Shown: one piece after another, positions 1 through 64,000 of the stretch
Numbering within the stretch: position 1 is the first letter of the stretch
How the letters are laid out: the number at the start of each line of letters is the position of its first letter
NCBI RefSeq assembly: GCF_000196115.1
Contig: NC_005027.1
Coordinates: 6,754,001-6,818,000 of the forward strand
Source of the DNA: Rhodopirellula baltica SH 1
Lineage (GTDB): Bacteria; Planctomycetota; Planctomycetia; Pirellulales; Pirellulaceae
DNA: 64,000 nt
Reading direction: 5' to 3'
Position numbers and translations under genes: made by a program
Notes under the pieces: model-generated
The model's input: only the letters and a program-made list of their open reading frames with translations
Database searches by the model: none
Told to the model about the DNA's origin: nothing

Positions 1-128
1 GCCGGCACATGGAGCGTGCTGATCAATTTGAGATCGATGACATTTTGGTACGCGTCCAAGCTGACAACAACGGGTTGCGGACGATGGTAACAGATGTCCT
101 CACCAGCAGTCTGTTCCGGTCTCGTTGA
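1..128 (+). CDS. C-terminal fragment of a DUF1592/DUF1585-type planctomycete protein (partial)
   Basis: Reading from base 3, an open frame runs into the window from the left and stops at TGA 126-128. The visible 41 residues end in LRTMVTDVLTSSLFRSR. This resembles the usual C-terminus of DUF1585 domains, which close large planctomycete cytochrome-type proteins (DUF1587-1592-1588-1585). A short segment like this cannot prove the family, so the call rests on the tail pattern (hydrophobic helix, then S-x-x-F-R-x-R). Everything upstream lies outside the window. Confidence 0.5.
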   Translation, partial: RHMERADQFEIDDILVRVQADNNGLRTMVTDVLTSSLFRSR

Positions 129-379
129 ATTTCGATTCGGCCGTTGTTCGGTCGTGTTCTATGCTTTTTTCTGGCGGTGTCATCCGTCAAAATGAACGGG
201 CTCAGACACACGCGTCTTCGTTTCCTACTCACCGCTCAGCAGCGCGGGCGTCTTCCACTCGACACGAAACAGTCATTGAAGGTTCCGAACGCTGCGCGCT
301 AGGAGCGTTGATTTGACTCTCGCTGCGATCTCCATCCCCCTGGATCGATCTTATGTTTCATCTGGAAATTTGCCGTCGG

Positions 380-2758
380 ATGCGATGGTTGTTGTTGCTT
401 CTTTTGATGTTTCCGACAACTGCTTTGGCAATCGATCCTGTTCGTCCAGGTGACCAGATCGAGGTGAAGCACTTAGGGTCTTGGCGACCGGGGGAAGTGC
501 TTGAATATCAGAAAGGACAAGCCCGCGTTCGGTACACATTCATTCAAGAACACGAAGGGATCTTCAAACTGGCGGACATGCGGTTTCCCAACAATGAGGG
601 GAACTGGATGATCTGGAAGGACGCTTCTGGGAAGTTCCTGATCCCTGCTCGGTTGCTCGAGCGAACTCCGACCAAGGTCAAACTGTTGAAGGAAGACGGG
701 GCGACGGTGGAAGTTTCGATTGACAAATTGGCCGCCAACCTTCAACAGCAACTCAGCAAGATTGCGAAGGCTGAAAAGGAATTTGTAGACGCTGCATTGG
801 TTCGCGTTGGGGACCAAGTCGAGCTGAAGAAGTACAGCACTTGGTACCCCGCAACTGTCAAAGCTCTGCTGCCCGATGGAGCAAAGGTGGAATATGAGTA
901 CGGCAGTGCCAAAGACAAACGCGAAGCGGATGCGAAGTATGAGGACATGCGTTATCCCAACAACGAGGGGCCATGGGCGGACTGGACGGATATCTCGGGC
1001 AAGCACAAAGTCAAAGCACGTTACCTGACGCACGATGCGACGCACGTCGACTTGCTGCTACAAGGTGATAAACGAATCCGGTTGGAGCGATCCAAGTTGG
1101 CCGCTGAGATCGAAGAGCAACTAGCGCTTCGAGCGATCGTCGCAAGGCGTCCTGACGAGGTGGACTTTGACGTTTCCGGAGTGGATTTCGACAACCTGCC
1201 GCCGTGGATTAGCTATGGCACCGATGCACCTGCACCCGACATAGGTGTGGCAGGCGGTCCGGCATCGGATTCGCGACCAAGTCTGAGCAACGGTTACTTC
1301 CGCGTTCCGTTGGAAACGAGCGGGAAGATCGATGCCGCAATTTTGGTGGATGGATCAGATGGTTGGATCGCATTTGGCATCACGCCAGAAACAATTGACG
1401 CCAGCCATCCGGTTTCAATGCAGTGGGTCAACCTGATGTCGCAGGCTCGGTTGCCCGGCCCCAACTTCTTCGAAGGTGAAGTGATCATCGGCTATTCCGC
1501 CGAACAACGACGACTGCTGACCGCGGAAGGGTTGGATGTCCGCGGATCGGCAAGTCGTTTTTGTACATATCGATTAGAGCCGGGGTCCGACACCGCGACA
1601 CCGGAATGGAAATGGTCGGTGCCCAAAGTCCGGTTCTATTCTTATCGAGACCAAATGAACGCTTCGTTTGTCGGTGAGGACCGAATCCTAGTTGGCTATG
1701 GCGGCACACTTACGATGTGGAACATGGCCACCAAGACGGCCGAGTATGTGATCCCGTCGAAAAAATCGGAAATGAATTTCAGCCCCGATCAACGTCACTT
1801 CATTACCAATCAGTATTCACACGCTGTCATCATCGAAACGGAGTCGGGGAAACCGGTTGCCGATGTGAAGAAACTCTCCACTGTCAGCTTCGCTCAAGAT
1901 GGAAATCATCTTGTTGGGAGTGGAAATTTCAGTGAATCTCTCTTGGATTTGCAAACAGGAAAGTCGCGATCAATCACGAGCGGGTTTCGAGCCAATAAGA
2001 CAAGCGAAGAGACCGATCCTTCCGTCATCGATCAACGTTGGTTGTCGACGGGAAATCGATTGTTTGATTTGGATCGAGGCTGGTTGATCTGGACAGAAGG
2101 TTATCAAGATCTGGAGCCAGTGATGCGGCACGTCATCGGCGACAAGATTTTGTCTGTTGGTCAGAGTGCCGGAGTCGATGGCATTGAATTGGTCATCGGG
2201 GTCAACGATGCGGTCAATCCAACGGCAGTTCAGCGGATATCAACGATTACGGAAGAAGAACTGTATGTTCTGCGTCCCGGTGTTCGGGTGCGGATTGACT
2301 CTGCGGTCAGTGATCCGCGAATTCGCAGTGGAGTCGAGCGAGCCATCGCTGTCGCCGGATATCAGCAAGATCCGAGTGCGGAAATTGTGATCGAAGCCTC
2401 GGCTTACCGTGGGAAAAGAGAAACGCAAACCTACAGCGAATCACGCTTCGCCGGTTTCGGCCGTTCCCGTGGAAGCAGTGAGACTCAAACAATCTCAGCA
2501 GCACCCTGGATACAGGCCATTACAGTGAAGCTGGGGCAGCAGAGATTGTGGAGCACAGGACAGGGCGGGATCCCTGGCTTCTTGTCCGTCCGCGAAGGCG
2601 AGTCGTTGCAAGCGGAAGTTCAGAAATGCGAGCGGGAAGACTATTCCCTGTTTCAAAACTTTGAACTTCCAGACAAAGTCATGGCGGCCAAGTGGACGAA
2701 CGGATTCGGCACGACGTCGCTCACACCGAACGGTTTCATCGACGAGCCTGTTCTGTGA
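380..2758 (+). CDS. Secreted protein with two Tudor-like + SHD1 modules and a propeller-like region
   Basis: About 792 residues from the ATG at 380, which begins with a clear Sec signal (MRWLLLLLLMFPTTALA). An in-frame ATG at 353 would place nine residues before that signal, so 380 is preferred. After the signal come two tandem modules: an SH3/Tudor-like stretch with V-R-x-G-D-Q-[IV]-E and x-W-x-[PA]-x-x-V, the shared motif MR[FY]PNNEG, then an SHD1 (SLA1 homology 1) segment. The SHD1 segments lie near residues 75-125 and 198-247, with the pattern W-x-D-x-[ST]-G-K-x-x-[IV]-x-A-R. The middle carries WD40-like strands such as FSPDQRHFIT and FAQDGNHLVGSG. SHD1 proteins are very common in planctomycetes and most are uncharacterised. 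The role is unknown; the protein is probably exported. Confidence 0.8.
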   Translation: MRWLLLLLLMFPTTALAIDPVRPGDQIEVKHLGSWRPGEVLEYQKGQARVRYTFIQEHEGIFKLADMRFPNNEGNWMIWKDASGKFLIPARLLERTPTKVKLLKEDGATVEVSIDKLAANLQQQLSKIAKAEKEFVDAALVRVGDQVELKKYSTWYPATVKALLPDGAKVEYEYGSAKDKREADAKYEDMRYPNNEGPWADWTDISGKHKVKARYLTHDATHVDLLLQGDKRIRLERSKLAAEIEEQLALRAIVARRPDEVDFDVSGVDFDNLPPWISYGTDAPAPDIGVAGGPASDSRPSLSNGYFRVPLETSGKIDAAILVDGSDGWIAFGITPETIDASHPVSMQWVNLMSQARLPGPNFFEGEVIIGYSAEQRRLLTAEGLDVRGSASRFCTYRLEPGSDTATPEWKWSVPKVRFYSYRDQMNASFVGEDRILVGYGGTLTMWNMATKTAEYVIPSKKSEMNFSPDQRHFITNQYSHAVIIETESGKPVADVKKLSTVSFAQDGNHLVGSGNFSESLLDLQTGKSRSITSGFRANKTSEETDPSVIDQRWLSTGNRLFDLDRGWLIWTEGYQDLEPVMRHVIGDKILSVGQSAGVDGIELVIGVNDAVNPTAVQRISTITEEELYVLRPGVRVRIDSAVSDPRIRSGVERAIAVAGYQQDPSAEIVIEASAYRGKRETQTYSESRFAGFGRSRGSSETQTISAAPWIQAITVKLGQQRLWSTGQGGIPGFLSVREGESLQAEVQKCEREDYSLFQNFELPDKVMAAKWTNGFGTTSLTPNGFIDEPVL

Positions 2759-2938
2759 GAGATAGCGATACACCGGGCCAATGAATATCTGTTAGCGGGT
2801 CGGAATCCGCCATCCGAATCCGTTTTGGGTGGATAGCTCACTCGGTTTCAACTGCAGACAACAGCCCGCATCAGAGAGAGGTTAGGATCAGCAAGAGGCG
2901 GAAAGGTTTGATTCGATCATCTACCAAGGAAAACTCAG

Positions 2939-4414
2939 ATGCGTTTGCGAATGTTCCTGGCCATCGGTTTGCTGACGGCACCGTTGAGCCCCGTGTTTGT
3001 CTTCCCCTCAGCGTCGTACGGGCAAGAAGCGACCGACGTCCCGGACACGACCGCCGAAGACGTCGCGGAAGTGGAACCCGAGGTGCTGGCCGTTCCCGAT
3101 GAGATTCGTCAGTTGCTCAAAGAGGGGAAGCCAGCCGAGGCGGCGGAGGTTCTTGAGGCAGCGATGCAATCCGATGCTGTCGCGGAAGCGCTCAAGCCGT
3201 TCCATCAAACGATCGCGACTGGGTTTGTTCGTGCACGCCAATACGACAAGGCGATGGAACAGTTTGGCGCTGCGGTTGAATTCGAACTGGCTCGGACAGA
3301 TTCACCCGCCGCCGCAGAGCAGCTTTCCAGTTTAATACGACAAGTCAGTGTCTATGGGCTCCATGCGGCCCAACCGGAATTGGCTGCCGAGTGGTCCGAC
3401 AAAGCCATCGAAAAGGTGCGGGCACTCGAAGCGGAGCATCCAATCGAAATTCAAAGGCCTCTCTCTCGACTGATCCAAGTTCGCGCATCGATGCTTGCTC
3501 GCGACGATGAAGAAGCCGCGAAAGAAATGCTGGCAAAGCAGGTTGCGAAGTTGGAAGACATCAATGCAACCGAGGATCGATCTGAGAAAACCTATGTCGA
3601 GTTGATCAATCTCTTAACTGCTCAGGCTCGTCTTTTCGAGGACGAGGATGGACAAGACCGTGTCGCATCCGCTTTCGAAGTAGCGTTGGAAGCCTATCCC
3701 GAATCGACAGTCTTGATCGCTCAGTACGCAAGCAACGAATACTCTGTGATTAGTGGACTGGCGCGAGTCAATCCTGACGATGCGATCGAGCGGATGGAAG
3801 CAGCCGTTGCGAAGTTGACGCCTTTTGAAGAAAACCGGAGTGTTGAATTGACACTCCGCCGAATCAAGTCGTTGGAAAGTCGGATCGAGTCGACCCGAAA
3901 GCAATTGGAAATGATCGGTCAGCCGGCTCCGCCGTTGGACATTGACGGATGGGCCAACGCCGATGGAATCAGCGTGGAGGACTTGGAAGGCAAAGTCGTT
4001 CTGTACGATTTCTGGGCGATTTGGTGTGGGCCTTGCATCGCAACCTTCCCCCATCTTCGCGAATTTCGGGAAGAGTTTGGTGAGCAAGGTTTTGAAGTGG
4101 TCGGCATCACTCGCTACTACGGTTACACGTGGGACGAAGAAAGCGGGAAGGCCGTGAATGGTTCGGATGATCCAACGCCCGAAGAGGAACGCGAGGCAAT
4201 TGCAAAGTTCTTGCAATCCAAGGACATGAAGCATCCAACCATCGTCACGCCAAAAGAAACCGAGTTGCAATCCAACTACGGCGTGACCGGTATTCCACAC
4301 GCTGTGTTGGTCGATCGCGAAGGCAACGTGCAGATGATCAAGGTCGGCAGCGGCCAAGCCAACGCCGACGCTCTGCACGCCAAGATCAAAGAACTGTTGG
4401 GTGAAGCGTCCTGA
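2939..4414 (+). CDS. TlpA-like thioredoxin-fold protein with N-terminal helical repeats
   Basis: 491 residues. An N-terminal signal peptide (MRLRMFLAIGLLTAPLSP...) is followed by about 310 residues of alpha-helical, TPR-like sequence. A C-terminal TlpA/ResA-type thioredoxin domain begins near residue 330. Its redox motif is WCGPC with cysteines at 363 and 366 in FWAIWCGPCIATFPHL, and the cis-proline is in GVTGIPHAVLVD. The family reduces or exchanges disulfides outside the cytoplasm, for example in cytochrome c assembly. Substrate and partner cannot be inferred. It stands alone on the plus strand and faces a minus-strand gene across about 100 bases. Confidence 0.85.
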   Translation: MRLRMFLAIGLLTAPLSPVFVFPSASYGQEATDVPDTTAEDVAEVEPEVLAVPDEIRQLLKEGKPAEAAEVLEAAMQSDAVAEALKPFHQTIATGFVRARQYDKAMEQFGAAVEFELARTDSPAAAEQLSSLIRQVSVYGLHAAQPELAAEWSDKAIEKVRALEAEHPIEIQRPLSRLIQVRASMLARDDEEAAKEMLAKQVAKLEDINATEDRSEKTYVELINLLTAQARLFEDEDGQDRVASAFEVALEAYPESTVLIAQYASNEYSVISGLARVNPDDAIERMEAAVAKLTPFEENRSVELTLRRIKSLESRIESTRKQLEMIGQPAPPLDIDGWANADGISVEDLEGKVVLYDFWAIWCGPCIATFPHLREFREEFGEQGFEVVGITRYYGYTWDEESGKAVNGSDDPTPEEEREAIAKFLQSKDMKHPTIVTPKETELQSNYGVTGIPHAVLVDREGNVQMIKVGSGQANADALHAKIKELLGEAS

Positions 4415-4449
4415 GCCGAAAGCATGATGGCTGATTGAACGACTGAACC

Positions 4450-4478
4450 GCTGCAATTGCAAGGGATTGCAATGCAGC
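4450..4478. terminator. Bulged hairpin between convergent genes
   Basis: GCTGCAATTGCAA pairs with TTGCAATGCAGC across a short GGGA loop with one unpaired base. It lies between the stop of the TlpA-like gene and the stop of the convergent membrane protein gene. There is no clear T-run on either side, so termination is plausible but unproven. Confidence 0.35.
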
Positions 4479-4518
4479 CTTCGCCCGAGCGGGCACTCGA
4501 AGGCACGCTGCGTGTGGA

Positions 4519-5514
4519 TCAGCGAGGTGGCGGTTCGCTGGATTCAACACTGGACGGGTCGGGGAGCGTTCGCTCCAAGCGATACCCCAGTGCAACGAAA
4601 ATCGCCCAACCGATCAACGCATGGCTGATCGAGGAAGTGGTGCTGCTGTCGGCGATTTTCATGTATCGCGAAAAAAGAATGCTCTGCATTCGGTCCGATA
4701 GATCGGACGAGATTGGAAATTGCGAACCGACATACCAATCAGAGAAAAATCGATGCGCGAACCAAGTGGTCCAAGTCAGCAATATTAGGAACGCGCCGAG
4801 AAACCACGCCCAAAAACGATTTCGCTGACCTGGACGCATTGTGAATTCGCCCACGCTGGCAATGGACAACGCGATAGCCGCGGTAGATGCGATGCGAACC
4901 AAGTCCTGCGATGATGCTGACCATTGCAGCCAACGCAGGATTGCCGCGAAGCTTGCCGCCATCGCCGTCAGTGCCATCAAGCGTTGAATCGTGACGGGGC
5001 GTGAGTTCTTTTCGAGAACGATTTCCTCGTCAGCGGTTCTTGATTTCAGGGCGACATTTCGCCATCCCGATATCAGCCATAAAGAACCGATAGCGATCAG
5101 CCACGCGATGGATTCGCCTAGGAATTCGAAGACGCGTCCTTCGTTCCAATCATCGTCCAGTCGCCAAAGCAATAGATCCCATGAATCGGGGCGGACATGC
5201 CAAAATTTTTGGATCGAACTCGCGACAAATGGAAAGACAACAATCACGAAGAAGATCGTGATAAGTCGTGCGATGGTTCTGGCCACCGTTGCTCGAACCG
5301 GCGGGCCATAGGCAAAGAAAATGGCTGTCACGCAGTACAAAACTGCGTTGGCGTGAGATGTCCACCACTGCAGCGAATCGGCGGTATCCGGATGCATCAT
5401 CCAGTGGACGCTCGACCAAGCCAATGGCAACGCGTTCAGCGATAGAGCGACACCAGCTAGGACAAGAACGGCCCAAATCAACGTGGGCTTTGGCCACCAG
5501 GATTTCGAACTCAT
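4519..5514 (-). CDS. Multi-pass membrane protein of unknown function
   Basis: 331 residues with several hydrophobic segments, for example LIWAVLVLAGVALSLNALPL near the N-terminus, then VLYCVTAIFFAYG, IITIFFVIVVFPFVASSI-type and SIAWLIAIGSLWLISG segments. No catalytic motif was recognised. Its ATG overlaps the TGA of the upstream ceramidase-like gene by four bases (ATGA at 5514-5511), so the two are probably translated together. Similarity to any transporter family is not evident. The coding call is strong, the function unknown. Confidence 0.75.
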   Translation of the reverse strand: MSSKSWWPKPTLIWAVLVLAGVALSLNALPLAWSSVHWMMHPDTADSLQWWTSHANAVLYCVTAIFFAYGPPVRATVARTIARLITIFFVIVVFPFVASSIQKFWHVRPDSWDLLLWRLDDDWNEGRVFEFLGESIAWLIAIGSLWLISGWRNVALKSRTADEEIVLEKNSRPVTIQRLMALTAMAASFAAILRWLQWSASSQDLVRIASTAAIALSIASVGEFTMRPGQRNRFWAWFLGAFLILLTWTTWFAHRFFSDWYVGSQFPISSDLSDRMQSILFSRYMKIADSSTTSSISHALIGWAIFVALGYRLERTLPDPSSVESSEPPPR

Positions 5515-7082
5515 TGAGCCACATTCAACTCTGGTTGTGACTCGCTTAGTTCATCCAGCAAATCGAGAAGCGTCTGACGAATTTTGGGTTCGGCGTCAAC
5601 CGAAAGATAACTCGATTTGGCCCGCCAAGTTTCGTAGCCGCCCAATGCATGTTGCTCAGGTGTTGGCAGGTAGCCGTTGTACCCGTTGGCGAGTTCGATT
5701 GTGAACGTGGGTTTGAAAGGGCTAAATTTCTTGATCGCCAGTCCGGTGTCCACGAACGTTTCGCAAGGGCTGCTGACGATGGCGAGTCCCCCGATTCGGA
5801 TCGCTTGAAGCTTCACCTTCACGGTGGGAGGGTACTCAGCCAGATCCAATGTCTCACCGGCGTAGATCAGGCGGCGATCATTCTTGGTACCTGAACCGGC
5901 ATCGGCGAGAAGTTGCTTGGCTCGGTCAATGTCATCGGCATTGGGACGTCGAACGCCCAGTTCGATCTCGGTTTCACGCATTGCCAACGGTACCCAGTCT
6001 TCGAATTGGATGCGTTGGTAGGCAACCGCCGCCGACGCGGCCACATCGTTGGCCACCAATCGAATTTGCTCGAACGGGGGTTGGCTGGCGCGACCCTCAA
6101 AAAAATTGACTTTGTTGATGTCACCGCTGGTGCCATTGGTCATCGCCGCAACAAACGGTGGCTTGCTTTGAGTGGCCACGATCATTTTTGTGAACTGGCG
6201 AGCAAACTCGCCGAAGTAGTCCGCGGAAAGTGAATCAGGTGGGACCCCACCGACATAGTGCAACGAGTAGTTTGCCCACATTGCGATCGGCCGGCCGTCG
6301 ATGGCTTGAACGGCAAGGACGGGAATTTCAGGATCGACGGGGCCGGCTGGTTGAAGCAACGCCGGGCTGTTCGCAGGCGGGTTCATCCGCACGCGATCGG
6401 TTCCGGAATCGAACGGGTCATCGATCGCGACGCCTGGACGCAGGAACCATCGGCGATTGAAAACGTGATGGGGATTGTTCCCCACCGCCCAACCGATTCG
6501 TGCTGGTTCTAATTGCGAGTGCGCCTGGATGATTCCTTCCGCGATTCGCTCAACCAGAAACGGGATGTAGTCCTCTTCAACCAAACTTTGAAAGGTGTGA
6601 CCGACTGAGACCGCAGTGTGGGTGTGTGTGGCGGAGCAAAGAATGTGATCGGTGTCGATGCCGATGGCCTGGGAGACTTTCTGTTTAGCCGCGTCGTAGA
6701 TTTCACGAGGAATCATGCAACTGTCACAGGTAACCAACGCGATGGTGGTTGCTCCGTTGTCGAGCACCAAGCAGCGAGCATGAAGCGGATCGTGGGCTTG
6801 TTTCGCCACGCGGTGTGTCATGCTGCCTGAAGAGCTGACCGGGAATTTTTGAGGGGTGATGTCGATCGCGAATGCACCGGCGCGGAACACCTTTTTAGTA
6901 TCCGTCGCCATTGCCAAGTTGGTCTGGCATAACACCAAGACGATCCAGGCGGTGGTTGCCAAGACTGGTTTGGTAAGGCGATGAAATTCTGCAGATTGAA
7001 GTTCCCGGCAGAGCCGCATTGATTGATTCGTTCGGCGCAACATCATGTCTCTCACTGTTCGGGTTGCGGTATGGGAGGCCAT
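5511..7082 (-). CDS. Neutral/alkaline ceramidase-like N-terminal domain protein
   Basis: 523 residues. After an N-terminal hydrophobic segment (TTAWIVLVLCQTNLAMA), the sequence starts the fold typical of the neutral ceramidase N-terminal family with RAGAFAIDITP. It continues with a D-x-L-x-A-R-C-L-V-L-D strand, the LVTCDSC strand and the metal-site region SATHTHTAVSVG (HTHT). The C-terminal Ig-like domain of true ceramidases seems absent, so the substrate may not be ceramide; many planctomycete paralogues are simply called neutral/alkaline non-lysosomal ceramidase. It is probably exported. It is the middle gene of a minus-strand run: RNA methyltransferase (67 bases upstream), this gene, then the membrane protein (4-base overlap). 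Confidence 0.8.
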   Translation of the reverse strand: MASHTATRTVRDMMLRRTNQSMRLCRELQSAEFHRLTKPVLATTAWIVLVLCQTNLAMATDTKKVFRAGAFAIDITPQKFPVSSSGSMTHRVAKQAHDPLHARCLVLDNGATTIALVTCDSCMIPREIYDAAKQKVSQAIGIDTDHILCSATHTHTAVSVGHTFQSLVEEDYIPFLVERIAEGIIQAHSQLEPARIGWAVGNNPHHVFNRRWFLRPGVAIDDPFDSGTDRVRMNPPANSPALLQPAGPVDPEIPVLAVQAIDGRPIAMWANYSLHYVGGVPPDSLSADYFGEFARQFTKMIVATQSKPPFVAAMTNGTSGDINKVNFFEGRASQPPFEQIRLVANDVAASAAVAYQRIQFEDWVPLAMRETEIELGVRRPNADDIDRAKQLLADAGSGTKNDRRLIYAGETLDLAEYPPTVKVKLQAIRIGGLAIVSSPCETFVDTGLAIKKFSPFKPTFTIELANGYNGYLPTPEQHALGGYETWRAKSSYLSVDAEPKIRQTLLDLLDELSESQPELNVAQ

Positions 7083-7149
7083 GTGAACTCACCACTGTGG
7101 GGAATCGTGAATGCGAACGAGGTGCTGCTTTCAATGGCAACAGTTGCGT

Positions 7150-8505
7150 TCAGGACTTGGGTGGTGTCTGAGGCCAAGGTGACTTGGGTTTGGATGGTTC
7201 CGGCGCGGATGGTTCTGGCTTGGTGGTTTCGCTTGCTTCAGTTTCTTTTGGCGGCGATGACTTGTTGACTCTGGCAGCCGGAGGAGGTTTTGGACCGTGG
7301 TATTGATAGTAGGTGCATTCGATGCGGCCATTATAAAGCTTCCTGCGTCGGTCTGCGGCACGACCCATCGCATGCTCCAAATTGGAGTAGGCGGTCAAGA
7401 TGTAACGCGACCAAGTCGGTAGCCGCTCGAAGATGGCGGGCAACGATTCATACAATTCGTCAAGTTCCCAATCCTCCGGGCCATCGCCGTTTTGGTCTTC
7501 GGCATCGAAACGTGAGGATTGGCCCGAACCAATCCGCTGGCCATAAGGCGGGTTGGCGATCACACAGCCAAAGTTCTTCTTGCTGCTGATCTCGTGAACT
7601 GGCATGGCTTGGAAGTGAATGTCATCTTGTACTCCGGCACGAATCGCGTTGTCTCGAGCGGCGGTCAGGACGCGACCATCGATGTCGCTGGCCAAAATCT
7701 TCTCCTCCAACGGTGGAAGACTTTGGTTGGCCGCGGTGGAACGTGCGTCCGACCAAAGTTCGGCCGAGAAATCAGGCCACGCCTGGCAGGCAAATTCGCG
7801 TTCGAGGCCCGGTGCTATGTTGCGACCAATCCGGGCGGCTTCGATTGGGATCGTGCCGCTGCCGCAGAACGGGTCGATCATCGGACGACCGGCTCTCCAA
7901 TAAGTCAGCATGACCATCGCCGAGGCCAGAGTTTCTTTCAGTGGCGCGGCAGAGATATGTGTGCGGTATCCACGTCGGTGCAAGCTGCGCCCCGTCGTGT
8001 CGATGGTCAGCGTCGCGACGTCTTTCACGATTGCCACATCGACTTTGTAGAGCGGACCCGTTTCAGGCAGTTCGCTGGTTCTGTGATCTCGCATCATCGC
8101 TTCGACGATGGCTTTCTTGACACTGCGTTGACATGCCGGAACGCTGGTCAGAGTCGATTTGATCGAACGGCCCGTGACTGGGAAAGCGGCATCCGCGGGC
8201 AGCAAGTTTCCCCAAGGAAGATCACGCGTCGTGTCGAATAACGCATCGAAATCGCCGGCGGGAAATTCCGCAACACGAATCAGGATCCGGTCGGCGGTAC
8301 GGAGCCACAAATTGGCTCGGCAAATCGATTCGTGCGAACCTCGAAAAGAGACCCGTCCAGAATCGCTGATGCTGGCTTCGATGCCCAACCCTTTCAATTC
8401 TCGTTTGACGATGGCTTCCAATCCGAACGCACAGGGGACGATCAGATCAAAAGGTTGTGAAGCGGGGTTGGAGGGTGCGATTGAGTCGCTGGGGTTGGAT
8501 TCCAT
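7150..8505 (-). CDS. THUMP-domain class I SAM-dependent RNA methyltransferase (RlmL/UPF0020 type)
   Basis: 451 residues. The N-terminus (LIVPCAFGLEAIVKRELKGLG) and a THUMP region near residues 60-170 match the RlmL/YpsC group, which makes m2G in large-subunit rRNA. The methyltransferase domain shows PMIDPFCGSGTIPIEAARI (SAM-binding and UPF0020 signature), LASDIDGRVL, and the catalytic motif IV in VIANPPYGQRIG. The last 60 residues are low-complexity, rich in P, K, S and E, and look disordered. The exact rRNA position cannot be deduced; it corresponds to the RlmL half of the E. coli RlmKL fusion. It is first in a run with the ceramidase-like gene. Confidence 0.87.
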   Translation of the reverse strand: MESNPSDSIAPSNPASQPFDLIVPCAFGLEAIVKRELKGLGIEASISDSGRVSFRGSHESICRANLWLRTADRILIRVAEFPAGDFDALFDTTRDLPWGNLLPADAAFPVTGRSIKSTLTSVPACQRSVKKAIVEAMMRDHRTSELPETGPLYKVDVAIVKDVATLTIDTTGRSLHRRGYRTHISAAPLKETLASAMVMLTYWRAGRPMIDPFCGSGTIPIEAARIGRNIAPGLEREFACQAWPDFSAELWSDARSTAANQSLPPLEEKILASDIDGRVLTAARDNAIRAGVQDDIHFQAMPVHEISSKKNFGCVIANPPYGQRIGSGQSSRFDAEDQNGDGPEDWELDELYESLPAIFERLPTWSRYILTAYSNLEHAMGRAADRRRKLYNGRIECTYYQYHGPKPPPAARVNKSSPPKETEASETTKPEPSAPEPSKPKSPWPQTPPKS

Positions 8506-8878
8506 CAGTGGTCAGACAGGGACAAAGGGTGGCTCAGGCTAGTTGTGTCGTCAAAGTAGATGCGTGGTTTCGCTGCATCGACTTGGAACACCATAGCCGA
8601 TTGATTCTGGAATTGGACTCGCAGGCTTGACGGAATGAGGCGGTTTTGTGGTTGGATACTGACACGATCGTCGCGGATGGAATCGCAAACATCTCACCAA
8701 ACCTAGACCGGAAAGTTTGTGTCATCCTCGCGAAGCGTTCGTTTATAGAGACGCGTTCGGGGGACTGCGTGAATCGTTCTTCCTTTCTACCTTCGATACG
8801 ATATGCTGCGGCATGATCGGAGAGACGGCGGGTGCCGATCGAGTGAATTCACTTTGCCGCGAACTCATCCCAGGTTTC
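8506..8878. other. Divergent intergenic region
   Basis: This lies between the start of the methyltransferase gene (minus) and the preferred desaturase start (plus). An in-frame extension of the desaturase reaches back to 8717, but that part lacks family similarity. I see no RNA gene or strong promoter consensus; promoters for both genes must lie here. Confidence 0.5.
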
Positions 8879-9907
8879 ATGATGACCACCGAGGCGGCAA
8901 CGATCCCAGTTCGGCCTAGCCAAGCCAACTTAGAGGCTGATGTCCTATCGCCAATCCAGCCTGACACGCCCACGTCAAGCTATCCTGATGCAGGGGCGAG
9001 TTCCTACAGCGATCCAACCAAGCGTTCGATCCGTTGGGACTACACGATCTTTTTTGTGTCGCTGCACTTGTTGACGCTGTTGGTGTTGCTTCCCTATTTC
9101 TTTTCTTGGGCTGGCGTTGCTGCGTTTGTGGTTGGTGTCATTGTCTTTGGGCAAATGGCGATTCCAATCGGTTACCACCGCATGTTGTCGCACCGCAGTT
9201 TTCGATCACCCAAGTGGTTCGAGCGGACCCTGGTGACGTTGGCCATGTGCACCGCCCAGGAGACGCCCGCACACTGGGTGGCTTGGCATCGGATGCACCA
9301 TAGTCATTCCGACCATGCTGAGGATCCGCATTCGCCACGCATCAGCTTCATGTGGGCTCACGTGCGATGGTTGGTGCATGAGAGTCGGACGCGGATGGCG
9401 ACTTTTTCGATGTACGAAAAGTACGCCCGAGACATTCTGTCGGACCCTTATTACCGATGGATCGAAAAACTACCCAGCCCAGCGGGAATGTTCTATCTCG
9501 CACACGCGTTTGTGTATGCGTTGTTGGCCGTCGGGATTTCGGGGCTTGTTTACGGCAACAACGCCGATGCCTATCAGATGGCAGCGAGTGTCTTCGTTTG
9601 GGGAGTGATTGCACGAACTGTTTGGGTTTGGCACATCACTTGGTCGGTCAATTCGATCACCCACGTGTTTGGATACCGAAACTATCAAACGACCGACGAC
9701 AGTCGCAACAACTGGTTTGTCAGCTTGCTGACCGCCGGCGAAGGTTGGCACAACAACCATCACGCGGATCCGGCCAGCGCTTCGGTCCAGCACCGCTGGT
9801 GGGAGATCGATCCCAATTATTACGTGATCCGATTGTTCGGAGTCTTGGGTTTGGCTACCCACATCATCCGCCCTCGCCACGTGCGAAAGAGCGGAGCGGA
9901 AAGCTAA
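8879..9907 (+). CDS. Acyl-CoA / lipid delta-9 type fatty acid desaturase
   Basis: 342 residues from the ATG at 8879 (MMTTEAATIPV); an upstream start at 8717 would add 54 unconserved residues. The three histidine boxes of the membrane di-iron desaturases are intact: H-R-M-L-S-H, H-R-M-H-H and H-N-N-H-H. They are separated by hydrophobic hairpins, such as FFVSLHLLTLLVLLPYFFSW at the start and the FYLAHAFVYALLAVGISGLVYG segment. The family introduces a cis double bond into a saturated acyl chain using O2 and an electron donor, and so controls membrane fluidity. The layout is that of the SCD/delta-9 group. It is a single-gene unit; no redox partner lies next to it. Confidence 0.9.
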   Translation: MMTTEAATIPVRPSQANLEADVLSPIQPDTPTSSYPDAGASSYSDPTKRSIRWDYTIFFVSLHLLTLLVLLPYFFSWAGVAAFVVGVIVFGQMAIPIGYHRMLSHRSFRSPKWFERTLVTLAMCTAQETPAHWVAWHRMHHSHSDHAEDPHSPRISFMWAHVRWLVHESRTRMATFSMYEKYARDILSDPYYRWIEKLPSPAGMFYLAHAFVYALLAVGISGLVYGNNADAYQMAASVFVWGVIARTVWVWHITWSVNSITHVFGYRNYQTTDDSRNNWFVSLLTAGEGWHNNHHADPASASVQHRWWEIDPNYYVIRLFGVLGLATHIIRPRHVRKSGAES

Positions 9908-10462
9908 GCCGGCCGGCAGGAGTCTCTCGGCATTGGATCCGTTTTGGGAAGCGTTGTTGCCGCAACCCAGGACTGTCGAAAGGCGTTGCCCGTTGGGGCG
10001 AAGTCGAGGAACAGAACGTTCGCAGTCCAGAACGGTGTCGACTCTCAGGTTTTTCACCGTCCGGCTAACGCTGGGCAGCGAGATGTTTGCAATTGGCGTT
10101 CTGATAGCGAATGCAATTTTTCTACCGGCCTCTGTCTTTCTTCATCCCGGTAGGGATTTCAGATGGTAGCCGGGGGTTGCTGCGTCGCAGCGTACCCCCG
10201 GAAAACGAGCTCCCATAAAACTCTCCATCCCGCCGTGGCCAAAGGCCATGGCGGGATGGAGAGTGGCGGCGTGGGCGGCGTGTCCATCGGTGGCGCTATC
10301 GCTTACCGACGGCTACCATCTGAAATCCCTACCGGGATGAAATCTTGCGCAAACGCATGGCCGCCACAACCCCAATGATTCAGCAGTCCAGGCTAAAACC
10401 CAATCGGCATCACATGCTGATGTCGGATCATTCCTGCCGGCTCGCTCAAGCAACTCTCGCGT
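9908..10462. other. 555-base intergenic region holding a complex inverted-repeat element
   Basis: It lies between the desaturase stop and the stop of the convergent DUF3500 gene. No convincing coding frame was found. The middle holds the nested inverted repeat described separately at 10141-10341; the flanks look unremarkable. Confidence 0.6.
10141..10341. repeat. Multibranched intergenic element closed by a perfect 32-bp inverted repeat
   Basis: Left arm 10141-10172 and right arm 10310-10341 are exact reverse complements over 32 bases. Three smaller hairpins sit between them. At 10171-10200 an imperfect palindrome starts CGGGGGT and ends ACCCCCG. At 10220-10264 is a 21-base stem with one G-T wobble and an AAA loop, with arms starting ACTCTCC and ending GGAGAGT. 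Near 10290-10309 is a TCGGT/ACCGA stem. The unit would fold as a cloverleaf-like RNA or cruciform. It is not in a gene and has no transposase, so it resembles a non-autonomous repeat (MITE/REP-like). Confidence 0.8.
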
Positions 10463-11644
10463 TCAGTGCGAATGCGATTCGTAGTGCTGACGTAAGATGT
10501 CTTTGCCGTAGTCGTTGCCGTTTGGCGTACGGACGACGGTGTGAATGTGATCGCGTGTCGGTTCTGAAGTCCGGAACGGAGCGACTCGGCGTTGGTGGTC
10601 GAACTCGATCAAGATCACTGGGCTGTGGACGCGGTAGTAATACACGCTTTGATCCGTGGTCCCGCCAATCCAAGCGAAGTAGGTTTCGTCGAGGTGCTTT
10701 TCGACTTCCGACATGCGAACCTTTGCATGGCCTTCTCGCATGTTGCCGACGTACTCTGCGATCAATTGCAGCAACGCTTCTTTTTGGGCGTCATCCAGTT
10801 TTGATCCGATCAGTCCTGCGTAGTCCAACTTGACGTTGTCCTTGTAGGCTTCTGTCAGATTATTGTTGCCATCTTTGCGATTCATGATCACAGCTTCGGA
10901 ACGCTGTTCGTCGTTCAGCATTTGGATCAACTTCAGACCTTTGTCCTGTTCGTCCTGCATCACGATCGTTCCTGCGAATTTTCCTTGTTTGGCCTCGACA
11001 GGTTCCGAGCCCATGAAGACGGGGCTCATCACGACTTGGTCCCCAAGAACGAAGTAGTTGATGACGACGTGATGGCCATCGAGTTGCCATCCCCAGGGTT
11101 CTGATTCGGAGGGTTTCCCCATGACAGTGATCCAGTACAGCCATTCGTTGTACTCTTGGGGCTTCTTCGCCAATTCACCGAGCGTCCCGTTCAGCTTCAT
11201 GATGTCCTTGGTTTTCTTCAGCCCCTTGGCACTCAGACTTTGCTGAAGCATTTCGAAGGCAAGCGTTCGTTGGTCTTGGGTCATTTCGTCGAAACCCACG
11301 CCCTGGCGTTTGGGGCTGTGTCGGTTGTCCCACTTTCTCCACTCCGTGTCGTCAACCGGGAAAACCGTTCGCTGGCGTTGCTGATCGGTCAGTCCAGCGA
11401 GGAATGCATCGGCTGCAACGCGGACGGGTTCGGTGGAGACGCCGGTGGACTCGATTGTGAACAATCCTTTCTGCTTGCCATCCGATGTCGTGATGCCAAC
11501 GAAAGGTTCGTCGACAGTGGGAGCACCCCTGCGTCCGCCTGGGCGTTGAGCATGGACGCTCGAAAGGACGGTTGAGCAGAAAACCAAAGCGGCGGCGACT
11601 GCGACCCAACGGGGGAGATGTGGCGGTCGATTCATGTTTTTCAA
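10463..11644 (-). CDS. Secreted DUF3500 domain protein
   Basis: 393 residues. The N-terminal signal peptide ([20 protein letters not shown]) is followed by a glycine/arginine-rich linker and a DUF3500 domain filling the rest. Recognisable segments are [50 protein letters not shown] and [17 protein letters not shown]. The family is found in many bacteria and some eukaryotes and has no established activity. It is probably extracytoplasmic. It is transcribed alone, convergent to the desaturase and divergent from the next gene. Confidence 0.82.
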
Positions 11645-11836
11645 TTGCGATTGAGGATTCAGGGTGACTGGGTTCTAGGGATTTTATACCCAATGTGCTC
11701 ATTGGAGGGCCAAGCACTTTGTAACAATGCGATATGAGAATGTTTTGTGGTTGGGTTTTGATCTAGGCTATGATGAGGCTGCATTCATCCTGTTGCCAGT
11801 TCAGTAAACCATTTCTCAATCGGAGAAGGTTTTTCA

Positions 11837-12604
11837 ATGCGGTTGATTCTCGTCCTACTCGGTGTGTTGTCGATCCTCTCAATTGGAGCGTTGAGCGGAG
11901 GGACATGGAACGGAAGTGTCACTGATGAACTGGCCGTTTCAGGTGTCGTGCGAAAGCCGAACACGTCGTTGGCGGTAGCCAGATCTCGCGTGGATGTGGA
12001 AGAGGCTTTCAAACCGCCTTTGGGGATCACCCCGGAAGATTTGCATCAGTTGAATACAGAAGGTTTTCGCAATGCCGACGGTTTTGGTATCTCCCGCGGT
12101 GGAACCCATGTCTTGTTGGACGATGGAGCCGTTCGTTTCATCGAAGGTCAGATAGCCACCGGGGTTGCATCCAGTGATCAGCACGGGGAAGCCAACTATG
12201 GTTTGTGGGGTTCGTTGGGGACACGCAGCAAAACTGGCGACCATCCTGAGCCGTCAGAGTTGTCCGACGCTCAATGGGTGGCAGCTCAAACGCCTGAATG
12301 GAAGCTTGATTTCGTTCAGTTGGTAAGCTTGCAACAGTTCGACCCACCGGTTGCCTACGACGAGAGCGAACTTCCCCGGATGCATCAATTGCAGAGCCAT
12401 CAAGTTCCGACTCGTTCGCTCACGGAGTTCGAAGTCGATGCGATTGGACGATTGCAAGCGGGGGCAGAACTGATTGAAAGGCAAACTGCGTCTCAAATGC
12501 TTTTGTTTGGTGCCATTCGGGCAAGCGACGAGTGCATGGAGTGTCATGCCGCGGAATCGGGTGATTTGTTGGGAGCATTCACTTATCGTTTAACACGCCG
12601 TTAA
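11837..12604 (+). CDS. Secreted protein with an H-X9-DG-like motif and a C-terminal CxxCH haem site
   Basis: 255 residues. The N-terminal hydrophobic segment (LILVLLGVLSILSIGALSGG) is an export signal or anchor. Residues around 68-100 read DLHQLNTEGFRNADGFG, then GTHVLLDDGAVRFIEG. This resembles the end of planctomycete DUF1559 pilin-like proteins (the H-X9-DG motif), although no prepilin N-terminus is present. Near the C-terminus is DECMECHAAESGDLLGAF, a c-type haem attachment motif (CMECH). A mono-haem cytochrome role is inferred from that one motif. No family name was recognised. The gene is single and convergent with the nagA-like gene. Confidence 0.7.
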   Translation: MRLILVLLGVLSILSIGALSGGTWNGSVTDELAVSGVVRKPNTSLAVARSRVDVEEAFKPPLGITPEDLHQLNTEGFRNADGFGISRGGTHVLLDDGAVRFIEGQIATGVASSDQHGEANYGLWGSLGTRSKTGDHPEPSELSDAQWVAAQTPEWKLDFVQLVSLQQFDPPVAYDESELPRMHQLQSHQVPTRSLTEFEVDAIGRLQAGAELIERQTASQMLLFGAIRASDECMECHAAESGDLLGAFTYRLTRR

Positions 12605-12659
12605 AGCATCTGAGAAAATCGTCTTCGTGCATTTTGGGGCAGTGCGAATTTCTTCGGTC

Positions 12660-13877
12660 TCAACGACTTTGTGCCCAACGCTCCCCGCTGATGTGGACCT
12701 GCTTCACCTTCAGTGTCTTGCTGAGCACAAGGATGTCGGCTTGTTTGCCGGCGGTGAGGCTGCCGACTTGTTGATCGATGCCGGTTCGCTCGGCGGGAGT
12801 CAGGGTGGCCATGCGAACGGCGTCTTGCAGCGGGACGTTTCCGAGCTTGTGCATCGTGCGGACCATGTGGTCCATCCCCATCACGGAACTGGCCAAAGAG
12901 CCCGGTGACGCCCAGCCGACTTTGCCGTCGCTGGTGAACCAGGAACCGTCCTCTTCAGGACCAAATCGATATTTTCCAGGAGGCATGTCGAGGGCCCGAT
13001 TGCAGTCGGTGACCAAACACAATCGCTCACTGCGTTTCATCCGCCAGGCAAAACTCAGAAGTTCCGGTGCCAAGTGCATCCCATCGGCGATGACCTCGGT
13101 GCTCATTTCAGGATTGGACAACACGTATTCCAGCATGCTGCCTTGCATTGGTACGCCGAGACGTTTGCGAACCGAAGACACGTTACTCATCGCACACCAA
13201 AAGTGATCGACGTGTCGCATGCCATTTTGAAAGGCAGTTTCCATCTCGTTCCAACTGGAATTGGAATGACCGCAGGTCACCAGACAACCGCGTTTGGTCG
13301 CGTGTCGGTAAAACGCCGCTGCTCCGGGAAGTTCTGCTGCGCAAGTCGCGATTCCAACGATGCCGGATTCAAAGTAGCGACGATACTCGGCCGCCTCGGG
13401 AGCCCGGCAAACGGACTCGTCGTGACACCCCGTTTTGCCTTCGGCGAAGTACGGGCCGTAGAGATGCACGCCGGCGATCTTGCTGCCGGATTCGATGTTC
13501 CAAGTGTCACGGACTTCGCCGCATGCCGCCAGCATCGCGTGAATTTGGTCGTCGGTTCCGGTGCTGGTTGTGGGGAACATGGTCGTTGTCCCGTGGCGAG
13601 CATGGGATTGGCACACGGTCTTGACCGCGTCTGCACTGCCATCCATCACGTCAGCACCACCGCCACCATGGATGTGGATGTCGACAAAGCCTGGGGTGAT
13701 GTAGCCGCCTTTCGCGTCAACGATCTCGGCCGAGGCCGGAATTCGAGATTGTGCGGTTCCGACGTAGGTGATTCGATCGTCTCGGCAGACAACAACCGCA
13801 TCGGAAAGCAACCGGTCGGGCAAGATGGCGGTGCCATTAAGAATGCAAAGTTGGGGCACGGGATTCCTTCGAAGCAA
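12660..13877 (-). CDS. N-acetylglucosamine-6-phosphate deacetylase-like amidohydrolase
   Basis: 405 residues. The fold and motifs follow NagA, which converts GlcNAc-6-P to GlcN-6-P and acetate. Present are PGFVDIHIHGGGG (HxH at 68/70), TCGHSNSSW (metal-type His 203), RHVDHFWCAM (His 225) and LVTDCNRA (catalytic Asp 291). The metal-binding glutamate of the usual L-E-G-P segment is replaced by tyrosine (HLYGPYFAEG, Tyr 140), and the H-L-F-N-A-M motif has Cys for Asn. The family is secure, but the exact substrate is doubtful. It is a single gene, divergent from the PQQ-propeller gene. glmS, which makes GlcN-6-P, is 43 kb away. Confidence 0.8.
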   Translation of the reverse strand: MLRRNPVPQLCILNGTAILPDRLLSDAVVVCRDDRITYVGTAQSRIPASAEIVDAKGGYITPGFVDIHIHGGGGADVMDGSADAVKTVCQSHARHGTTTMFPTTSTGTDDQIHAMLAACGEVRDTWNIESGSKIAGVHLYGPYFAEGKTGCHDESVCRAPEAAEYRRYFESGIVGIATCAAELPGAAAFYRHATKRGCLVTCGHSNSSWNEMETAFQNGMRHVDHFWCAMSNVSSVRKRLGVPMQGSMLEYVLSNPEMSTEVIADGMHLAPELLSFAWRMKRSERLCLVTDCNRALDMPPGKYRFGPEEDGSWFTSDGKVGWASPGSLASSVMGMDHMVRTMHKLGNVPLQDAVRMATLTPAERTGIDQQVGSLTAGKQADILVLSKTLKVKQVHISGERWAQSR

Positions 13878-13990
13878 GAACGTTGGGGAAGCAGCGGGAA
13901 GTATACCGCTGATGAGTTGTGTTTGATGGGCCCGCTTGCGCTATCATGTTGGGCTAACCTTTCCCTCGATTGTTCTGGCCGAGATCAAAC

Positions 13991-15232
13991 ATGCGATCCC
14001 TGATGCACCCAAGTATTCATGTCCTCATCGTGATGTTGATTGGCTGTTGTTCTGCCCAGGCCGATTGGCCGCAGTTTTTGGGAGAAGATAGAAATGGCAC
14101 TTCCCAAGAGACCGGGTTGCTCGATGCGTTTCCCGCAGGCGGTCCCGAAGTCGTTTGGCGGGTTCCGGGTGGCGTGGGAATGTCGGCGGTGACGATTGCA
14201 GACGGTTTGGCGATCACCACGCTCAATGACTCTGGCAAACAGTGGCTCGTTGCTTTCGATGCCAAAACCGGCGAACGTGCTTGGCAAACCGGTTTGGCAG
14301 CAGAGTACAAAAACGGTCAAGGCGATGGGCCTCGCGCGACCGCGGCGGTATCAGGTGGAGTTGTCTATGCGTTCACGGGCGACGGCGTCTTGTGCGCTGT
14401 TGATCAGAAGACGGGCGAGTTGGTTTGGCGGACCGATGCAGTGCAGCTGTGTCGCGCCAGCGAATCGGAATACGGGATGTCATCTTCTCCGCTGGTTGTC
14501 GGCCAATCGGTCATTGTGCACGTGGGCGGCAGCGGCACCTCCGTGGCGGCGTTCGGAACCAGCAACGGTCAGCTTCAGTGGTCGGCCGGAAGCGGACCAG
14601 CCGGTTACTCATCACCAACGCTGATGACGGTGGCTGGTAAACAACAGATCGTCAGCATGACCGGTGACAAGGTGTTGGGCATCGACCCGAACGACGGGGC
14701 TGTGTTGTGGACGTACGACTTTCCAACCCCTTATGCGTGCAACACCGCGAATCCGGTTTCGGTCGACGGCGACGTGTTCATTTCGGCCGGCGAAAATCAT
14801 GGTTGTGTGTTCATCGACGTTGAACAAAACGGTGGCAAGTTTGAGGCCAAGGAACACTGGGCCAGCGTTAATTCCAAAAGCGTGATGCGTAACGAATGGC
14901 AGACATCGGTTTTGATCGATGGCTATCTGTACGGTTTTGACAATGTCGGTGCAGCCGGTCCGACGACGCACCTGACGTGCATTGATGCGGAAACCGGCGA
15001 AACCGTTTGGCGGAAGACTCGTTTTGGCAAAGGCAACCTCGTCTACGCCGACGGAAAACTGTGGATCACAACGATGGATGGCGAGTTGGTGCTGGTGAAG
15101 GTCACTCCCGACGGATACCAAGAGTTGGGGAGAGCCAAATTGTTTGGCAGAACACGTCAATCGCTTTCGATTGCCGGTGGGTTGGGATACATCCGCGACA
15201 ACCAAGAAGTCGTGTGCATCAAGCTGCGTTGA
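13991..15232 (+). CDS. PQQ-like beta-propeller protein, exported
   Basis: 413 residues from the ATG at 13991; an in-frame ATG at 13970 would add seven residues before the signal. The signal peptide is SIHVLIVMLIGCCSAQA, followed by ADWPQFLGEDRNGTSQETGL, the common start of planctomycete PQQ-binding-like propellers. Repeated blades carry D-x-x-T-G-[EK]-x-x-W: AFDAKTGERAWQT, AVDQKTGELVWRT, DPNDGAVLWTY and DAETGETVWRK. BamB and PQQ dehydrogenases share this fold. No catalytic residues of a dehydrogenase are visible, so binding or scaffolding is more likely. It is followed after 87 bases by a Tat oxidoreductase in the same direction. Confidence 0.8.
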   Translation: MRSLMHPSIHVLIVMLIGCCSAQADWPQFLGEDRNGTSQETGLLDAFPAGGPEVVWRVPGGVGMSAVTIADGLAITTLNDSGKQWLVAFDAKTGERAWQTGLAAEYKNGQGDGPRATAAVSGGVVYAFTGDGVLCAVDQKTGELVWRTDAVQLCRASESEYGMSSSPLVVGQSVIVHVGGSGTSVAAFGTSNGQLQWSAGSGPAGYSSPTLMTVAGKQQIVSMTGDKVLGIDPNDGAVLWTYDFPTPYACNTANPVSVDGDVFISAGENHGCVFIDVEQNGGKFEAKEHWASVNSKSVMRNEWQTSVLIDGYLYGFDNVGAAGPTTHLTCIDAETGETVWRKTRFGKGNLVYADGKLWITTMDGELVLVKVTPDGYQELGRAKLFGRTRQSLSIAGGLGYIRDNQEVVCIKLR

Positions 15233-15319
15233 GGCATTAGAATGGGGCGAAACAGGGTGCCGTGTCACGACTCGGTGCCCGGATAATTCCTTCCGGCTAC
15301 GCTCTCCCCACGCAAAGTC

Positions 15320-16612
15320 ATGACCCACCGACGCAACTTTTTGTCCACCACGTTGGCCGCCGGTGCGGCGACATTCGCGGCACCCTATTTTGCTTCCTCC
15401 AAGGCATTGGGAGCTGGCGATTCGGTTGCGCCATCGGAACGCATCACGCTGGGGGTGATCGGGATTGGACCTCGTTGCACGTATGACTTGAAAGCCATCT
15501 TGAAGCTCAAGGATGTGCAGTGTGTTGCCATCGCGGATGTTCAGCAGTCGCGGCGTGACGCGGGCAAGAAATTGGTCGATGGTCATTATGGCAATCAAGA
15601 CTGCGAGCTTTATCAGGACTTTCGTGAGTTGCTCGCGCGAGATGACATCGATGCGGTGTTGATCGCTACCGGTGATCGTTGGCATGCCGCCGCGTCGATC
15701 TTGGCGGCAGAGGCTGGCAAGGACGTTTACAGCGAAAAGCCATGTGGGATCACGATCGGTGATTGCCAATTGCTTGATGAGACGTTCCAGAGATCGGGGC
15801 GGATTTTTCAGGCCGGCACGCAGCGACGCAGTGTGCCGAACTTCATCCAGGCCGTTCAAGTGGCTCAGTCGGGAAAGCTCGGTCCACTCAAGGAACTGCA
15901 GGCCACCGCGTATTTGCCGACATTGGACAACACTTGGTTGCCCGCTCAGCCGACTCCAAAGAACGAGGTATGCAATTGGAACATGTGGTTGGGCCCCGCC
16001 CCGTGGCGTCCGTTCAACCAGGAGTACGTCAACGGTCGTTGGCGTGGGCAATATGACTTTGACAGCGGTGCAAGGTTGCTGGATTGGGGAGCTCACACGT
16101 TGGATCTTTGCCAATGGGCAGCAAGTGCCGACGACACGATGCCCGTGAAGTACGAGCCTTCGCAGACCGCGATCATGTGCACTTATGCCAACGGTGTTCG
16201 CTTGAAAGTGGATTTCTTGGAAGAACCGTTTGGCGATCGAAGCCCGCGTTGGTTGACCCGGTTGGGAACTTGCCCGGTTCGGTTCATCGGGGAGGATGGC
16301 TCGATTGAAACGGGCGACGAAGGCGAAATTGTTGCGTCCTCACCTGCCCTGCAAAAAGAACTGTCAAGCATCCAGCGTGTTCGAGGTTTGGACGTTACCG
16401 CTCACGCGCGGAACTTCTTTGATTGCATCAAGAGTCGAGAACAAACAACTTGCAATTCAACGGTCATGCGTCGGTCACATGTTGCCTGTCACGCCGCAGC
16501 TCTGTCTTGGATTTTGAATCGAACACTCACGATTGATCCTGCTACGGAAACGTTTGTCGAAGACGACGAGGCGAATCGTTTGCGCAGTCGGGCGAAGCGA
16601 GACTGGACCTGA
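15320..16612 (+). CDS. Gfo/Idh/MocA family oxidoreductase with Tat signal
   Basis: 430 residues. The start MTHRRNFLSTTLAAGAATFA is a twin-arginine signal, so the folded enzyme is probably exported with its cofactor. The Rossmann segment is ITLGVIGIGPRCTYDLKAIL, with a divergent third glycine. The family EKP motif is present (DVYSEKPCGITIGD), followed by the C-terminal alpha/beta domain with WLGPAPWRPFNQEYVNGRW and DWGAHTLDLCQW. Members oxidise or reduce sugars and sugar derivatives with NAD(P). Such Tat-exported paralogues are abundant in planctomycetes and largely uncharacterised. It is convergent with the DUF1501 gene, with only 11 bases between the stops. Confidence 0.88.
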   Translation: MTHRRNFLSTTLAAGAATFAAPYFASSKALGAGDSVAPSERITLGVIGIGPRCTYDLKAILKLKDVQCVAIADVQQSRRDAGKKLVDGHYGNQDCELYQDFRELLARDDIDAVLIATGDRWHAAASILAAEAGKDVYSEKPCGITIGDCQLLDETFQRSGRIFQAGTQRRSVPNFIQAVQVAQSGKLGPLKELQATAYLPTLDNTWLPAQPTPKNEVCNWNMWLGPAPWRPFNQEYVNGRWRGQYDFDSGARLLDWGAHTLDLCQWAASADDTMPVKYEPSQTAIMCTYANGVRLKVDFLEEPFGDRSPRWLTRLGTCPVRFIGEDGSIETGDEGEIVASSPALQKELSSIQRVRGLDVTAHARNFFDCIKSREQTTCNSTVMRRSHVACHAAALSWILNRTLTIDPATETFVEDDEANRLRSRAKRDWT

Positions 16613-16623
16613 AGAAAGCCTTG

Positions 16624-18111
16624 CTACGCAATCACGTCGTGAATGACGTGACCGAAATCCCGTTCCAAACGTTGGCGACCGGGAACGACCAACTCGTGCG
16701 GGTTCAGTCCCAGTTGATGCAGGATCGTCGCGTGGATGTCAGTCACGTAGTGACGATCCTCGACCGCATGGAATCCGATTTCGTCGGTGGCACCGTGTGT
16801 CATGCCTCCTTTCACACCGCCGCCTGCCATCCAAACGCTGAATCCGTATGGGTGATGGTCGCGACCGTTGGATGATTGGGCTCCTGGGGTCCGTCCAAAC
16901 TCGGTCGCCCAAACGACCAGCGTTTCATCCAACAGTCCGCGTTGTTTCAGATCTTTGAGCAGAGCACCGATGGGCTGGTCGGTCTGTTTACAAAGTTTGG
17001 TGTGCCCGGCTTTCAGGCCTTTGTGGTTGTCCCACTGCCCTGCCCCGCCGTTGCTGCCGTGGTAGACCTGAACGAACCGAACGCCGCGTTCGACCAATCG
17101 GCGGGCCGTCAGCATTTGACGTCCGAACACCTTGGTCTCGGGCTGGTCCAGCCCGTATTCTCGCTGAGTCAGCGCAGTTTCGTCCTCCAGACGCACCACG
17201 TCAGGAACCGCGGTTTGCATTCGAAATGCTAGCTCATACGAGCGGACTCGAGCCCGCAACGCTTCGTCGTTTGGGAACTGTTCCGATGAGATTTGATTCA
17301 GTTGTCTCAGCAGTTCAAACTCACCTGCTTGTTCTTCCTGGAAGACACCCGAGGGTGGTGCCGCATAGGGCAGCGGGATGTCCGAATCAATGTCCAGTGG
17401 AATGCCATCGTATTGAGGCCCCAAGTAGTTCGCACGGTGACATTCACGGCCGCCGCAGCAATCCGCGACGGGAGTTCCCATCACAACAAATTGAGGCAGG
17501 TTGTCGTTGAGTGACCCCAGCCCATAAGTCGCCCACGACCCGACGGTCGGAAAGAAACCATCGACGCGATGGCGACCGGTATGAAATTGCAATTGAGCGC
17601 CGTGATTGCTGTCTTCGGTCCACATTGACCGGATCACGCAGAGATCGTCGGCACACTCGCCAACATGCGGGAACCAATCGCTGATCTCAATTCCGCTTTC
17701 GCCTCGTGGGGCAAACCCGACTTGCAAGGGATAGATTTCGTTTCGAATGAATCCGTTGTTGGGATCAAACGCGACCACGCGTTCGTTGGCTAGGTAAGGT
17801 GACTCAAGGACTTTGGCGTACGGTGTCTCTTTGATTGTTTTGCCGGCCAGTTTGTTCAGTTGCGGTTTAGGATCGAAGGTTTCCATGTGGCTTGCGCCGC
17901 CAATCATGAACAGCCAGATCACGCTCTTCGCTTTCGGAGCGATCTTCTTCAATTCGCTTTCCGCGATCGCGTCTGCGCGTGCGGTCGAGTCACCTTGCAG
18001 CAGGCTGGACAAAGCGATGCTTCCGAATCCGAGGCCGAGATCCTGTAAGAAGCCCCGCCGGTTTCGTTCCGAAAACAGATGTGGTCGGTTGTTTCCAAAT
18101 TGCATGGTCAT
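16624..18111 (-). CDS. DUF1501 protein with Tat signal
   Basis: 495 residues. The N-terminus has a Tat motif (RNRRGFLQDLGLGFGS). The body matches DUF1501, a group with an alkaline-phosphatase/sulfatase-like fold: IWLFMIGGASHMETFDPKP, GPQYDGIPLD, YHGSNGGAGQWDNH and VVWATEFGRTPG, ending with TDIHATILHQLGL. Activity is unproven. Its ATG overlaps the TGA of the preceding DUF1549/DUF1553 gene (ATGA at 18111-18108), the standard planctomycete gene pair. The two products are probably exported and may act as one system, often suggested to work on sulfated or otherwise complex substrates. Confidence 0.9.
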   Translation of the reverse strand: MTMQFGNNRPHLFSERNRRGFLQDLGLGFGSIALSSLLQGDSTARADAIAESELKKIAPKAKSVIWLFMIGGASHMETFDPKPQLNKLAGKTIKETPYAKVLESPYLANERVVAFDPNNGFIRNEIYPLQVGFAPRGESGIEISDWFPHVGECADDLCVIRSMWTEDSNHGAQLQFHTGRHRVDGFFPTVGSWATYGLGSLNDNLPQFVVMGTPVADCCGGRECHRANYLGPQYDGIPLDIDSDIPLPYAAPPSGVFQEEQAGEFELLRQLNQISSEQFPNDEALRARVRSYELAFRMQTAVPDVVRLEDETALTQREYGLDQPETKVFGRQMLTARRLVERGVRFVQVYHGSNGGAGQWDNHKGLKAGHTKLCKQTDQPIGALLKDLKQRGLLDETLVVWATEFGRTPGAQSSNGRDHHPYGFSVWMAGGGVKGGMTHGATDEIGFHAVEDRHYVTDIHATILHQLGLNPHELVVPGRQRLERDFGHVIHDVIA

Positions 18112-20780
18112 CGCACCGTCACAAAGTCGTTGTGGTTGAACAAGACGTGAACCAAATTTTCGCGTGCGCGAAGTTTGGCATCGGTCGCTGGAGAAACGGA
18201 GGTTTTGGCTGCACCTGGTGAAGCGGAAAGCTTCTCGGGGTCCGACAACAAGGTCGCTTGGTGGTTCAGGAATGATTCGCAGGCGGAACGTTCACTGTCG
18301 GTTGGTTCGCGTCCCAAGATTGCCGCATAGGCTTCTGTGACGAATGCCGGATCATCGCTGGCTTCGGCACTGAGGCGAGATGCGGTCTGGCGAGATTGAT
18401 CGATCGCCAACGGACTGTTTGCAAGTGCGAGTGCTTGCTGTGGAACGATGCTTTCTGACCGCCGGTAGCAGTCGGTTGGGTTGGCCGCATCAAAAACGAC
18501 CAGCATTGGCATTTGCTTTTCGTAGGCGTGGCGAAAGTAAACGCTGCGACGTGGTATCGTTTCGCCCTGGTGGAAATCGATATCTGGTCCGCCCATGGTT
18601 GCGTCCAGCGTCCCGGCAATCGCGAGCAGATTATCGCGAACCAATTCGGCTTCCAGTCGACGAACATTGGCGCGCCAGAAGAACAAGTTGTCTGGATCGA
18701 TTTCAGAGTTCTTCGCGAAAGTGTCTTGAGACTCCACCGTCGCGGATGATGCGAGTTGATAGGTTTTCGATTGAAGGATCAAACGATGAATGTGCTTCAT
18801 GCTCCAGCCGTTTTCAATCAACTCAATCGCCAGCCAATCCAACAGGTCTTGGTGAACCGGGGGAGGTGAACGCAGCCCAAAGTCGTCAACGCTGGGGACG
18901 AGGGGCTGTCCGAAGTAACGCGTCCAAATGTGGTTGACGGCAACACGAGCGGTCAGAGGATTGGCGGAGTCGGTGATCCATTCGGCCAGTGCGGTCCGTC
19001 GTCCGCTGCTGGTTGATGGGTAGCTCTTGCCGACGGGAGTGAACTTCACGTTGTTGGCGACCAATTGAACGGACGCATCCACCAACTTTTTCTCTACCTC
19101 AGCCAGTTTCTTGTTGGCCGCATCGATGGCAGACTTCTTTGTGGCTTCGTCTGTTTCCTTGGATTCTTTTGCTGATGCGACCGCTTTTTGTTGCTGCAAG
19201 ACATCGAGTAGTGCTTGTTGAAACCGCAGTGACCGCTCGGACTTTGCGGCCTGGATGGCCAGGTCAGCGGGGGCAGTTTGATCGGTAGCCGGTTCGACAT
19301 TGTTTGAGTTCGAGCCAACGATTTTGGCTTTGGTGGCGGCCCAACGTTGTCGAACAGATTTCAGGTTTGCTTCGGCGACGGTGACCTGTTGACGAGCGAT
19401 CGCATCGTCCTTGGCTTGGGACTCGCGAAGTGACTTTTGGGCGGAGTTGAGTTTCTTCTCTGCGGCGGAAATCTCTTCAGCTTCGATGTAGTCCCGCAGG
19501 AAAGGTTTGGCGGCGAGATTCGACAGTTCAACGGGCTGAATCGCGAAGGGGACTTCGACGATCTCAGGCACCGACGGGGCAATCGGATGGTCTTTGTCGG
19601 GATTCTTTTCATTGCCCTGCACGTACAAGTAAGTCGGAGCGTTCAGGTCCGCATCGTAGGCTCGCGGCAGACCAAGCTTTCCGGTATCGGGTTCTCCGGG
19701 TAGTCGTTCCGTTCGGACTTGGTGTGGTTGGAAGATCGCCCGAAACGCGTAGTACTCTTGCTGTGAAATCGGGTCGTATTTGTGGTCGTGACAACGTGCG
19801 CACGCGATCGTCATCCCAAGGAAAGCTTTCGCGGTGTGTTCAACGGTTGCGTCCAACCAGATGTCGCGATTGCTTTTGTGAAAGTTGCGAACCAGGAATC
19901 CGGTTGCTCGGAGCGTGTCGAGATCTTCGGCTGCGATCTCATCGCCCGCCAACATCTCGTGGATCATCCTGTCGTAGCCTTTGTCCGCATTCAGCGATTT
20001 GATGATCCAGTCACGCCAATGCCAGATGTGTCGCTGGCTGCCGCGGAGTTCATTTTTGTAGCCATCCCAGTCGCTGTATCGCCAAACATCCATCCATTGC
20101 CGTCCCCACTTTTCGCCGTAAGCGGGATCGTCGAGTAAGCGGTCGACGCTTTGATTCCAGGCATCCGATGATGTGTCGGCCGCGAATTCGGATTGGGCCT
20201 CACCAGATGGGGACAACCCGATCACATCCAAGTGAAGACGTCGCAAAGCAATCTTGGGATCGGCGGGCGGAACCGGCGTCAGTTGGCTTTGTCGCCACTG
20301 ATCGAACATCAGTGCGTCGATCGGGTTCGACGACCACGGTTCTGGAATGTCATCCGCCAGTTCGGGGCGAGTTGGAGTTTGGTAGGCCCAGTGTTGCGAT
20401 GGGGACTCGATGATCTCTTCGTTAGGTGGGCTTGGTGCGCCGAGTTCGATCCACTGAGTCAGCAGTTCGATCTGCTGAGCAGATAGCGGCGTGCCTTCTC
20501 CTTCGGGTGGCATTCGTTCGTCAGGATCCGAAGTCGCGACTCGTCGAATCAGCTCGCTGCTGGGAGGCTGATCGAAGTCCAGCAGGCCGTTTGGGCTTTC
20601 ATCGCCACGGATCAAGGACCCGGCGTCCAGTCGCAGCCCACCTTCTTGCCTGAGGACGCCGTGACAGGCGCCGCATTTCTCTTGGAAGAGAGGTTTGATA
20701 TCTGCATCGTAATCCACATCGGCTCGCAAATTGGAGCCAACGAGAACGATCGCCAGCACGGCAAGGATGGTTCGCGACAT
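18108..20780 (-). CDS. Planctomycete cytochrome-type protein (PSCyt1-DUF1549-DUF1553)
   Basis: 890 residues from the ATG at 20780 (MSRTILAVLAIVLVGS signal peptide). A longer frame back to 20933 would bury that signal, so it is not used. Domain order: a PSCyt1-type haem segment (LFQEKCGACHGVLRQEGGL, CxxCH near residue 36), DUF1549 (QWMDVWRYSDWDGYK; ACARCHDHKYDPISQQEYY), a coiled-coil-like K/A/E-rich insert of roughly 130 residues, and DUF1553 (LTARVAVNHIWTRYFGQPLV; HQDLLDWLA; QALALANSP). Function is unknown; the haem site implies electron transfer outside the cytoplasm. It is translationally coupled to the DUF1501 gene. Confidence 0.9.
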   Translation of the reverse strand: MSRTILAVLAIVLVGSNLRADVDYDADIKPLFQEKCGACHGVLRQEGGLRLDAGSLIRGDESPNGLLDFDQPPSSELIRRVATSDPDERMPPEGEGTPLSAQQIELLTQWIELGAPSPPNEEIIESPSQHWAYQTPTRPELADDIPEPWSSNPIDALMFDQWRQSQLTPVPPADPKIALRRLHLDVIGLSPSGEAQSEFAADTSSDAWNQSVDRLLDDPAYGEKWGRQWMDVWRYSDWDGYKNELRGSQRHIWHWRDWIIKSLNADKGYDRMIHEMLAGDEIAAEDLDTLRATGFLVRNFHKSNRDIWLDATVEHTAKAFLGMTIACARCHDHKYDPISQQEYYAFRAIFQPHQVRTERLPGEPDTGKLGLPRAYDADLNAPTYLYVQGNEKNPDKDHPIAPSVPEIVEVPFAIQPVELSNLAAKPFLRDYIEAEEISAAEKKLNSAQKSLRESQAKDDAIARQQVTVAEANLKSVRQRWAATKAKIVGSNSNNVEPATDQTAPADLAIQAAKSERSLRFQQALLDVLQQQKAVASAKESKETDEATKKSAIDAANKKLAEVEKKLVDASVQLVANNVKFTPVGKSYPSTSSGRRTALAEWITDSANPLTARVAVNHIWTRYFGQPLVPSVDDFGLRSPPPVHQDLLDWLAIELIENGWSMKHIHRLILQSKTYQLASSATVESQDTFAKNSEIDPDNLFFWRANVRRLEAELVRDNLLAIAGTLDATMGGPDIDFHQGETIPRRSVYFRHAYEKQMPMLVVFDAANPTDCYRRSESIVPQQALALANSPLAIDQSRQTASRLSAEASDDPAFVTEAYAAILGREPTDSERSACESFLNHQATLLSDPEKLSASPGAAKTSVSPATDAKLRARENLVHVLFNHNDFVTVR

Positions 20781-20994
20781 AGGTGGGACATCTGCTTCGC
20801 GGGAGGTAGGAGGCCCCCAGCGTAACCCCAACCCATGGCGCCGGTCCAGTATTTTGTTTACTCCGACGTTTCGATGCAGTATGAAGTTGCAAAGCAAACG
20901 TTTGAGACTCCGTCGCGAATTCGGCTCACTCACGCAGGCGTGTCAAACGAATGGATCGGCCCAAAGTTTCCATGACATCGCATTCGCTGCATCC

Positions 20995-21450
20995 ATGAAC
21001 CCCTATGAGCCATCCACCTCTGTTTCGCCTGATGCTTCGTCTGAAACGGACCCGCGATTTCATTTATTTGCTGGGTGGTGGCTGATCGTCGCCGGGATGA
21101 TTCACTTCTTCGTTGCGAACTTTATGGGCGGAGTGGACAGCTTTGCCTCGATTGTCTGGTCGCCATGTTGGCTTGCGACGTTGGGCATTCTGGTGTTGTT
21201 CCGCTTTCATTTCGCGAATGTGATCGCGCGGCTGATTGGATCCTTTACCCTCGTCGCGATCGCGATCGCGTTGGTTCTGTTCCTTGCTGGAGTTGGTAGC
21301 GGAAGTGAGCCGATGGATGCAAACAAATCAGTCAGCGATCCTCCTCCTTGGCAGGTCGCATTTTGGATGTCTGTGCTCGCCGGGACGTTTTTGCCACCAT
21401 GGTGGGCGTTGCAAAGGCTCGTGGCGGCAAGCGATCACCCACGAACCTGA
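20995..21450 (+). CDS. Small multi-pass membrane protein
   Basis: 151 residues from the ATG at 20995 (MNPYEPSTSVSP), the start form of a planctomycete family of small membrane proteins. A longer frame to 20731 overlaps the divergent gene and is not credible. Four hydrophobic segments are visible, including LIVAGMIHFFVANFMGG, WLATLGILVLF, FTLVAIAIALVLFLAGVG and FWMSVLAGTFLPPWWAL. No domain name was recognised. Its 3' end overlaps by 16 bases the 3' end of the convergent GGDEF gene. Confidence 0.65.
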   Translation: MNPYEPSTSVSPDASSETDPRFHLFAGWWLIVAGMIHFFVANFMGGVDSFASIVWSPCWLATLGILVLFRFHFANVIARLIGSFTLVAIAIALVLFLAGVGSGSEPMDANKSVSDPPPWQVAFWMSVLAGTFLPPWWALQRLVAASDHPRT

Positions 21451-22475
21451 TTTCGGCCAGCATTCTTTGCGTCATAGAGGTGTTGGTCGGCATCTTGGAG
21501 CAACGCTCTGACGGTCGAAGGTTGATCGGGATCCATGACGGAAACGCCGAAGCTGGCGGTGATCTCAAGCGGTCCAATGGAGGTTTGAAACGGCGTGCCG
21601 GCGATCGTCGCTCGGCAACGTTCCGCAATTTCCATCGCGTCATGGTGTCCTGTCGCGGCGAGCAACAGGCAGAATTCTTCACCGCCGTAGCGAGCCAACA
21701 AGTCGTCGGTTCGGCAGAGTGCTTGGATGCGTTTCCCGAAGGTTCGCAGGACATCGTCGCCTACCAAGTGGCCGTGGGTATCGTTGACGGATTTGAAGTG
21801 ATCAATGTCTAGCATGATGACGGCCAATTCGAGCTTGGCCCGCGTCGATCGTGAAAGTTCTCGATCGATGGCTTCCATCAAGAAGCGTTTGTTCAACGCG
21901 CCAGTGAGCGCGTCTCGGGTCAACGCGTTGTAGACCGTTTCGTGATATTGTGTTTCGATGCTGTCGGCGGACAAGAAACGAAACAGAAAGCTGCCAATCC
22001 GAACAGTGTCGCCACTTTCCAGCATGTGATCCGACTGGATGGTGGTTTCATTGACCATTGTTCCGTTGGTGCTGCCGAGGTCGCGGATCAAGTAGCCGTC
22101 CTGCCCGCGAATCAGTTTGGCGTGCTGGCGAGAAACGCTGCCGTCAAAAAGCGGCAGATCGGAATCGGGTGAACGGCCGATCTGGAACTCCTCCTGTTCC
22201 AAAAGCTGCATGCCCTCAACAACATCCGGCGGGTAAATTTGTACCAAGCAGCACTCGTTGCTGGAGTTGCAGGGGGGAACCGTAGGTTGTTGCCGGAGTG
22301 TCGCTTCGGAAACATCGATTTGTGCGGCAGTGGGTTGGGATGTGACGGTTGTCATTGGTTTGGTTCCATTTCGAGGCTCATGGATCGGCAACGCGGCAAG
22401 AGCGAGAGATCGGGTTTGCCAGGCAACCATGGGATACGCTGTGGTCATCAGGAGGACAGCGTGCAGGGAATTCAT
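21435..22475 (-). CDS. FHA-GGDEF diguanylate cyclase
   Basis: 346 residues. The FHA domain spans about residues 90-168, with G-R-S at 100-102, the S-R-Q-H motif at 115-118 and G-S-T-N-G at 134-138; this domain binds phosphothreonine. The GGDEF domain spans about 185-345, with DIDHFKSVND and the active motif RYGGEEF (GGEEF at 264-268). The inhibitory I-site R-x-x-D (RTDD, 255-258) sits five residues before it, so an active, product-inhibited diguanylate cyclase is predicted. The ATG at 22475 overlaps the TGA of the upstream Ser/Thr kinase gene by four bases. An ATG at 22355 is an alternative that gives a cleaner N-terminus. There is no membrane segment. Confidence 0.9.
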   Translation of the reverse strand: MNSLHAVLLMTTAYPMVAWQTRSLALAALPIHEPRNGTKPMTTVTSQPTAAQIDVSEATLRQQPTVPPCNSSNECCLVQIYPPDVVEGMQLLEQEEFQIGRSPDSDLPLFDGSVSRQHAKLIRGQDGYLIRDLGSTNGTMVNETTIQSDHMLESGDTVRIGSFLFRFLSADSIETQYHETVYNALTRDALTGALNKRFLMEAIDRELSRSTRAKLELAVIMLDIDHFKSVNDTHGHLVGDDVLRTFGKRIQALCRTDDLLARYGGEEFCLLLAATGHHDAMEIAERCRATIAGTPFQTSIGPLEITASFGVSVMDPDQPSTVRALLQDADQHLYDAKNAGRNQVRG

Positions 22476-24910
22476 TCCGACTCGTCGAAATCAGTGTCCA
22501 CTGAGACGGTGTTGTTGATCGTGCCAATCGTTGTGGTCGTGGTGGTTGCCTGTCGAAGTTCGTCAAAGTCTTGTTGGGTCTGTTGCAACCGTTGTGTTTG
22601 GTCAGGCGTCATCTCTGTCATTCGTTGAGCTTGTTTGAGCACCTGGAGTGACGATTGGAGATCGGCGATCGCTTCGGTCTGCTTGTTTTGTTTCGCTTGG
22701 CAGTTGCCTCGCTGGTGTAACGCATGGGCGTACGATTGCAGGAGGTCGATGCGGTCGGGCGATGAATCAATCCACCGGTGAAGATCAGCGATCAACTGCG
22801 ACCATCCGGATTCTGCTTTGGCATACGCCTCGGCTTGCATCCATTGACAGCAAAAATGCGTCTGAATGTTCTCCGCTAAGCGACGATCTCCCACATTGCC
22901 CCGAAGGTTGGCGAGACGCCGAGCGACGTCGATTGCATGTTGGAAGGAAGTGGTGTTCCCGAGGCGGCGAAGAATGGTCGGATCTGATTGGGTTTGAATG
23001 GTAAGTTCCAGTTGAGCGTAAGTCGCTGCCACTTTCACTGTGATCGGATCCAATTCGGCATTCTGTTGTTCTTCGGATGGACCGGCAAATGTTCCCAGGT
23101 GTTGGGTCAGCCATTGGCGAGCGGACAAAACGCGTTCGATGGAAGGGCGTGTGGAGGAATCTTGCAGGAGCAACTGCCCTGTCAGGCAATGGATTCGTTC
23201 CAGTTCGAACGGGACTTCGAAAGCGTTTTGGGAATTGCGAGTGGAGACCAGGTCGGCGGACGATTGGTGGTCGAGATCGTGAGTTCGCAGCAGGGATTCC
23301 GCGAATGCGTACACCTGCCGTGCTTGTTCGGTTTGGCCGATGATTCGATGAAGGTCTGCCAAACGCAGTTGAGTTTTGACGCGTTGCAGCAACGCCAGTT
23401 GAGCCGTTTGCTTCCGAGACTTGAGAAGATCAAATTCCTCCAACTCGTTGGAGGAGAGGATTGACGACGTGATCTCGGGGTTTTGTTTTGCGATCCGGTC
23501 GTATTGCCGGAGAGCTCGCTCGAGAAGATCCGAGCGGATTGCACTCATGCCGGGGTAGAACTGAAGGGAGCCACTGAGTTCGTCCAGCCAGGAATCGGTG
23601 GCGTCGAGAGCTTCTCCCAGATTCACGATGGCTTCGCGATGTGCACGTTGGGCTTCGATGCGGGCCAGGCGTTCTGCGCGATGGGATTGATGGATGACGA
23701 GTCCGAAGAAGATCGCGGCGATCAGCAATCCACTGATTGTCAGGGCGGTCGCGGCGGCAATGCCTTGGTGATGCCGGCACCAACGCATGCCTTTCTCGAT
23801 CATGTTTTCGCGATGGACCGAAACGGAACTGCCAGCGATGAAGCGACGCACGTCGTTGCCCAAGTCCTCGACGCTGGCATATCGATCATGCTGCGAGGAT
23901 GCGATCGCTTTTCGGACAATCGAAAGCAGTGGTTTGGGGACCAGAGGCTGGGACGTTCGTAGGTCAGGGCAGGATGGTTTGCGAACTTGTTGGAGTATGC
24001 GTGCGACGGGTTGGCTATGATAAGGATGGTGGCCGGCGATGATGGTGTAGAGAACCACACCCAACGAATACAAATCCGAAGAAGAATTGATCCGGTTGGT
24101 TTCTCCGCGGGCTTGCTCCGGTGACATGTAGGCTGGCGTGCCCAACACCGTCCCGTTGGGTTCCAAAGGCGATGGTGCCTCGGGTTGCTGAGCCGAGTGA
24201 GCCAAGCCCCAATCGAGCACCACGGTTTCGCCAAAACCACTGATCATCACGTTGCAAGGTTTTAAATCGCGATGAACGATCCCTTGTTGGTGTGCATAGG
24301 CGACTGCGTTGCAAATGTCGACGAAACGCTGCAGCAACGGTTCGAGTGATTCGCCAAATTGGAATGGCGTCTTCGCCTGACGAACACGAGGGCTTTGATG
24401 GTGTTGTTGGATGAATTCACTGAGAGTGATTCCATCGAGCAATTTCATGACATAGAACGTGTCGTGTTCGTCTCCCATTTCGTGGACAGGCACGATCCCT
24501 GGGTGCTGCAGTTGGCTGGTGACTTTCGCTTCATGCAAGAACCGTTGTCGTTCCTGCTCTGTCACTTGGTCGCAGTCGCTGAAGCGTTTGATCGCGACTT
24601 CGCGTTCCAGATGCCGGTCGACTGCTTTTTCCACGATCCCCCAACCGCCGCGTCCCACTTCGGTCAGGCTTTCGTAACGCCGGGCGTTCCCTTGGGACGG
24701 TCCCTGCGCCGCGAAGTTTTTTGCGGAAGAGAGATCGCGAGCGGGGGACGGAGCCGGGCAGTCGGAATGGCCAGTGGCTTCCTCAAAGGAAACCGGAGTG
24801 GTCGGATCACGCAATTGCTCTTGGCAATTGCTCGGACGTTGAATCGGGGCGACCGCTGGGATTCCGAAGCGATTGGTCGGTTCGGAAAAGAATGCGTTGG
24901 GATCGGTCAT
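22472..24910 (-). CDS. Receptor-like Ser/Thr protein kinase with transmembrane segment and large C-terminal region
   Basis: 812 residues. The kinase domain spans about 80-365, with glycine loop GRGGWG, ATP lysine K108 (VAIKRF), catalytic loop HRDLKPCN (D215, N220), metal motif DWG at 233-235 (the planctomycete form of DFG), GTPAYMSPEQARG, and SDLYSLGVVLY. One transmembrane helix lies at about 384-406 (ALTISGLLIAAIFFGLVIH). The roughly 400 residues after it are helical and TPR-like and would lie on the far side of the membrane. The last residues include a T-T-T-T-T-T-I run. It is the first gene of a two-gene unit with the FHA-GGDEF gene, whose FHA domain is a natural target of its phosphorylation. 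Confidence 0.92.
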   Translation of the reverse strand: MTDPNAFFSEPTNRFGIPAVAPIQRPSNCQEQLRDPTTPVSFEEATGHSDCPAPSPARDLSSAKNFAAQGPSQGNARRYESLTEVGRGGWGIVEKAVDRHLEREVAIKRFSDCDQVTEQERQRFLHEAKVTSQLQHPGIVPVHEMGDEHDTFYVMKLLDGITLSEFIQQHHQSPRVRQAKTPFQFGESLEPLLQRFVDICNAVAYAHQQGIVHRDLKPCNVMISGFGETVVLDWGLAHSAQQPEAPSPLEPNGTVLGTPAYMSPEQARGETNRINSSSDLYSLGVVLYTIIAGHHPYHSQPVARILQQVRKPSCPDLRTSQPLVPKPLLSIVRKAIASSQHDRYASVEDLGNDVRRFIAGSSVSVHRENMIEKGMRWCRHHQGIAAATALTISGLLIAAIFFGLVIHQSHRAERLARIEAQRAHREAIVNLGEALDATDSWLDELSGSLQFYPGMSAIRSDLLERALRQYDRIAKQNPEITSSILSSNELEEFDLLKSRKQTAQLALLQRVKTQLRLADLHRIIGQTEQARQVYAFAESLLRTHDLDHQSSADLVSTRNSQNAFEVPFELERIHCLTGQLLLQDSSTRPSIERVLSARQWLTQHLGTFAGPSEEQQNAELDPITVKVAATYAQLELTIQTQSDPTILRRLGNTTSFQHAIDVARRLANLRGNVGDRRLAENIQTHFCCQWMQAEAYAKAESGWSQLIADLHRWIDSSPDRIDLLQSYAHALHQRGNCQAKQNKQTEAIADLQSSLQVLKQAQRMTEMTPDQTQRLQQTQQDFDELRQATTTTTTIGTINNTVSVDTDFDESE

Positions 24911-25322
24911 GACGAAGGTGGTTTCGAGATCTCACGGTGACGTGTTGATCTCAATGCGTGACCAACCGATTCGTTGCGAAGCAAGTCGGCGGGAAGAATT
25001 GGGGATGTCGGCTGGATCGCGAGACGCTCGTCCCGGTTGCAACGAGGAACCGTGGCGAACGCAAAAACGGCTCTTCTGCCGAAAGAAAGACACGCTCTGC
25101 TTCGAGCAAATCTAGGTCGTGCTATGTTGCGGTACGCCTTTCACGGGGAAGGAAAGCAATCCCAGGTGCGACTCCTATCGTTGGGGGCTGACGATTGTGA
25201 GGTTTGAAGGGATTCGACGGGCCGCGTTGTTCTGTCTTTCTTCCTGCCCATCCGGGCTTTTCTTTCGTTTGAGCGAGCAGTACGTTTCTCAAAAATCCTC
25301 CTCTCCAATTTTGTTACCAATC
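24911..25322. other. Divergent intergenic region between the kinase and efpL genes
   Basis: 412 bases. An in-frame extension of efpL runs back to 25119 but lacks family similarity. A possible -10 (TATGTT near 25123) has no good -35. No RNA gene or repeat was seen. Confidence 0.45.
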
Positions 25323-25886
25323 ATGCTCGCAAAAGAAGTGAAAACCGGCACCGTTGTGGTTCATGACGGCAATCCAGTGATGATCGTTGGGATTTCGGTG
25401 CAATCGCCGTCAGCTCGCGGTGCGGCAACGCTCTACAAATTTCGGGCTCGGCACGTTGTCACTCGAAACAAAGTCGACATCACACTGAAGGGAACCGACG
25501 TCCTGCAAGAAGCCGATTTCTCCCGTCGCGATGTGCAAATGATGTACACCGACACGGAGCACTTGCACGTGATGGACAAAGAGGACTACCAGCAATACGA
25601 GATTCCGTTGGAAGACGCGGAAGAACAGTTGCCTTACATCACCGAAGGCTTGGAAGGCATGCGGGCGCTGATTTACAACGACGCTTGCGTCGGGATCGAA
25701 GTGCCGGCGACGGTCGAGCTGAAGATCGCTCAATGCGATCCGGGCGTGAAGGGCAACTCAGCCACGTCACGCACCAAACCAGCAACGATGGAAACGGGCT
25801 TGGTCGTTCAAGTCCCCGAGTACATCAAGGAAGACGAGGTTTTGAAGATCGATTCGCGAACCGGTCAGTTTCTGTCTCGTGCTTGA
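25323..25886 (+). CDS. efpL: Elongation factor P-like protein EfpL (YeiP)
   Basis: 187 residues from the ATG at 25323 (MLAKEVKTGTVVVHDG). It matches the YeiP/EfpL branch rather than canonical EF-P: the domain I loop reads QSPSARGAATLYKFR with an arginine (R32) in the tip loop where EF-P has its modified lysine. Other family segments are MDKEDYQQYEIP, PGVKGNSATSRTKPATMETG and VVQVPEYIKEDEVLKIDSRTG. EfpL binds the ribosomal E/P site and relieves stalling at proline-containing and some other difficult sequences. It stands alone on the plus strand; no EF-P modification enzyme is adjacent. Confidence 0.92.
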   Translation: MLAKEVKTGTVVVHDGNPVMIVGISVQSPSARGAATLYKFRARHVVTRNKVDITLKGTDVLQEADFSRRDVQMMYTDTEHLHVMDKEDYQQYEIPLEDAEEQLPYITEGLEGMRALIYNDACVGIEVPATVELKIAQCDPGVKGNSATSRTKPATMETGLVVQVPEYIKEDEVLKIDSRTGQFLSRA

Positions 25887-25929
25887 GCACCGGCGAGACA
25901 GTTTGTGCGGTCGCCAATTGATCTCTGAC

Positions 25930-26250
25930 TCAGAGCACGTTTGGATCGGCCGTGAGAGCTTGTTCGGACAATGGACTGGGCGCGAAATCGGAAGGGGTAA
26001 CCATCCGTTCGACTTCCGCCGGTCTATCGATCAGCGGTTGGTTGTCGCCTGGGTTCTCGTAGCTTTCTCGTTCTAGATACTGTTCCGCCATCCGTCGCGA
26101 ATTTTCGTCTTGGGCGTCCATGTAATTCTGGATCGCGAGTTCGCTTTCATTCTCCACGATGTTTTGAGGAGAGGGTTCGGGCTGCGGTTCCGCGCATCCA
26201 GTGATTGCGCAGTAGGCAACGAAGAAGCATCCAATCCATTCAAGTCGCAT
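25930..26250 (-). CDS. Small putative lipoprotein
   Basis: 106 residues. The signal MRLEWIGCFFVAYCAITGC ends in a lipobox-like A-I-T-G-C, so the cysteine at position 19 is the likely lipidated residue. The mature part is acidic and proline/glutamate-rich (EPQPEPSP..., PADRP-like turns) with no recognised domain. It is convergent with efpL and divergent from the interrupted DUF4437 gene. Confidence 0.6.
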   Translation of the reverse strand: MRLEWIGCFFVAYCAITGCAEPQPEPSPQNIVENESELAIQNYMDAQDENSRRMAEQYLERESYENPGDNQPLIDRPAEVERMVTPSDFAPSPLSEQALTADPNVL

Positions 26251-26590
26251 TCGGTTTGCCCTTTCACACCGAAGATCTCGGTGGCTTCGTCACGATTCTG
26301 ACGTGACGGATAAGTGGATAAGAGAAGAGTCAGAGAAGTTTGGAGGTCGTCAGCATTTTGCTCGTCGAGTATCCAAAATTCAAGCCTCGTGCTCGCGATC
26401 TCTGAGGCTGGGGAGCATCTGGTGACTGTTGTTTTGGGGAAAACCGGACGCTCTACCGACTCGGCAACTTTCGATCGGAAACAGAGGACTCCTTCGTTTA
26501 TGCTGGCGGCTTTGATGACCCAATCAGAGGCTGGTTGCGACGTGATTTGGATGGATCGTAGCAACCCGCCAAGCAACTGGAAAAGAGAAT
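26251..26590. other. Divergent intergenic region
   Basis: 340 bases between the lipoprotein gene and the DUF4437 pseudogene. The plus-strand gene has a purine-rich ribosome-binding region just before its ATG (AAAAGAGAAT). No RNA gene, repeat or clear promoter was seen. Confidence 0.45.
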
Positions 26591-27466
26591 ATGACACTCG
26601 GACTTTCTGAACGAAGCTTAGCTGGTTTACTGTTCCTCGCCACGACAGTGTCAGTCGGTGGGGCCACACGAGACCTGCTTGCGGAAGATCCGTCTAGCGA
26701 GAACACGCATGTGGTCATGGCGTCGGACGTTCAGTGGCAATCTCTCAATCCCAATCGCGGAGACGCCGCACCCAAAGCGGGAACGCTTTAGGGGGACCAA
26801 ACCGAAGACGGGGAATCGGGTTTCTTGGTCAAGTTCGTCGATGGGTTTTCGTCGCCGCCTCACATTCACAACATCACCTATCGAGGAGTCGTGATCGCGG
26901 GAGGTTTGCACAATGACGATCCAGACGCGGAGCCCATGTGGATGCCCGTGGGATCCTATTGGACTCAGCCGTCAGGTGAAGTTCACGTCACCGCGGTTCG
27001 TGGAGACAGTGTCGCGTACGTGGAAATTCAGGAAGGTCCGTACCTTGTGCAGCCACCGAGCGAAGCGTTCGATACCGGAGAACGTCCGGTGAACATTGAT
27101 GCTTCCAACCTTGTTTGGTTGAATGAATCGGACACCAGTTGGATCGAAGCGACCGAGTCCTCGGGTGGCATTGAGCCGGAGATTGCGTTTCTTTGGGGCC
27201 AACCCGCAGCCGATCAGGTCAGTGGGACACTGGTCAAATTACCCGCCGGGTTTACCGGTAAATTCATGACCGCGGCGTCCACCTTCCGAGCGGTCGTCAT
27301 TCGCGGCCAACTGCATCTTCATCTGGAAGGCAAAGATAAGATCGCCGCACTCGTGCCGGGGAGTTACTTCGGTTCCGAAGGCGAGGCAACGCATGCGATC
27401 GCGACGGATGAAGAGACCATCGTCTACGTCCGAACCGAGGGGACGTATCGGGTTGAGGCGAAATAG
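26591..27466 (+). pseudogene. DUF4437 (cupin-like) gene interrupted by one in-frame amber codon
   Basis: From the ATG at 26591 one frame codes for a signal peptide ([16 protein letters not shown]), then [20 protein letters not shown] and PKAGTL. It hits TAG at 26789-26791, and the same frame continues without another stop to 27466 ([55 protein letters not shown]). Relatives have tryptophan at this place (AG-x-L-W-G-D), so TAG is one base from TGG. The full protein would be about 291 residues with two cupin-like halves. It could be a recent nonsense mutation, a sequencing error, or readthrough. A TTG restart at 26825 is possible but would lose the signal. Confidence 0.8.
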
Positions 27467-27484
27467 TGAAGCGACCGGGTGAAC

Positions 27485-28735
27485 TCAGCGTTGCCCCTCT
27501 CTGGCTCGCTGCATCGCGCGTTGCTGTTCCAGGATGGCGCGTTCGAATGGTGAGACGCGGTCGCTGGGACGGAATTGTTCTTGAAGTTGTTCGTCGGGAA
27601 TGATCGGTGTCACGGTGCCTTGGTTTTGCATCGCCCGAGCCGATTGAAACACATCAATCGTTTGGTCGACGAGTTCAGGGCCGGGTGGCAGAAGGAAGCG
27701 ACCGATGCCTTTGCCTTGCATGTTGATGTCTTCGATACGGTTGTTGCCTCTCGCGGTGCGGTCGATCGCGACGGATTGAACTCTCCATTCGTGAACCACT
27801 ATTTCGTAGCGAGACTGCGGTGGGATCTGATGTCGAACTTCACGTGTAATCCACTGGCCGCCGGGCGATAACAATTCGAAGGTTTCGACCCATTCATGAC
27901 CGGCGTCGCGACGTAGTTTCATGTCTTCGAATTCACCCGGCGCCAATCGGAACGTCTTCGACAGACCCGCCTGCCGTGAATCGGTCAGCGTGACGTTGAC
28001 ATCCCTTTGGCTGCTGTTGGTGAATCGAATTTTCGCGGGCGGCAAATCAGGCAATGCAACTCGGCTAGTGTCGATTGGAACCGGACCGGGGTTCAGTGGG
28101 ATCGGACTGATCGCCACCGGGCCAATTGGAATGTCGTTGATGCCCCATCCAAACGCGGGTGCGGGAGTGAGCCAAGGCAGACCGAATCCGCCGTAGATCG
28201 GAGCACCGTATTCGACGTATCCGCCCGCCAAAGGGCCAAACACGGGGCCACCGATCGGTCCCACGCCAACGGGACGCACCAATCGATAGGATGCTTGAGG
28301 GAACGGATTGAAGTTGTCGAGGTCCATGTAGAGGAAGTTGCCAAAGCCACTTCGTGGAAACTTCAGCACTCTCGCAAGCAGCGTGTTGTAGTAACCCTGG
28401 AACTGTCCGTCCGGAGTGTCAAAGCGTCGATCGCGAGAGTAGACAACTTGACGACCATCACCGTGGCGGTAGATCAAATTTCCGCGACGCAAGGAGATGC
28501 GGCCCGTCACCACACCGGAGGGTTCCACCAAATCGAACTCGCCGGATGGACCGCCGCGTCGATGATCCATTCCTGAATGGCGGCGGTCAGGGAAAGAGCG
28601 ATCGTCGCTGCGAAAGGGAGGTTGAGCGTGCAGAGTGGTCGGGATCCATGCCAGCAGCAATCCGATCAGCACGAGGCGGGTGATTGCGAGCCCGTTTGGT
28701 TCAAAAACGGGGGCCCATCCTTTGAAGCTTCGCAT
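27485..28735 (-). CDS. Secreted protein of unknown function
   Basis: 416 residues. Hydrophobic N-terminal segment (LVLIGLLLAWIPTTLHAQ) fits a signal peptide about 25 residues in, so the true start may be slightly downstream. The middle is rich in G and P (GPIGGPVFGPLAGGYVEYG, then IPIGPVAISPIPLNPGPVPI). A later beta-rich part carries IRFTNSSQRDVNVTLTDSRQ and TREVRHQIPPQSRYEI. The C-terminus is charged. No domain was recognised. It converges with the DUF4437 pseudogene. Confidence 0.65.
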   Translation of the reverse strand: MRSFKGWAPVFEPNGLAITRLVLIGLLLAWIPTTLHAQPPFRSDDRSFPDRRHSGMDHRRGGPSGEFDLVEPSGVVTGRISLRRGNLIYRHGDGRQVVYSRDRRFDTPDGQFQGYYNTLLARVLKFPRSGFGNFLYMDLDNFNPFPQASYRLVRPVGVGPIGGPVFGPLAGGYVEYGAPIYGGFGLPWLTPAPAFGWGINDIPIGPVAISPIPLNPGPVPIDTSRVALPDLPPAKIRFTNSSQRDVNVTLTDSRQAGLSKTFRLAPGEFEDMKLRRDAGHEWVETFELLSPGGQWITREVRHQIPPQSRYEIVVHEWRVQSVAIDRTARGNNRIEDINMQGKGIGRFLLPPGPELVDQTIDVFQSARAMQNQGTVTPIIPDEQLQEQFRPSDRVSPFERAILEQQRAMQRAREGQR

Positions 28736-28843
28736 CGTTTTTTCCGCTGATTCAGAAAGCTGGGATCAGAAACGCGGTATTCTCGCCGCTTGATTCATCG
28801 TACCAAGCTGGCGGGGTGTTGCGGGGCAGAAATTTGCAGCGGA

Positions 28844-30265
28844 TCAACCGACGGTTGAATGACCCATTGGGTCCAAAATGCGACGGTAGACTTTGGCAAC
28901 GCCATGAGCCATCGTGTGATCGCTAAAACATTGGTGGTGACGCGTGACGGCGAAGTCAGACATCGATTGCCAATCATATTGTCCCGAAACCATGGCTTGG
29001 ATTTGCTCAGCCAAAGATTCTGCATCGCGAGGCTCAGCGAGGACACCTTCGATGCCGTGCCGGATCGCTTCCGGCGTGCCTTCAACCGAAGTTGCGATGA
29101 CTGGTGTGCCTGCAGCCATTGATTCTAGAACCACCATGGGCAGCCCTTCGCCGTAAAGACTTGGCAAAACCATCGCATCCAAACGAGCGAGTTCGCCGGG
29201 CACGTCCTGGGTGAATCCAACCCAATCGATCAGGTGTCCGATTCCGAGGTCGCTGATTTGAGCGTCGATTTGTTGACGATAGGCTTCGGTTTCGAAAGGA
29301 CCGATGCAGCGAAGCGTGACCTCGGTGCCGACATTGTTGAGGATCGCCAGTGCATCCAGAACCACTTCCAACCCTTTGCGAGCTCGCATCAGAGCGACCA
29401 TGCCAATTGTCCAGCGGCCACCGATGGTGGGTTTGCTTTTGCGAGCTGGGCGAATCGCGGGAACACCATTGTGAACCACGGTGACTTTTTCTGCGGGAAA
29501 ACCTTGTTGGATCGTGTCTTCCCGAAGACTGTTCGAAACGGTGATCAGGTGAGAGCAATTTGCCAGCGAACGCCGTTCGATCCAGGCATTGATTCGGTTC
29601 GACCAAGCTCGTTCGCAATCACGGCCAGCCGGGCTGTGGACGTGGTAGACCCAAGGCCGACCGGACCATTTCGAAACGGCCGAGGCGAGCATCGCGGTTC
29701 GCGGAGTATGAGCGTGCAGCAGTTCGTATTCGCCTTCCGCCATGACTCGTGCGAGTCGTTTGACGGCGGTCCAGTCCAGGCGGTGGCGCATTGGAACACG
29801 ATGACACTGTCCCCAGTTTTCTCCCGCCATGCCGGATTGGTGCTCTTCCAGCATGTCGGCGAATCGCCCCGGTTTGACACAAGCAAAGTCGGCGGTGACA
29901 TGGAGGTCTGGCAGGCACCGGCCGAGGTGAGATTGCACACGTTCCGCGCCGGAGAAATGTTCTCCGTTGACGACGTGCAGTACCCGAATCTCGCGAGGGA
30001 CATTCAGAGCCGACGGATGGCTGGCGGGCGAAAATGACAATCCTTCGGTGACGTCGGTGGACGCATCACCGGCGGGCGTGACGACGGGCGTCACGGAGGC
30101 GTTTGCGACGCTTGGGAAATTCGAATTGGTGGTCGATTGCATAGCGGGGCGTGCTGAGGTGTCGGGCGTGATTGCCGAGCCGAAGGATTCTGTTCGAGAT
30201 GACAGAGCGTCGGCTGGCGATTGGCGTGATCGATTTGTCGCGAAACTGGCGGTCGCGGGAGGCAA
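28844..30265 (-). CDS. Glycosyltransferase family 4-like protein
   Basis: 473 residues. The first ~90 residues are low-complexity (S/T/A-rich), so translation could begin further in. The GT-B part starts IRVLHVVNGEHFSGAERVQ (N-terminal Rossmann domain with the donor/acceptor loop). It continues with LLHAHTPRTAMLAS, VVHNGVPAIRP and IGMVALMRARKGLEVVLDAL, and the C-terminal donor site PSLYGEGLPMVVLESMAAGTPVIAT with the E-x7-E motif. GT4 enzymes are retaining transferases using nucleotide sugars, here probably for a surface glycan. It is a single gene, divergent from leuB and 3 kb from the exopolysaccharide operon. Confidence 0.85.
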   Translation of the reverse strand: MPPATASFATNRSRQSPADALSSRTESFGSAITPDTSARPAMQSTTNSNFPSVANASVTPVVTPAGDASTDVTEGLSFSPASHPSALNVPREIRVLHVVNGEHFSGAERVQSHLGRCLPDLHVTADFACVKPGRFADMLEEHQSGMAGENWGQCHRVPMRHRLDWTAVKRLARVMAEGEYELLHAHTPRTAMLASAVSKWSGRPWVYHVHSPAGRDCERAWSNRINAWIERRSLANCSHLITVSNSLREDTIQQGFPAEKVTVVHNGVPAIRPARKSKPTIGGRWTIGMVALMRARKGLEVVLDALAILNNVGTEVTLRCIGPFETEAYRQQIDAQISDLGIGHLIDWVGFTQDVPGELARLDAMVLPSLYGEGLPMVVLESMAAGTPVIATSVEGTPEAIRHGIEGVLAEPRDAESLAEQIQAMVSGQYDWQSMSDFAVTRHHQCFSDHTMAHGVAKVYRRILDPMGHSTVG

Positions 30266-30475
30266 CGCTCTTTAACTTTGGGCTAAAGATGACGCCCGTG
30301 TGACGACCAGTTGTGCGGGATCATCCGCATTGCAGGGGACTTGGACGGTCGTGCCAGTTATGACGATTGAGTACGCAGGACCCTGGGGGAAACAGCCGAA
30401 GTCCGCTAAGTTCTGTGTCTCAAAAATGTGTCTTTCACCCGCCCTCCCCACGCTCACTTAGTCCCCGTTAGACCT

Positions 30476-31555
30476 ATGAATTCCTCCATCGTTTTGTTGC
30501 CCGGTGACGGGATCGGACCTGAAATCGTCGAACAAGCCCGTTTGGTCCTCGTGAAGGTCGCGGAGCGTTTCGGGCACACCTTTGATTTCAGTTCACACCA
30601 AATCGGTGGGATCGCGATCGACGAAACCGGTGATCCTCTTCCTCAGCCAACCATTGATGCCTGCCGCAACGCTGCCGCGATTCTTTTGGGAGCCGTTGGT
30701 GGGCCGAAATGGGACGATCCTTCGGCCAAGACGCGCCCCGAGGCTGGTCTGCTGAAAATTCGCAAGGAGTTGGGGCTGTTTGCCAATCTGCGACCGATCA
30801 AACTGTTCGACGAATTGGCCGACGCATCACCGTTGCGAGCCGACATCGTCAAAGGCACCGACATCTTGTTTTTCCGCGAATTGACTGGCGGGATTTACTT
30901 TGGTGAATCAGGCACATCCGGCAGCGGCGAAGAGGAGACCGCATTCCAGTCGATGACCTACTCGGTTGGCGAAGTCAAACGAATTGTCCGCATGGCTGCC
31001 CAAGCGGCTCGCGGTCGTTCGAACCGATTGACCAGCGTCGACAAAGCGAACGTTTTGGAGCCAAGTCGGTTGTGGCGTCGAGTGGCTGCGGAAGTCATGG
31101 CCAACGAGTTCCCCGATGTCCAATACGACGTCGTGTTGGTGGATTCGATGGCGATGCACTTGATCAACCGACCATCGGAGTTCGATGTGGTTGTCACCGG
31201 CAACATGTTCGGCGACATCTTGACCGACGAGGCGTCCATGTTGCCCGGTTCGCTCGGCATGTTGCCAAGTGCCTCCTTGGGCGATGGTGGTCCTGGACTG
31301 TACGAGCCCATTCACGGATCGGCTCCGGACATCGCCGGCAAAAGCGTCGCCAATCCGTTGGCGACCATCTTGGCAGCAGCGATGATGCTGCGTCACTCGT
31401 TGGGACTGACCGACGAAGCCGAGGCGATCGAAAAGGCCGTCGCCGGCGTGATCACCGATGGTTTGCGAACACCTGACTTGGCTCGTGGCGATCAATCTAA
31501 GAGCGTCTCGACCGAAGAAATGGGCGCCGCCGTGGTCGCTAAACTTGCCAGCTAG
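30476..31555 (+). CDS. leuB: 3-isopropylmalate dehydrogenase
   Basis: 359 residues from the ATG at 30476 (MNSSIVLLPGDGIGPEIVEQ); an upstream in-frame ATG at 30428 is less likely. Family motifs: GGPKWDD, LLKIRKELGLFANLRPIK, FFRELTGGIYFG, DKANVLEPSRLWR, and the metal/NAD-binding DSMAMHLINRP and NMFGDILTDEASMLPGSLGML, ending EPIHGSAPDIAGK. The enzyme oxidises and decarboxylates 3-isopropylmalate to 2-oxoisocaproate with NAD in leucine synthesis, in the cytoplasm. It is followed by cdsA after 84 bases; leuC-leuD lie about 28 kb downstream. Confidence 0.95.
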   Translation: MNSSIVLLPGDGIGPEIVEQARLVLVKVAERFGHTFDFSSHQIGGIAIDETGDPLPQPTIDACRNAAAILLGAVGGPKWDDPSAKTRPEAGLLKIRKELGLFANLRPIKLFDELADASPLRADIVKGTDILFFRELTGGIYFGESGTSGSGEEETAFQSMTYSVGEVKRIVRMAAQAARGRSNRLTSVDKANVLEPSRLWRRVAAEVMANEFPDVQYDVVLVDSMAMHLINRPSEFDVVVTGNMFGDILTDEASMLPGSLGMLPSASLGDGGPGLYEPIHGSAPDIAGKSVANPLATILAAAMMLRHSLGLTDEAEAIEKAVAGVITDGLRTPDLARGDQSKSVSTEEMGAAVVAKLAS

Positions 31556-31639
31556 GCATGACGCTCGGCTTTCTGCTGTATTCTGGATGCTTCCCTGAAA
31601 CGAAGTCGACAGCAGGTTCCCCTCCAATCGAAGAACACC

Positions 31640-32605
31640 TTGCCTGATACTGATACCACCACTTTCATCTTGATCGCGGTCATCCTCGCGGCACTGGGCA
31701 TCGCGACTTTGGTCGCGTTCTTGCTCGGTCGCAACGATTCGATCGCGGTCGACGCCGCGGTCGTCAAGCGATTTCGCGCCAAGCTGCGCGTGTGGTGGAC
31801 GATGGTGGCGATCTTTGTGATCGGATCCTTGATTCACTGGATCGGGTTGGTGGTATTGTTTTCGATGGTGTCGTTCTGGGCGCTGCGGGAGTTTATCTCG
31901 ATGACTCCGACCCGGCGGGGTGATCACCGGACGTTGTTTTGGATCTTTTTCATCTTCACGCCGTTGCAGTACATCCTGATCGGTTTGGGCGATGAGTATT
32001 ATCCGTTTTACAGCATCATGATTCCGGTCTACGCGAGCCTGTTCATTCCGGCTCGTGCGGCCATCGCGGGCGATGCGAAGCGGTTTCTGGAGCGTTGTGC
32101 GAAGATCCAGGCTGGGTTGCTAGTCTGCGTTTACTCTCTGTCACACGCACCGGCGTTGTTGGATCTTCAATTGGTTCGGACCGGCGGCGAACCTTGGACG
32201 GGCAGCAACGTCAATCTGCTGATGTTCTTTGTCTTGATCGCTCAGTTGTCGCTGACTTTGGAACGCGTCTGGAGCAAGTTGGCCGGGCGCCACGTGATCG
32301 CTCCGGATATCAATGCATCTCGAACCTGGGAAGGCGTGCTCGGGGCGATGATGTCGACCGGTGTGATCGCGGCTTTGCTTCGGTGGGCCACACCATTCTT
32401 TTGGTGGGAAGCGTTGTTGATGGGCGTGGTTGTGACCGCGATGGCCAGCATGGGCACGCTGACAATGAGTGCGATCAAACGTGATCGTGGTGTGACCGAT
32501 ACAGGCACGTTGGTCCAAGGACACGCTGGCATCCTCGACCAGATCGACAACATCTGCTTTGCTGCACCGATCTTCTATCACGTCACACGTTTCTTCTTCA
32601 CGTAG
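31640..32605 (+). CDS. cdsA: Phosphatidate cytidylyltransferase (CDP-diglyceride synthase)
   Basis: 321 residues, starting with TTG at 31640. A multi-pass membrane protein: TFILIAVILAALGIATLVAFLLG, IGLVVLFSMVSFWALREF and later segments. The C-terminal signature includes NASRTWEGVLGAMMSTG and IKRDRGVTDTGTLVQGHAGILDQID, the CDP-alcohol synthase motif with its metal-binding acidic residues. It makes CDP-diacylglycerol from phosphatidic acid and CTP, the entry to phospholipid synthesis. It could share a transcript with leuB. The TTG start is supported by the absence of an in-frame ATG before the first helix. Confidence 0.88.
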   Translation: MPDTDTTTFILIAVILAALGIATLVAFLLGRNDSIAVDAAVVKRFRAKLRVWWTMVAIFVIGSLIHWIGLVVLFSMVSFWALREFISMTPTRRGDHRTLFWIFFIFTPLQYILIGLGDEYYPFYSIMIPVYASLFIPARAAIAGDAKRFLERCAKIQAGLLVCVYSLSHAPALLDLQLVRTGGEPWTGSNVNLLMFFVLIAQLSLTLERVWSKLAGRHVIAPDINASRTWEGVLGAMMSTGVIAALLRWATPFFWWEALLMGVVVTAMASMGTLTMSAIKRDRGVTDTGTLVQGHAGILDQIDNICFAAPIFYHVTRFFFT

Positions 32606-32667
32606 GCTCCGCCGGCGGAGTTCCCCCTTCGTCGAGCTTCGCCTCACCCAAGCCGAATTACTTTTGT

Positions 32668-33201
32668 ATGAGCCAAGGCATGCACCTCGTCATCAGTTCC
32701 AGTCTTCACCCGACCAGTCGCAGTCGCATTCTGGCTCGTGCGGTTGCCGAGCGACTGCGCTCGCAGGAACGGGAAGTCGAAGTTTTTGATTTATCTCAAC
32801 GAACGTTGCCACCTTGTGATGGCGCGACGGCCTATGGCAACGAAGAAGTGATCGCACTCGGCGAGTTGGTTCGTGCGGCAGAAGCGATCTACATTGCATC
32901 GCCGGTTTACAACTACGACGTGAATGCCGCGATCAAAAACGCGGTGGAGCTGACCGGGAAAGCTTGGACGGGGAAGACGGTGTCGTTGTTGTTGGCAGCG
33001 GGGGGCCAAGGCAGCTACATGTCTGCGATGGGGTTGGCCAACAGTCTGATGTTGGACTTCCGCTGCGTGATCGTGCCGCGGTTTGTTTATGCGACAGGAG
33101 AATCGTTCGAAGGCGATTCGTTGGCCGACGAAGAAATCGGTCGCCGCGTGGACACATTGGTTGAAGAAACGCTCCGTCTCAGCGACGCACTCAATGCTTA
33201 A
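32668..33201 (+). CDS. NADPH-dependent FMN reductase family protein
   Basis: 177 residues. The flavodoxin-like fold starts HLVISSSLHPTSRSRILARAV with the phosphate-binding loop S-S-L-H-P-T-S-R-S. It continues with IYIASPVYNYDVNAAIKNAVEL, the conserved S-P-x-Y-N loop of the family, and LLLAAGGQGSYMSAMGLAN. Such enzymes reduce FMN, quinones or azo compounds with NAD(P)H; the physiological partner is unknown. It lies 62 bases after cdsA and may be cotranscribed. Confidence 0.85.
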   Translation: MSQGMHLVISSSLHPTSRSRILARAVAERLRSQEREVEVFDLSQRTLPPCDGATAYGNEEVIALGELVRAAEAIYIASPVYNYDVNAAIKNAVELTGKAWTGKTVSLLLAAGGQGSYMSAMGLANSLMLDFRCVIVPRFVYATGESFEGDSLADEEIGRRVDTLVEETLRLSDALNA

Positions 33202-33207
33202 GGACCA

Positions 33208-33304
33208 CGTGAACAACAAGTGACGTAGCGGAAGGGCGCGAGCCCTCCGGTTCCTCACCGGGCGGCTTGCGCCATACCGCTAACATCGTCACTTGTTGTT
33301 CACG
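33208..33304. repeat. Multibranched intergenic stem-loop element with 18-bp inverted repeat
   Basis: Arms 33208-33225 (CGTGAACAACAAGTGACG) and 33287-33304 are exact reverse complements. A second stem TAGCGG/CCGCTA (33226-33231 with 33277-33282) lies inside, separated by a 4-base bulge. Two smaller hairpins, AGGGC-GCGA-GCCCT and CCGG-TTCCTCA-CCGG, sit within. It lies between the stop of the FMN reductase gene (plus) and the stop of the last exopolysaccharide gene (minus), so it may act as a bidirectional terminator or be a dispersed repeat. It has a different sequence from the element at 10141 but the same plan. Confidence 0.75.
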
Positions 33305-33356
33305 CGTTGCTAAGTGAATTCACGCGGGCGTCGATTGGGCGACCCCAAGTGACGGA

Positions 33357-34190
33357 TCAGCCAAACATCAGTTCTTTGCTGGGGGATTGCCCGCCGTCGC
33401 ATTTTCGACGGTAGATTCCAAGTTTCTGCAGCGTCAGTAACGACACATAGGCAGGGTTGAGATACAGATATCGTCGCCACAATCGGCCGGGTTCACGGGT
33501 CAGACGGAAGAACCATTCCAGCCCGTTTTTTTGCATCCATGGCGGGGCCTGTTCCAGCATCCCCGCATGGAAAGCGAACGCGGCACCTACGGCGATCAAC
33601 GGCATCGAAAGATGCTCTTTCATCTCGTAGGCAAAGATTTCTTGACGAGGGCAGCCCAGGCCGACGAAGCACATTTCCGCCCCGCTCGCTCGGATTTCTT
33701 CAGCCAATTCTTCGCGTTCTTCAGCTGAGATTTGTCGAAACGCCGATGCTCGTTTGCCGACGATGCGAAGACCCTCAAAACGTTCGCACAATCGATCCGC
33801 AAACTGCTGAAGCATTTCCTCCGTTGCTCCAAACAGAAAGATCGGCACATCATCTTTTGCAGCTTGGGCACACAAGCGTAGCGTTAGCTCAGGACCATAA
33901 ACGCGATCGGAAAGCGGCGGTCCATCAAAGGCTCCGCGATGCAAACGATTCAACGCCCATCGAACCGGTTGTCCGTCAGGGCAAACCAAGTCGAACTGAT
34001 TGAGTCGATAGTGGTGTTCTCGGTCCAGCACGCCGGTCATCACACCATGAACGGCCAATGCGGTGACCGCCATCGGCGAATGATTTTTGGCAGCGGTGAT
34101 GATGCGATCAACAGCAGCCTCGTAGTCGATCGCATTGACGCCAATGCCCAAGACATTGTGCTGTCCGTAGTCCAACATGGTTTTGTTCAA
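33357..34190 (-). CDS. WecG/TagA/CpsF family glycosyltransferase
   Basis: 277 residues, a GT26 fold. Family segments: GVNAIDYEAAVDRI, FDLVCPDGQPVRWALN, GPELTLRLCAQ, IFLFGATEEMLQQFADRL, MCFVGLGCPRQEIFAYE and AVGAAFAFHAGMLEQAP. It ends WMQKNGLEWFFRLTREPGRLWRRYL. Family members add N-acetylmannosamine or a related sugar to a polyprenyl-linked acceptor. It is the last gene of the five-gene minus-strand exopolysaccharide operon. Its ATG overlaps the deacetylase stop by four bases (34190-34187). Confidence 0.9.
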   Translation of the reverse strand: MNKTMLDYGQHNVLGIGVNAIDYEAAVDRIITAAKNHSPMAVTALAVHGVMTGVLDREHHYRLNQFDLVCPDGQPVRWALNRLHRGAFDGPPLSDRVYGPELTLRLCAQAAKDDVPIFLFGATEEMLQQFADRLCERFEGLRIVGKRASAFRQISAEEREELAEEIRASGAEMCFVGLGCPRQEIFAYEMKEHLSMPLIAVGAAFAFHAGMLEQAPPWMQKNGLEWFFRLTREPGRLWRRYLYLNPAYVSLLTLQKLGIYRRKCDGGQSPSKELMFG

Positions 34191-35167
34191 GTGGTTGCAG
34201 GTTGAGGGACGAAGCCGTCCGCTGTCGCGAGTGTTTGGGTTTGATCCAGCATGGTCCGCACCTCAAATTCGCGAGCGAACTTTCCGAGAGCCCATCGCAT
34301 GAACGAAAGTTTCTCTTCGCGTTTCAGTTTCATGCCGGGGAAGTAAGCCATGTCGGAATCGTCTTCACACCCGAGGAAGTCAGGAGGGTGAAGCAACAAG
34401 GATGGTGATGTGCCTGTCATTCGGCACAGGTTCAGTGACATCGAAAAATACATCTTCGCAACCGTCACGCTGAAACTGGCCAGAAAGGTGACGTAGCTAA
34501 AGTGAATTGGCGTTCGAAGAAACGGAAGCGTGGTGACTGGGATTTCCTGTAGAGGAAAAGTCTCACCGTCGACTTCTTCGTGACGCATGAACGGTCGATT
34601 GGGGTTTCGCATCGATGCAAAACCGCCGTAGAGCTTCTTGGCCTTCTCGCGCTGCTCGCCTTTCAAATTCGTGCGAGCCAGAAATACGGCGCGAGCGATT
34701 GGTGCCATCGAGGTCGGAAAGATAGAGGCGTCATAGGTGTACTGGTTTTTAATCAGCACACGCAGGACTTCAGCCGGGCAACTGAATCCAGGACCACGGA
34801 AACCGACCGGACGCGTGCCGATGGTCGAAACAATGCGATCATGAGTTATCATGATCTCGGATTCAATTTCCGAATCGCTCATCGTATGCATCCAGGGCAG
34901 ATGATTGAGCGAATGGTTGGAGGCCTCCCAGCTAGGGAGTTGATCAAACATTCGGATGGTCCGAACATCTTCGTCGACATCCAAGTCGCGGCCGACCAAG
35001 AACACTGTCAGCGGGAGGTCCAGCTCGCCAAGCAATTCAACGATTCGCGGTACCGCGATGTCGAAGTAGCTCGACGAGGACTCCCAGTTCTCATGCCCAG
35101 CGGCGCGGAGGTAGGCCCACTTGTTGTCCAGGTCCATGGACAAGCTGCCGATCAACGGTTGACTCAT
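34187..35167 (-). CDS. Polysaccharide deacetylase family protein
   Basis: 326 residues. The NodB-like domain shows the catalytic-base/metal motif MDLDNKW (D-x-D), the metal histidines in SNHSLNHLPWMH, RPVGFRGPGFSCPAEVL and IKNQYTYDASIFPTS. It removes N- or O-acetyl groups from polysaccharide, and in this operon probably modifies the exopolysaccharide or its precursor. No signal peptide is evident, which suggests action on a lipid-linked precursor in the cytoplasm. It is coupled at both ends by 4-base overlaps, with the GT4 gene before and the GT26 gene after. Confidence 0.85.
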   Translation of the reverse strand: MSQPLIGSLSMDLDNKWAYLRAAGHENWESSSSYFDIAVPRIVELLGELDLPLTVFLVGRDLDVDEDVRTIRMFDQLPSWEASNHSLNHLPWMHTMSDSEIESEIMITHDRIVSTIGTRPVGFRGPGFSCPAEVLRVLIKNQYTYDASIFPTSMAPIARAVFLARTNLKGEQREKAKKLYGGFASMRNPNRPFMRHEEVDGETFPLQEIPVTTLPFLRTPIHFSYVTFLASFSVTVAKMYFSMSLNLCRMTGTSPSLLLHPPDFLGCEDDSDMAYFPGMKLKREEKLSFMRWALGKFAREFEVRTMLDQTQTLATADGFVPQPATT

Positions 35168-36570
35168 CGTGCCGTTTTCCCCGTCGGACCAGCGTCGCGT
35201 TGGTTCAGCGCGGATCGGATCGCTTCAATTGCTCCGTTCGCTGATCGTGCCGGCGTGTAGTCTTGAATGTCGTGTCTGGCGTTCTCACGCATCTCAGCGA
35301 TTGTCTTGTTGTCGGCGGCAAGGTAACCACGAAGTGCGCCGGAAAGGTCCAGTGTGGTTTGCGGCGAATCGGAGGAGCCGCTTTCACACGAATTCGGCTC
35401 CATGTTTGGAGCCCCGTGGGACAGTGGATCGTACTGCCAACCGTTGCGTCCATTCTTGATCAACGTCGTCACGGATTGAGCGTAGATGCTACCGATGATT
35501 GGCATTCCGGCGTGCATGCCTTCGTTGGTGACCAGCAGCCACTCGTCAGCCAAGGTTGGTGCCACGATCGCACCGTGATCACGCATCAGTTCAGGCAGTT
35601 CGGCCGCGGGGCGGTTCCCAAGCAAGTGGATCTTCAGCCGCGAATCGATGGAGCCGTGTTCATCGGTGCTACCACCGGATGCCAGTGTTTCCAGTTCGCT
35701 GCGGCAAGGTCCATCGCCTACAAAAGTGATTTCCAGTGCTTCGTTGTTGGCGGCGCAGAAGTCGCTGGCTTGGCGAATCAACGGCAGGACACCTTTGCGT
35801 TGAGAGAGCTGACCGATGCAAAGCAAGCGTCGACGAACCTCGGACTCCGGTGGCCGTTTTGTTTCGCGAGAGGTCGTCCGATCATCCGCAGCATACGGCA
35901 AATGGAACAGCTGTTCTTCTTTGGCACCCAACGACAGCAAGACTTCGCGGCATGAGGGACCGTTGTAGGTGATCGCATCGGCGGAACGGATCAAGCGGCG
36001 ACGAGCCCAGTTGCGAAGTCGCCCGCGTCCTTGTTCAGTGTGTTCACTCATGAAGGTCGCGAGGACCAAGCGTGCGCCCGAGCGGCGGCAATAGCGAGCC
36101 GCGGCCAATGAACGTGCACCGAGTTCGTGCGAGACGACGACATCAGGCCGAATGCGTTTGAGTTGCTTGAGCGTGTCGTATGGAACGTGCACGAATAGCT
36201 GGTCGTCAAAGCCTGCTTTGGCATGTCGCCATCGGCGTCTCAGCGTGACCGTCTTTTGGACTTCCACGTTGAGTCCTGACCAATCCAATCGGAAGTTGCG
36301 ATTCGGTTCGATCGGAGTGCTGAGCAGGATTTGGAAATCGCGAATTCGCTTCGTGATTTCTTGCAGCACACGGACTTGGTAGAGCGGAATGTAGTGCGTC
36401 AGGAAGACGACTTTGGCATCGAGCGGCGAACCGTCCCCGATCGATTTCCCTTTTGTTTCGGTGACGACAGACCCATCGCGTGCCGTTGAGTCGTCCCCAG
36501 AGGAACCGATCAACGGGCTAGCTTGCGACGATTCGTTGGATTCGGGATTCGCGGGCAAAACGGCGGACAT
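35164..36570 (-). CDS. Glycosyltransferase (GT4-like) of the exopolysaccharide operon
   Basis: 468 residues. A Ser/Thr-rich start of about 45 residues is followed by a GT-B fold: KVVFLTHYIPLYQVRVLQEI, DVVVSHELGARSLAAARYC, ITYNGPSCREVLLSLGA and FHLPYAADDRT (acceptor/donor region). The C-terminal domain holds LLCIGQLSQRKGVLPLIRQ and IVAPTLADEWLLVTNEGMHAG, in which an E-W-x-L-V-x-x-E pattern replaces the usual E-x7-E. Sugar specificity is unknown. Its start is nine bases after the sugar-phosphate transferase stop; its end overlaps the deacetylase gene. Confidence 0.85.
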   Translation of the reverse strand: MSAVLPANPESNESSQASPLIGSSGDDSTARDGSVVTETKGKSIGDGSPLDAKVVFLTHYIPLYQVRVLQEITKRIRDFQILLSTPIEPNRNFRLDWSGLNVEVQKTVTLRRRWRHAKAGFDDQLFVHVPYDTLKQLKRIRPDVVVSHELGARSLAAARYCRRSGARLVLATFMSEHTEQGRGRLRNWARRRLIRSADAITYNGPSCREVLLSLGAKEEQLFHLPYAADDRTTSRETKRPPESEVRRRLLCIGQLSQRKGVLPLIRQASDFCAANNEALEITFVGDGPCRSELETLASGGSTDEHGSIDSRLKIHLLGNRPAAELPELMRDHGAIVAPTLADEWLLVTNEGMHAGMPIIGSIYAQSVTTLIKNGRNGWQYDPLSHGAPNMEPNSCESGSSDSPQTTLDLSGALRGYLAADNKTIAEMRENARHDIQDYTPARSANGAIEAIRSALNQRDAGPTGKTAR

Positions 36571-36579
36571 GTTGGAAGT

Positions 36580-37866
36580 CTATTCGCCGCCACGCCCCGT
36601 CACGGGCACAACGACAGTTTGAGCGATGAGTCTTAGATCTTGGAACAAACCCAATTGGTCGATGTAACGAAGATCCATCCGCATCCAATCATCGAACGTC
36701 ACAGCCTTGGCCTTGTTGACTTGCCAAGTGCAGGTCAGTCCAGGGCGAACGTCGAGTCGTCGTCGGTGCCAACGTTCGCAGGCTCGGCTCTCATGCCATG
36801 GTAGTGGACGAGGTCCGACCAATGACATGTCGCCAGTCAACACATTAATCAGTTGGGGCAGTTCGTCCAAACAAGTCGCACGCAAAAAGTGCCCAACTTT
36901 GGTCACTCTGGGGTCGCGAGAAATCTTGAAAGCGGGCCCGTCGCGGTGGCTTTCAGCACGCAATTCCGCCTGGAATTTTTCCGCGTCGACGATCATCGTG
37001 CGAAGTTTCAGGATTGTGAACGGGCGGCCATTTTGTCCTTCTCGGGTTTGGCGAAAGAACACTGGGCCGCCGTCGGTCAGCTTGATTGCCGCCATGGCAC
37101 CCAAGATTGCAGGGCCGGCCAACACCAATCCGATGCCGGCTCCGACAACGTCGATTCCGCGTTTGAGCCACAACCCGGCTTGGCTGCTTTGTTGTTGTGA
37201 CCCGGCAAGAGTGATGTCGTCGATCGAGGACTGCACGCGGTTGTGGGACAACGTCGTCGGCTCGGTGGGAGCAGGTGATTCGGCGGCGGTGGATGCCAAG
37301 CGGACCCAGGCTTCTTCCGAATCCGCAGGGTCGTCTCTGCGGCGATCGTCGGCTCGGCGGTCCCCCGACGCATCCTGATTGTTTTCTTGGTCTTCGCCGA
37401 AGCCGTTCGGATCGTGCACCTGAAGATTCAGCCGGACTTCCAAGCCCGCGGCGGATGTCAGACGAGCCAAACGGTCCAGTACGGCACGGCCGCCCATTTC
37501 GGGAGTGTCGACCAGCAGCACACCATAACGAAACGTTGCAAGGATTCCCTTTTCGTCCGTGACGCGAAGGTTGCGAAGCAGCAAGTCGACGAGTTGGCGG
37601 TTTTGTTTGTTGGTGCTGCGGCGAGTCGATCCCGCCTTGGTGAGCAGTTCGACGGTCAGCAGACAGAAAGGAATTGAGCGGCGAGTGGCACGCAGTCGTT
37701 CGCGATTCAGCTCGCGGTCGAACTGGCGAGACGACAGCAGCAGCACGCGGCGTCGACCAAGCGAGGCTTCGTCCTTCCACCGCAGCAGGCTTTCGCGTCG
37801 TTCTTTCTTGAAAAATGAAAACAAAGTTGTTGTTCCTAGGTGCGTTTTTTTGCCCCGTCGAGTCAT
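36580..37866 (-). CDS. Polyprenyl-phosphate sugar-phosphate transferase with a degenerate GGDEF-like N-terminus
   Basis: 428 residues. The C-terminal ~210 residues are a bacterial sugar transferase (WcaJ/PglC type): KRGIDVVGAGIGLVLAGPAIL (the membrane helix), GGPVFFRQTREGQNGRPFTILKLRTM, LRATCLDELPQLINVLTGDMSLVGPRP and RPGLTCTWQV. It starts the repeat unit by moving a sugar-1-P to undecaprenyl phosphate. Instead of the usual four-helix N-terminus, residues ~25-145 resemble a GGDEF fold (RERLRATRRSIPFCLLTVEL; ATFRYGVLLVDTPEMGGRAVLDRL) without a GG[DE]EF motif. This reading is inference. It is the second gene of the operon, 61 bases after the Wzz-like gene. Confidence 0.85.
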   Translation of the reverse strand: MTRRGKKTHLGTTTLFSFFKKERRESLLRWKDEASLGRRRVLLLSSRQFDRELNRERLRATRRSIPFCLLTVELLTKAGSTRRSTNKQNRQLVDLLLRNLRVTDEKGILATFRYGVLLVDTPEMGGRAVLDRLARLTSAAGLEVRLNLQVHDPNGFGEDQENNQDASGDRRADDRRRDDPADSEEAWVRLASTAAESPAPTEPTTLSHNRVQSSIDDITLAGSQQQSSQAGLWLKRGIDVVGAGIGLVLAGPAILGAMAAIKLTDGGPVFFRQTREGQNGRPFTILKLRTMIVDAEKFQAELRAESHRDGPAFKISRDPRVTKVGHFLRATCLDELPQLINVLTGDMSLVGPRPLPWHESRACERWHRRRLDVRPGLTCTWQVNKAKAVTFDDWMRMDLRYIDQLGLFQDLRLIAQTVVVPVTGRGGE

Positions 37867-37927
37867 CCGTGAAAGGTTGTCTTGGTCTCTGCAATGCAGT
37901 CCTGCATCGCATCCAAATCAATCGCGA

Positions 37928-39742
37928 CTAGCGAGGCATGGGGGCGTTGAACGTGCCGGACGTTTCGTTCATGGCAACCGTGTTGCCTGTGGGCACGCCG
38001 GCAGTCACCGTCTCGTTCGATCGAATGTCTTCTTGTTCGTGCATCACATCGTCCAGGTCCGAGTCCGTACTGGTCGCAACATCGGCGGACTTTGTGCGTC
38101 GACGAGATTTGGCCGCTTTGTTACGCGAAATCTCTCCACGGGACCCGCCGGTTGAAGCGACCGGCGAATCTCGCAGGATCGCTTGTAGCAATCCAAGGCT
38201 CAGCCCGAGCAGCAAACCGACCACCGCGAGCAAGCCTCGCATTGGGCCAGACTGCTTTAAGTTCAACGTCGCGTCTTGAATGACGCTGACATCGGACATC
38301 TGCAAATCATCCAGAGCGGTATTCACGCGAGCTTCTTCCAATGATCGAGCGTGTTCGCGATAGGTTTCTTCCGCCAATTCGGCTTCCCAGGTCAGTTCAG
38401 CCAACCGGGTCGCGTCTCCGTTGAGACGTTGCAGGTCCAACTGCGTTGCTGCCAAACGCTCATTCACTGCATCGCGGCGACTCTTCAAGCCAACGGCTTT
38501 GGCGCGGACGGTTTGAAACTGAGTTTCGAGTTCTTGATAGACCGGATTGATCGCTTCACGGCGTTCTTCGCGATCTTCGCGTTCGGCGTCAGCAAGTTGA
38601 GCGCTCTGCTGCATTTTCTCTTGCAACAATTTGTAGCGTGGGTGATTGGGGCTGACGCGTGCCAGTTCTTCTCCGTCTTGGATTTGCACGTCATACAGTT
38701 GGCTTCGCATTTGATCACCGGCTGCGTTGGCGATGCCTAGCGTGACCTCGACAGGAACCCATTCTTTGGTTCCGTCGAGTTGACGACGAAGCTCTTCGGC
38801 TTGGCTGATCGCTTCGGCGAGTTCGCTGTCGGCCGTGTTCAGCTTCATTTCCAAATCGATGATTCGTTCACGCAGGGTTTCTTCTGCGGAGGCGGCGCTA
38901 AGCCAGCCCATCTCGTTGCGTGTTTCTTGCAAGGCTCGGCGAGTTGCCAAAGCAGTGTCGCGACTTTGCTTGGCGCGTTTTTCGAAGAAGGATTCCGAGC
39001 CGTCCACACTGTGAGCTTCCACGTGATAGCGACCGTATTCGTCCATCACGGCTTGCACGATGGATTGCACCAGCAACGGATCGTCGCCTTTGCCGGCAAC
39101 CGCAACGGTGTAGCCATTTTTCGCGATTTGGACGTTGATCGCTTTAGAGACTTTCTTGATCGCTTGTTCGCGATCCAATTGGCCCTTGTATTGTTCAGGC
39201 GACATTTCGCCGACCGTTTTACCGTCGGACTTAGGCAACCAAGCAACCAACTGGTGGTCTGATTGGAGAAAGGACTCGATGTCTTTGAGGCCCTGATCGA
39301 TCCAGGTTCGTGGTTGATTGATGTTTTCGACGCCGATGCGCTCCACCGCTCGTTCAGCGATTTCGCGACTGCCAATCATCTCGCCGATGCTGACAACTTC
39401 TGCGGTTCGGCTCTCTTGCATCGAGACCGATTGAGTTGCCTTTGTGGTTGGATCAACAGCGAGCGCGCCGCGACCCAGGCGGACGTACATCAGGCCTTCG
39501 CTTCGGTACTGGTTCGGCCAGACGATCAAAAGCGCGATGACCGCGATGGTCACCAGCACAGTGGTGAACACGATCGATGGCAAGCGGCGACGAAACGATC
39601 GAAGCACCTCGCCGGGAGTGACCATCGCCCACGATTCAGTGGGGGCCGAAGGCGACCAGTTGCCAGAGGGAAAATGAGACGAACTTCCGTTCATGCGACT
39701 TGCTGAACTGGTCGAGTTGGGGTCTGGTTGAGATCGGCTCAC
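37928..39742 (-). CDS. Wzz/GumC-like polysaccharide co-polymerase (chain-length determinant)
   Basis: 604 residues. The first transmembrane helix is near residue 57 (IVFTTVLVTIAVIALLIVWP) and the C-terminal one near residue 505 (GLLAVVGLLLGLSLGLLQA). Between them is a large coiled-coil periplasmic region (Q/E/K/A-rich, EKMQQSAQLADAEREDREER). After the first helix is YRSEGLMYVRLGRGA, the Wzz domain start. The C-terminal cytoplasmic tail is S/T/D-rich and has no Walker A/B, so there is no fused tyrosine kinase. It sets chain length in Wzx/Wzy export; no flippase or polymerase gene is in the window. It is first in the operon. Confidence 0.85.
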   Translation of the reverse strand: MSRSQPDPNSTSSASRMNGSSSHFPSGNWSPSAPTESWAMVTPGEVLRSFRRRLPSIVFTTVLVTIAVIALLIVWPNQYRSEGLMYVRLGRGALAVDPTTKATQSVSMQESRTAEVVSIGEMIGSREIAERAVERIGVENINQPRTWIDQGLKDIESFLQSDHQLVAWLPKSDGKTVGEMSPEQYKGQLDREQAIKKVSKAINVQIAKNGYTVAVAGKGDDPLLVQSIVQAVMDEYGRYHVEAHSVDGSESFFEKRAKQSRDTALATRRALQETRNEMGWLSAASAEETLRERIIDLEMKLNTADSELAEAISQAEELRRQLDGTKEWVPVEVTLGIANAAGDQMRSQLYDVQIQDGEELARVSPNHPRYKLLQEKMQQSAQLADAEREDREERREAINPVYQELETQFQTVRAKAVGLKSRRDAVNERLAATQLDLQRLNGDATRLAELTWEAELAEETYREHARSLEEARVNTALDDLQMSDVSVIQDATLNLKQSGPMRGLLAVVGLLLGLSLGLLQAILRDSPVASTGGSRGEISRNKAAKSRRRTKSADVATSTDSDLDDVMHEQEDIRSNETVTAGVPTGNTVAMNETSGTFNAPMPR

Positions 39743-40035
39743 CGGGCGGCTCCAGGCACATCAGGGGCAATGGGCGATCGTTGCAGTCCGCCCAACAGTC
39801 AATTTACCCACAACCAGCGCAAACCCCCGATTCCCTTCAGCACGCGCAGTCCTTTGTTTTGGTCGGGTATCTTGTTCAAGTTGTAGTTGCCCACTGGAAT
39901 TATGTGGGGTGGAATTTAGCCAAAATCGCGCAAAGTCTGGGCGGAATCCCCCAGTGAACGACTTTGGGCGTCGATTTTCACCCAACTGTCTTTTGGTTTT
40001 TTCAAGCCGTTTTCTCCCAAAAGTGTCCTGAACGC

Positions 40036-40791
40036 ATGTTCGCTCGTGTACTGGAACCCATCCCGGACGATTCCGCCGCTGATGCGGCCGCCTATCAAGC
40101 CATGGATCATCGACAGGTGAACACCACCTTTGTCAACGATCTGCTTTCTGGAGGGGGCGTTGGCCCGCGAGTGATCGATTTGGGGTGTGGCCCCGCCGGC
40201 ATCGCGTTGATGTTGGGTGAACGCTGGCGGGAACTCGAAGATGCAGGTGGTTTGTCGCAATCCAGCTTTGCCGAGGGGCAATTGCAGATCATGGCGGTCG
40301 ATTTCAGCGTCGACATGCTGGAACTAGCGAGCTTCGAAATTGAGCTCAACGGGATGCAGGATTTGGTTTGGCTTCAGCAAATCGATCTGACCGACCCCGA
40401 GAGCCTGCAGGAGGATTTGGCTCAAACCATCATCAGCAACACGGTTTTTCATCATCTGCCTGATCCAATCACCGGGATTCAGGTTGCGATGCGGGCACTC
40501 ATGCCCGGCGGGCGGATCTTCATTCGCGATTTGTTTCGGCCTGGCAGTGAAGACGAGGTGGAGCGGTTGGTGGAGGAGCACACCGATACTGACGTGGAAG
40601 TCGATGTCGCCCCGGAATATGCGCCTTCGCAGCTGCTACGGCAGTCATTGCTGGCATCGTTGACGTTGGAGGAGGCTCGCGAAATGGTTTCAGCCGTTGG
40701 GATTCCAGGGGAAGCAGTTCAAATGACGAGTGATCGACATTGGACGCTTGATTGGACCTCACCGGGCAATGGATCGGATTCCATCGGTTGA
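40036..40791 (+). CDS. SAM-dependent methyltransferase
   Basis: 251 residues from the ATG at 40036 (MFARVLEPIPDDS); a TTG at 39964 in the same frame adds 24 unconserved residues. The class I SAM motif I is VIDLGCGPAGIALMLGE, motif II is MAVDFSVDMLELA and the post-motif region is ISNTVFHHLPDPITGIQVAMRALMPGG. The substrate cannot be told from sequence. It is divergent from the exopolysaccharide operon and 153 bases ahead of thyA. Confidence 0.8.
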   Translation: MFARVLEPIPDDSAADAAAYQAMDHRQVNTTFVNDLLSGGGVGPRVIDLGCGPAGIALMLGERWRELEDAGGLSQSSFAEGQLQIMAVDFSVDMLELASFEIELNGMQDLVWLQQIDLTDPESLQEDLAQTIISNTVFHHLPDPITGIQVAMRALMPGGRIFIRDLFRPGSEDEVERLVEEHTDTDVEVDVAPEYAPSQLLRQSLLASLTLEEAREMVSAVGIPGEAVQMTSDRHWTLDWTSPGNGSDSIG

Positions 40792-40944
40792 GAAAACTGA
40801 ACGAGGCGGGTGTGAGGCGTTCCTTGGATCGCGTTGCCCTCGAACTTTCAAAAGTCGGATCCTCGATAGCGGCGTTGGCTGTTACCATTCAGAATCACCG
40901 GCGAAAGAAATTCGCCAGCCATTTCGGATCGACGCGAGACGCTC

Positions 40945-41739
40945 ATGCAAGGCTATTTGCAACTATTAGACGAAGTCCTGCATGACGGGATTGATCGAGA
41001 CGACCGGACGGGCGTCGGCACTCGCAGTCTGTTTGGACGCCAAATGCGGTTTGATTTGGCGGAGGGTTTTCCTCTGTTGACGACTAAGAAGCTGCATATC
41101 CGGTCGATTTTGCACGAATTGCTGTGGTTCCTTCGCGGGGACACCAACATCGGTTACCTAAAAGAGAACAAGGTTTCGATTTGGGACGAGTGGGCCGATG
41201 AGGCCGGCGATCTGGGCCCGGTCTACGGTCACCAATGGCGAAGCTGGGAAGGTGCCAACGGCGACACGGTCGACCAAATCGCTTGGGTCGAAAACGAAAT
41301 TCGCACCAACCCGAGATCACGCCGTTTGGTCGTTTCGGCTTGGAACGTGGCCGATGTGCCGAAGATGGCTTTGCCGCCGTGTCATTTGCTGTTTCAGTTT
41401 TATGTTTCTGGCGGACGGCTGTCTTGTCAGTTGTATCAACGCAGCGCGGATTTGTTTTTGGGAGTGCCGTTCAATATCGCCAGCTACGCGATGTTGACGT
41501 CGATGATGGCCCATGTCACGGGTCTGAAGCCGGGCGAATTTGTTCACACGCTTGGCGACGTTCATCTCTATAGCAACCACTTCGACCAAGCTCGCGAACA
41601 ACTCAGCCGAACGCCTCGGCCGTTGCCGACGTTTCATATCAAGCGAGACGTCGCATCGGTCACGGATTTCCAGTTCGATGATTTCGAGCTGACAAACTAC
41701 GACCCCCATCCCCACATCAAGGCTCCGGTGGCAGTTTAA
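40945..41739 (+). CDS. thyA: Thymidylate synthase
   Basis: 264 residues, the same length as the E. coli enzyme. It starts [25 protein letters not shown]. The nucleophile is C146 in [12 protein letters not shown], matching E. coli Cys146, followed by [21 protein letters not shown] (dUMP-binding) and [14 protein letters not shown]. It methylates dUMP to dTMP using methylene-tetrahydrofolate, producing dihydrofolate. The next gene, folA, recycles that dihydrofolate, only seven bases downstream. Confidence 0.97.
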
Positions 41740-41746
41740 ACGCGGT

Positions 41747-42424
41747 ATGAGTGAATTTAGCTCCCGCCCCGATTCCAGCCTGCCCGAGTCATCCGGTCAG
41801 ACGCCGGACCTTCCATCAGCCAGCCAGGTCGGTGAAATGCCGTCCGCTGGAGATTCGCCGAGCGAGATCGCGCGTTCATTGCGGAGTCGGGACCTGTTGC
41901 CTGCCGATCACGGCGTCGGATGCAGCATCACTGCCGTTGTTGCGGCAACCCCCAATGGAGTGATCGGAGACGACCAGGACATGCCTTGGCGACTGTCCTC
42001 TGATCTGAAGCGGTTCAAGAAGGCAACGATGGGCGGCGCCTTGATCATGGGTCGCAAAACATTCGAATCGATCGGCCGAGTGTTGCCGGGCCGGCAAACG
42101 ATTGTGTTGACACGGCAGGGCCATTGGCAATTCCCAGGCACGCAAACCGCTTCGGGAAAATCGGAGGCGATCGCATTGGCCGCCGATCGAAGGATCTTTG
42201 TTGTCGGTGGAGGCCAGATCTACCAGCAATGGTTTCCGCTGTGCACCGAATTGTGGTGGACTCGCGTTTGGGCGAACGTATCGGGCGACACGCGAGTCGA
42301 TCTGCCGTTGGATGAGTTTGAATTGGTCTCTCAAACCTCGTTTCCCGTGACCGCGAAGGACGACTATCCAACCGATTGGTTGCGGATGCGTCGTCGGGTG
42401 CCCAGATCCAGTCTGCCCAGCTGA
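41747..42424 (+). CDS. folA: Dihydrofolate reductase with N-terminal extension
   Basis: 225 residues. The DHFR core starts near residue 59 (CSITAVVAATPNGVIGDDQDMPW) after about 58 residues of S/P/D-rich, unstructured sequence not found in E. coli DHFR. Core motifs: RLSSDLKRFKKAT (acidic residue D86 corresponds to the catalytic Asp27), GGALIMGRKTFESIG, LPGRQTIVLTR and IFVVGGGQIYQQWFP. It reduces dihydrofolate to tetrahydrofolate with NADPH and is coupled to thyA by seven bases. The true start may be internal; no better ATG precedes the core. Confidence 0.95.
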   Translation: MSEFSSRPDSSLPESSGQTPDLPSASQVGEMPSAGDSPSEIARSLRSRDLLPADHGVGCSITAVVAATPNGVIGDDQDMPWRLSSDLKRFKKATMGGALIMGRKTFESIGRVLPGRQTIVLTRQGHWQFPGTQTASGKSEAIALAADRRIFVVGGGQIYQQWFPLCTELWWTRVWANVSGDTRVDLPLDEFELVSQTSFPVTAKDDYPTDWLRMRRRVPRSSLPS

Positions 42425-42761
42425 TCGAAACAACCACCTGATCGAAATAATCAGGCTGTATCGGGCGATTGTTTTTCCGGTTTTCAGCAGCGGACTTTTG
42501 TGTTCCACAGAGCAAGATTGGGTCCAAAAAGGGAGCAGGCAATGTGTCTAGCGGAGCAAACGGACGTTTCTCGGCGGTGAAAGCGACCGGTTCGAAAGAA
42601 AACTCAGATGAGATTGCAGATCGGGTTCGGGTGTCGCCGATGCATCCAATTCAACGTTGATTCCGGGCTCTGCTGGTAGTTTCGGGCAAACGTTGATGTG
42701 GTGATGTTAAAAGATGAAGACATCTCCGAAAAAAATTCCGGATTGCTTTTGTCGCTTCCAC

Positions 42762-42791
42762 TTGAGCAAAAAGGGGGCCGACTGCTATAGT
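42762..42791 (+). promoter_or_regulatory. Sigma-70-like promoter of the alpha ribosomal operon
   Basis: -35 TTGAGC (42762-42767), an 18-base spacer and -10 TATAGT (42786-42791), lying 112 bases before the rpsM ATG. Transcription would start near 42798, immediately before a structured leader. It is the best sigma-70 match in the window. Confidence 0.6.
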
Positions 42792-42799
42792 CCGCGATC

Positions 42800-42851
42800 C
42801 GCTGGCGAAGACGCTCTTGCGTTCCATCGCCATCCAGCGCTTCTGAAGCGC
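42800..42851 (+). promoter_or_regulatory. Structured leader of rpsM with two mutually exclusive stems
   Basis: CGCTGG at 42800-42805 pairs with CCAGCG at 42834-42839, with inner CGA/TCG and GACGC/GCGTT pairing. GCGCTTC (42837-42843) pairs with GAAGCGC (42845-42851). The two stems share bases 42837-42839, so they cannot both form fully. This could support autoregulation by a ribosomal protein, but no known leader motif was recognised. Confidence 0.4.
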
Positions 42852-42903
42852 GATAACGCACAGATAATCTAACATCCTTCGCAGCTGCTCTCGGAGTATC
42901 GCC

Positions 42904-43287
42904 ATGCCCCGTCTGATGGGCGTCGACATCCCCAACGACAAACAGATTCAATATTCGCTGACGTACCTGTACGGCCTTGGGCTGTACCGGGCTCGTGAGG
43001 TGTGTGAAAAATTGGGCATTGACCCAACTTCACCCGCCAGCGACATCAGCGATGAAGATGTAGGTCGCATCGCCGCCCTTCTTGAACGAGATTATCTCGT
43101 CGAAGGTCCGCTGCGTCGTCAAGTGACTCAAAACATCAGCCGCATGCGGGAGATCAAATCCTATCGCGGCATCCGGCACCGTGTCAGCTTGCCTGTTCGT
43201 GGGCAACGCACCAAGACCAATGCACGGACCCGCAAAGGGCCTCGTAAGACGGTCGCTGGTAAGAAGGGCGTCAAGGATCTGCGATAG
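42904..43287 (+). CDS. rpsM: 30S ribosomal protein S13
   Basis: 127 residues. It starts MPRLMGVDIPNDKQIQYSL and shows family segments LTYLYGLGLYRAREVCEKLG, SRMREIKSYRGIRHRVSLPVRGQRT and TRKGPRKTVAGKK. S13 lies in the head of the small subunit and contacts tRNA and the large subunit. First gene of the alpha operon here; rpmJ, often just before it, is missing from this position. GGAG lies upstream of the ATG. Confidence 0.97.
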   Translation: MPRLMGVDIPNDKQIQYSLTYLYGLGLYRAREVCEKLGIDPTSPASDISDEDVGRIAALLERDYLVEGPLRRQVTQNISRMREIKSYRGIRHRVSLPVRGQRTKTNARTRKGPRKTVAGKKGVKDLR

Positions 43288-43353
43288 TCGCAGGTTTGCC
43301 TTGATTCCAATTTCCTTCCTTCCCCCATTCATTGATCTGTTTGAGAAGTTTCG

Positions 43354-43737
43354 GTGGCAAAGACCAACAAGAAAAAACGCATCCGCAGAAACGTAAGCAA
43401 CGGTGTTGCTCACGTTCACGCGACTTTCAACAACACCACGGTGACCATCACGGACGCCAAGGGTGACACGTTGTGCTGGGCCAGTGCAGGAACCAGTGGA
43501 TTCAAGGGCAGCCGTAAAAGCACGCCTTTCGCTGGTCAGTGTGCTGCTCAACAGGCTGCTGAAAAAGCAACCAAGTTTGGTATGCGTGACGTCGAAGTTC
43601 GCGTCAAAGGACCTGGGTCCGGTCGCGAAAGTGCCATCACCGCGCTGCAAGCTGCTGGCTTGAACGTGAAATTGATCGAGGAAGTGACCCCCATCCCGCA
43701 CAACGGTTGCCGTCCTCGCAAGAAACGCCGCGTCTAA
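43354..43737 (+). CDS. rpsK: 30S ribosomal protein S11
   Basis: 127 residues with a GTG start at 43354. Family segments: [65 protein letters not shown] and the C-terminal [17 protein letters not shown]11 sits on the platform of the small subunit near the mRNA exit. It follows rpsM after 66 bases. Confidence 0.97.
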
Positions 43738-43796
43738 TCCCGCTGACGCCGCTTCGTTTCTGATCAACCCCATTCCGCATCCATCAAAGGCCCAAC

Positions 43797-44792
43797 ATGA
43801 CCATGCACATCCGCTGGCGCGGCATGGAACTGCCCAGTTCGCTTGAAGTCGATCGTGACTCGCTGACCCAAACCTACGGCAAATTTTCTGCCGAGCCATT
43901 CGAGCGTGGTTTTGGTGCCAGCATTGGTAACAGCATGCGTCGCGTGCTGTTGAGCAGTTTGGTGGGTAGTGCCGTTACCCAAATCAAAATCCGTGGCGCT
44001 CAGCACGAGTTCACGACGATTCCAGGTGTTCTCGAAGATGTCACCGACATCGTCCTGAACGTGAAGTCGTTGATCGTCAACAGCAACACTGACTCGACTC
44101 GCGTGATCACTGTCGAACGCAACACCGCTGGTGTTGTGACCGGTGCTGATGTGCAAACCGACGCGGACGTTGAGATCATCAACAAAGATCACGTGATCTG
44201 CACGCTAACCGATGACGTTCCATTCATGATGGAAATGGTTGTCGAAACCGGTCGTGGATACGTTCCAAGCACCGAACACAGCAGTGTTGACCACGAGATC
44301 GGAATCATCCCGATCGATGCGGTCTTCAGCCCCATCGTTCGTGTTCGTTACGAAGTCGAAGCGACTCGTGTCGGTCAAAAGACCAACTACGATCGTTTGA
44401 ACCTCGAAATCTGGACCGACGGAACGATCAACCCCGAAATGGCGTTGACCGAAGCGGCCAAGATTCTCCGTAAACACCTCAACCCATTCGTGCAGTATCG
44501 CGAATTGGGACCAAGCATATTCTCCGCCGCCCGCGGTGGAGCTGGTTCGCCCGAAGCTCAGCTCGAAGCAAAGCTGAACATGACTCTTGCGGATCTGCGA
44601 TTGTCCGTTCGAGCGAACAATTGCTTGGAAAGCGAAAACATCATGACGGTTCGCGACCTTGTGCAGCGAACCGAAGATTCATTGTTGGAAGTTCGCAACT
44701 TTGGCGACACAACTCTCAACGAAGTTCGTGAAAAGCTATCGCAGTACGGATTGCACCTCGGCATGCGAGTGCCGAATCAACCCCTGTTCTAG
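43797..44792 (+). CDS. rpoA: RNA polymerase alpha subunit
   Basis: 331 residues. N-terminal domain: [40 protein letters not shown] and [21 protein letters not shown]-terminal domain (UP-element/activator contact): [22 protein letters not shown] and [19 protein letters not shown]. It dimerises to nucleate RNA polymerase assembly. It follows rpsK directly; rpsD, which lies between them in many bacteria, is absent. Confidence 0.97.
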
Positions 44793-44877
44793 TCAGCAAC
44801 GCATTGCGTCAGCGATGCATGCCAACGACTTCTATTCACTTTCATTTCACTCCCATTCAATTTGACGGATTCGCGTC

Positions 44878-45510
44878 ATGCGTCACCGCCGCAAAGGCCG
44901 CGTTCTCGGCCGCTCTCCAGCTCACCGCAAAGCATTGATGCGGAACCTGTCCAGCGCCCTGTTCTTGACCGAACGTGACGCCAGCTTGGATGAAAATGCT
45001 CCGAAGGTCCCGGGTCGTATCATCACGACTTTGGAAAAGGCCAAGGAAGTTCGTCCATTGGTTGAGAAGTGCATCACGCTCGCAAAGCGTGCCCTGCCCG
45101 CTCTCGAAGAAGCCAAGAAGTACGAAACCTCGGCTGAACGTGGGTCGGACGAATACAAAAAATGGCGTAAGAGCGAACAGTGGACCCAATGGGCCGACGC
45201 TCGTGCTCCTTATGTCAACGCTCAACGTCGTGTTTTGCAGCTGATCGGTGATCGCGAAGCCGTTGCGGTTTTGTTTGATACGATTGCAGAACGCTTCACG
45301 GATCGTCCCGGTGGATACACCCGGATCATGCGTTTGGCAAAACCTCGCCTGGGCGATGGTGGTACTCGAGCGATTCTCGAATTGGTCGGCAAGAACGACC
45401 GCGTCACTCGTTCGGCTCAACGCCCTGCATTTGAACAAGATGCTCCCGAATCTGATTCGGCTCCGGAAGCGGAAGCCAAGACTGAAGAAGAAACCGCATC
45501 GGCTAACTGA
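44878..45510 (+). CDS. rplQ: 50S ribosomal protein L17 with internal insertion and acidic tail
   Basis: 210 residues against about 127 in E. coli. The core is clear: MRHRRKGRVLGRSPAHRKAL, FLTERDASL, PGRIITTLEKAKEVRPLVEK and RPGGYTRIMRLAKPRLGD. About 45 charged residues (ALPALEEAKKYETSAERG... to ...WADARAPYVNAQRRVLQ) are inserted after the ITLAKR segment, and an acidic, A/E-rich tail of about 30 residues ends the protein. L17 lies near the exit tunnel of the large subunit. Last gene of the alpha operon, followed by a strong terminator. Confidence 0.93.
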   Translation: MRHRRKGRVLGRSPAHRKALMRNLSSALFLTERDASLDENAPKVPGRIITTLEKAKEVRPLVEKCITLAKRALPALEEAKKYETSAERGSDEYKKWRKSEQWTQWADARAPYVNAQRRVLQLIGDREAVAVLFDTIAERFTDRPGGYTRIMRLAKPRLGDGGTRAILELVGKNDRVTRSAQRPAFEQDAPESDSAPEAEAKTEEETASAN

Positions 45511-45532
45511 GCCAGCGGCGAACGGAACAAAG

Positions 45533-45563
45533 AAGGCAGTCCAGTTTTGGACTGCCTTTTTTT
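45533..45563 (+). terminator. Rho-independent terminator of the alpha operon
   Basis: Perfect 11-base stem AAGGCAGTCCA / TGGACTGCCTT with a GTTT loop, running into seven T. It lies 22 bases after the rplQ stop. Confidence 0.92.
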
Positions 45564-45677
45564 ATGCGCGTTCACTTGGGTGCGAGCTCAGGAGGGATTA
45601 TTCTCCGAGGGTTGGGCGGGCGCGATCTGAGCGGCTTGTCCATTCTCGATGCCGATTTGGTCCCTTGAGGTGAACGC

Positions 45678-46712
45678 ATGCAGGCAATGAAACGATGTTC
45701 GATTGGGTTTTGTCTGTTGACGTCATTCTTAGTTGCAACGATGCAGCAGGCCGGTTCTGGAATGGCGGCAGAGCTTGTGCGAGTCGATCGGATTTGGGAT
45801 CAAGCTCATCACAACGCATTCACTGACCTGGCACGTTTCAAAGGTCACTGGTTTTGCGTTTTCCGGGAAGGCACGCGTCACGTTTCTGATGACGGTGCGT
45901 TGCGCGTGCTCCGCAGCGAGGATGGTTTGAAGTGGGAGTCGGTCGCTCTGATTACCAGCGATGATTCGGATCTGCGTGATGCAAAGCTATCGGTGACTCC
46001 TGATGGCAAATTGATGCTGAGCGGGGCCGGTGCGTTGCATGACCCAAGCGAAGGCAGTCATCAGTCGTACAACTGGTTTTCTGACGACGGCGTAACTTGG
46101 AGCGACGCCGTTGACGCTGGCAAACGAAGTGATTGGTTGTGGCGGACATCGTGGTCCAACGAGGGAACGGCATACAGTGTTGCCTACCACACCGGTGACC
46201 CATCGGACCGTCGTGTGCGGTTGTACAAAAGCGATGATGGAAAGCGTTTTGATGTGCTGGTCGATGATTTAGGGATCGACGGCTATCCGAATGAGTCTTC
46301 GATCCTGTTCTTGGGCGATGACACGGCATACTGCATGCTTCGGCGAGATGCGGGCAGCAAGACCGGGATGTGGGGTGTGGCGAAGCCGCCTTACACGGAT
46401 TGGGCGTGGAATGACATGGGCGTTCGAATTGGCGGCCCGCACATGATTCGTCTGCCTGATGGCCGGTTCGTTGCCGCAGTCCGGCTGTATGATCAGAAGG
46501 TCCGAACGTCGCTGTGTTGGGTGGATCCCAAAACGGGAGAGTTGGATGAGTTCCTTGCTTTACCGTCCGGTGGGGACACGAGCTACGCCGGCTTGGTGTT
46601 CCATGACGACAAGCTTTGGGTGAGCTATTACTCTCAGCATGAGTCGCTTGATGAAGAGGTGGAGACAGACTTCACCACGGCGATTTACCTCGCTCAAGTC
46701 AAATTGGACTGA
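45678..46712 (+). CDS. Exported sialidase-like (BNR) protein
   Basis: 344 residues. A signal peptide near the start (IGFCLLTSFLVATMQQAGSGMA) is followed by a six-bladed-propeller-like body: VFREGTRHVSDDGALRVLRS, LRSEDGLKWES, WFSDDGVTWSDA and YKSDDGKRFDV (degenerate Asp-box repeats), and RIGGPHMIRLPDGRFVAAVRL. The N-terminal part reads LARFKGHWFCVFREGT, typical of planctomycete sialidase-like proteins. Whether it cleaves sialic acid or another glycoside is unknown; the full set of catalytic arginines could not be confirmed. Confidence 0.75.
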   Translation: MQAMKRCSIGFCLLTSFLVATMQQAGSGMAAELVRVDRIWDQAHHNAFTDLARFKGHWFCVFREGTRHVSDDGALRVLRSEDGLKWESVALITSDDSDLRDAKLSVTPDGKLMLSGAGALHDPSEGSHQSYNWFSDDGVTWSDAVDAGKRSDWLWRTSWSNEGTAYSVAYHTGDPSDRRVRLYKSDDGKRFDVLVDDLGIDGYPNESSILFLGDDTAYCMLRRDAGSKTGMWGVAKPPYTDWAWNDMGVRIGGPHMIRLPDGRFVAAVRLYDQKVRTSLCWVDPKTGELDEFLALPSGGDTSYAGLVFHDDKLWVSYYSQHESLDEEVETDFTTAIYLAQVKLD

Positions 46713-46914
46713 CGCTGCGTTCCGGATCGCACGTTCCTGCATCGCCATCGCTCATTTGATGATCTGTGTTGGCCTCTGTTTTGCGGGGGGCACCTGGTCA
46801 GTCGGGAAACTCTTACGATTCGAAACCGGCTTTCCTCATCGAATCTTCAATCGAGTATGGCTGGCAGGACGCTACAATTCGCGAAAAAATACATCCCCGA
46901 TCTTTGCATACTCC

Positions 46915-48222
46915 ATGACCTTTCGACGCTTGTTGTTTCTTTTTGCCTGGCTGAGTGCGTTTTTACTGACACAAGGTGCAACCGCCCAAAAGCCCGGTGA
47001 GCTTCATGCCGTGGTGAAGACACGAGGCGCTGCGAAGTCTATCTCGAAGGCTCGCGACGACAGTTCGACGAATGTTGAAACTCATCAAGCCGATGAGAAT
47101 CCCCTGGATGGTCGTGAAGGCCGCGATTTGTCGGTGCATCATTACAACCCGATGTCTCAGTTAAAGACGAAGGTCACCGAGATCACACATGCCGCGTTTC
47201 CAGTGGTCAATGTGCACACGCATTTCTTCTATCGGCTGCGGCTCAATCGGGAGGCGTTGGAAGATTTCGTCGGGGCAATGGATCGCAACCGCATTGCCGT
47301 CTGCGTCTCACTCGATGGAAAGCTGGGGACTCAGTTCCAAGAGCAGAAGGAATATCTGTGGAAGGAGCATCGCGGTCGGTTTGTATTGTTTGCCAACGTC
47401 GATTGGCGCGGAGACGGTGCGAGTGACGACCCCGCGACTTGGGCGTGTTATCGGCCCGGTTTTGCCGAGCGGACAGTTGAGCAATTGCGAGAGGCGGTCA
47501 AGCAAGGTGCTTCCGGCTTGAAGTTGTTCAAGCGTTTCGGTTTGGGGTACCGGAATCCGGATGGATCGTTGATGAAAATCGATGATCCGCGTTGGGATCC
47601 GATTTGGGCCGCGTGTGGTGAACTTCAAATTCCAATCATCATCCACACCGCTGACCCGGCAGCGTTCTTTGATCCGATTGACGAACGCAACGAGCGATGG
47701 GAAGAGCTTTCACGGCATCCTGATTGGAGTTTTCATGGGGAGGAGTTTCCTTCCCGAGAGAAGCTCTTTGCCGCCCGAAATCGTATGATCGCGAAGCATC
47801 CCAATACGCAGTTCATCGGGGCACACATTGCCAACAATCCAGAGGACCTCGCGATGGTCAGTGAATGGATGGATCAGTATCCGAACCTGTGGGTGGAGCC
47901 CGCCTCGCGAATCAATGAGTTGGGAAGACAACCTCGAGCCGCCCGCGAATTTTTGATTCGGTACCAGGATCGGTTGCTGTTTGGGACCGACGGTCCATGG
48001 CCGGAGCAGCGTTTGCGTTATTATTGGCGGTTCTTCGAGACCGATGATGAGGCGTTCCCTTACAGCGAAAAGGAGCCTCCACCGCAAGGATTGTGGCAAA
48101 TCGACGGAGTGGACCTTCCTCCCAAGGTGCTCCGCAAATTGTATTATGAGAATGCCGTCAAACTGATCCCCGGCGTTCGCGAGCGTGCCGAAGCGTTTGC
48201 GAAACAGCATCCCTTGGATTGA
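46915..48222 (+). CDS. Amidohydrolase family protein (Amidohydro_2 type), exported
   Basis: 435 residues from the ATG at 46915 (MTFRRLLFLFAWLSAFLLTQG signal); an in-frame ATG at 46639 overlaps the previous gene and lacks a reason to be used. The TIM-barrel hydrolase shows the metal motif NVHTHFFYRL (HxH), then GLKLFKRFGLGY, IIHTADPAAFFDP, FIGAHIANNPEDLAMV and LLFGTDGPWPEQ with the catalytic aspartate. The family covers decarboxylases and hydrolases of cyclic or aromatic acids. The substrate is unknown. It lies between the sialidase-like gene and the cupin gene, all in one direction. Confidence 0.82.
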   Translation: MTFRRLLFLFAWLSAFLLTQGATAQKPGELHAVVKTRGAAKSISKARDDSSTNVETHQADENPLDGREGRDLSVHHYNPMSQLKTKVTEITHAAFPVVNVHTHFFYRLRLNREALEDFVGAMDRNRIAVCVSLDGKLGTQFQEQKEYLWKEHRGRFVLFANVDWRGDGASDDPATWACYRPGFAERTVEQLREAVKQGASGLKLFKRFGLGYRNPDGSLMKIDDPRWDPIWAACGELQIPIIIHTADPAAFFDPIDERNERWEELSRHPDWSFHGEEFPSREKLFAARNRMIAKHPNTQFIGAHIANNPEDLAMVSEWMDQYPNLWVEPASRINELGRQPRAAREFLIRYQDRLLFGTDGPWPEQRLRYYWRFFETDDEAFPYSEKEPPPQGLWQIDGVDLPPKVLRKLYYENAVKLIPGVRERAEAFAKQHPLD

Positions 48223-48239
48223 CCCCACAAGATAGCACC

Positions 48240-49169
48240 ATGACCACGTCCACCCCGGCCTCTCGCGAAATTCCGTCGTTGGATGCCTACGATGCCGAGA
48301 CATTTTTTCGCGATTACTACGCGACTGAGCAGCCCGTCATTTTTCGGGGAGTGACCCACGCGGACGGTGGGGCGGAGGAGGTTTGTCGTGCGTTGTGTGA
48401 CAAGATCGCGGTCGATGCATCGGTAACCGAACGTTTGCTGTGGTACGACGTGCGACAAGAGATGATTGACGATGTTTGTACGACACCGCCCGTTGTGACG
48501 GAATCGATGAATCCGGACACAGCATTTTTGAGGGACAACTGCGTTCGAGTCTGGTTCAACTCAGGTGGTCATACCACACCTTGGCATTACGACGGTCACT
48601 CGTTGCACGTTTTTAACTTGCAACTCAAAGGCAAGAAACGTTGGACGATTGTCGCGCCAGAGACGCCGCTTCCCAACATGCCATTCTCGAAGACTTGTTT
48701 GTTCGAGGACAACTCGCTGAAGGGCAAACGGGTTTACGAGTTCGATTTGTGCGAGGGCGACATGGTGTTTCTGCCGCGGTATTGGTTTCACCACGTTCAT
48801 TCGGTCGGCGAATTGAATGTCAACGTGAACTGGGTGTTGATGCCAAAGCAACAGCCAGCGGCCACCAAAATCGCGGCTCGTGAATCAGAGATTCTTTGGT
48901 TGTTGGACAAGAGTCGATTCGCGATGCCGTCGGGCGTTAAGTGGATGCTCGACAACTTTGCGGGCGCGGGAGAACCGGCGCTGAAGACTTTGACGAAAGA
49001 CGTGACGCTCGGACGCGGGATGAGTCGCGTGGCAAAGGAAGTGATCCGAAGTCCAATGGTGATTCTGGCAATTCCGACACTGATTCGAAAAGCCAAAACC
49101 GTGATGAAGGGAAAGAAAATTCTCAGCGGTTTACTTCAAACGAGTCAGGCCGCCCAGAAGGCGGCCTGA
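48240..49169 (+). CDS. Cupin-like / JmjC-type 2-oxoglutarate-dependent oxygenase family protein
   Basis: 309 residues from the ATG at 48240; a TTG at 48219 would overlap the previous stop. The Cupin_8/JmjC fold is marked by the iron-binding motif WHYDGHSLHVFNLQLKGKKRW (H-x-D near residues 116-118) and a second histidine in YWFHHVHSVGELNVNVNW, with K in GKKRW fitting the 2-oxoglutarate site. Members hydroxylate protein or small-molecule targets. No target can be named. The C-terminal 80 residues are helical. The stop codon lies in a hairpin at 49145-49169. Confidence 0.78.
   Translation: MTTSTPASREIPSLDAYDAETFFRDYYATEQPVIFRGVTHADGGAEEVCRALCDKIAVDASVTERLLWYDVRQEMIDDVCTTPPVVTESMNPDTAFLRDNCVRVWFNSGGHTTPWHYDGHSLHVFNLQLKGKKRWTIVAPETPLPNMPFSKTCLFEDNSLKGKRVYEFDLCEGDMVFLPRYWFHHVHSVGELNVNVNWVLMPKQQPAATKIAARESEILWLLDKSRFAMPSGVKWMLDNFAGAGEPALKTLTKDVTLGRGMSRVAKEVIRSPMVILAIPTLIRKAKTVMKGKKILSGLLQTSQAAQKAA
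49145..49169 (+). terminator. GC-rich hairpin overlapping the cupin gene stop
   Basis: TCAGGCCGCC / GGCGGCCTGA with a CAGAA loop; the stop codon TGA forms the end of the right arm. Ten perfect base pairs but no T-run, so it may stop transcription weakly or protect the 3' end. It lies between convergent genes. Confidence 0.45.
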
Positions 49170-49223
49170 TGTTAAGATTCGGTGGTGGGTTGAACTGAAC
49201 GGATCGGGCATTCAGCCGATGGA

Positions 49224-49682
49224 TCAATGCTCGTGATCGAAGTCAGGCTTTTTGCCTTCGTAGGCTTCGTAGAAAGCAAAGATCGATTCTTCCAGAGCTT
49301 TCGCAGTCGCGGGATCTGCGGACTGCTTCGCCTTCATCGCGTTGACCATGACCTTGTGAGCGGCCATCAGCTTTTTTCCGTAAGCGGAATCGTCAGTCTT
49401 GATCCGTTGCGCCATGAAGTAGGCGGCAATGGTGTTCTGAATGCGAGTCGCGTGGTCTTCTTTCGTCGTCACCCAGCGAACGGCTTGGTTGACAGATTGT
49501 GCGTCGGTTTTGCCCGCGAGCGAATTGATTTCGATCTGAGCCTTTGAGATTGTGTGTTCATCTTCCAGCATCTCCTCGAAGCGACGTTGGTCGCCATAGA
49601 TGCCGCACGGGACTTGGCAGTGTGCCGAGGCGATGGTGGCAAATGCGAGAGTCAGGACGGTCGAGGCAAAAAAGCGATTCAT
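49224..49682 (-). CDS. sodN: Nickel superoxide dismutase with Sec signal peptide
   Basis: 152 residues from the ATG at 49682 (MNRFFAS...); an ATG at 49694 adds four residues. A signal peptide of about 20 residues ends A-S-A, and the mature protein would start HCQVPCGIY. This is the Ni-hook: His1, Cys2, Cys6 and Tyr9 all present (H21, C22, C26, Y29). The body matches Ni-SOD (AVRWVTTKEDHATRIQNTIA; YFMAQRIKT). The enzyme converts superoxide to O2 and H2O2 with nickel. Usually a short propeptide is cut by the protease SodX; here signal peptidase cleavage would free His1, predicting a periplasmic or exported enzyme. No sodX is near. The C-terminus ends DFDHEH. Confidence 0.88.
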   Translation of the reverse strand: MNRFFASTVLTLAFATIASAHCQVPCGIYGDQRRFEEMLEDEHTISKAQIEINSLAGKTDAQSVNQAVRWVTTKEDHATRIQNTIAAYFMAQRIKTDDSAYGKKLMAAHKVMVNAMKAKQSADPATAKALEESIFAFYEAYEGKKPDFDHEH

Positions 49683-49759
49683 GTTGTGATCCATTTCGGG
49701 GATTGGAGCGAAAGAGCGTGACTATCCAATGGGCGCAAGTCGACTCGCACCGCCTGCAA

Positions 49760-49792
49760 ATTGTACAGACTTATCGTTTCAGCGCGGTACAA
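49760..49792 (-). promoter_or_regulatory. Inverted repeat over a possible sodN -10
   Basis: TTGTAC at 49761-49766 and GTACAA at 49787-49792 form an inverted repeat with a 20-base spacer. On the minus strand the left arm reads into TACAAT, a good -10, about 70 bases before the sodN ATG; no matching -35 was found. It could be an operator for a metal or redox regulator. Confidence 0.3.
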
Positions 49793-49800
49793 GCTTTGTA

Positions 49801-51087
49801 TCACTCGAAAATTGCTGAGAGTTCCTCGACAGGCAGGCTGGCAATTCTGGCGACCGCGTCCGCGTTCAGACCGTAGTTTGCGACCGTGGATCGCACCATT
49901 TTGTGCGAGCGTTTGGGCGATAGCAATAATTCGATTGCGACGGCCAGTGGCGGGATCCCGCTGAGCGGATCCTGTTTGAGCCGCATCATTTCCGGTTGTG
50001 AATCGCGGTAGCCATCTTGATGCCGGACTCGGTTGATTATCTCTTTCAAAACCTTTGCACGAGACCCGGTTTGCATGGCCTGGTCGAGCAATGCGGTGAG
50101 GAATTGGTGAGATCGAACGCCGGCAACGCCCGAGGCAACCGGTGCCGAGTCGGGGATCTTGCGAAGAGAAACCTCGACCAACAATTGGCAAAGATTGACG
50201 CCAGCCAACATCGCATTGACGGTTTCACCGATTCGCGGGTTGGCTTCGATGAATTGGTGCTGCCCGGTCGAATTGTCGTAGAAGTATTCGACGAAAAGGG
50301 CCCCGTGCCATTGAAGGGACTCACCCAAGCGACGAACATCATCCGCAACGTTTTCGCGATGGGTGCTGACGCGAACGATTGGTGCACCTCCGACTCCGCG
50401 GCGCAGTCCCATCGCGTCGTGCCAGGCAACCAAGCGTCCGCGATCGAAGATTGCTTGCAGAATTGAAAGTTCACCTGGTGCAGCAGCCTGCAGAACGATC
50501 TCTTGGTTGGGTAAAGACGCGTCGCTTGCGGTTTGTTCTTTGATCCATTCACGCATCTCCGTAGAGTCATGAATGGCAATCACTCCCCTGCCCGCGGTTC
50601 CATGAGCCGTCTTAAGAAAACATGGGTACTCGGTTTGTGCTGAGCAACCTTCTTGCAGTGATTGGATGGATGTCCCGTCGACAATGCGAGTGTGAGGCTG
50701 GGGCAAGCCCAACTCTTCCATCACTCGTGCGAAGTTGGCTTTGTTTTGCAAACGATCAATTGCGACGAACGTTGGCAACGCAACTGCAACATGGTTTTGA
50801 AGTTGATCTCGAACACGACTGAGCAAATAGGCTTGTTCGTGCGTGGCGATCACAACATCGTAGTCGTGCTTGTCGATCAGTTCTTTCAGCCGTCGCAAAT
50901 AGGCGACTGGGTCGGCCGAAGAAAGCGGGCATCGGTGCCAGTGCCGGACAAACGTGCTGAAGCGACCTTGGCTAAGTGCGGCCGAATCCATGACGTCGAT
51001 CGTGTGTCGACCGCCCAAGCAATGCAGCGTTTGGCGAGCGGAGGTGCTGGATCCTTCCGTCAATAGGATGCGCCGCGAGTCGTTCAT
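49801..51087 (-). CDS. ATP-grasp domain protein
   Basis: 428 residues. The ATP-grasp fold is shown by IDRLQNKANFARVMEELGLP, YPCFLKTAHGTAGRGVIAI (the phosphate-loop region with lysine), LFVEYFYDNSTGQHQFIEANPRIG (the metal-binding E-x-N) and NAMLAGVNLCQLLVEVSL. Members join a carboxylate to an amine or thiol through an acyl phosphate. The N-terminal part (RILLTEGSSTSARQTLHCLGG) is Rossmann-like. The substrate is unknown. Its ATG overlaps the stop of the ketopantoate-reductase-like gene (51087-51084), a strong sign of joint function. Confidence 0.85.
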   Translation of the reverse strand: MNDSRRILLTEGSSTSARQTLHCLGGRHTIDVMDSAALSQGRFSTFVRHWHRCPLSSADPVAYLRRLKELIDKHDYDVVIATHEQAYLLSRVRDQLQNHVAVALPTFVAIDRLQNKANFARVMEELGLPQPHTRIVDGTSIQSLQEGCSAQTEYPCFLKTAHGTAGRGVIAIHDSTEMREWIKEQTASDASLPNQEIVLQAAAPGELSILQAIFDRGRLVAWHDAMGLRRGVGGAPIVRVSTHRENVADDVRRLGESLQWHGALFVEYFYDNSTGQHQFIEANPRIGETVNAMLAGVNLCQLLVEVSLRKIPDSAPVASGVAGVRSHQFLTALLDQAMQTGSRAKVLKEIINRVRHQDGYRDSQPEMMRLKQDPLSGIPPLAVAIELLLSPKRSHKMVRSTVANYGLNADAVARIASLPVEELSAIFE

Positions 51088-52130
51088 CGCGATTCGATTT
51101 GTCGGAAGCGATCGATGACTTCTTCGCGGGTGAAGAACTTGCCAGCCCCACGGTTTTCAATCTCTCGGGCCAAATCGATGACCATTTGGTTGTAAGGAGC
51201 CGTGGTGCCATTCCGTTCAGCCAAGCGGACGATCTCACCGAGCGTGTGGTCGACTTCGGTGCCTTTGCCTTTCAGCAAATCTTGGTAAAGCGAAAACTGA
51301 ATAGGGCGTCGGTTGAAGATCAATTTTGCGCCGGTTCCGACAATTGGTCCAAGCAAAGGCGAGTCGAGTTTTCCAAAGAAGCCTCGCAACTTTCGGATGT
51401 CGGGAAGCTTTGGGATCCGGGCTAGTTTGACGCCTGCGGAGTCGAAGACTCGCAAGCATTCATCGGCCAAAGGTTTGCCAACGGCGCTTCTCCACCCACG
51501 ATGGCAAACGGCTTCGGTGATGAAATTGGATTGCGATAGCGAAGCGGCGTAACCGGGAGAGTTGATCGCGAGCTTGTTGTACCGAACGCCTTCCACGTTC
51601 GCTTCTTCGAATACACGAAAACCGGTTTTCTCAAGTGTTTTTGTTGCCGCGGTGGCGGATGCGGCATTGGTTCCCTGAGCATTTGGTCCGAGAACGATTG
51701 TGCCATTGAATTGAAGGCTGGCGGTGCCAGGTTCAGGGACGGTTACGTTGGTCGCGGTGATTCCCATGACCAAGCGTTCTTCGTTGACGTGTTGCAACAA
51801 GGCATCGTCGTTGAATCCGTTTTGAACTGAGACAACGATTGCGGCACCGAGGTAAGGTGCCGCGGCTGAGATGGCTTCCGCGGTGGCTTGAGATTTGACG
51901 GTTACCAACACCATGTCCGAGCCGGCAATGTCTGCTGGATCATCCGTGCCGATGACTTGGACGTTCCGTTCAGGCCAAGGTCCTTGCAGTCGGACGCGGC
52001 CGGAGTCACGGATTGTTTGGATGTGGCCTCCGCGGCCGAGCAAGACGACGTCGCAAGTCGGATCGTTGTCGCGGATCAAACCGCCAAGCATGGTGCCGAT
52101 CGCGCCGGCTCCGAGAACACTGATTTTCAT
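51084..52130 (-). CDS. 2-dehydropantoate 2-reductase (PanE/ApbA) family protein
   Basis: 348 residues. The NADP-binding loop is ISVLGAGAIGTMLGGLIRD (G-x-G-x-x-G). The substrate-site lysine motif is YNKLAINSPGYAASL, and the C-terminal helix has EVDHTLGEIVRLAERNGTTAPYN. Canonical members reduce ketopantoate to pantoate. Its neighbours (GH3 enzyme before, ATP-grasp coupled after) are not pantothenate genes, so another 2-oxo or imine substrate is possible. Either reading remains open. Confidence 0.82.
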   Translation of the reverse strand: MKISVLGAGAIGTMLGGLIRDNDPTCDVVLLGRGGHIQTIRDSGRVRLQGPWPERNVQVIGTDDPADIAGSDMVLVTVKSQATAEAISAAAPYLGAAIVVSVQNGFNDDALLQHVNEERLVMGITATNVTVPEPGTASLQFNGTIVLGPNAQGTNAASATAATKTLEKTGFRVFEEANVEGVRYNKLAINSPGYAASLSQSNFITEAVCHRGWRSAVGKPLADECLRVFDSAGVKLARIPKLPDIRKLRGFFGKLDSPLLGPIVGTGAKLIFNRRPIQFSLYQDLLKGKGTEVDHTLGEIVRLAERNGTTAPYNQMVIDLAREIENRGAGKFFTREEVIDRFRQIESR

Positions 52131-52298
52131 AGCACGATGTCGGTCATGAGGGGTGGAATCGTCCGTCGCAATAGGACGGATGCAACATCATAACGACCGG
52201 GCGACGGCTCTTTAAGTGACGCTCGCAGAACCGAAGTCTGCAGCTGCAATGGAGGTGTCGCGATGTGTGAGTTCGGCTTTCTTACTTGACTTCAGCGA

Positions 52299-53978
52299 TC
52301 AGCTGGGTGATGCCGAATCCAGCTTGCTAAGGTTTTGCAAAAAGTTTGGGTCGTTCGTCAGGCACGGGTGTTTGTATTCCTCGAAGTTGCCCCGTTTGGA
52401 TGTTTTGCTGGCCCTCAGTTTCTCCCACGTTCCCGCGGGAACGCGAGTGACTTGGATCGGTTCGATACGTCCGCTGGCACACTTGTCGGCGTATTCGCAA
52501 TTGACTTGAGCCAATTGGTTTTGCAGTTCCTGGCCAATTCGTTCGCAAAGATTTGGCAAAGAAGAGTCGTCGAGCACCAAGTGATATCGAGGGCGTTCGC
52601 CGAGTGTAGGTGCGAGCGTGAAAGTGCAAGACGGAGCGTTGATCGATTGCAGGGTTTGCTGCATCGCCTGCATGACTTGGTGTTCGCTCAGCTTTTCACC
52701 GGTGAAGCTGCAAAAGTTCTTGCCTTTGTTAAGGAACGAGAGCATGGGGGTTTGACCACAGAAACCATCGCAGCGAACCAAGTCATGGATGTCATACCGA
52801 TACAGGCCACTGGCCGTCGTCAACACGATGAAATAATTCTCGCCCTCGGTAAGTTCCCAAGCTTCCAAAACGTGCGGTGTTTTGCTATCTCGTTCTGATT
52901 CAGGAATGAATTCGAAGTGGTGGCTGCTGTAGTCAAGCATGCCTGAGGGGGAGCCATTTTGCAGCGGAACGGTCATGCGACCTTCGCTGGCCGAGAGTCC
53001 GTGATCACGAATGGCGGCGTCGCCGTAATATTCTGGCAGCTGGTTTAGATAAAGTCCGACTGAGCCTCCGGTCCAAACAGCGAGTAGCGTGAGGTCCGGC
53101 CAGGCGTCTTTGGGATAGAGATGCCCGGTGCGGTCGACGATTTGTTGAAGTTGTCGGGCGCGGCGAGGATTGGGACGCAACCGCGATCGAAGTTGTTGGC
53201 GAATCGCGTCTGGGATGGGTTGGTCGCCGGTGAGCGTTCCGTCATGGATATCACGAATCAAAGTCTCTTTCATCGTGTCCGCGAACTTGGCAACTTCCAC
53301 CAAGGTGCTGGGGTTGGCCGTCACGATTTTACCGACTCGATCGCAGGCGAGGCTTAGTCGCAACGCGGTGTAGTGTTTGGCCAGGTGTTCGGTGATTTGG
53401 ATGACGCAGGCGGGCAGCACGAACAGCGACCCGATATAAAACGGCCGGGTTTCCGCAGCCAACCCGCTGATGTTGCCACAGGGGGCGCCCGACGGCGTTT
53501 GCGTAACGTTCCAGTGGCTCGAAAACTGCAGCGATTTCATCTGCAGCAAATGGGGATAGTCGCGGTAGACGCCTGTGCCCCAGTACTGCCAGCCGGCTTT
53601 GTATTGTCGATAGAAATCCTCCGTCACCGGAATCATCTTTGGATGATCGGTCGTCCCAGACGTTGTCGCGAACATGACGACTTTGGTGTTCTCTGGGAAC
53701 AGCGCCGTCGTCTCGCCTTGAATGACTCGGTCGACATAGGGGCGGGCTGCTTCGTAGCCCGCGATTGGAACGCGACGGCGGAAGTCTTCGAGTGTTCGGA
53801 TTTCGGAAAAGCCGTGGTCGCGTCCGAAGGCGGTGTCCGCGTTCTGGTGAATGCGATGCAGCAAGTTTTCGCGCTGAATATCGCGAGCCCGTTCCGCATC
53901 AGCGAGATACCGTTGCAGTCGTCCAATCTTGTATCGCAGCATCGAACGCCGCAGCAGCGTCATTGGATGAGGTGACAT
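52299..53978 (-). CDS. GH3 family acyl-adenylating amide synthetase-like protein
   Basis: 559 residues. The GH3 fold is seen from FATTSGTTDHPKMIPVTEDF (AMP-binding P-loop segment), SASEGRMTVPLQ and VLTTASGLYRYDIHDLVRCDGF, the three ATP/AMP motifs. In plants GH3 enzymes join amino acids to jasmonate or auxin; bacterial members are little studied and probably activate other acids. The N-terminal helices (YLADAERARDIQRENLLHRIHQNA) are typical. It lies 168 bases ahead of the PanE-like gene on the same strand. No auxin role is implied. Confidence 0.85.
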   Translation of the reverse strand: MSPHPMTLLRRSMLRYKIGRLQRYLADAERARDIQRENLLHRIHQNADTAFGRDHGFSEIRTLEDFRRRVPIAGYEAARPYVDRVIQGETTALFPENTKVVMFATTSGTTDHPKMIPVTEDFYRQYKAGWQYWGTGVYRDYPHLLQMKSLQFSSHWNVTQTPSGAPCGNISGLAAETRPFYIGSLFVLPACVIQITEHLAKHYTALRLSLACDRVGKIVTANPSTLVEVAKFADTMKETLIRDIHDGTLTGDQPIPDAIRQQLRSRLRPNPRRARQLQQIVDRTGHLYPKDAWPDLTLLAVWTGGSVGLYLNQLPEYYGDAAIRDHGLSASEGRMTVPLQNGSPSGMLDYSSHHFEFIPESERDSKTPHVLEAWELTEGENYFIVLTTASGLYRYDIHDLVRCDGFCGQTPMLSFLNKGKNFCSFTGEKLSEHQVMQAMQQTLQSINAPSCTFTLAPTLGERPRYHLVLDDSSLPNLCERIGQELQNQLAQVNCEYADKCASGRIEPIQVTRVPAGTWEKLRASKTSKRGNFEEYKHPCLTNDPNFLQNLSKLDSASPS

Positions 53979-54335
53979 GATGATTGGGTTCCCTGCGGTC
54001 GAGTTGAATCAGGCGACTCAGAGGAACCTCGGGCATCCATCATTCGTTCGGCACGAAGAGCTCAATGCCGACGGTGGTTCCATCGCGGGGGAACGGGCCG
54101 GACTTGGTTGCTGCGATCTGCGGGCACGAATAGGCAAACTGAGTCGTCTGGAGACTGTTTTTAGTCCCCCAGATGACCGGTGCCAAGTTGATTACACCGC
54201 AGTCGATTCGATTTGTACGCAATCGCGGGGATGCTCGCATTCAGATCGCGAGCGACAACGGACGCAAAAAGCCCGCAAACACGATGGATTTGCGGGCTTT
54301 TTGGATGTTCTATCAGTCGTGAACCTGCAATGGGT
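53979..54335. other. Intergenic region with a terminator
   Basis: 357 bases between the start of the GH3 gene and the stop of the DUF3127 gene. No coding frame or tRNA was recognised. The terminator at 54266-54302 occupies its right end; the promoter of the GH3 gene must lie to its left. Confidence 0.5.
54266..54302 (-). terminator. Rho-independent terminator after the DUF3127 gene
   Basis: Perfect 14-base stem (AAAAAGCCCGCAAA / TTTGCGGGCTTTTT) with a nine-base loop. A-rich and T-rich ends make it usable on both strands; it follows the minus-strand DUF3127 stop after 33 bases. Confidence 0.88.
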
Positions 54336-54707
54336 TCAGAACGGAGCTTCGTCGTCGACTTCGTTGAAGGCATCGTTGGCAGCGTCCGCACCCGCACCCG
54401 CGTTTCCGCCGGAAGCACCGACGACTTTGTACGACAAAGCTTCGACGCTAACGAAGTATTTGACTTCGCTTTGCGGATCCCGCTGCCATTTTCGGCCGTT
54501 CAATCGGTACGCAACTTCGATTTCGTCGCCCATGTTCATTTCGTCGACGCTGTCGCAAGCATCGCGGGTGAATTCGATGGGGATGTAGTTGCTGAAGCTA
54601 CCTTTGTCTTGTTCGAGAACCACCATTCGTTTGCGAAACCCTTTTTGACCGTAGGTCTTGGTTTCTTCGATCACGTTCACCACGCCTCGAACTGTTGAAT
54701 CACTCAT
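54336..54707 (-). CDS. DUF3127 protein with SSB-like acidic tail
   Basis: 123 residues. The DUF3127 domain fills residues 5-95: GVVNVIEETKTYGQKGFRKRM, YIPIEFTRDACDSVDEMNMGD and EIEVAYRLNGRKWQRDP, an OB-fold-like pattern. A flexible G/A/N-rich linker follows and ends in EVDDEAPF, close to the D-D-D-I-P-F tip of single-stranded DNA-binding protein that recruits partner enzymes. Binding of single-stranded nucleic acid is inference. It is a single gene with its own terminator. Confidence 0.8.
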   Translation of the reverse strand: MSDSTVRGVVNVIEETKTYGQKGFRKRMVVLEQDKGSFSNYIPIEFTRDACDSVDEMNMGDEIEVAYRLNGRKWQRDPQSEVKYFVSVEALSYKVVGASGGNAGAGADAANDAFNEVDDEAPF

Positions 54708-54845
54708 CTAGCTACTCGCCCGCATGTTTCTCGCAAAATCGTCTGCTCCGTCCAAAAGTGCCGGAAGCAATCACAGCGGCGAAGTGTAAACGTTGACGGC
54801 AAACGACTAAAGGTCCTAAACCGTCACCTTCCTTCACGAGGGCGG

Positions 54846-56339
54846 TCAAACCCGAGGGCGAAGAGCGGCGGATTGGCTTCGAAGTCGATCGGATTGCGAC
54901 TTCATTCTCTCGCTCATTCGGCGAAGTTCTTCGTCGAGTCGAGCGGATGCGACGGGCGAAAACGAGATTTCGGGGGTTCCCAAGCGAACGGAGTCGACAT
55001 CGGGGATGGTTCCGGCGGCTTCGGCGAGTGAGCGGGTCGTCATTGCGTCGATTAACAAACACTGAAGGCTGCGTTCTTGGACCGGCACGATCGACGGTTC
55101 GCTCCATTGCAATTGCATCGCCGGGGTGACACGTCGCGAAATCATCTCGATTTGCTGCATCCGAGTCGGCATGCTGTGGTGGTCAGCATCCAGTGCGCAA
55201 ACCCAGCTCCTTCGAGAGGTTCGGTAGGCCAACTCAAACGGGCTGAGGTTGTACTGCAGCGTTTCGTCGAAACGATCAGCCATCTCCATCGTGCACTCGA
55301 CATCCGCGGTCACTCGTCCCAGTGCCAGGCGATCGGCACGGACGGGACGGATGTCGTCGGATTGCAATTGGATCTCGTGCCACGAGGAAGAGTTTGCCAT
55401 GCTTTCGATGCGTACGCGATTGCCGCCACGCAGTTCCCGTTCGAACGCTTTGGATTCGTCGGACTTCCATTGTTGAATGGTTTGTGGGCGCGAACGAGTT
55501 CCTCGCCTTTCAGCTCGGAAGCGAGCGAACGTGGTGGCGATTCCCGCCGGGGTGGCCAGCGGCGTTTCAAACACTGCGTCGGTTCCGCTTCCCAGTCGGC
55601 TTCGCAAGGTCAGCGTGGAGTAATGAAGCGATGCCATTTGTCGCGAGATCAGCAATCCAAGACCTTCGCCGCCCAGATCCGACGCGATCCTCTGCGTACC
55701 GCTGAGTTGTTGCAATCGTTGCGGCGAGATCCCTCGACCGCGATCAATCACTGACCAGACCGCGACTCCGCGATTCAGATCGTCTTCCACTCGAATCAGG
55801 ATCGGCGATCCAGACTTGCTGGCGCGTTCCGCATTGATGATCAGGTTGGTCAGCAGACGCGAAAGGATCGTTGAGTCGACCAATGTGTCGATTGAGTTCG
55901 GCTCGGCACCGTCCCAGTGCAGATCAATTTGTTTGTTGCTGAGCAGCGAGCGCGTGGACAAATCCACTGCATCGCGAATGGCGGTTCGCTTGGTGGCAAC
56001 GCGACGGACGCGAGGTGTGCCGGATCGCAGACGTTCGGCTCGAGACAATTCGCCAATCAACGAATCGATGTATTCGCACTGAGTCATGGCGGCTTGCAGG
56101 AACTCCGCCTGAGACGGTGTCACGTCGCCAAGGATGCCGTCGCGAATGACTTCCATCGTGGCAGCGATGCCAGCCAAGGGGGATTTTAAATCGTGTGCCG
56201 TTTCGCTTAGCAATCGGACCGCGGCACCAAGTGGGTCGGCAGGCGAATCTATCCCGCTTGCGGGAACTCTGCACTGAGGACGACGAGTGGATCGCTGGGA
56301 CCGGTCGGCAGTCGGGCGTGATTTGCTGGATTGGGGCAT
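54846..56339 (-). CDS. Soluble histidine kinase with long C-terminal extension
   Basis: 497 residues. The HisKA-type H-box LLSETAHDLKSPLAGIAATM has phospho-acceptor H49. The N-box is LLTNLIINAERASKSG, G1 is VIDRGRGISPQRL and G2 is GEGLGLLISRQMASLH. There is no transmembrane segment or recognised sensor domain. The kinase core ends near residue 275; the remaining ~220 residues form an unknown region (ADRFDETLQYNLSPFELAYR), closing with a helical tail (LDEELRRMSERMKSQSDRL). No response regulator is adjacent, so it is an orphan. It is divergent from glmS. Confidence 0.87.
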   Translation of the reverse strand: MPQSSKSRPTADRSQRSTRRPQCRVPASGIDSPADPLGAAVRLLSETAHDLKSPLAGIAATMEVIRDGILGDVTPSQAEFLQAAMTQCEYIDSLIGELSRAERLRSGTPRVRRVATKRTAIRDAVDLSTRSLLSNKQIDLHWDGAEPNSIDTLVDSTILSRLLTNLIINAERASKSGSPILIRVEDDLNRGVAVWSVIDRGRGISPQRLQQLSGTQRIASDLGGEGLGLLISRQMASLHYSTLTLRSRLGSGTDAVFETPLATPAGIATTFARFRAERRGTRSRPQTIQQWKSDESKAFERELRGGNRVRIESMANSSSWHEIQLQSDDIRPVRADRLALGRVTADVECTMEMADRFDETLQYNLSPFELAYRTSRRSWVCALDADHHSMPTRMQQIEMISRRVTPAMQLQWSEPSIVPVQERSLQCLLIDAMTTRSLAEAAGTIPDVDSVRLGTPEISFSPVASARLDEELRRMSERMKSQSDRLRSQSAALRPRV

Positions 56340-56840
56340 GGTGGCGGTCTTTTGTTCACGGCGGGGCAGGCGTGCGTTTGCTACTAGGCGTATCTCGCTG
56401 TGGGGCAGTGAGGGCAGTGGCTCCTTTCAAATCGACAGAATTTCCCGGCTGGTTCGTCAAATTGACACCAAGTTGCCGTGTGAGGCAGTTTGCTGAGTGG
56501 ATTACACCATCGCGATGCGTTGTTCCCGAAAGTGGCTTTACCTGGGAAAACGCTGTTCTGTCAGCCGCATTGGTCCGGGGGATTTGGCAAGATAAAGCGA
56601 TCGATCGGATTGTTCGCGTTCGACGGAATCATCCAAATCGCTAGGAGCCAAAGGGTTGGATCGAATGTGCTGTAAAAGCCGAATACAGGCATAAGGCCGG
56701 TGAATTCTGGCCAAACAAGAGGTTCCGTCCTTGGCGGGCAACTCGGATGCGGCAGGTCGTCTCTTGACGTCGGCCACGGTTGCGCGGGACACAACAAGAA
56801 TCGTGGGCCCCTTTTCTGTCATTCGGTAGCGGCAAGAGTC
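56340..56840. other. Divergent intergenic region between histidine kinase and glmS
   Basis: 501 bases. No coding frame with family similarity, and no pattern that I can recognise as the glmS ribozyme. A GATAAA near 56592 could be a -10, but its -35 is poor. The glmS promoter probably lies in the right half. Confidence 0.5.
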
Positions 56841-58694
56841 ATGTGTGGAATTGTTGGATACGTCGGTGCGGACCAAGCAGCTGAGTTCCTGATCGATGGA
56901 CTTCGGCGGTTGGAATACCGGGGCTACGACAGTGCGGGGGTCGCCATTCACGGCGGCAGCGACATCGCAATCACACGATCGGTCGGTCGGATTCAGGCGT
57001 TGGCCGATCGTTTGGGGACGCCAACAGAAGGCACCTTGGGGCTGGGTCACACTCGATGGGCCACGCACGGTCCAGCCACCGAAGAGAACGCTCACCCGCA
57101 CATCGGCGGAACAGGCGAAGTTGTGTTGGCCCACAATGGTGTCATCGAGAACTTTCAGGTTCTGAAAGATGAGTTGATCGCGAAGGGTTACCAATTCAAA
57201 TCGGCGACCGATAGCGAAGTGATTGCACACTTGGTCGCGGAAGGCTTGAAGAGCACCCCGGCCGATCCGACTCAGCCGAACATGCGATACGTCACCGCGG
57301 TGCAGTGGGCGATCGCTCAGCTTCGCGGCACCTATGGTTTGGCCGTCGCTTTTCGCGAGAAACCTGGGTTGTTGATCGCGGCTCGGTTCGGCAGCCCGTT
57401 GGTATTGGGCGTTGGTCGTGGCGAGTATTTCGTAGCCAGTGATGCATCGCCGATTGCCGGCCGAACGGACCGCATCGTTTATCTCGCAGATCATCAGATC
57501 GCAGTGTTGACCGCGGATGGATTCACGGTGCTTCATCGCGATAGCGGCAAGGTGCGAGTGAACATTCAGCCGTTGGCTGAGGACACCGGCGAAGTCAGCA
57601 TGAATGGCTATGAGCATTACATGCTCAAAGAAATTCACGAACAACCTGATTCGCTTCGCAATGCGATGCGGGGCCGTTTGAACGACGAAGATGCGACGGC
57701 GGTCTTTGGTGGTTTGAACCTGACGCCTCAGCAACTACGGGGCGTTGAGCGGATCATCTTGACCGGTTGCGGAACCAGTTGGCACTCGGCTCTGGTCGGC
57801 GAATACATGATCGAAGAGTTCGCGAGAATTCCCGTTTGCGTGGAATACGCCAGCGAGCTTCGGTACCGGAACCCGCCGATCGAGAACAACACTTTGGTTT
57901 TTGGGATCACACAAAGCGGCGAGACGGCTGACACGCTCGCGGCACTCAATGAGACCAAACGCAAGGGGCATCGAACGCTGGCGCTTTGCAACGTGGTTGG
58001 CAGTTCGATCGCCCAGGCTGCGGACGGCGGAATCTACCTGCATGCCGGGCCGGAGATTGGCGTGGCCAGCACCAAGGCTTATTCCAGCCAGTGCTGTGTG
58101 CTTGCAATGTTGTCGCTTTACTTTGGCCGCATGCGGCACATGAGTTTCGAATCAGGCGGCCGAATCATCGAAGAGCTGCGACGTTTGCCAGCGGCGGTCG
58201 AGCAAGCATTGACGTGCGATTCTGAAGTTCGCCGGATCGCATCGAAGTACGCGGAAGCTTCCAATGTTTTGTATCTCGGGCGTCGCTACAACTTCCCGAC
58301 GGCCCTCGAGGGGGCTCTGAAGCTAAAAGAAATCAGCTATATCCACGCCGAAGGCTACCCGGCGGCGGAGATGAAGCACGGCCCGATTGCGCTGGTGGAC
58401 AAGCACACCCCCAGTGTTTTCATCATGCCACGCGGAACGACCTACGACAAAGTCATGTCGAACATGGAAGAGGTCAAGGCTCGCGGAGGCCCCGTGATTG
58501 CCGTCGCCAGCCACGAAGAGGCTCAGATTCGCCGGATCGCCGACGAGGTCATCATGATTCCGGAAGTCCCTGAATTTTTGCAGCCAATTGTCTCGGCCAT
58601 TCCCCTTCAGTTGCTGTCCTACCATATTGCCGTTTTGAGGGGTTGTGACGTTGATAAGCCCCGTAACTTGGCGAAAAGTGTGACGGTTGAGTAA
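56841..58694 (+). CDS. glmS: Glutamine-fructose-6-phosphate aminotransferase (isomerizing)
   Basis: 617 residues from the ATG at 56841 (MCGIVGYVGADQAAEF), so that Cys2 is the amidotransferase nucleophile after Met removal. Motifs: LRRLEYRGYDSAGVAI, GHTRWATHGPATEENAHPHI and LAHNGVIENF. Two SIS sugar-isomerase domains follow (ILTGCGTSWHSALVGEY; FGITQSGETADTLAALNETK; ASTKAYSSQ; YLGRRYNFPTALEGALKLKE; EGYPAAEMKHGPIALVD), and the C-terminus is KPRNLAKSVTVE. It makes glucosamine-6-P, the entry to UDP-GlcNAc. It is a single gene. Confidence 0.97.
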   Translation: MCGIVGYVGADQAAEFLIDGLRRLEYRGYDSAGVAIHGGSDIAITRSVGRIQALADRLGTPTEGTLGLGHTRWATHGPATEENAHPHIGGTGEVVLAHNGVIENFQVLKDELIAKGYQFKSATDSEVIAHLVAEGLKSTPADPTQPNMRYVTAVQWAIAQLRGTYGLAVAFREKPGLLIAARFGSPLVLGVGRGEYFVASDASPIAGRTDRIVYLADHQIAVLTADGFTVLHRDSGKVRVNIQPLAEDTGEVSMNGYEHYMLKEIHEQPDSLRNAMRGRLNDEDATAVFGGLNLTPQQLRGVERIILTGCGTSWHSALVGEYMIEEFARIPVCVEYASELRYRNPPIENNTLVFGITQSGETADTLAALNETKRKGHRTLALCNVVGSSIAQAADGGIYLHAGPEIGVASTKAYSSQCCVLAMLSLYFGRMRHMSFESGGRIIEELRRLPAAVEQALTCDSEVRRIASKYAEASNVLYLGRRYNFPTALEGALKLKEISYIHAEGYPAAEMKHGPIALVDKHTPSVFIMPRGTTYDKVMSNMEEVKARGGPVIAVASHEEAQIRRIADEVIMIPEVPEFLQPIVSAIPLQLLSYHIAVLRGCDVDKPRNLAKSVTVE

Positions 58695-58818
58695 ATTTCA
58701 CGGTCGAGCGATTTCAGATCCCAACTAGGGTTTCACTAATCGGAACATTGCTCTTAGTCTCGTCAGAGGGCGGTTCTGAATTCATTCCTTTCAACACTTG
58801 CAGCGGAGTTCTCCTGAG

Positions 58819-59016
58819 ATGAACGATCGGGGTTTGAGCTACAACTCACGCAAAGCACTCATGGTCCACATTGGCGAAACGGCGGGAGCCGAGATCGCGG
58901 ATTTGATCAATAATCTTTTGGAAGAGGTGGATGAACTTCGCCGAACAAAGGTCAGCATCACACGAATCGTTCCTGGCCAGCAACCGGTCCAAGAATTCAT
59001 CGAAGAACCTGTCTGA
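58819..59016 (+). CDS. Small conserved-looking protein of unknown function
   Basis: 65 residues from the ATG at 58819; a TTG at 58798 adds seven residues. It reads MNDRGLSYNSRKALMVHIGE, then AEIADLINNLLEEVDELRRTKVS, an amphipathic helix with a leucine/valine periodicity, and ends with QEFIEEPV. No domain name was recognised. It lies 124 bases after glmS and 204 bases before leuC. Confidence 0.6.
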   Translation: MNDRGLSYNSRKALMVHIGETAGAEIADLINNLLEEVDELRRTKVSITRIVPGQQPVQEFIEEPV

Positions 59017-59022
59017 TTCGAA

Positions 59023-59067
59023 GATCGGTCCACTTCAAGGAGCGGTCCACATTAAGGATCGGTCACC
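59023..59067. repeat. Three 17-base direct repeats upstream of leuC
   Basis: GATCGGTCCACTTCAAG (59023-59039), GAGCGGTCCACATTAAG (59040-59056) and a truncated GATCGGTCACC (59057-59067), in tandem. They lie about 155 bases before leuC and could be binding sites or a short slippage repeat. Confidence 0.6.
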
Positions 59068-59134
59068 GTAGCGTGGCTGAACCTGGTCAAGGTGGGTGGT
59101 GGCCTGGGATCACAACTTCTGTCTCTGCTTTGAG

Positions 59135-59163
59135 TTGACAGGTTGCCCCTCAGTGTCGACAGT
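59135..59163 (+). promoter_or_regulatory. Possible promoter of leuC
   Basis: Exact -35 TTGACA (59135-59140), a 17-base spacer and a poor -10 GACAGT (59158-59163), 58 bases before the leuC ATG. The -10 is weak, so this is tentative. Confidence 0.35.
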
Positions 59164-59220
59164 GTCGGGTTCCCGGGATTGAAATCCCAGTTTTCCCCAC
59201 CCACGCTCGTCTCACGATCC

Positions 59221-60678
59221 ATGTCTGACGCTTCTTCGACCGCTCCCAGCCAAGCGGGAGCCACTTCTCAATCCACCGGCAGCCGAACGTTGCTGGACAA
59301 AATTTGGGACCAGCATCTGGTTCACGCCCCCGAGTCTGGGCCCGCGATCATCTACATTGATCTGCACCTGGTCCATGAAGTGACCAGCCCCCAGGCGTTC
59401 GAGGGATTGCGGATCAACAACCGCCCCGTTCGTCGTCCTGAACGCACCATCGCGACCCCCGATCACAACGTTCCAACGTCCGATCGCAGTTTGCCGATCG
59501 CTGATCCGATCAGTCGCAAACAGATCGAAACGCTGCGTGAGAACTGCAAGGAGTTCGGTGTTCAGCTGTTCGACATCGATGACGTGCGTCAGGGAATCGT
59601 GCACGTGATCGGCCCCGAAAACGGTTACACCCAACCGGGAATGACCATCGTTTGTGGCGACTCCCACACCGCGACGCACGGTGCTTTTGGTTCGCTGGCG
59701 TTTGGCATCGGGACCAGCGAAGTTGAGCACGTCTTGGCGACGCAAACGCTTCTGCAGTTCAAACCGAAAACGTTTGAACTTCGCGTCGATGGCGAACTGG
59801 CCCGCGGAGTGACCGCGAAGGACATGATCCTGTATCTGATTGGCCAAATCGGAACCGCAGGTGGAACTGGCTACGTTCTCGAGTTCACCGGAGACGCCGT
59901 TCGCAACCTGACGATGGAAGAGCGAATGACGGTCTGCAATATGTCGATCGAAGCTGGTGCTCGTGCCGGAATGATCGCGCCCGATCAAACGACGTTCGAC
60001 TACTTGCGAGGTCGTCCAGAATGCCCCGCCGATTTTGATGCCGCGGTGGAAGCCTGGAAGAAACTGCCATCCGACCCCGGTGCGACTTACGACCGAAGCA
60101 ACCTCTACAAGGGCTCGGACATCCGACCTCAGGTGACTTGGGGAACCAACCCCGGTCAGGTGTGCAGCGTCGATTCGGTGGTGCCATCACCGGGCGACAG
60201 CACGGACGTCAACGTGCAAAAGTCGACCGCTTCGGCGCTTCAGTACATGGACCTGAAGGCCGGCACTCCGATCACCGAGATCGAAATCAATCGAGTGTTC
60301 ATAGGTTCTTGCACCAACGCCCGCATCGAAGATTTGCGAGCAGCGGCGGCTGTGATCAAAGGGCATCACTGCAGCGACAAAGTCAATGCGATGATCGTGC
60401 CCGGTAGTGGCAAGGTGAAGTTGCAAGCCGAGGAAGAAGGTTTACACAAAGTCTTCACCGACGCTGGGTTTGATTGGCGAGAAGCCGGTTGCAGCATGTG
60501 TTTGGCGATGAACCCCGACAAACTGGCTCCGGGCGAACGTTGTGCCAGCACTAGCAATCGCAACTTCGAAGGTCGCCAAGGTAAAGGTGGCCGAACACAC
60601 TTGGTCAGCCCCGCGATGGCTGCAGCAGCCGCGATCAAAGGTCACTTCGTCGATATTCGCGATTGGGATTATCGCTGA
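59221..60678 (+). CDS. leuC: 3-isopropylmalate dehydratase large subunit
   Basis: 485 residues from the ATG at 59221 ([13 protein letters not shown]...), with a ~20-residue unconserved start before [13 protein letters not shown]. Motifs: [49 protein letters not shown], and the iron-sulfur cysteines in [14 protein letters not shown] and [13 protein letters not shown]. Near the C-terminus is [19 protein letters not shown]. With LeuD it isomerises 2-isopropylmalate to 3-isopropylmalate. A hairpin lies between it and leuD. Confidence 0.96.
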
Positions 60679-60711
60679 GTTGCCCGTCGGTGATTCAGCT
60701 CGGCCATGAGC

Positions 60712-60737
60712 GGCTAGCAATTTGTTGCTAGCCTTTT
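60712..60737 (+). terminator. Hairpin with T-run between leuC and leuD
   Basis: GGCTAGCAA / TTGCTAGCC with a TTTG loop followed by TTTTG. It begins 33 bases after the leuC stop. It could partly terminate transcription or reduce leuD expression relative to leuC. Confidence 0.65.
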
Positions 60738-60850
60738 GTTTCAATCTTCACGCCGGCAACCGGGGCGAGTACCCCGCGGCGAATAAACCACCCCTCAATA
60801 GCTAACAGCTAGAAGCCAAACGCTTATAGCTGCAGCCGCAGGCTTCCACC

Positions 60851-61441
60851 ATGCAAAACTTCACCGTACACCAAGGCGTTGTGGCAACGCTGGATCGTGC
60901 CAACGTTGACACGGATCAGATCATCCCCAAGCAATTCCTGAAACGCATTGAACGAACCGGCTTCGGCCAGTTCTTGTTCTTTGATTGGCGTTTCTTGGAA
61001 GACGGCGAGACCGAGAACCCTGACTTTGAGCTCAACCGAATCAACGTCAAAGGGGCGTCGATCTTGCTCACGCGTCAAAACTTCGGTAGCGGCAGCAGTC
61101 GCGAACACGCCGTTTGGGCGCTCGACGATTATGGCTTTCGTGCTGTGATCGCTCCTTCGTTCGCGGACATCTTTTTCAACAACTGCTTCAAGAACGGCGT
61201 TCTGCCAATCGCGTTGTCTGAAGAAGACGTCGAAGAATTGTTTCAACGAGCTGAGAAGGGAAACCCTTACCAGTTGACCGTCGATTTGGAAAACCAGGTC
61301 ATCACAGACGGCCAGGGCTTTGAGCGTTCGTTCGAAGTGGATGCCAGTCGCCGTCACAACATGCTGCACGGTCTCGATGACATCGCACAAACTTTGTTGC
61401 ACGAAGACAAAATCACGGCTTTTGAAGAAGCCCGTGGTTAG
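60851..61441 (+). CDS. leuD: 3-isopropylmalate dehydratase small subunit
   Basis: 196 residues. It starts [20 protein letters not shown]. Family segments: [42 protein letters not shown] (the G-S-G-S-S-R-E-H swivel-domain motif), [19 protein letters not shown] and LPI. It is the partner of LeuC. The separation from leuC is 172 bases and contains a terminator-like hairpin. Confidence 0.96.
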
Positions 61442-61629
61442 CCAACGTTCATCGACGCTGGTTCAACGCCGCAAAGAGAGGGTGATCCTTTTTCGCGGCG
61501 GGCAATGACCAAGTTTGTTCGGATTCGAGTTTCCTCGCGTCAGGTCTTCGGTGCGTTTCTCTCTTTCGCTCGCTCGTTCAGCTTCGGTAGACCGGAGGGG
61601 TCGAGAGTTCGAATCGCTGGAGAACGCAG

Positions 61630-62235
61630 ATGCCTTGGAATGACATGGGAATGGCTCGTGAAAGTTTGTCGTTGATGGCATCTTTCTTTGCCGTCGCGTC
61701 GACGTTTTATTTTTGGTTGGTTCGTGCCAATCGCGAGCGGGCCAAATTGGTCGCGTGCACCGTCACGGGTTTGCGTGGCACGATGTTGATGGCGATGGAA
61801 GACACCGCGACCTATCGGCGGGTGGCGCCCGGCGAAAACGAAATCGTGCTGAAGTATTGGTTGAACCTGGCGATCGTGAACAACAGTTCCTTGCCCAATG
61901 CGTTGTTGGGAATCAAGGTTTGGGTGAAGTTCACTGACGGTCGTTGGCACGCGATGGATGTGGCCTCCGCCGATCCAGAGGCGGATCTGTTTCCGCAAAA
62001 CATCGATCCTCTGACCACTGCTGGGATGAAGCTGACACTGGCAACCAAATGCGAAGGCAGCATCGGCGGCGGTTTTCGCGAACGAGAGTGTGCCGCGGGC
62101 GATGCGTTGCCTGAGTTGGTGCCAGTGCGAGTCGAATTGGAGGCTCTGCAGGGCCAGACCTTCGTCAGCGAGTGGTTGGATGAAGGGCGGCTTCTGTTGC
62201 GAACGACCGAGCAGCCTGGTTTAGCGGCCGCTTGA
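61630..62235 (+). CDS. Single-pass membrane protein of unknown function
   Basis: 201 residues. One N-terminal membrane segment (SLSLMASFFAVASTFYFWLV) is followed by a soluble, beta-rich domain: LVACTVTGLRGTMLMAMED, WLNLAIVNNSSLPNALLGIKVWVKF. No family was recognised; the pattern suggests an Ig-like or carbohydrate-binding fold but this is weak. It lies 188 bases after leuD and 109 bases before pyrF. Confidence 0.65.
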   Translation: MPWNDMGMARESLSLMASFFAVASTFYFWLVRANRERAKLVACTVTGLRGTMLMAMEDTATYRRVAPGENEIVLKYWLNLAIVNNSSLPNALLGIKVWVKFTDGRWHAMDVASADPEADLFPQNIDPLTTAGMKLTLATKCEGSIGGGFRERECAAGDALPELVPVRVELEALQGQTFVSEWLDEGRLLLRTTEQPGLAAA

Positions 62236-62344
62236 TCGACTTTGTCCGCCGTCAATGAAAAGTCACGGAAGCTGGGCCGACAATTTGCCCGAAATCCGAT
62301 AGCATTCCGACTGTTTGGATTCAGACTTCAACGGGGTGTGATTG

Positions 62345-63250
62345 ATGACATTTGCCACGCAGCTCAATGCGGCAATCTTGCGGACCGGATCGGTGACTTG
62401 CGTGGGTTTGGACCCGCGATTGGAGCAGTTGCCCAAGCCGCTTCGGGACAGTGTTTCGGAGAAACGGAAGGATTCCGTTGCGGCCGCTTACACGCAATTT
62501 TGCTGTGAGATCATTGACGCGGTCGCGGGTTTGGTGCCCTGCGTGAAGCCCCAAGCCGCTTTTTTTGAGCAACTCGGCCCAGCCGGGATGGTTTCGCTGG
62601 GCGAAGTCATTTCTCATGCGAATCAAGCCGGATTGATCGTCATCACCGATGGCAAGCGGAACGATATTGGCAGTACCGCGACGGCTTATGCGGACGCTTA
62701 TTTGGGAAGTGCTGAACCCGATCGATCGCCCTGGGGAAGTGACGCGTTGACGGTCAGTCCCTATTTGGGGCGAGACAGCCTGGAGCCCTTCGTGGAGGTT
62801 TGTGACCGACGGGCGGCGGGCATCTTTGTTCTTGTGAAGACCTCAAATCCCGGTGGCGGCTACCTGCAAGATCTCAGTGTCGATGGAAAGACGATCTATC
62901 AGTCCGTGGCGGAGCTGGTCACGGAACTGAACAAGTCTCGACTGGACGCTGATGGCTACGGGCCGGTTGGTGCGGTGGTTGGAGCAACCTATCCCGAGCA
63001 ACTCGTTGAACTGCGGAAGGCGATGCCGCACAGTATTCTGTTGGTTCCCGGATTTGGGGCTCAGGGCGGATCGGCCGATGATGTGCGTGCGGCGATGGAT
63101 GCCAATGGAGCCGGCGCGGTCGTGAACAGTTCTCGGCATATTGTCTTTGCTCACAAGCGTGAAGAGTTCTCGGTCGCTGCGGATGAGAGCAATTGGCAAG
63201 ATGCGGTTCGGGCGGCGACCATTCAGATGAACGAGCAGCTGAAGGGCTAG
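62345..63250 (+). CDS. pyrF: Orotidine 5'-phosphate decarboxylase (type 2)
   Basis: 301 residues from the ATG at 62345 (MTFATQLNAA); a TTG just before it adds one residue. Type 2 OMP decarboxylase motifs: VTCVGLDPRLEQLP, CVKPQAAFFEQLGPAGM, VITDGKRNDIGSTA (catalytic D102, K104 and D107) and LLVPGFGAQGGSADDV. It makes UMP from OMP, the last step of pyrimidine synthesis. It is longer than type 1 PyrF (about 230 residues). Single gene. Confidence 0.95.
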   Translation: MTFATQLNAAILRTGSVTCVGLDPRLEQLPKPLRDSVSEKRKDSVAAAYTQFCCEIIDAVAGLVPCVKPQAAFFEQLGPAGMVSLGEVISHANQAGLIVITDGKRNDIGSTATAYADAYLGSAEPDRSPWGSDALTVSPYLGRDSLEPFVEVCDRRAAGIFVLVKTSNPGGGYLQDLSVDGKTIYQSVAELVTELNKSRLDADGYGPVGAVVGATYPEQLVELRKAMPHSILLVPGFGAQGGSADDVRAAMDANGAGAVVNSSRHIVFAHKREEFSVAADESNWQDAVRAATIQMNEQLKG

Positions 63251-63707
63251 CCTCGGGGTGTGTCGGGTTGCGTGTTCGGCGAGAAATGATCGTCGCTTTG
63301 GAGGTTGGGGTGCGTCATGCGGTCGCCCCACGCAGCCACCTAGCGTTCCAAGTGCGGCAGGCTCGGCGAACCTCCGAGCCTACCCCATTGCCCCATGTTT
63401 CGGTTTGAGTGCTGGTGGGGAGTGCTGCGCAGGTGCGTAGACAGGGGAGTCGGGCAGTCAAGGGCCGGTATTGTCGACTGAGGTTCGATTTTTTGTGCGA
63501 CACAATGTCGCTGATCGTTCGCTGGCCTTGCCCTCGCAGGTGTTTCCGACTGATAATCCCGGCCCGCGCTCGGAAGAGTTGCGCGGATGCTCTATTACTT
63601 TTTCTTGTCTCGTCAACGTTGCTCGGTCGTGTTGCACTCGGGGGATCCCTCAGGTGCGAAATGCGGTTTGGGGTTTGGTTTCCGTTGGCGTGTGATTTGG
63701 ATCGATC
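63251..63707. other. Intergenic region with a small hairpin
   Basis: 457 bases between pyrF and the actA-like gene. A hairpin AGGCTCGG / CCGAGCCT (63359-63366 with 63374-63381) is present and resembles dispersed GC-rich repeats of this group. No coding frame or RNA gene was recognised. Confidence 0.5.
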
Positions 63708-64000
63708 ATGAAACGTTTTTTGTTTCCACGTTGGGTCAATCCCTTCTTGGGCGTTCTAGGACTGGCCATTGTTGGCGGAGGCGTGTACGCCGCTGCCATG
63801 GGTGGATTGGTCACGGACCCTCAGACTCTCAACGTGGGCTATCAACCGACTCAGCCGGTCCCATTCAGTCACGCGATTCACGCGGGACAGTTGAAAATGG
63901 ATTGTCGGTACTGCCACAACACCGTTTTTGATGCCGCCCACGCTGCTGTGCCTCCAACGGCAACCTGCGTGAATTGTCACTCGCCCGCCGCTGAGAACGG
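63708..64000 (+). CDS. actA: Alternative complex III subunit ActA-like multihaem cytochrome c (partial)
   Basis: The frame from the ATG at 63708 stays open to the window end (97 complete codons). It starts MKRFLFPRWVNPFLGVLG, with a membrane segment or signal, then PVPFSHAIHAGQLKMDCRYCH and PPTATCVNCHSPA: two CxxCH haem sites with the H-x-x-H spacing of the cytochrome c3-like ActA. ActA passes electrons within alternative complex III, a quinol:cytochrome c oxidoreductase. The other subunits (actB to actF) would follow beyond the window. The symbol is inferred from the motif order. Confidence 0.8.
   Translation, partial: MKRFLFPRWVNPFLGVLGLAIVGGGVYAAAMGGLVTDPQTLNVGYQPTQPVPFSHAIHAGQLKMDCRYCHNTVFDAAHAAVPPTATCVNCHSPAAEN

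Follow-up and report, generated by a model that had tools for sequence, protein, structure and literature searches.

How a nickel superoxide dismutase (NiSOD) could obtain a free N-terminal histidine without SodX is the question raised by one gene in the window, the 64,000-nucleotide stretch of DNA analyzed here. The SodX maturation route is established for canonical NiSOD (PMC3919588; PMC8346466). The original prediction was that the window gene encodes a Sec signal ending in A-S-A directly before the nickel hook HCQVPCGIY, so that signal peptidase I would expose the histidine during export and no SodX would be needed. The open reading frame does carry this arrangement, and the motif is pinned to the histidine across the divergent group of relatives that we call class B. 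From sequence and predicted structure, we consider it highly probable that the window protein is an exported NiSOD of this class, with His1 freed by signal peptidase I and nickel loaded outside the cytoplasm.

The window gene and its predicted product

The features of the locus are as follows.

49224..49694, minus strand: NiSOD gene, open reading frame including the stop codon (Pfam Sod_Ni, E = 1.2e-34)
49623..49682, minus strand: predicted Sec-type signal peptide MNRFFASTVLTLAFATIASA, 20 aa (24 aa from the ATG at 49694)
49596..49622, minus strand: nickel hook HCQVPCGIY, directly after A-S-A; codon of the predicted mature N-terminal His at 49620-49622
49227..49622, minus strand: mature four-helix NiSOD domain, 132 aa, as predicted with AlphaFold2 and Foldseek
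49227..49235, minus strand: C-terminal His-Glu-His end, putatively nickel binding
49801..51087, minus strand: gene for an ATP-grasp (CPSase_L_D2) protein, upstream on the same strand; context only
48219..49169, plus strand: gene for a JmjC/cupin-8 protein, converging neighbor; context only

The NiSOD open reading frame encodes 156 aa from the first ATG (49694) and 152 aa from the second (49682, the start used in the original prediction). Residues 22 to 149 match Pfam PF09055 (Sod_Ni) with 120 bits against a cutoff of 25, and no other Sod_Ni match occurs in the host genome (one contig; 7,145,576 bases searched). Against the NCBI sodN equivalog TIGR02753, the protein reached 34.3 bits for a cutoff of 90, which places it in the wide NiSOD family and outside the narrow SodX-type subfamily. 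Three other class B proteins scored 26 to 39 bits with the same model, and a fourth gave no match at E 0.001. The expectation of a complete NiSOD hook stands for the pattern H-C-x-x-P-C-G, present here as HCQVPCG, but not for the canonical Asp3, which is Gln in the window protein.

The N terminus reads MDHNMNRFFASTVLTLAFATIASA followed by HCQVPCGIYGDQRRF, with the predicted cut between the two. The leader has a single Arg, then a hydrophobic core (best 8-mer Kyte-Doolittle value, 2.14) and an AxA end, which in a rule-based test matches the Sec/signal peptidase I pattern of a positive start, a hydrophobic core, and small residues at -3 and -1; signal peptide assessment was rule based throughout. 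A Tat pattern (S/T-R-R-x-F-L-like) is absent from the window protein and from all 169 distinct class B N termini, seven of which contain RR. Inspection by eye gave no lipobox with Cys at +1, the predicted cut having His at +1 and Cys at +2. Upstream of the NiSOD gene, the minus-strand region 49801-52130 holds the ATP-grasp gene and a second gene, which we take to be ketopantoate-reductase-like, with a four-base overlap between them.

The mature domain was modeled by AlphaFold2 as four helices with a mean pLDDT of 92.2, although residues 1 to 3 fall below 50 and the hook itself is modeled at low confidence. The best Foldseek match was NiSOD 1t6u (TM scores, 0.70 and 0.78; 19% identity), at an E value of only 0.07. 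The first 14 rows were all NiSOD, with TM scores normalized by target of 0.66 to 0.80 and E values of 0.07 to 0.35, and the list includes the solved structure of a NiSOD D3A mutant. The predicted domain resembles the four-helix NiSOD fold. A phmmer search of solved structures with the window protein found no match, and a 42-row class B profile reached NiSOD at E 0.008 over its first 36 positions; the E values of some unrelated chains were comparable.

At the other end of the protein, 133 of 168 class B proteins and 0 of 14 class A proteins have a His among their last eight residues. Among 81 representatives, it makes up 15.0% of the last 12 residues versus 4.0% of the body. The His-rich C-terminal end may gather or bind nickel.

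A divergent class of NiSOD

Class B is our own label for proteins with the hook HC[QE][VI]PCG; class A denotes those with Asp3. In the phylum sample of 392 genomes, Sod_Ni was found in 55 genomes with 59 matches, and 57 hooks were read: 14 of class A and 43 with Gln or Glu at position 3 (class B). The two unread matches are contig-end fragments, one in G035 (counted as class B only) and the other a second fragment in class A genome G072. The order sample comprised 396 genomes, 88 with Sod_Ni; all 86 proteins read were class B. Loci from both samples were pooled with one plasmid and with the top 80 from a set of at least 562 relatives in named genomes, giving 14 class A and 209 class B proteins, the latter with 169 distinct sequences.

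Class B is a large, divergent NiSOD group. The hook reads HCDGPCG in 13 of the 14 class A proteins, and those 13 score 146 to 166 bits with Sod_Ni. Every one of the 169 distinct class B proteins has Gln or Glu at position 3, a constancy that follows in part from the definition, Asp3 having been the criterion for class A. Every Sod_Ni match read, 57 in the phylum sample and 86 in the order sample, keeps HCxxPCG; pooled rows were found by the hook pattern, so its constancy within the pool is partly built in. Profile alignment of class A (13 rows) with class B (42 rows) gave a probability of 97.3% and an E value of 2e-11. Mean column identity is 40% in the 42-row class B alignment, whose rows were chosen by the hook pattern, and His57 is invariant there, where the aligned canonical region has an invariant Gln.

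Judged by record title, the best 80 of the at least 562 relatives all belong to Planctomycetota or Verrucomicrobiota, and class B as a whole was seen in these two phyla and on one Fusobacteriota plasmid. This plasmid, pILYOP01 of Ilyobacter polytropus, encodes a class B NiSOD (L178, 3941-4396) with a direct junction between signal and His and is the one mobile-element copy seen. A phage search for mobile copies gave no match, and none of 11 viral-contig stretches that fit a pattern encodes a relative. In L063 (48-1403, minus strand), the NiSOD domain opens a 452-aa open frame; no Pfam family matched the remainder at E 0.001. Among 653 ORFs around the window gene and loci L022 to L064 and L069 to L148 (for L022 to L036, at most about 1.5 kb per side), there was no neighbor common to the whole group. 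Recurring neighbors are lineage specific, and two of the top neighbor clusters probably consist of wrong-frame ORFs that overlap the NiSOD gene itself.

The cut motif at the histidine

Two rules served to call cut sites directly before His, one broad, [AVSTGILCF]x[AGST], and one strict, [AVST]x[AGS]. By the broad rule, the 169 distinct class B N termini divide into 142 direct junctions, 20 ending in Pro, and 7 others. One direct case, L058, is doubtful, with 52 residues before His that may not be a simple signal; in 141 direct cases, the site at His is unchanged although the signal ranges in length from 18 to 32 residues. A small residue occupies -1 in 76 of the 86 order-sample proteins, and the ten exceptions are nine proteins from one host genus and L197.

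The signal-peptidase-like motif directly before the class B His is not due to chance. The strict motif occurs at His in 70% of the 169 sequences versus 7 to 28% at offsets -14 to -1, and in 71% of 82 representatives versus 4 to 23% at other offsets. When the last 10 residues of these representatives were shuffled 2,000 times, the mean count was 16.1 and the maximum 29, compared with 58 observed.

Hydrophobicity before His is high in class B, where the best 8-mer never falls below 1.8 (median, 2.8), and class A propeptides of the same phylum reach at most 1.9 (13 of 14 scored), start codons having been picked in both classes by the same hydrophobicity-rewarding score, which favors hydrophobic starts. 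All 14 class A propeptides end in [AV]xA directly before His; thus, the SodX route and the signal peptidase route share a cut motif.

Lineages with a spacer or without a site

A spacer of 10 to 23 residues separates the likely signal cut from His in 20 of the 169 class B rows (L089, L091, L092, L097, L101, L104, L105, L107 to L109, L113 to L115, L117, L124, L138, L228, and L231 to L233). Nineteen of these spacers end in Pro before His, with Pro at -1 in 19 of 19, at -3 in 16 of 19, and at -2 in 0 of 19; the twentieth, L228, ends in VVV. Most are not perfect X-Pro repeats, and in L091 six X-Pro dipeptides directly precede His. A short relative, L197, has Pro before His and no spacer. Six further rows lack a site at His (L049, L052, L053, L057, L059, and L060); in a quick 104-row tree, five of them form one clade and L053 stands apart. 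Host genus g289 contributes nine NiSOD genomes to the order sample; every one is of the spacer type, and the NiSODs of four of the nine are identical to those in records titled Mariniblastus.

Convergent origins of the spacer were considered, as the quick tree split the Pro spacers, and were rejected; a careful tree of 60 hand-chosen rows, from which the six other no-site rows were left out, places the 20 rows together on one side of a branch with support of 99/90. We retain a single origin. For proteins with a spacer or no site at His, a cut by signal peptidase would not by itself be expected to yield His1. In such class B lineages, it seems that another peptidase would have to complete the trimming, if a free His1 is required. 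That the free N-terminal amine matters is suggested by a NiSOD model peptide that was inactive when its N terminus was acetylated (PMC5722923).

SodX and S26 proteases

The original prediction noted no adjacent SodX gene and called for a search of the whole genome. The SodX model (TIGR02754) gave six weak matches in the host genome, none above the cutoff (best, 25.2 bits against 63.25), and four of these six places fall inside the three S26 (signal peptidase family) proteins of the genome. Of the 14 control genomes, 11 likewise gave weak matches to the model, none above the cutoff.

In the phylum sample, 12 of 14 class A genomes have SodX (E ≤ 1e-8) about 450 bases or less from a Sod_Ni match, nine above the SodX cutoff and three below; in G072 the adjoining Sod_Ni match is the unread fragment. 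SodX was found in none of the 41 class-B-only genomes, a count that includes the unread fragment of G035 (Fisher P = 2e-10 for class A versus class-B-only genomes, with no phylogenetic correction). At the sequence level, these counts support the view that class B would need no SodX. Nine genomes without NiSOD match the SodX model, all below the cutoff. Three genomes (G100, G169, and G191) hold both classes, a canonical NiSOD with SodX and an exported-type class B protein.

Other superoxide dismutases and nickel proteins

The host genome encodes one Fe/Mn-SOD, without an evident signal when read by eye, and no CuZn-SOD was found in it. In the phylum sample, Sod_Cu occurs in 3 of 41 class-B-only, 5 of 14 class A, and 70 of 337 genomes without NiSOD (class B versus none, P = 0.037). 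In the order sample, the direction is opposite (15 of 88 NiSOD genomes versus 36 of 308 others; P = 0.21), and the idea that class B replaces or excludes CuZn-SOD was rejected. Since the two co-occur in the order, an exclusive periplasmic role for class B is unsupported.

Urease was rejected as a second nickel enzyme of the host; the 24.8-bit match (cutoff, 23) lies in a 961-aa open frame, the 494-aa ATG-started part of which looks amidohydrolase-like. Elsewhere in the host genome, L240 (1474-2178) encodes a NicO-like membrane protein (40 bits) with a His-rich stretch that also matches DsbD_2. Perhaps it is a nickel/cobalt exporter supplying nickel to the envelope, though this is a guess.

Proposed maturation route and its alternatives

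Signal peptidase might cut nearby, for example after TIA or IAS, and an aminopeptidase might then trim the chain to His1. Overlapping, weaker -3/-1 motifs do lie one or two residues upstream, and the spacer clade must trim somehow if its His1 is to be free. However, among the 169 sequences the strict motif occurs at offset -1 in 8% and at -2 in 28%, against the 70% at His, and we regard a nearby cut in the window protein as quite unlikely. It appears highly improbable that the protein stays in the cytoplasm and is processed by an unrecognized SodX-like S26 protease, as in canonical NiSOD. The three S26-type proteins of the host and the [AV]xA end shared by canonical propeptides would suit such a route, and cyanobacterial NiSOD is stated to be cytosolic in PMC8193680, but class B leaders are more hydrophobic than canonical propeptides, and SodX above the cutoff is missing from the host genome and SodX from all 41 class-B-only genomes.

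The Gln or Glu at position 3, the invariant His57 in place of the canonical Gln, the His-rich C termini, and the failure of the sodN equivalog would all fit an exported protein that does not work as a NiSOD, such as a periplasmic nickel-binding or other protein that keeps the hook. The only cysteines of the window protein are Cys2 and Cys6, and a disulfide that could form between them in an oxidizing envelope counts against a working exported NiSOD. Yet HCxxPCG is present in every one of the phylum and order matches read while the hook-picked 42-row alignment averages only 40% identity, the predicted fold is NiSOD-like, and a D3A mutant has a solved NiSOD structure; this explanation therefore seems unlikely.

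The preferred reading, an exported NiSOD matured by signal peptidase I, fits the window protein and most of class B at the sequence level. It draws on the family match, the predicted fold, the signal-like leader, the cut motif at His, and the lack of SodX above the cutoff. Sec translocates unfolded chains, so nickel would be bound after export. The route that we infer for the window NiSOD, including its actual cut, location, nickel loading, and activity, would begin with secretion of the unfolded precursor through Sec. Signal peptidase I would cleave after A-S-A, and this single cut would free the alpha-amine of His1. The nickel site would then consist of the alpha-amine and imidazole of His1, the amide of Cys2, and both thiolates. 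The apo-enzyme would take up nickel outside the cytoplasm, perhaps aided by the His-rich C-terminal end, and the exported enzyme would remove superoxide in the periplasm or at the surface, with the cytoplasm served by the Fe/Mn-SOD.

A broader scheme can be offered tentatively, as a possibility that we rate below an even chance. Bacteria may have changed the way in which NiSOD is matured on at least two occasions. In one, the propeptide would have become a Sec signal, and signal peptidase I would have taken over from SodX. In the other, in the Mariniblastus-like clade, maturation would have come to take two steps, a cut by signal peptidase and then trimming of the Pro-rich spacer to His1 by a proline-specific peptidase. 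His-rich C termini would gather nickel outside the cell, so that the enzyme would never hold cytoplasmic nickel.

Comparison with known systems

Canonical SodN of the Streptomyces and cyanobacterial type shares with class B the HCxxPCGxY hook, the four-helix fold, and the small-x-Ala cut directly before His1 (14 of 14 here). It differs in its short, less hydrophobic propeptide, in Asp3, and in the SodX gene that adjoins sodN (12 of 14 genomes here), and two canonical examples score 178 and 192 bits with the NCBI sodN model, compared with 34 for the window protein. According to one survey, NiSOD may not be usable by cyanobacteria that have sodN but lack sodX (PMC8346466). Judging from class B, a NiSOD could be active even where sodX is missing, since a general signal peptidase could make the N terminus. 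The group further leads us to expect a nickel enzyme whose assembly takes place outside the cytoplasm, and it offers a simple route from a cytoplasmic NiSOD to an exported one. In the literature searched, as far as its accessible text goes, we found no account of a NiSOD that carries a signal peptide.

The ubiquitin-NiSOD fusions of marine algae resemble class B in being NiSODs with a different N-terminal leader and differ in being eukaryotic and in having ubiquitin rather than a Sec signal, as described in the available portion of PMC6332867. The tree in that paper already holds planctomycete NiSODs, and in the same available portion the term "signal peptide" occurs only in the SignalP reference. 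A general protease that removes the algal ubiquitin leader would also free the NiSOD N terminus.

Periplasmic CuZn-SOD (SodC) is an exported SOD with a signal peptide. One cyanobacterial SodC with a signal peptide is described in PMC11636452. Class B NiSOD is unrelated to SodC in fold and metal, and the two co-occur in 15 of the 88 NiSOD genomes of the order. Propeptides of the promelittin type, built of X-Pro and X-Ala dipeptides, are trimmed by dipeptidyl peptidase IV; the L091 spacer, with its six X-Pro dipeptides before His, resembles them, as a resemblance only.
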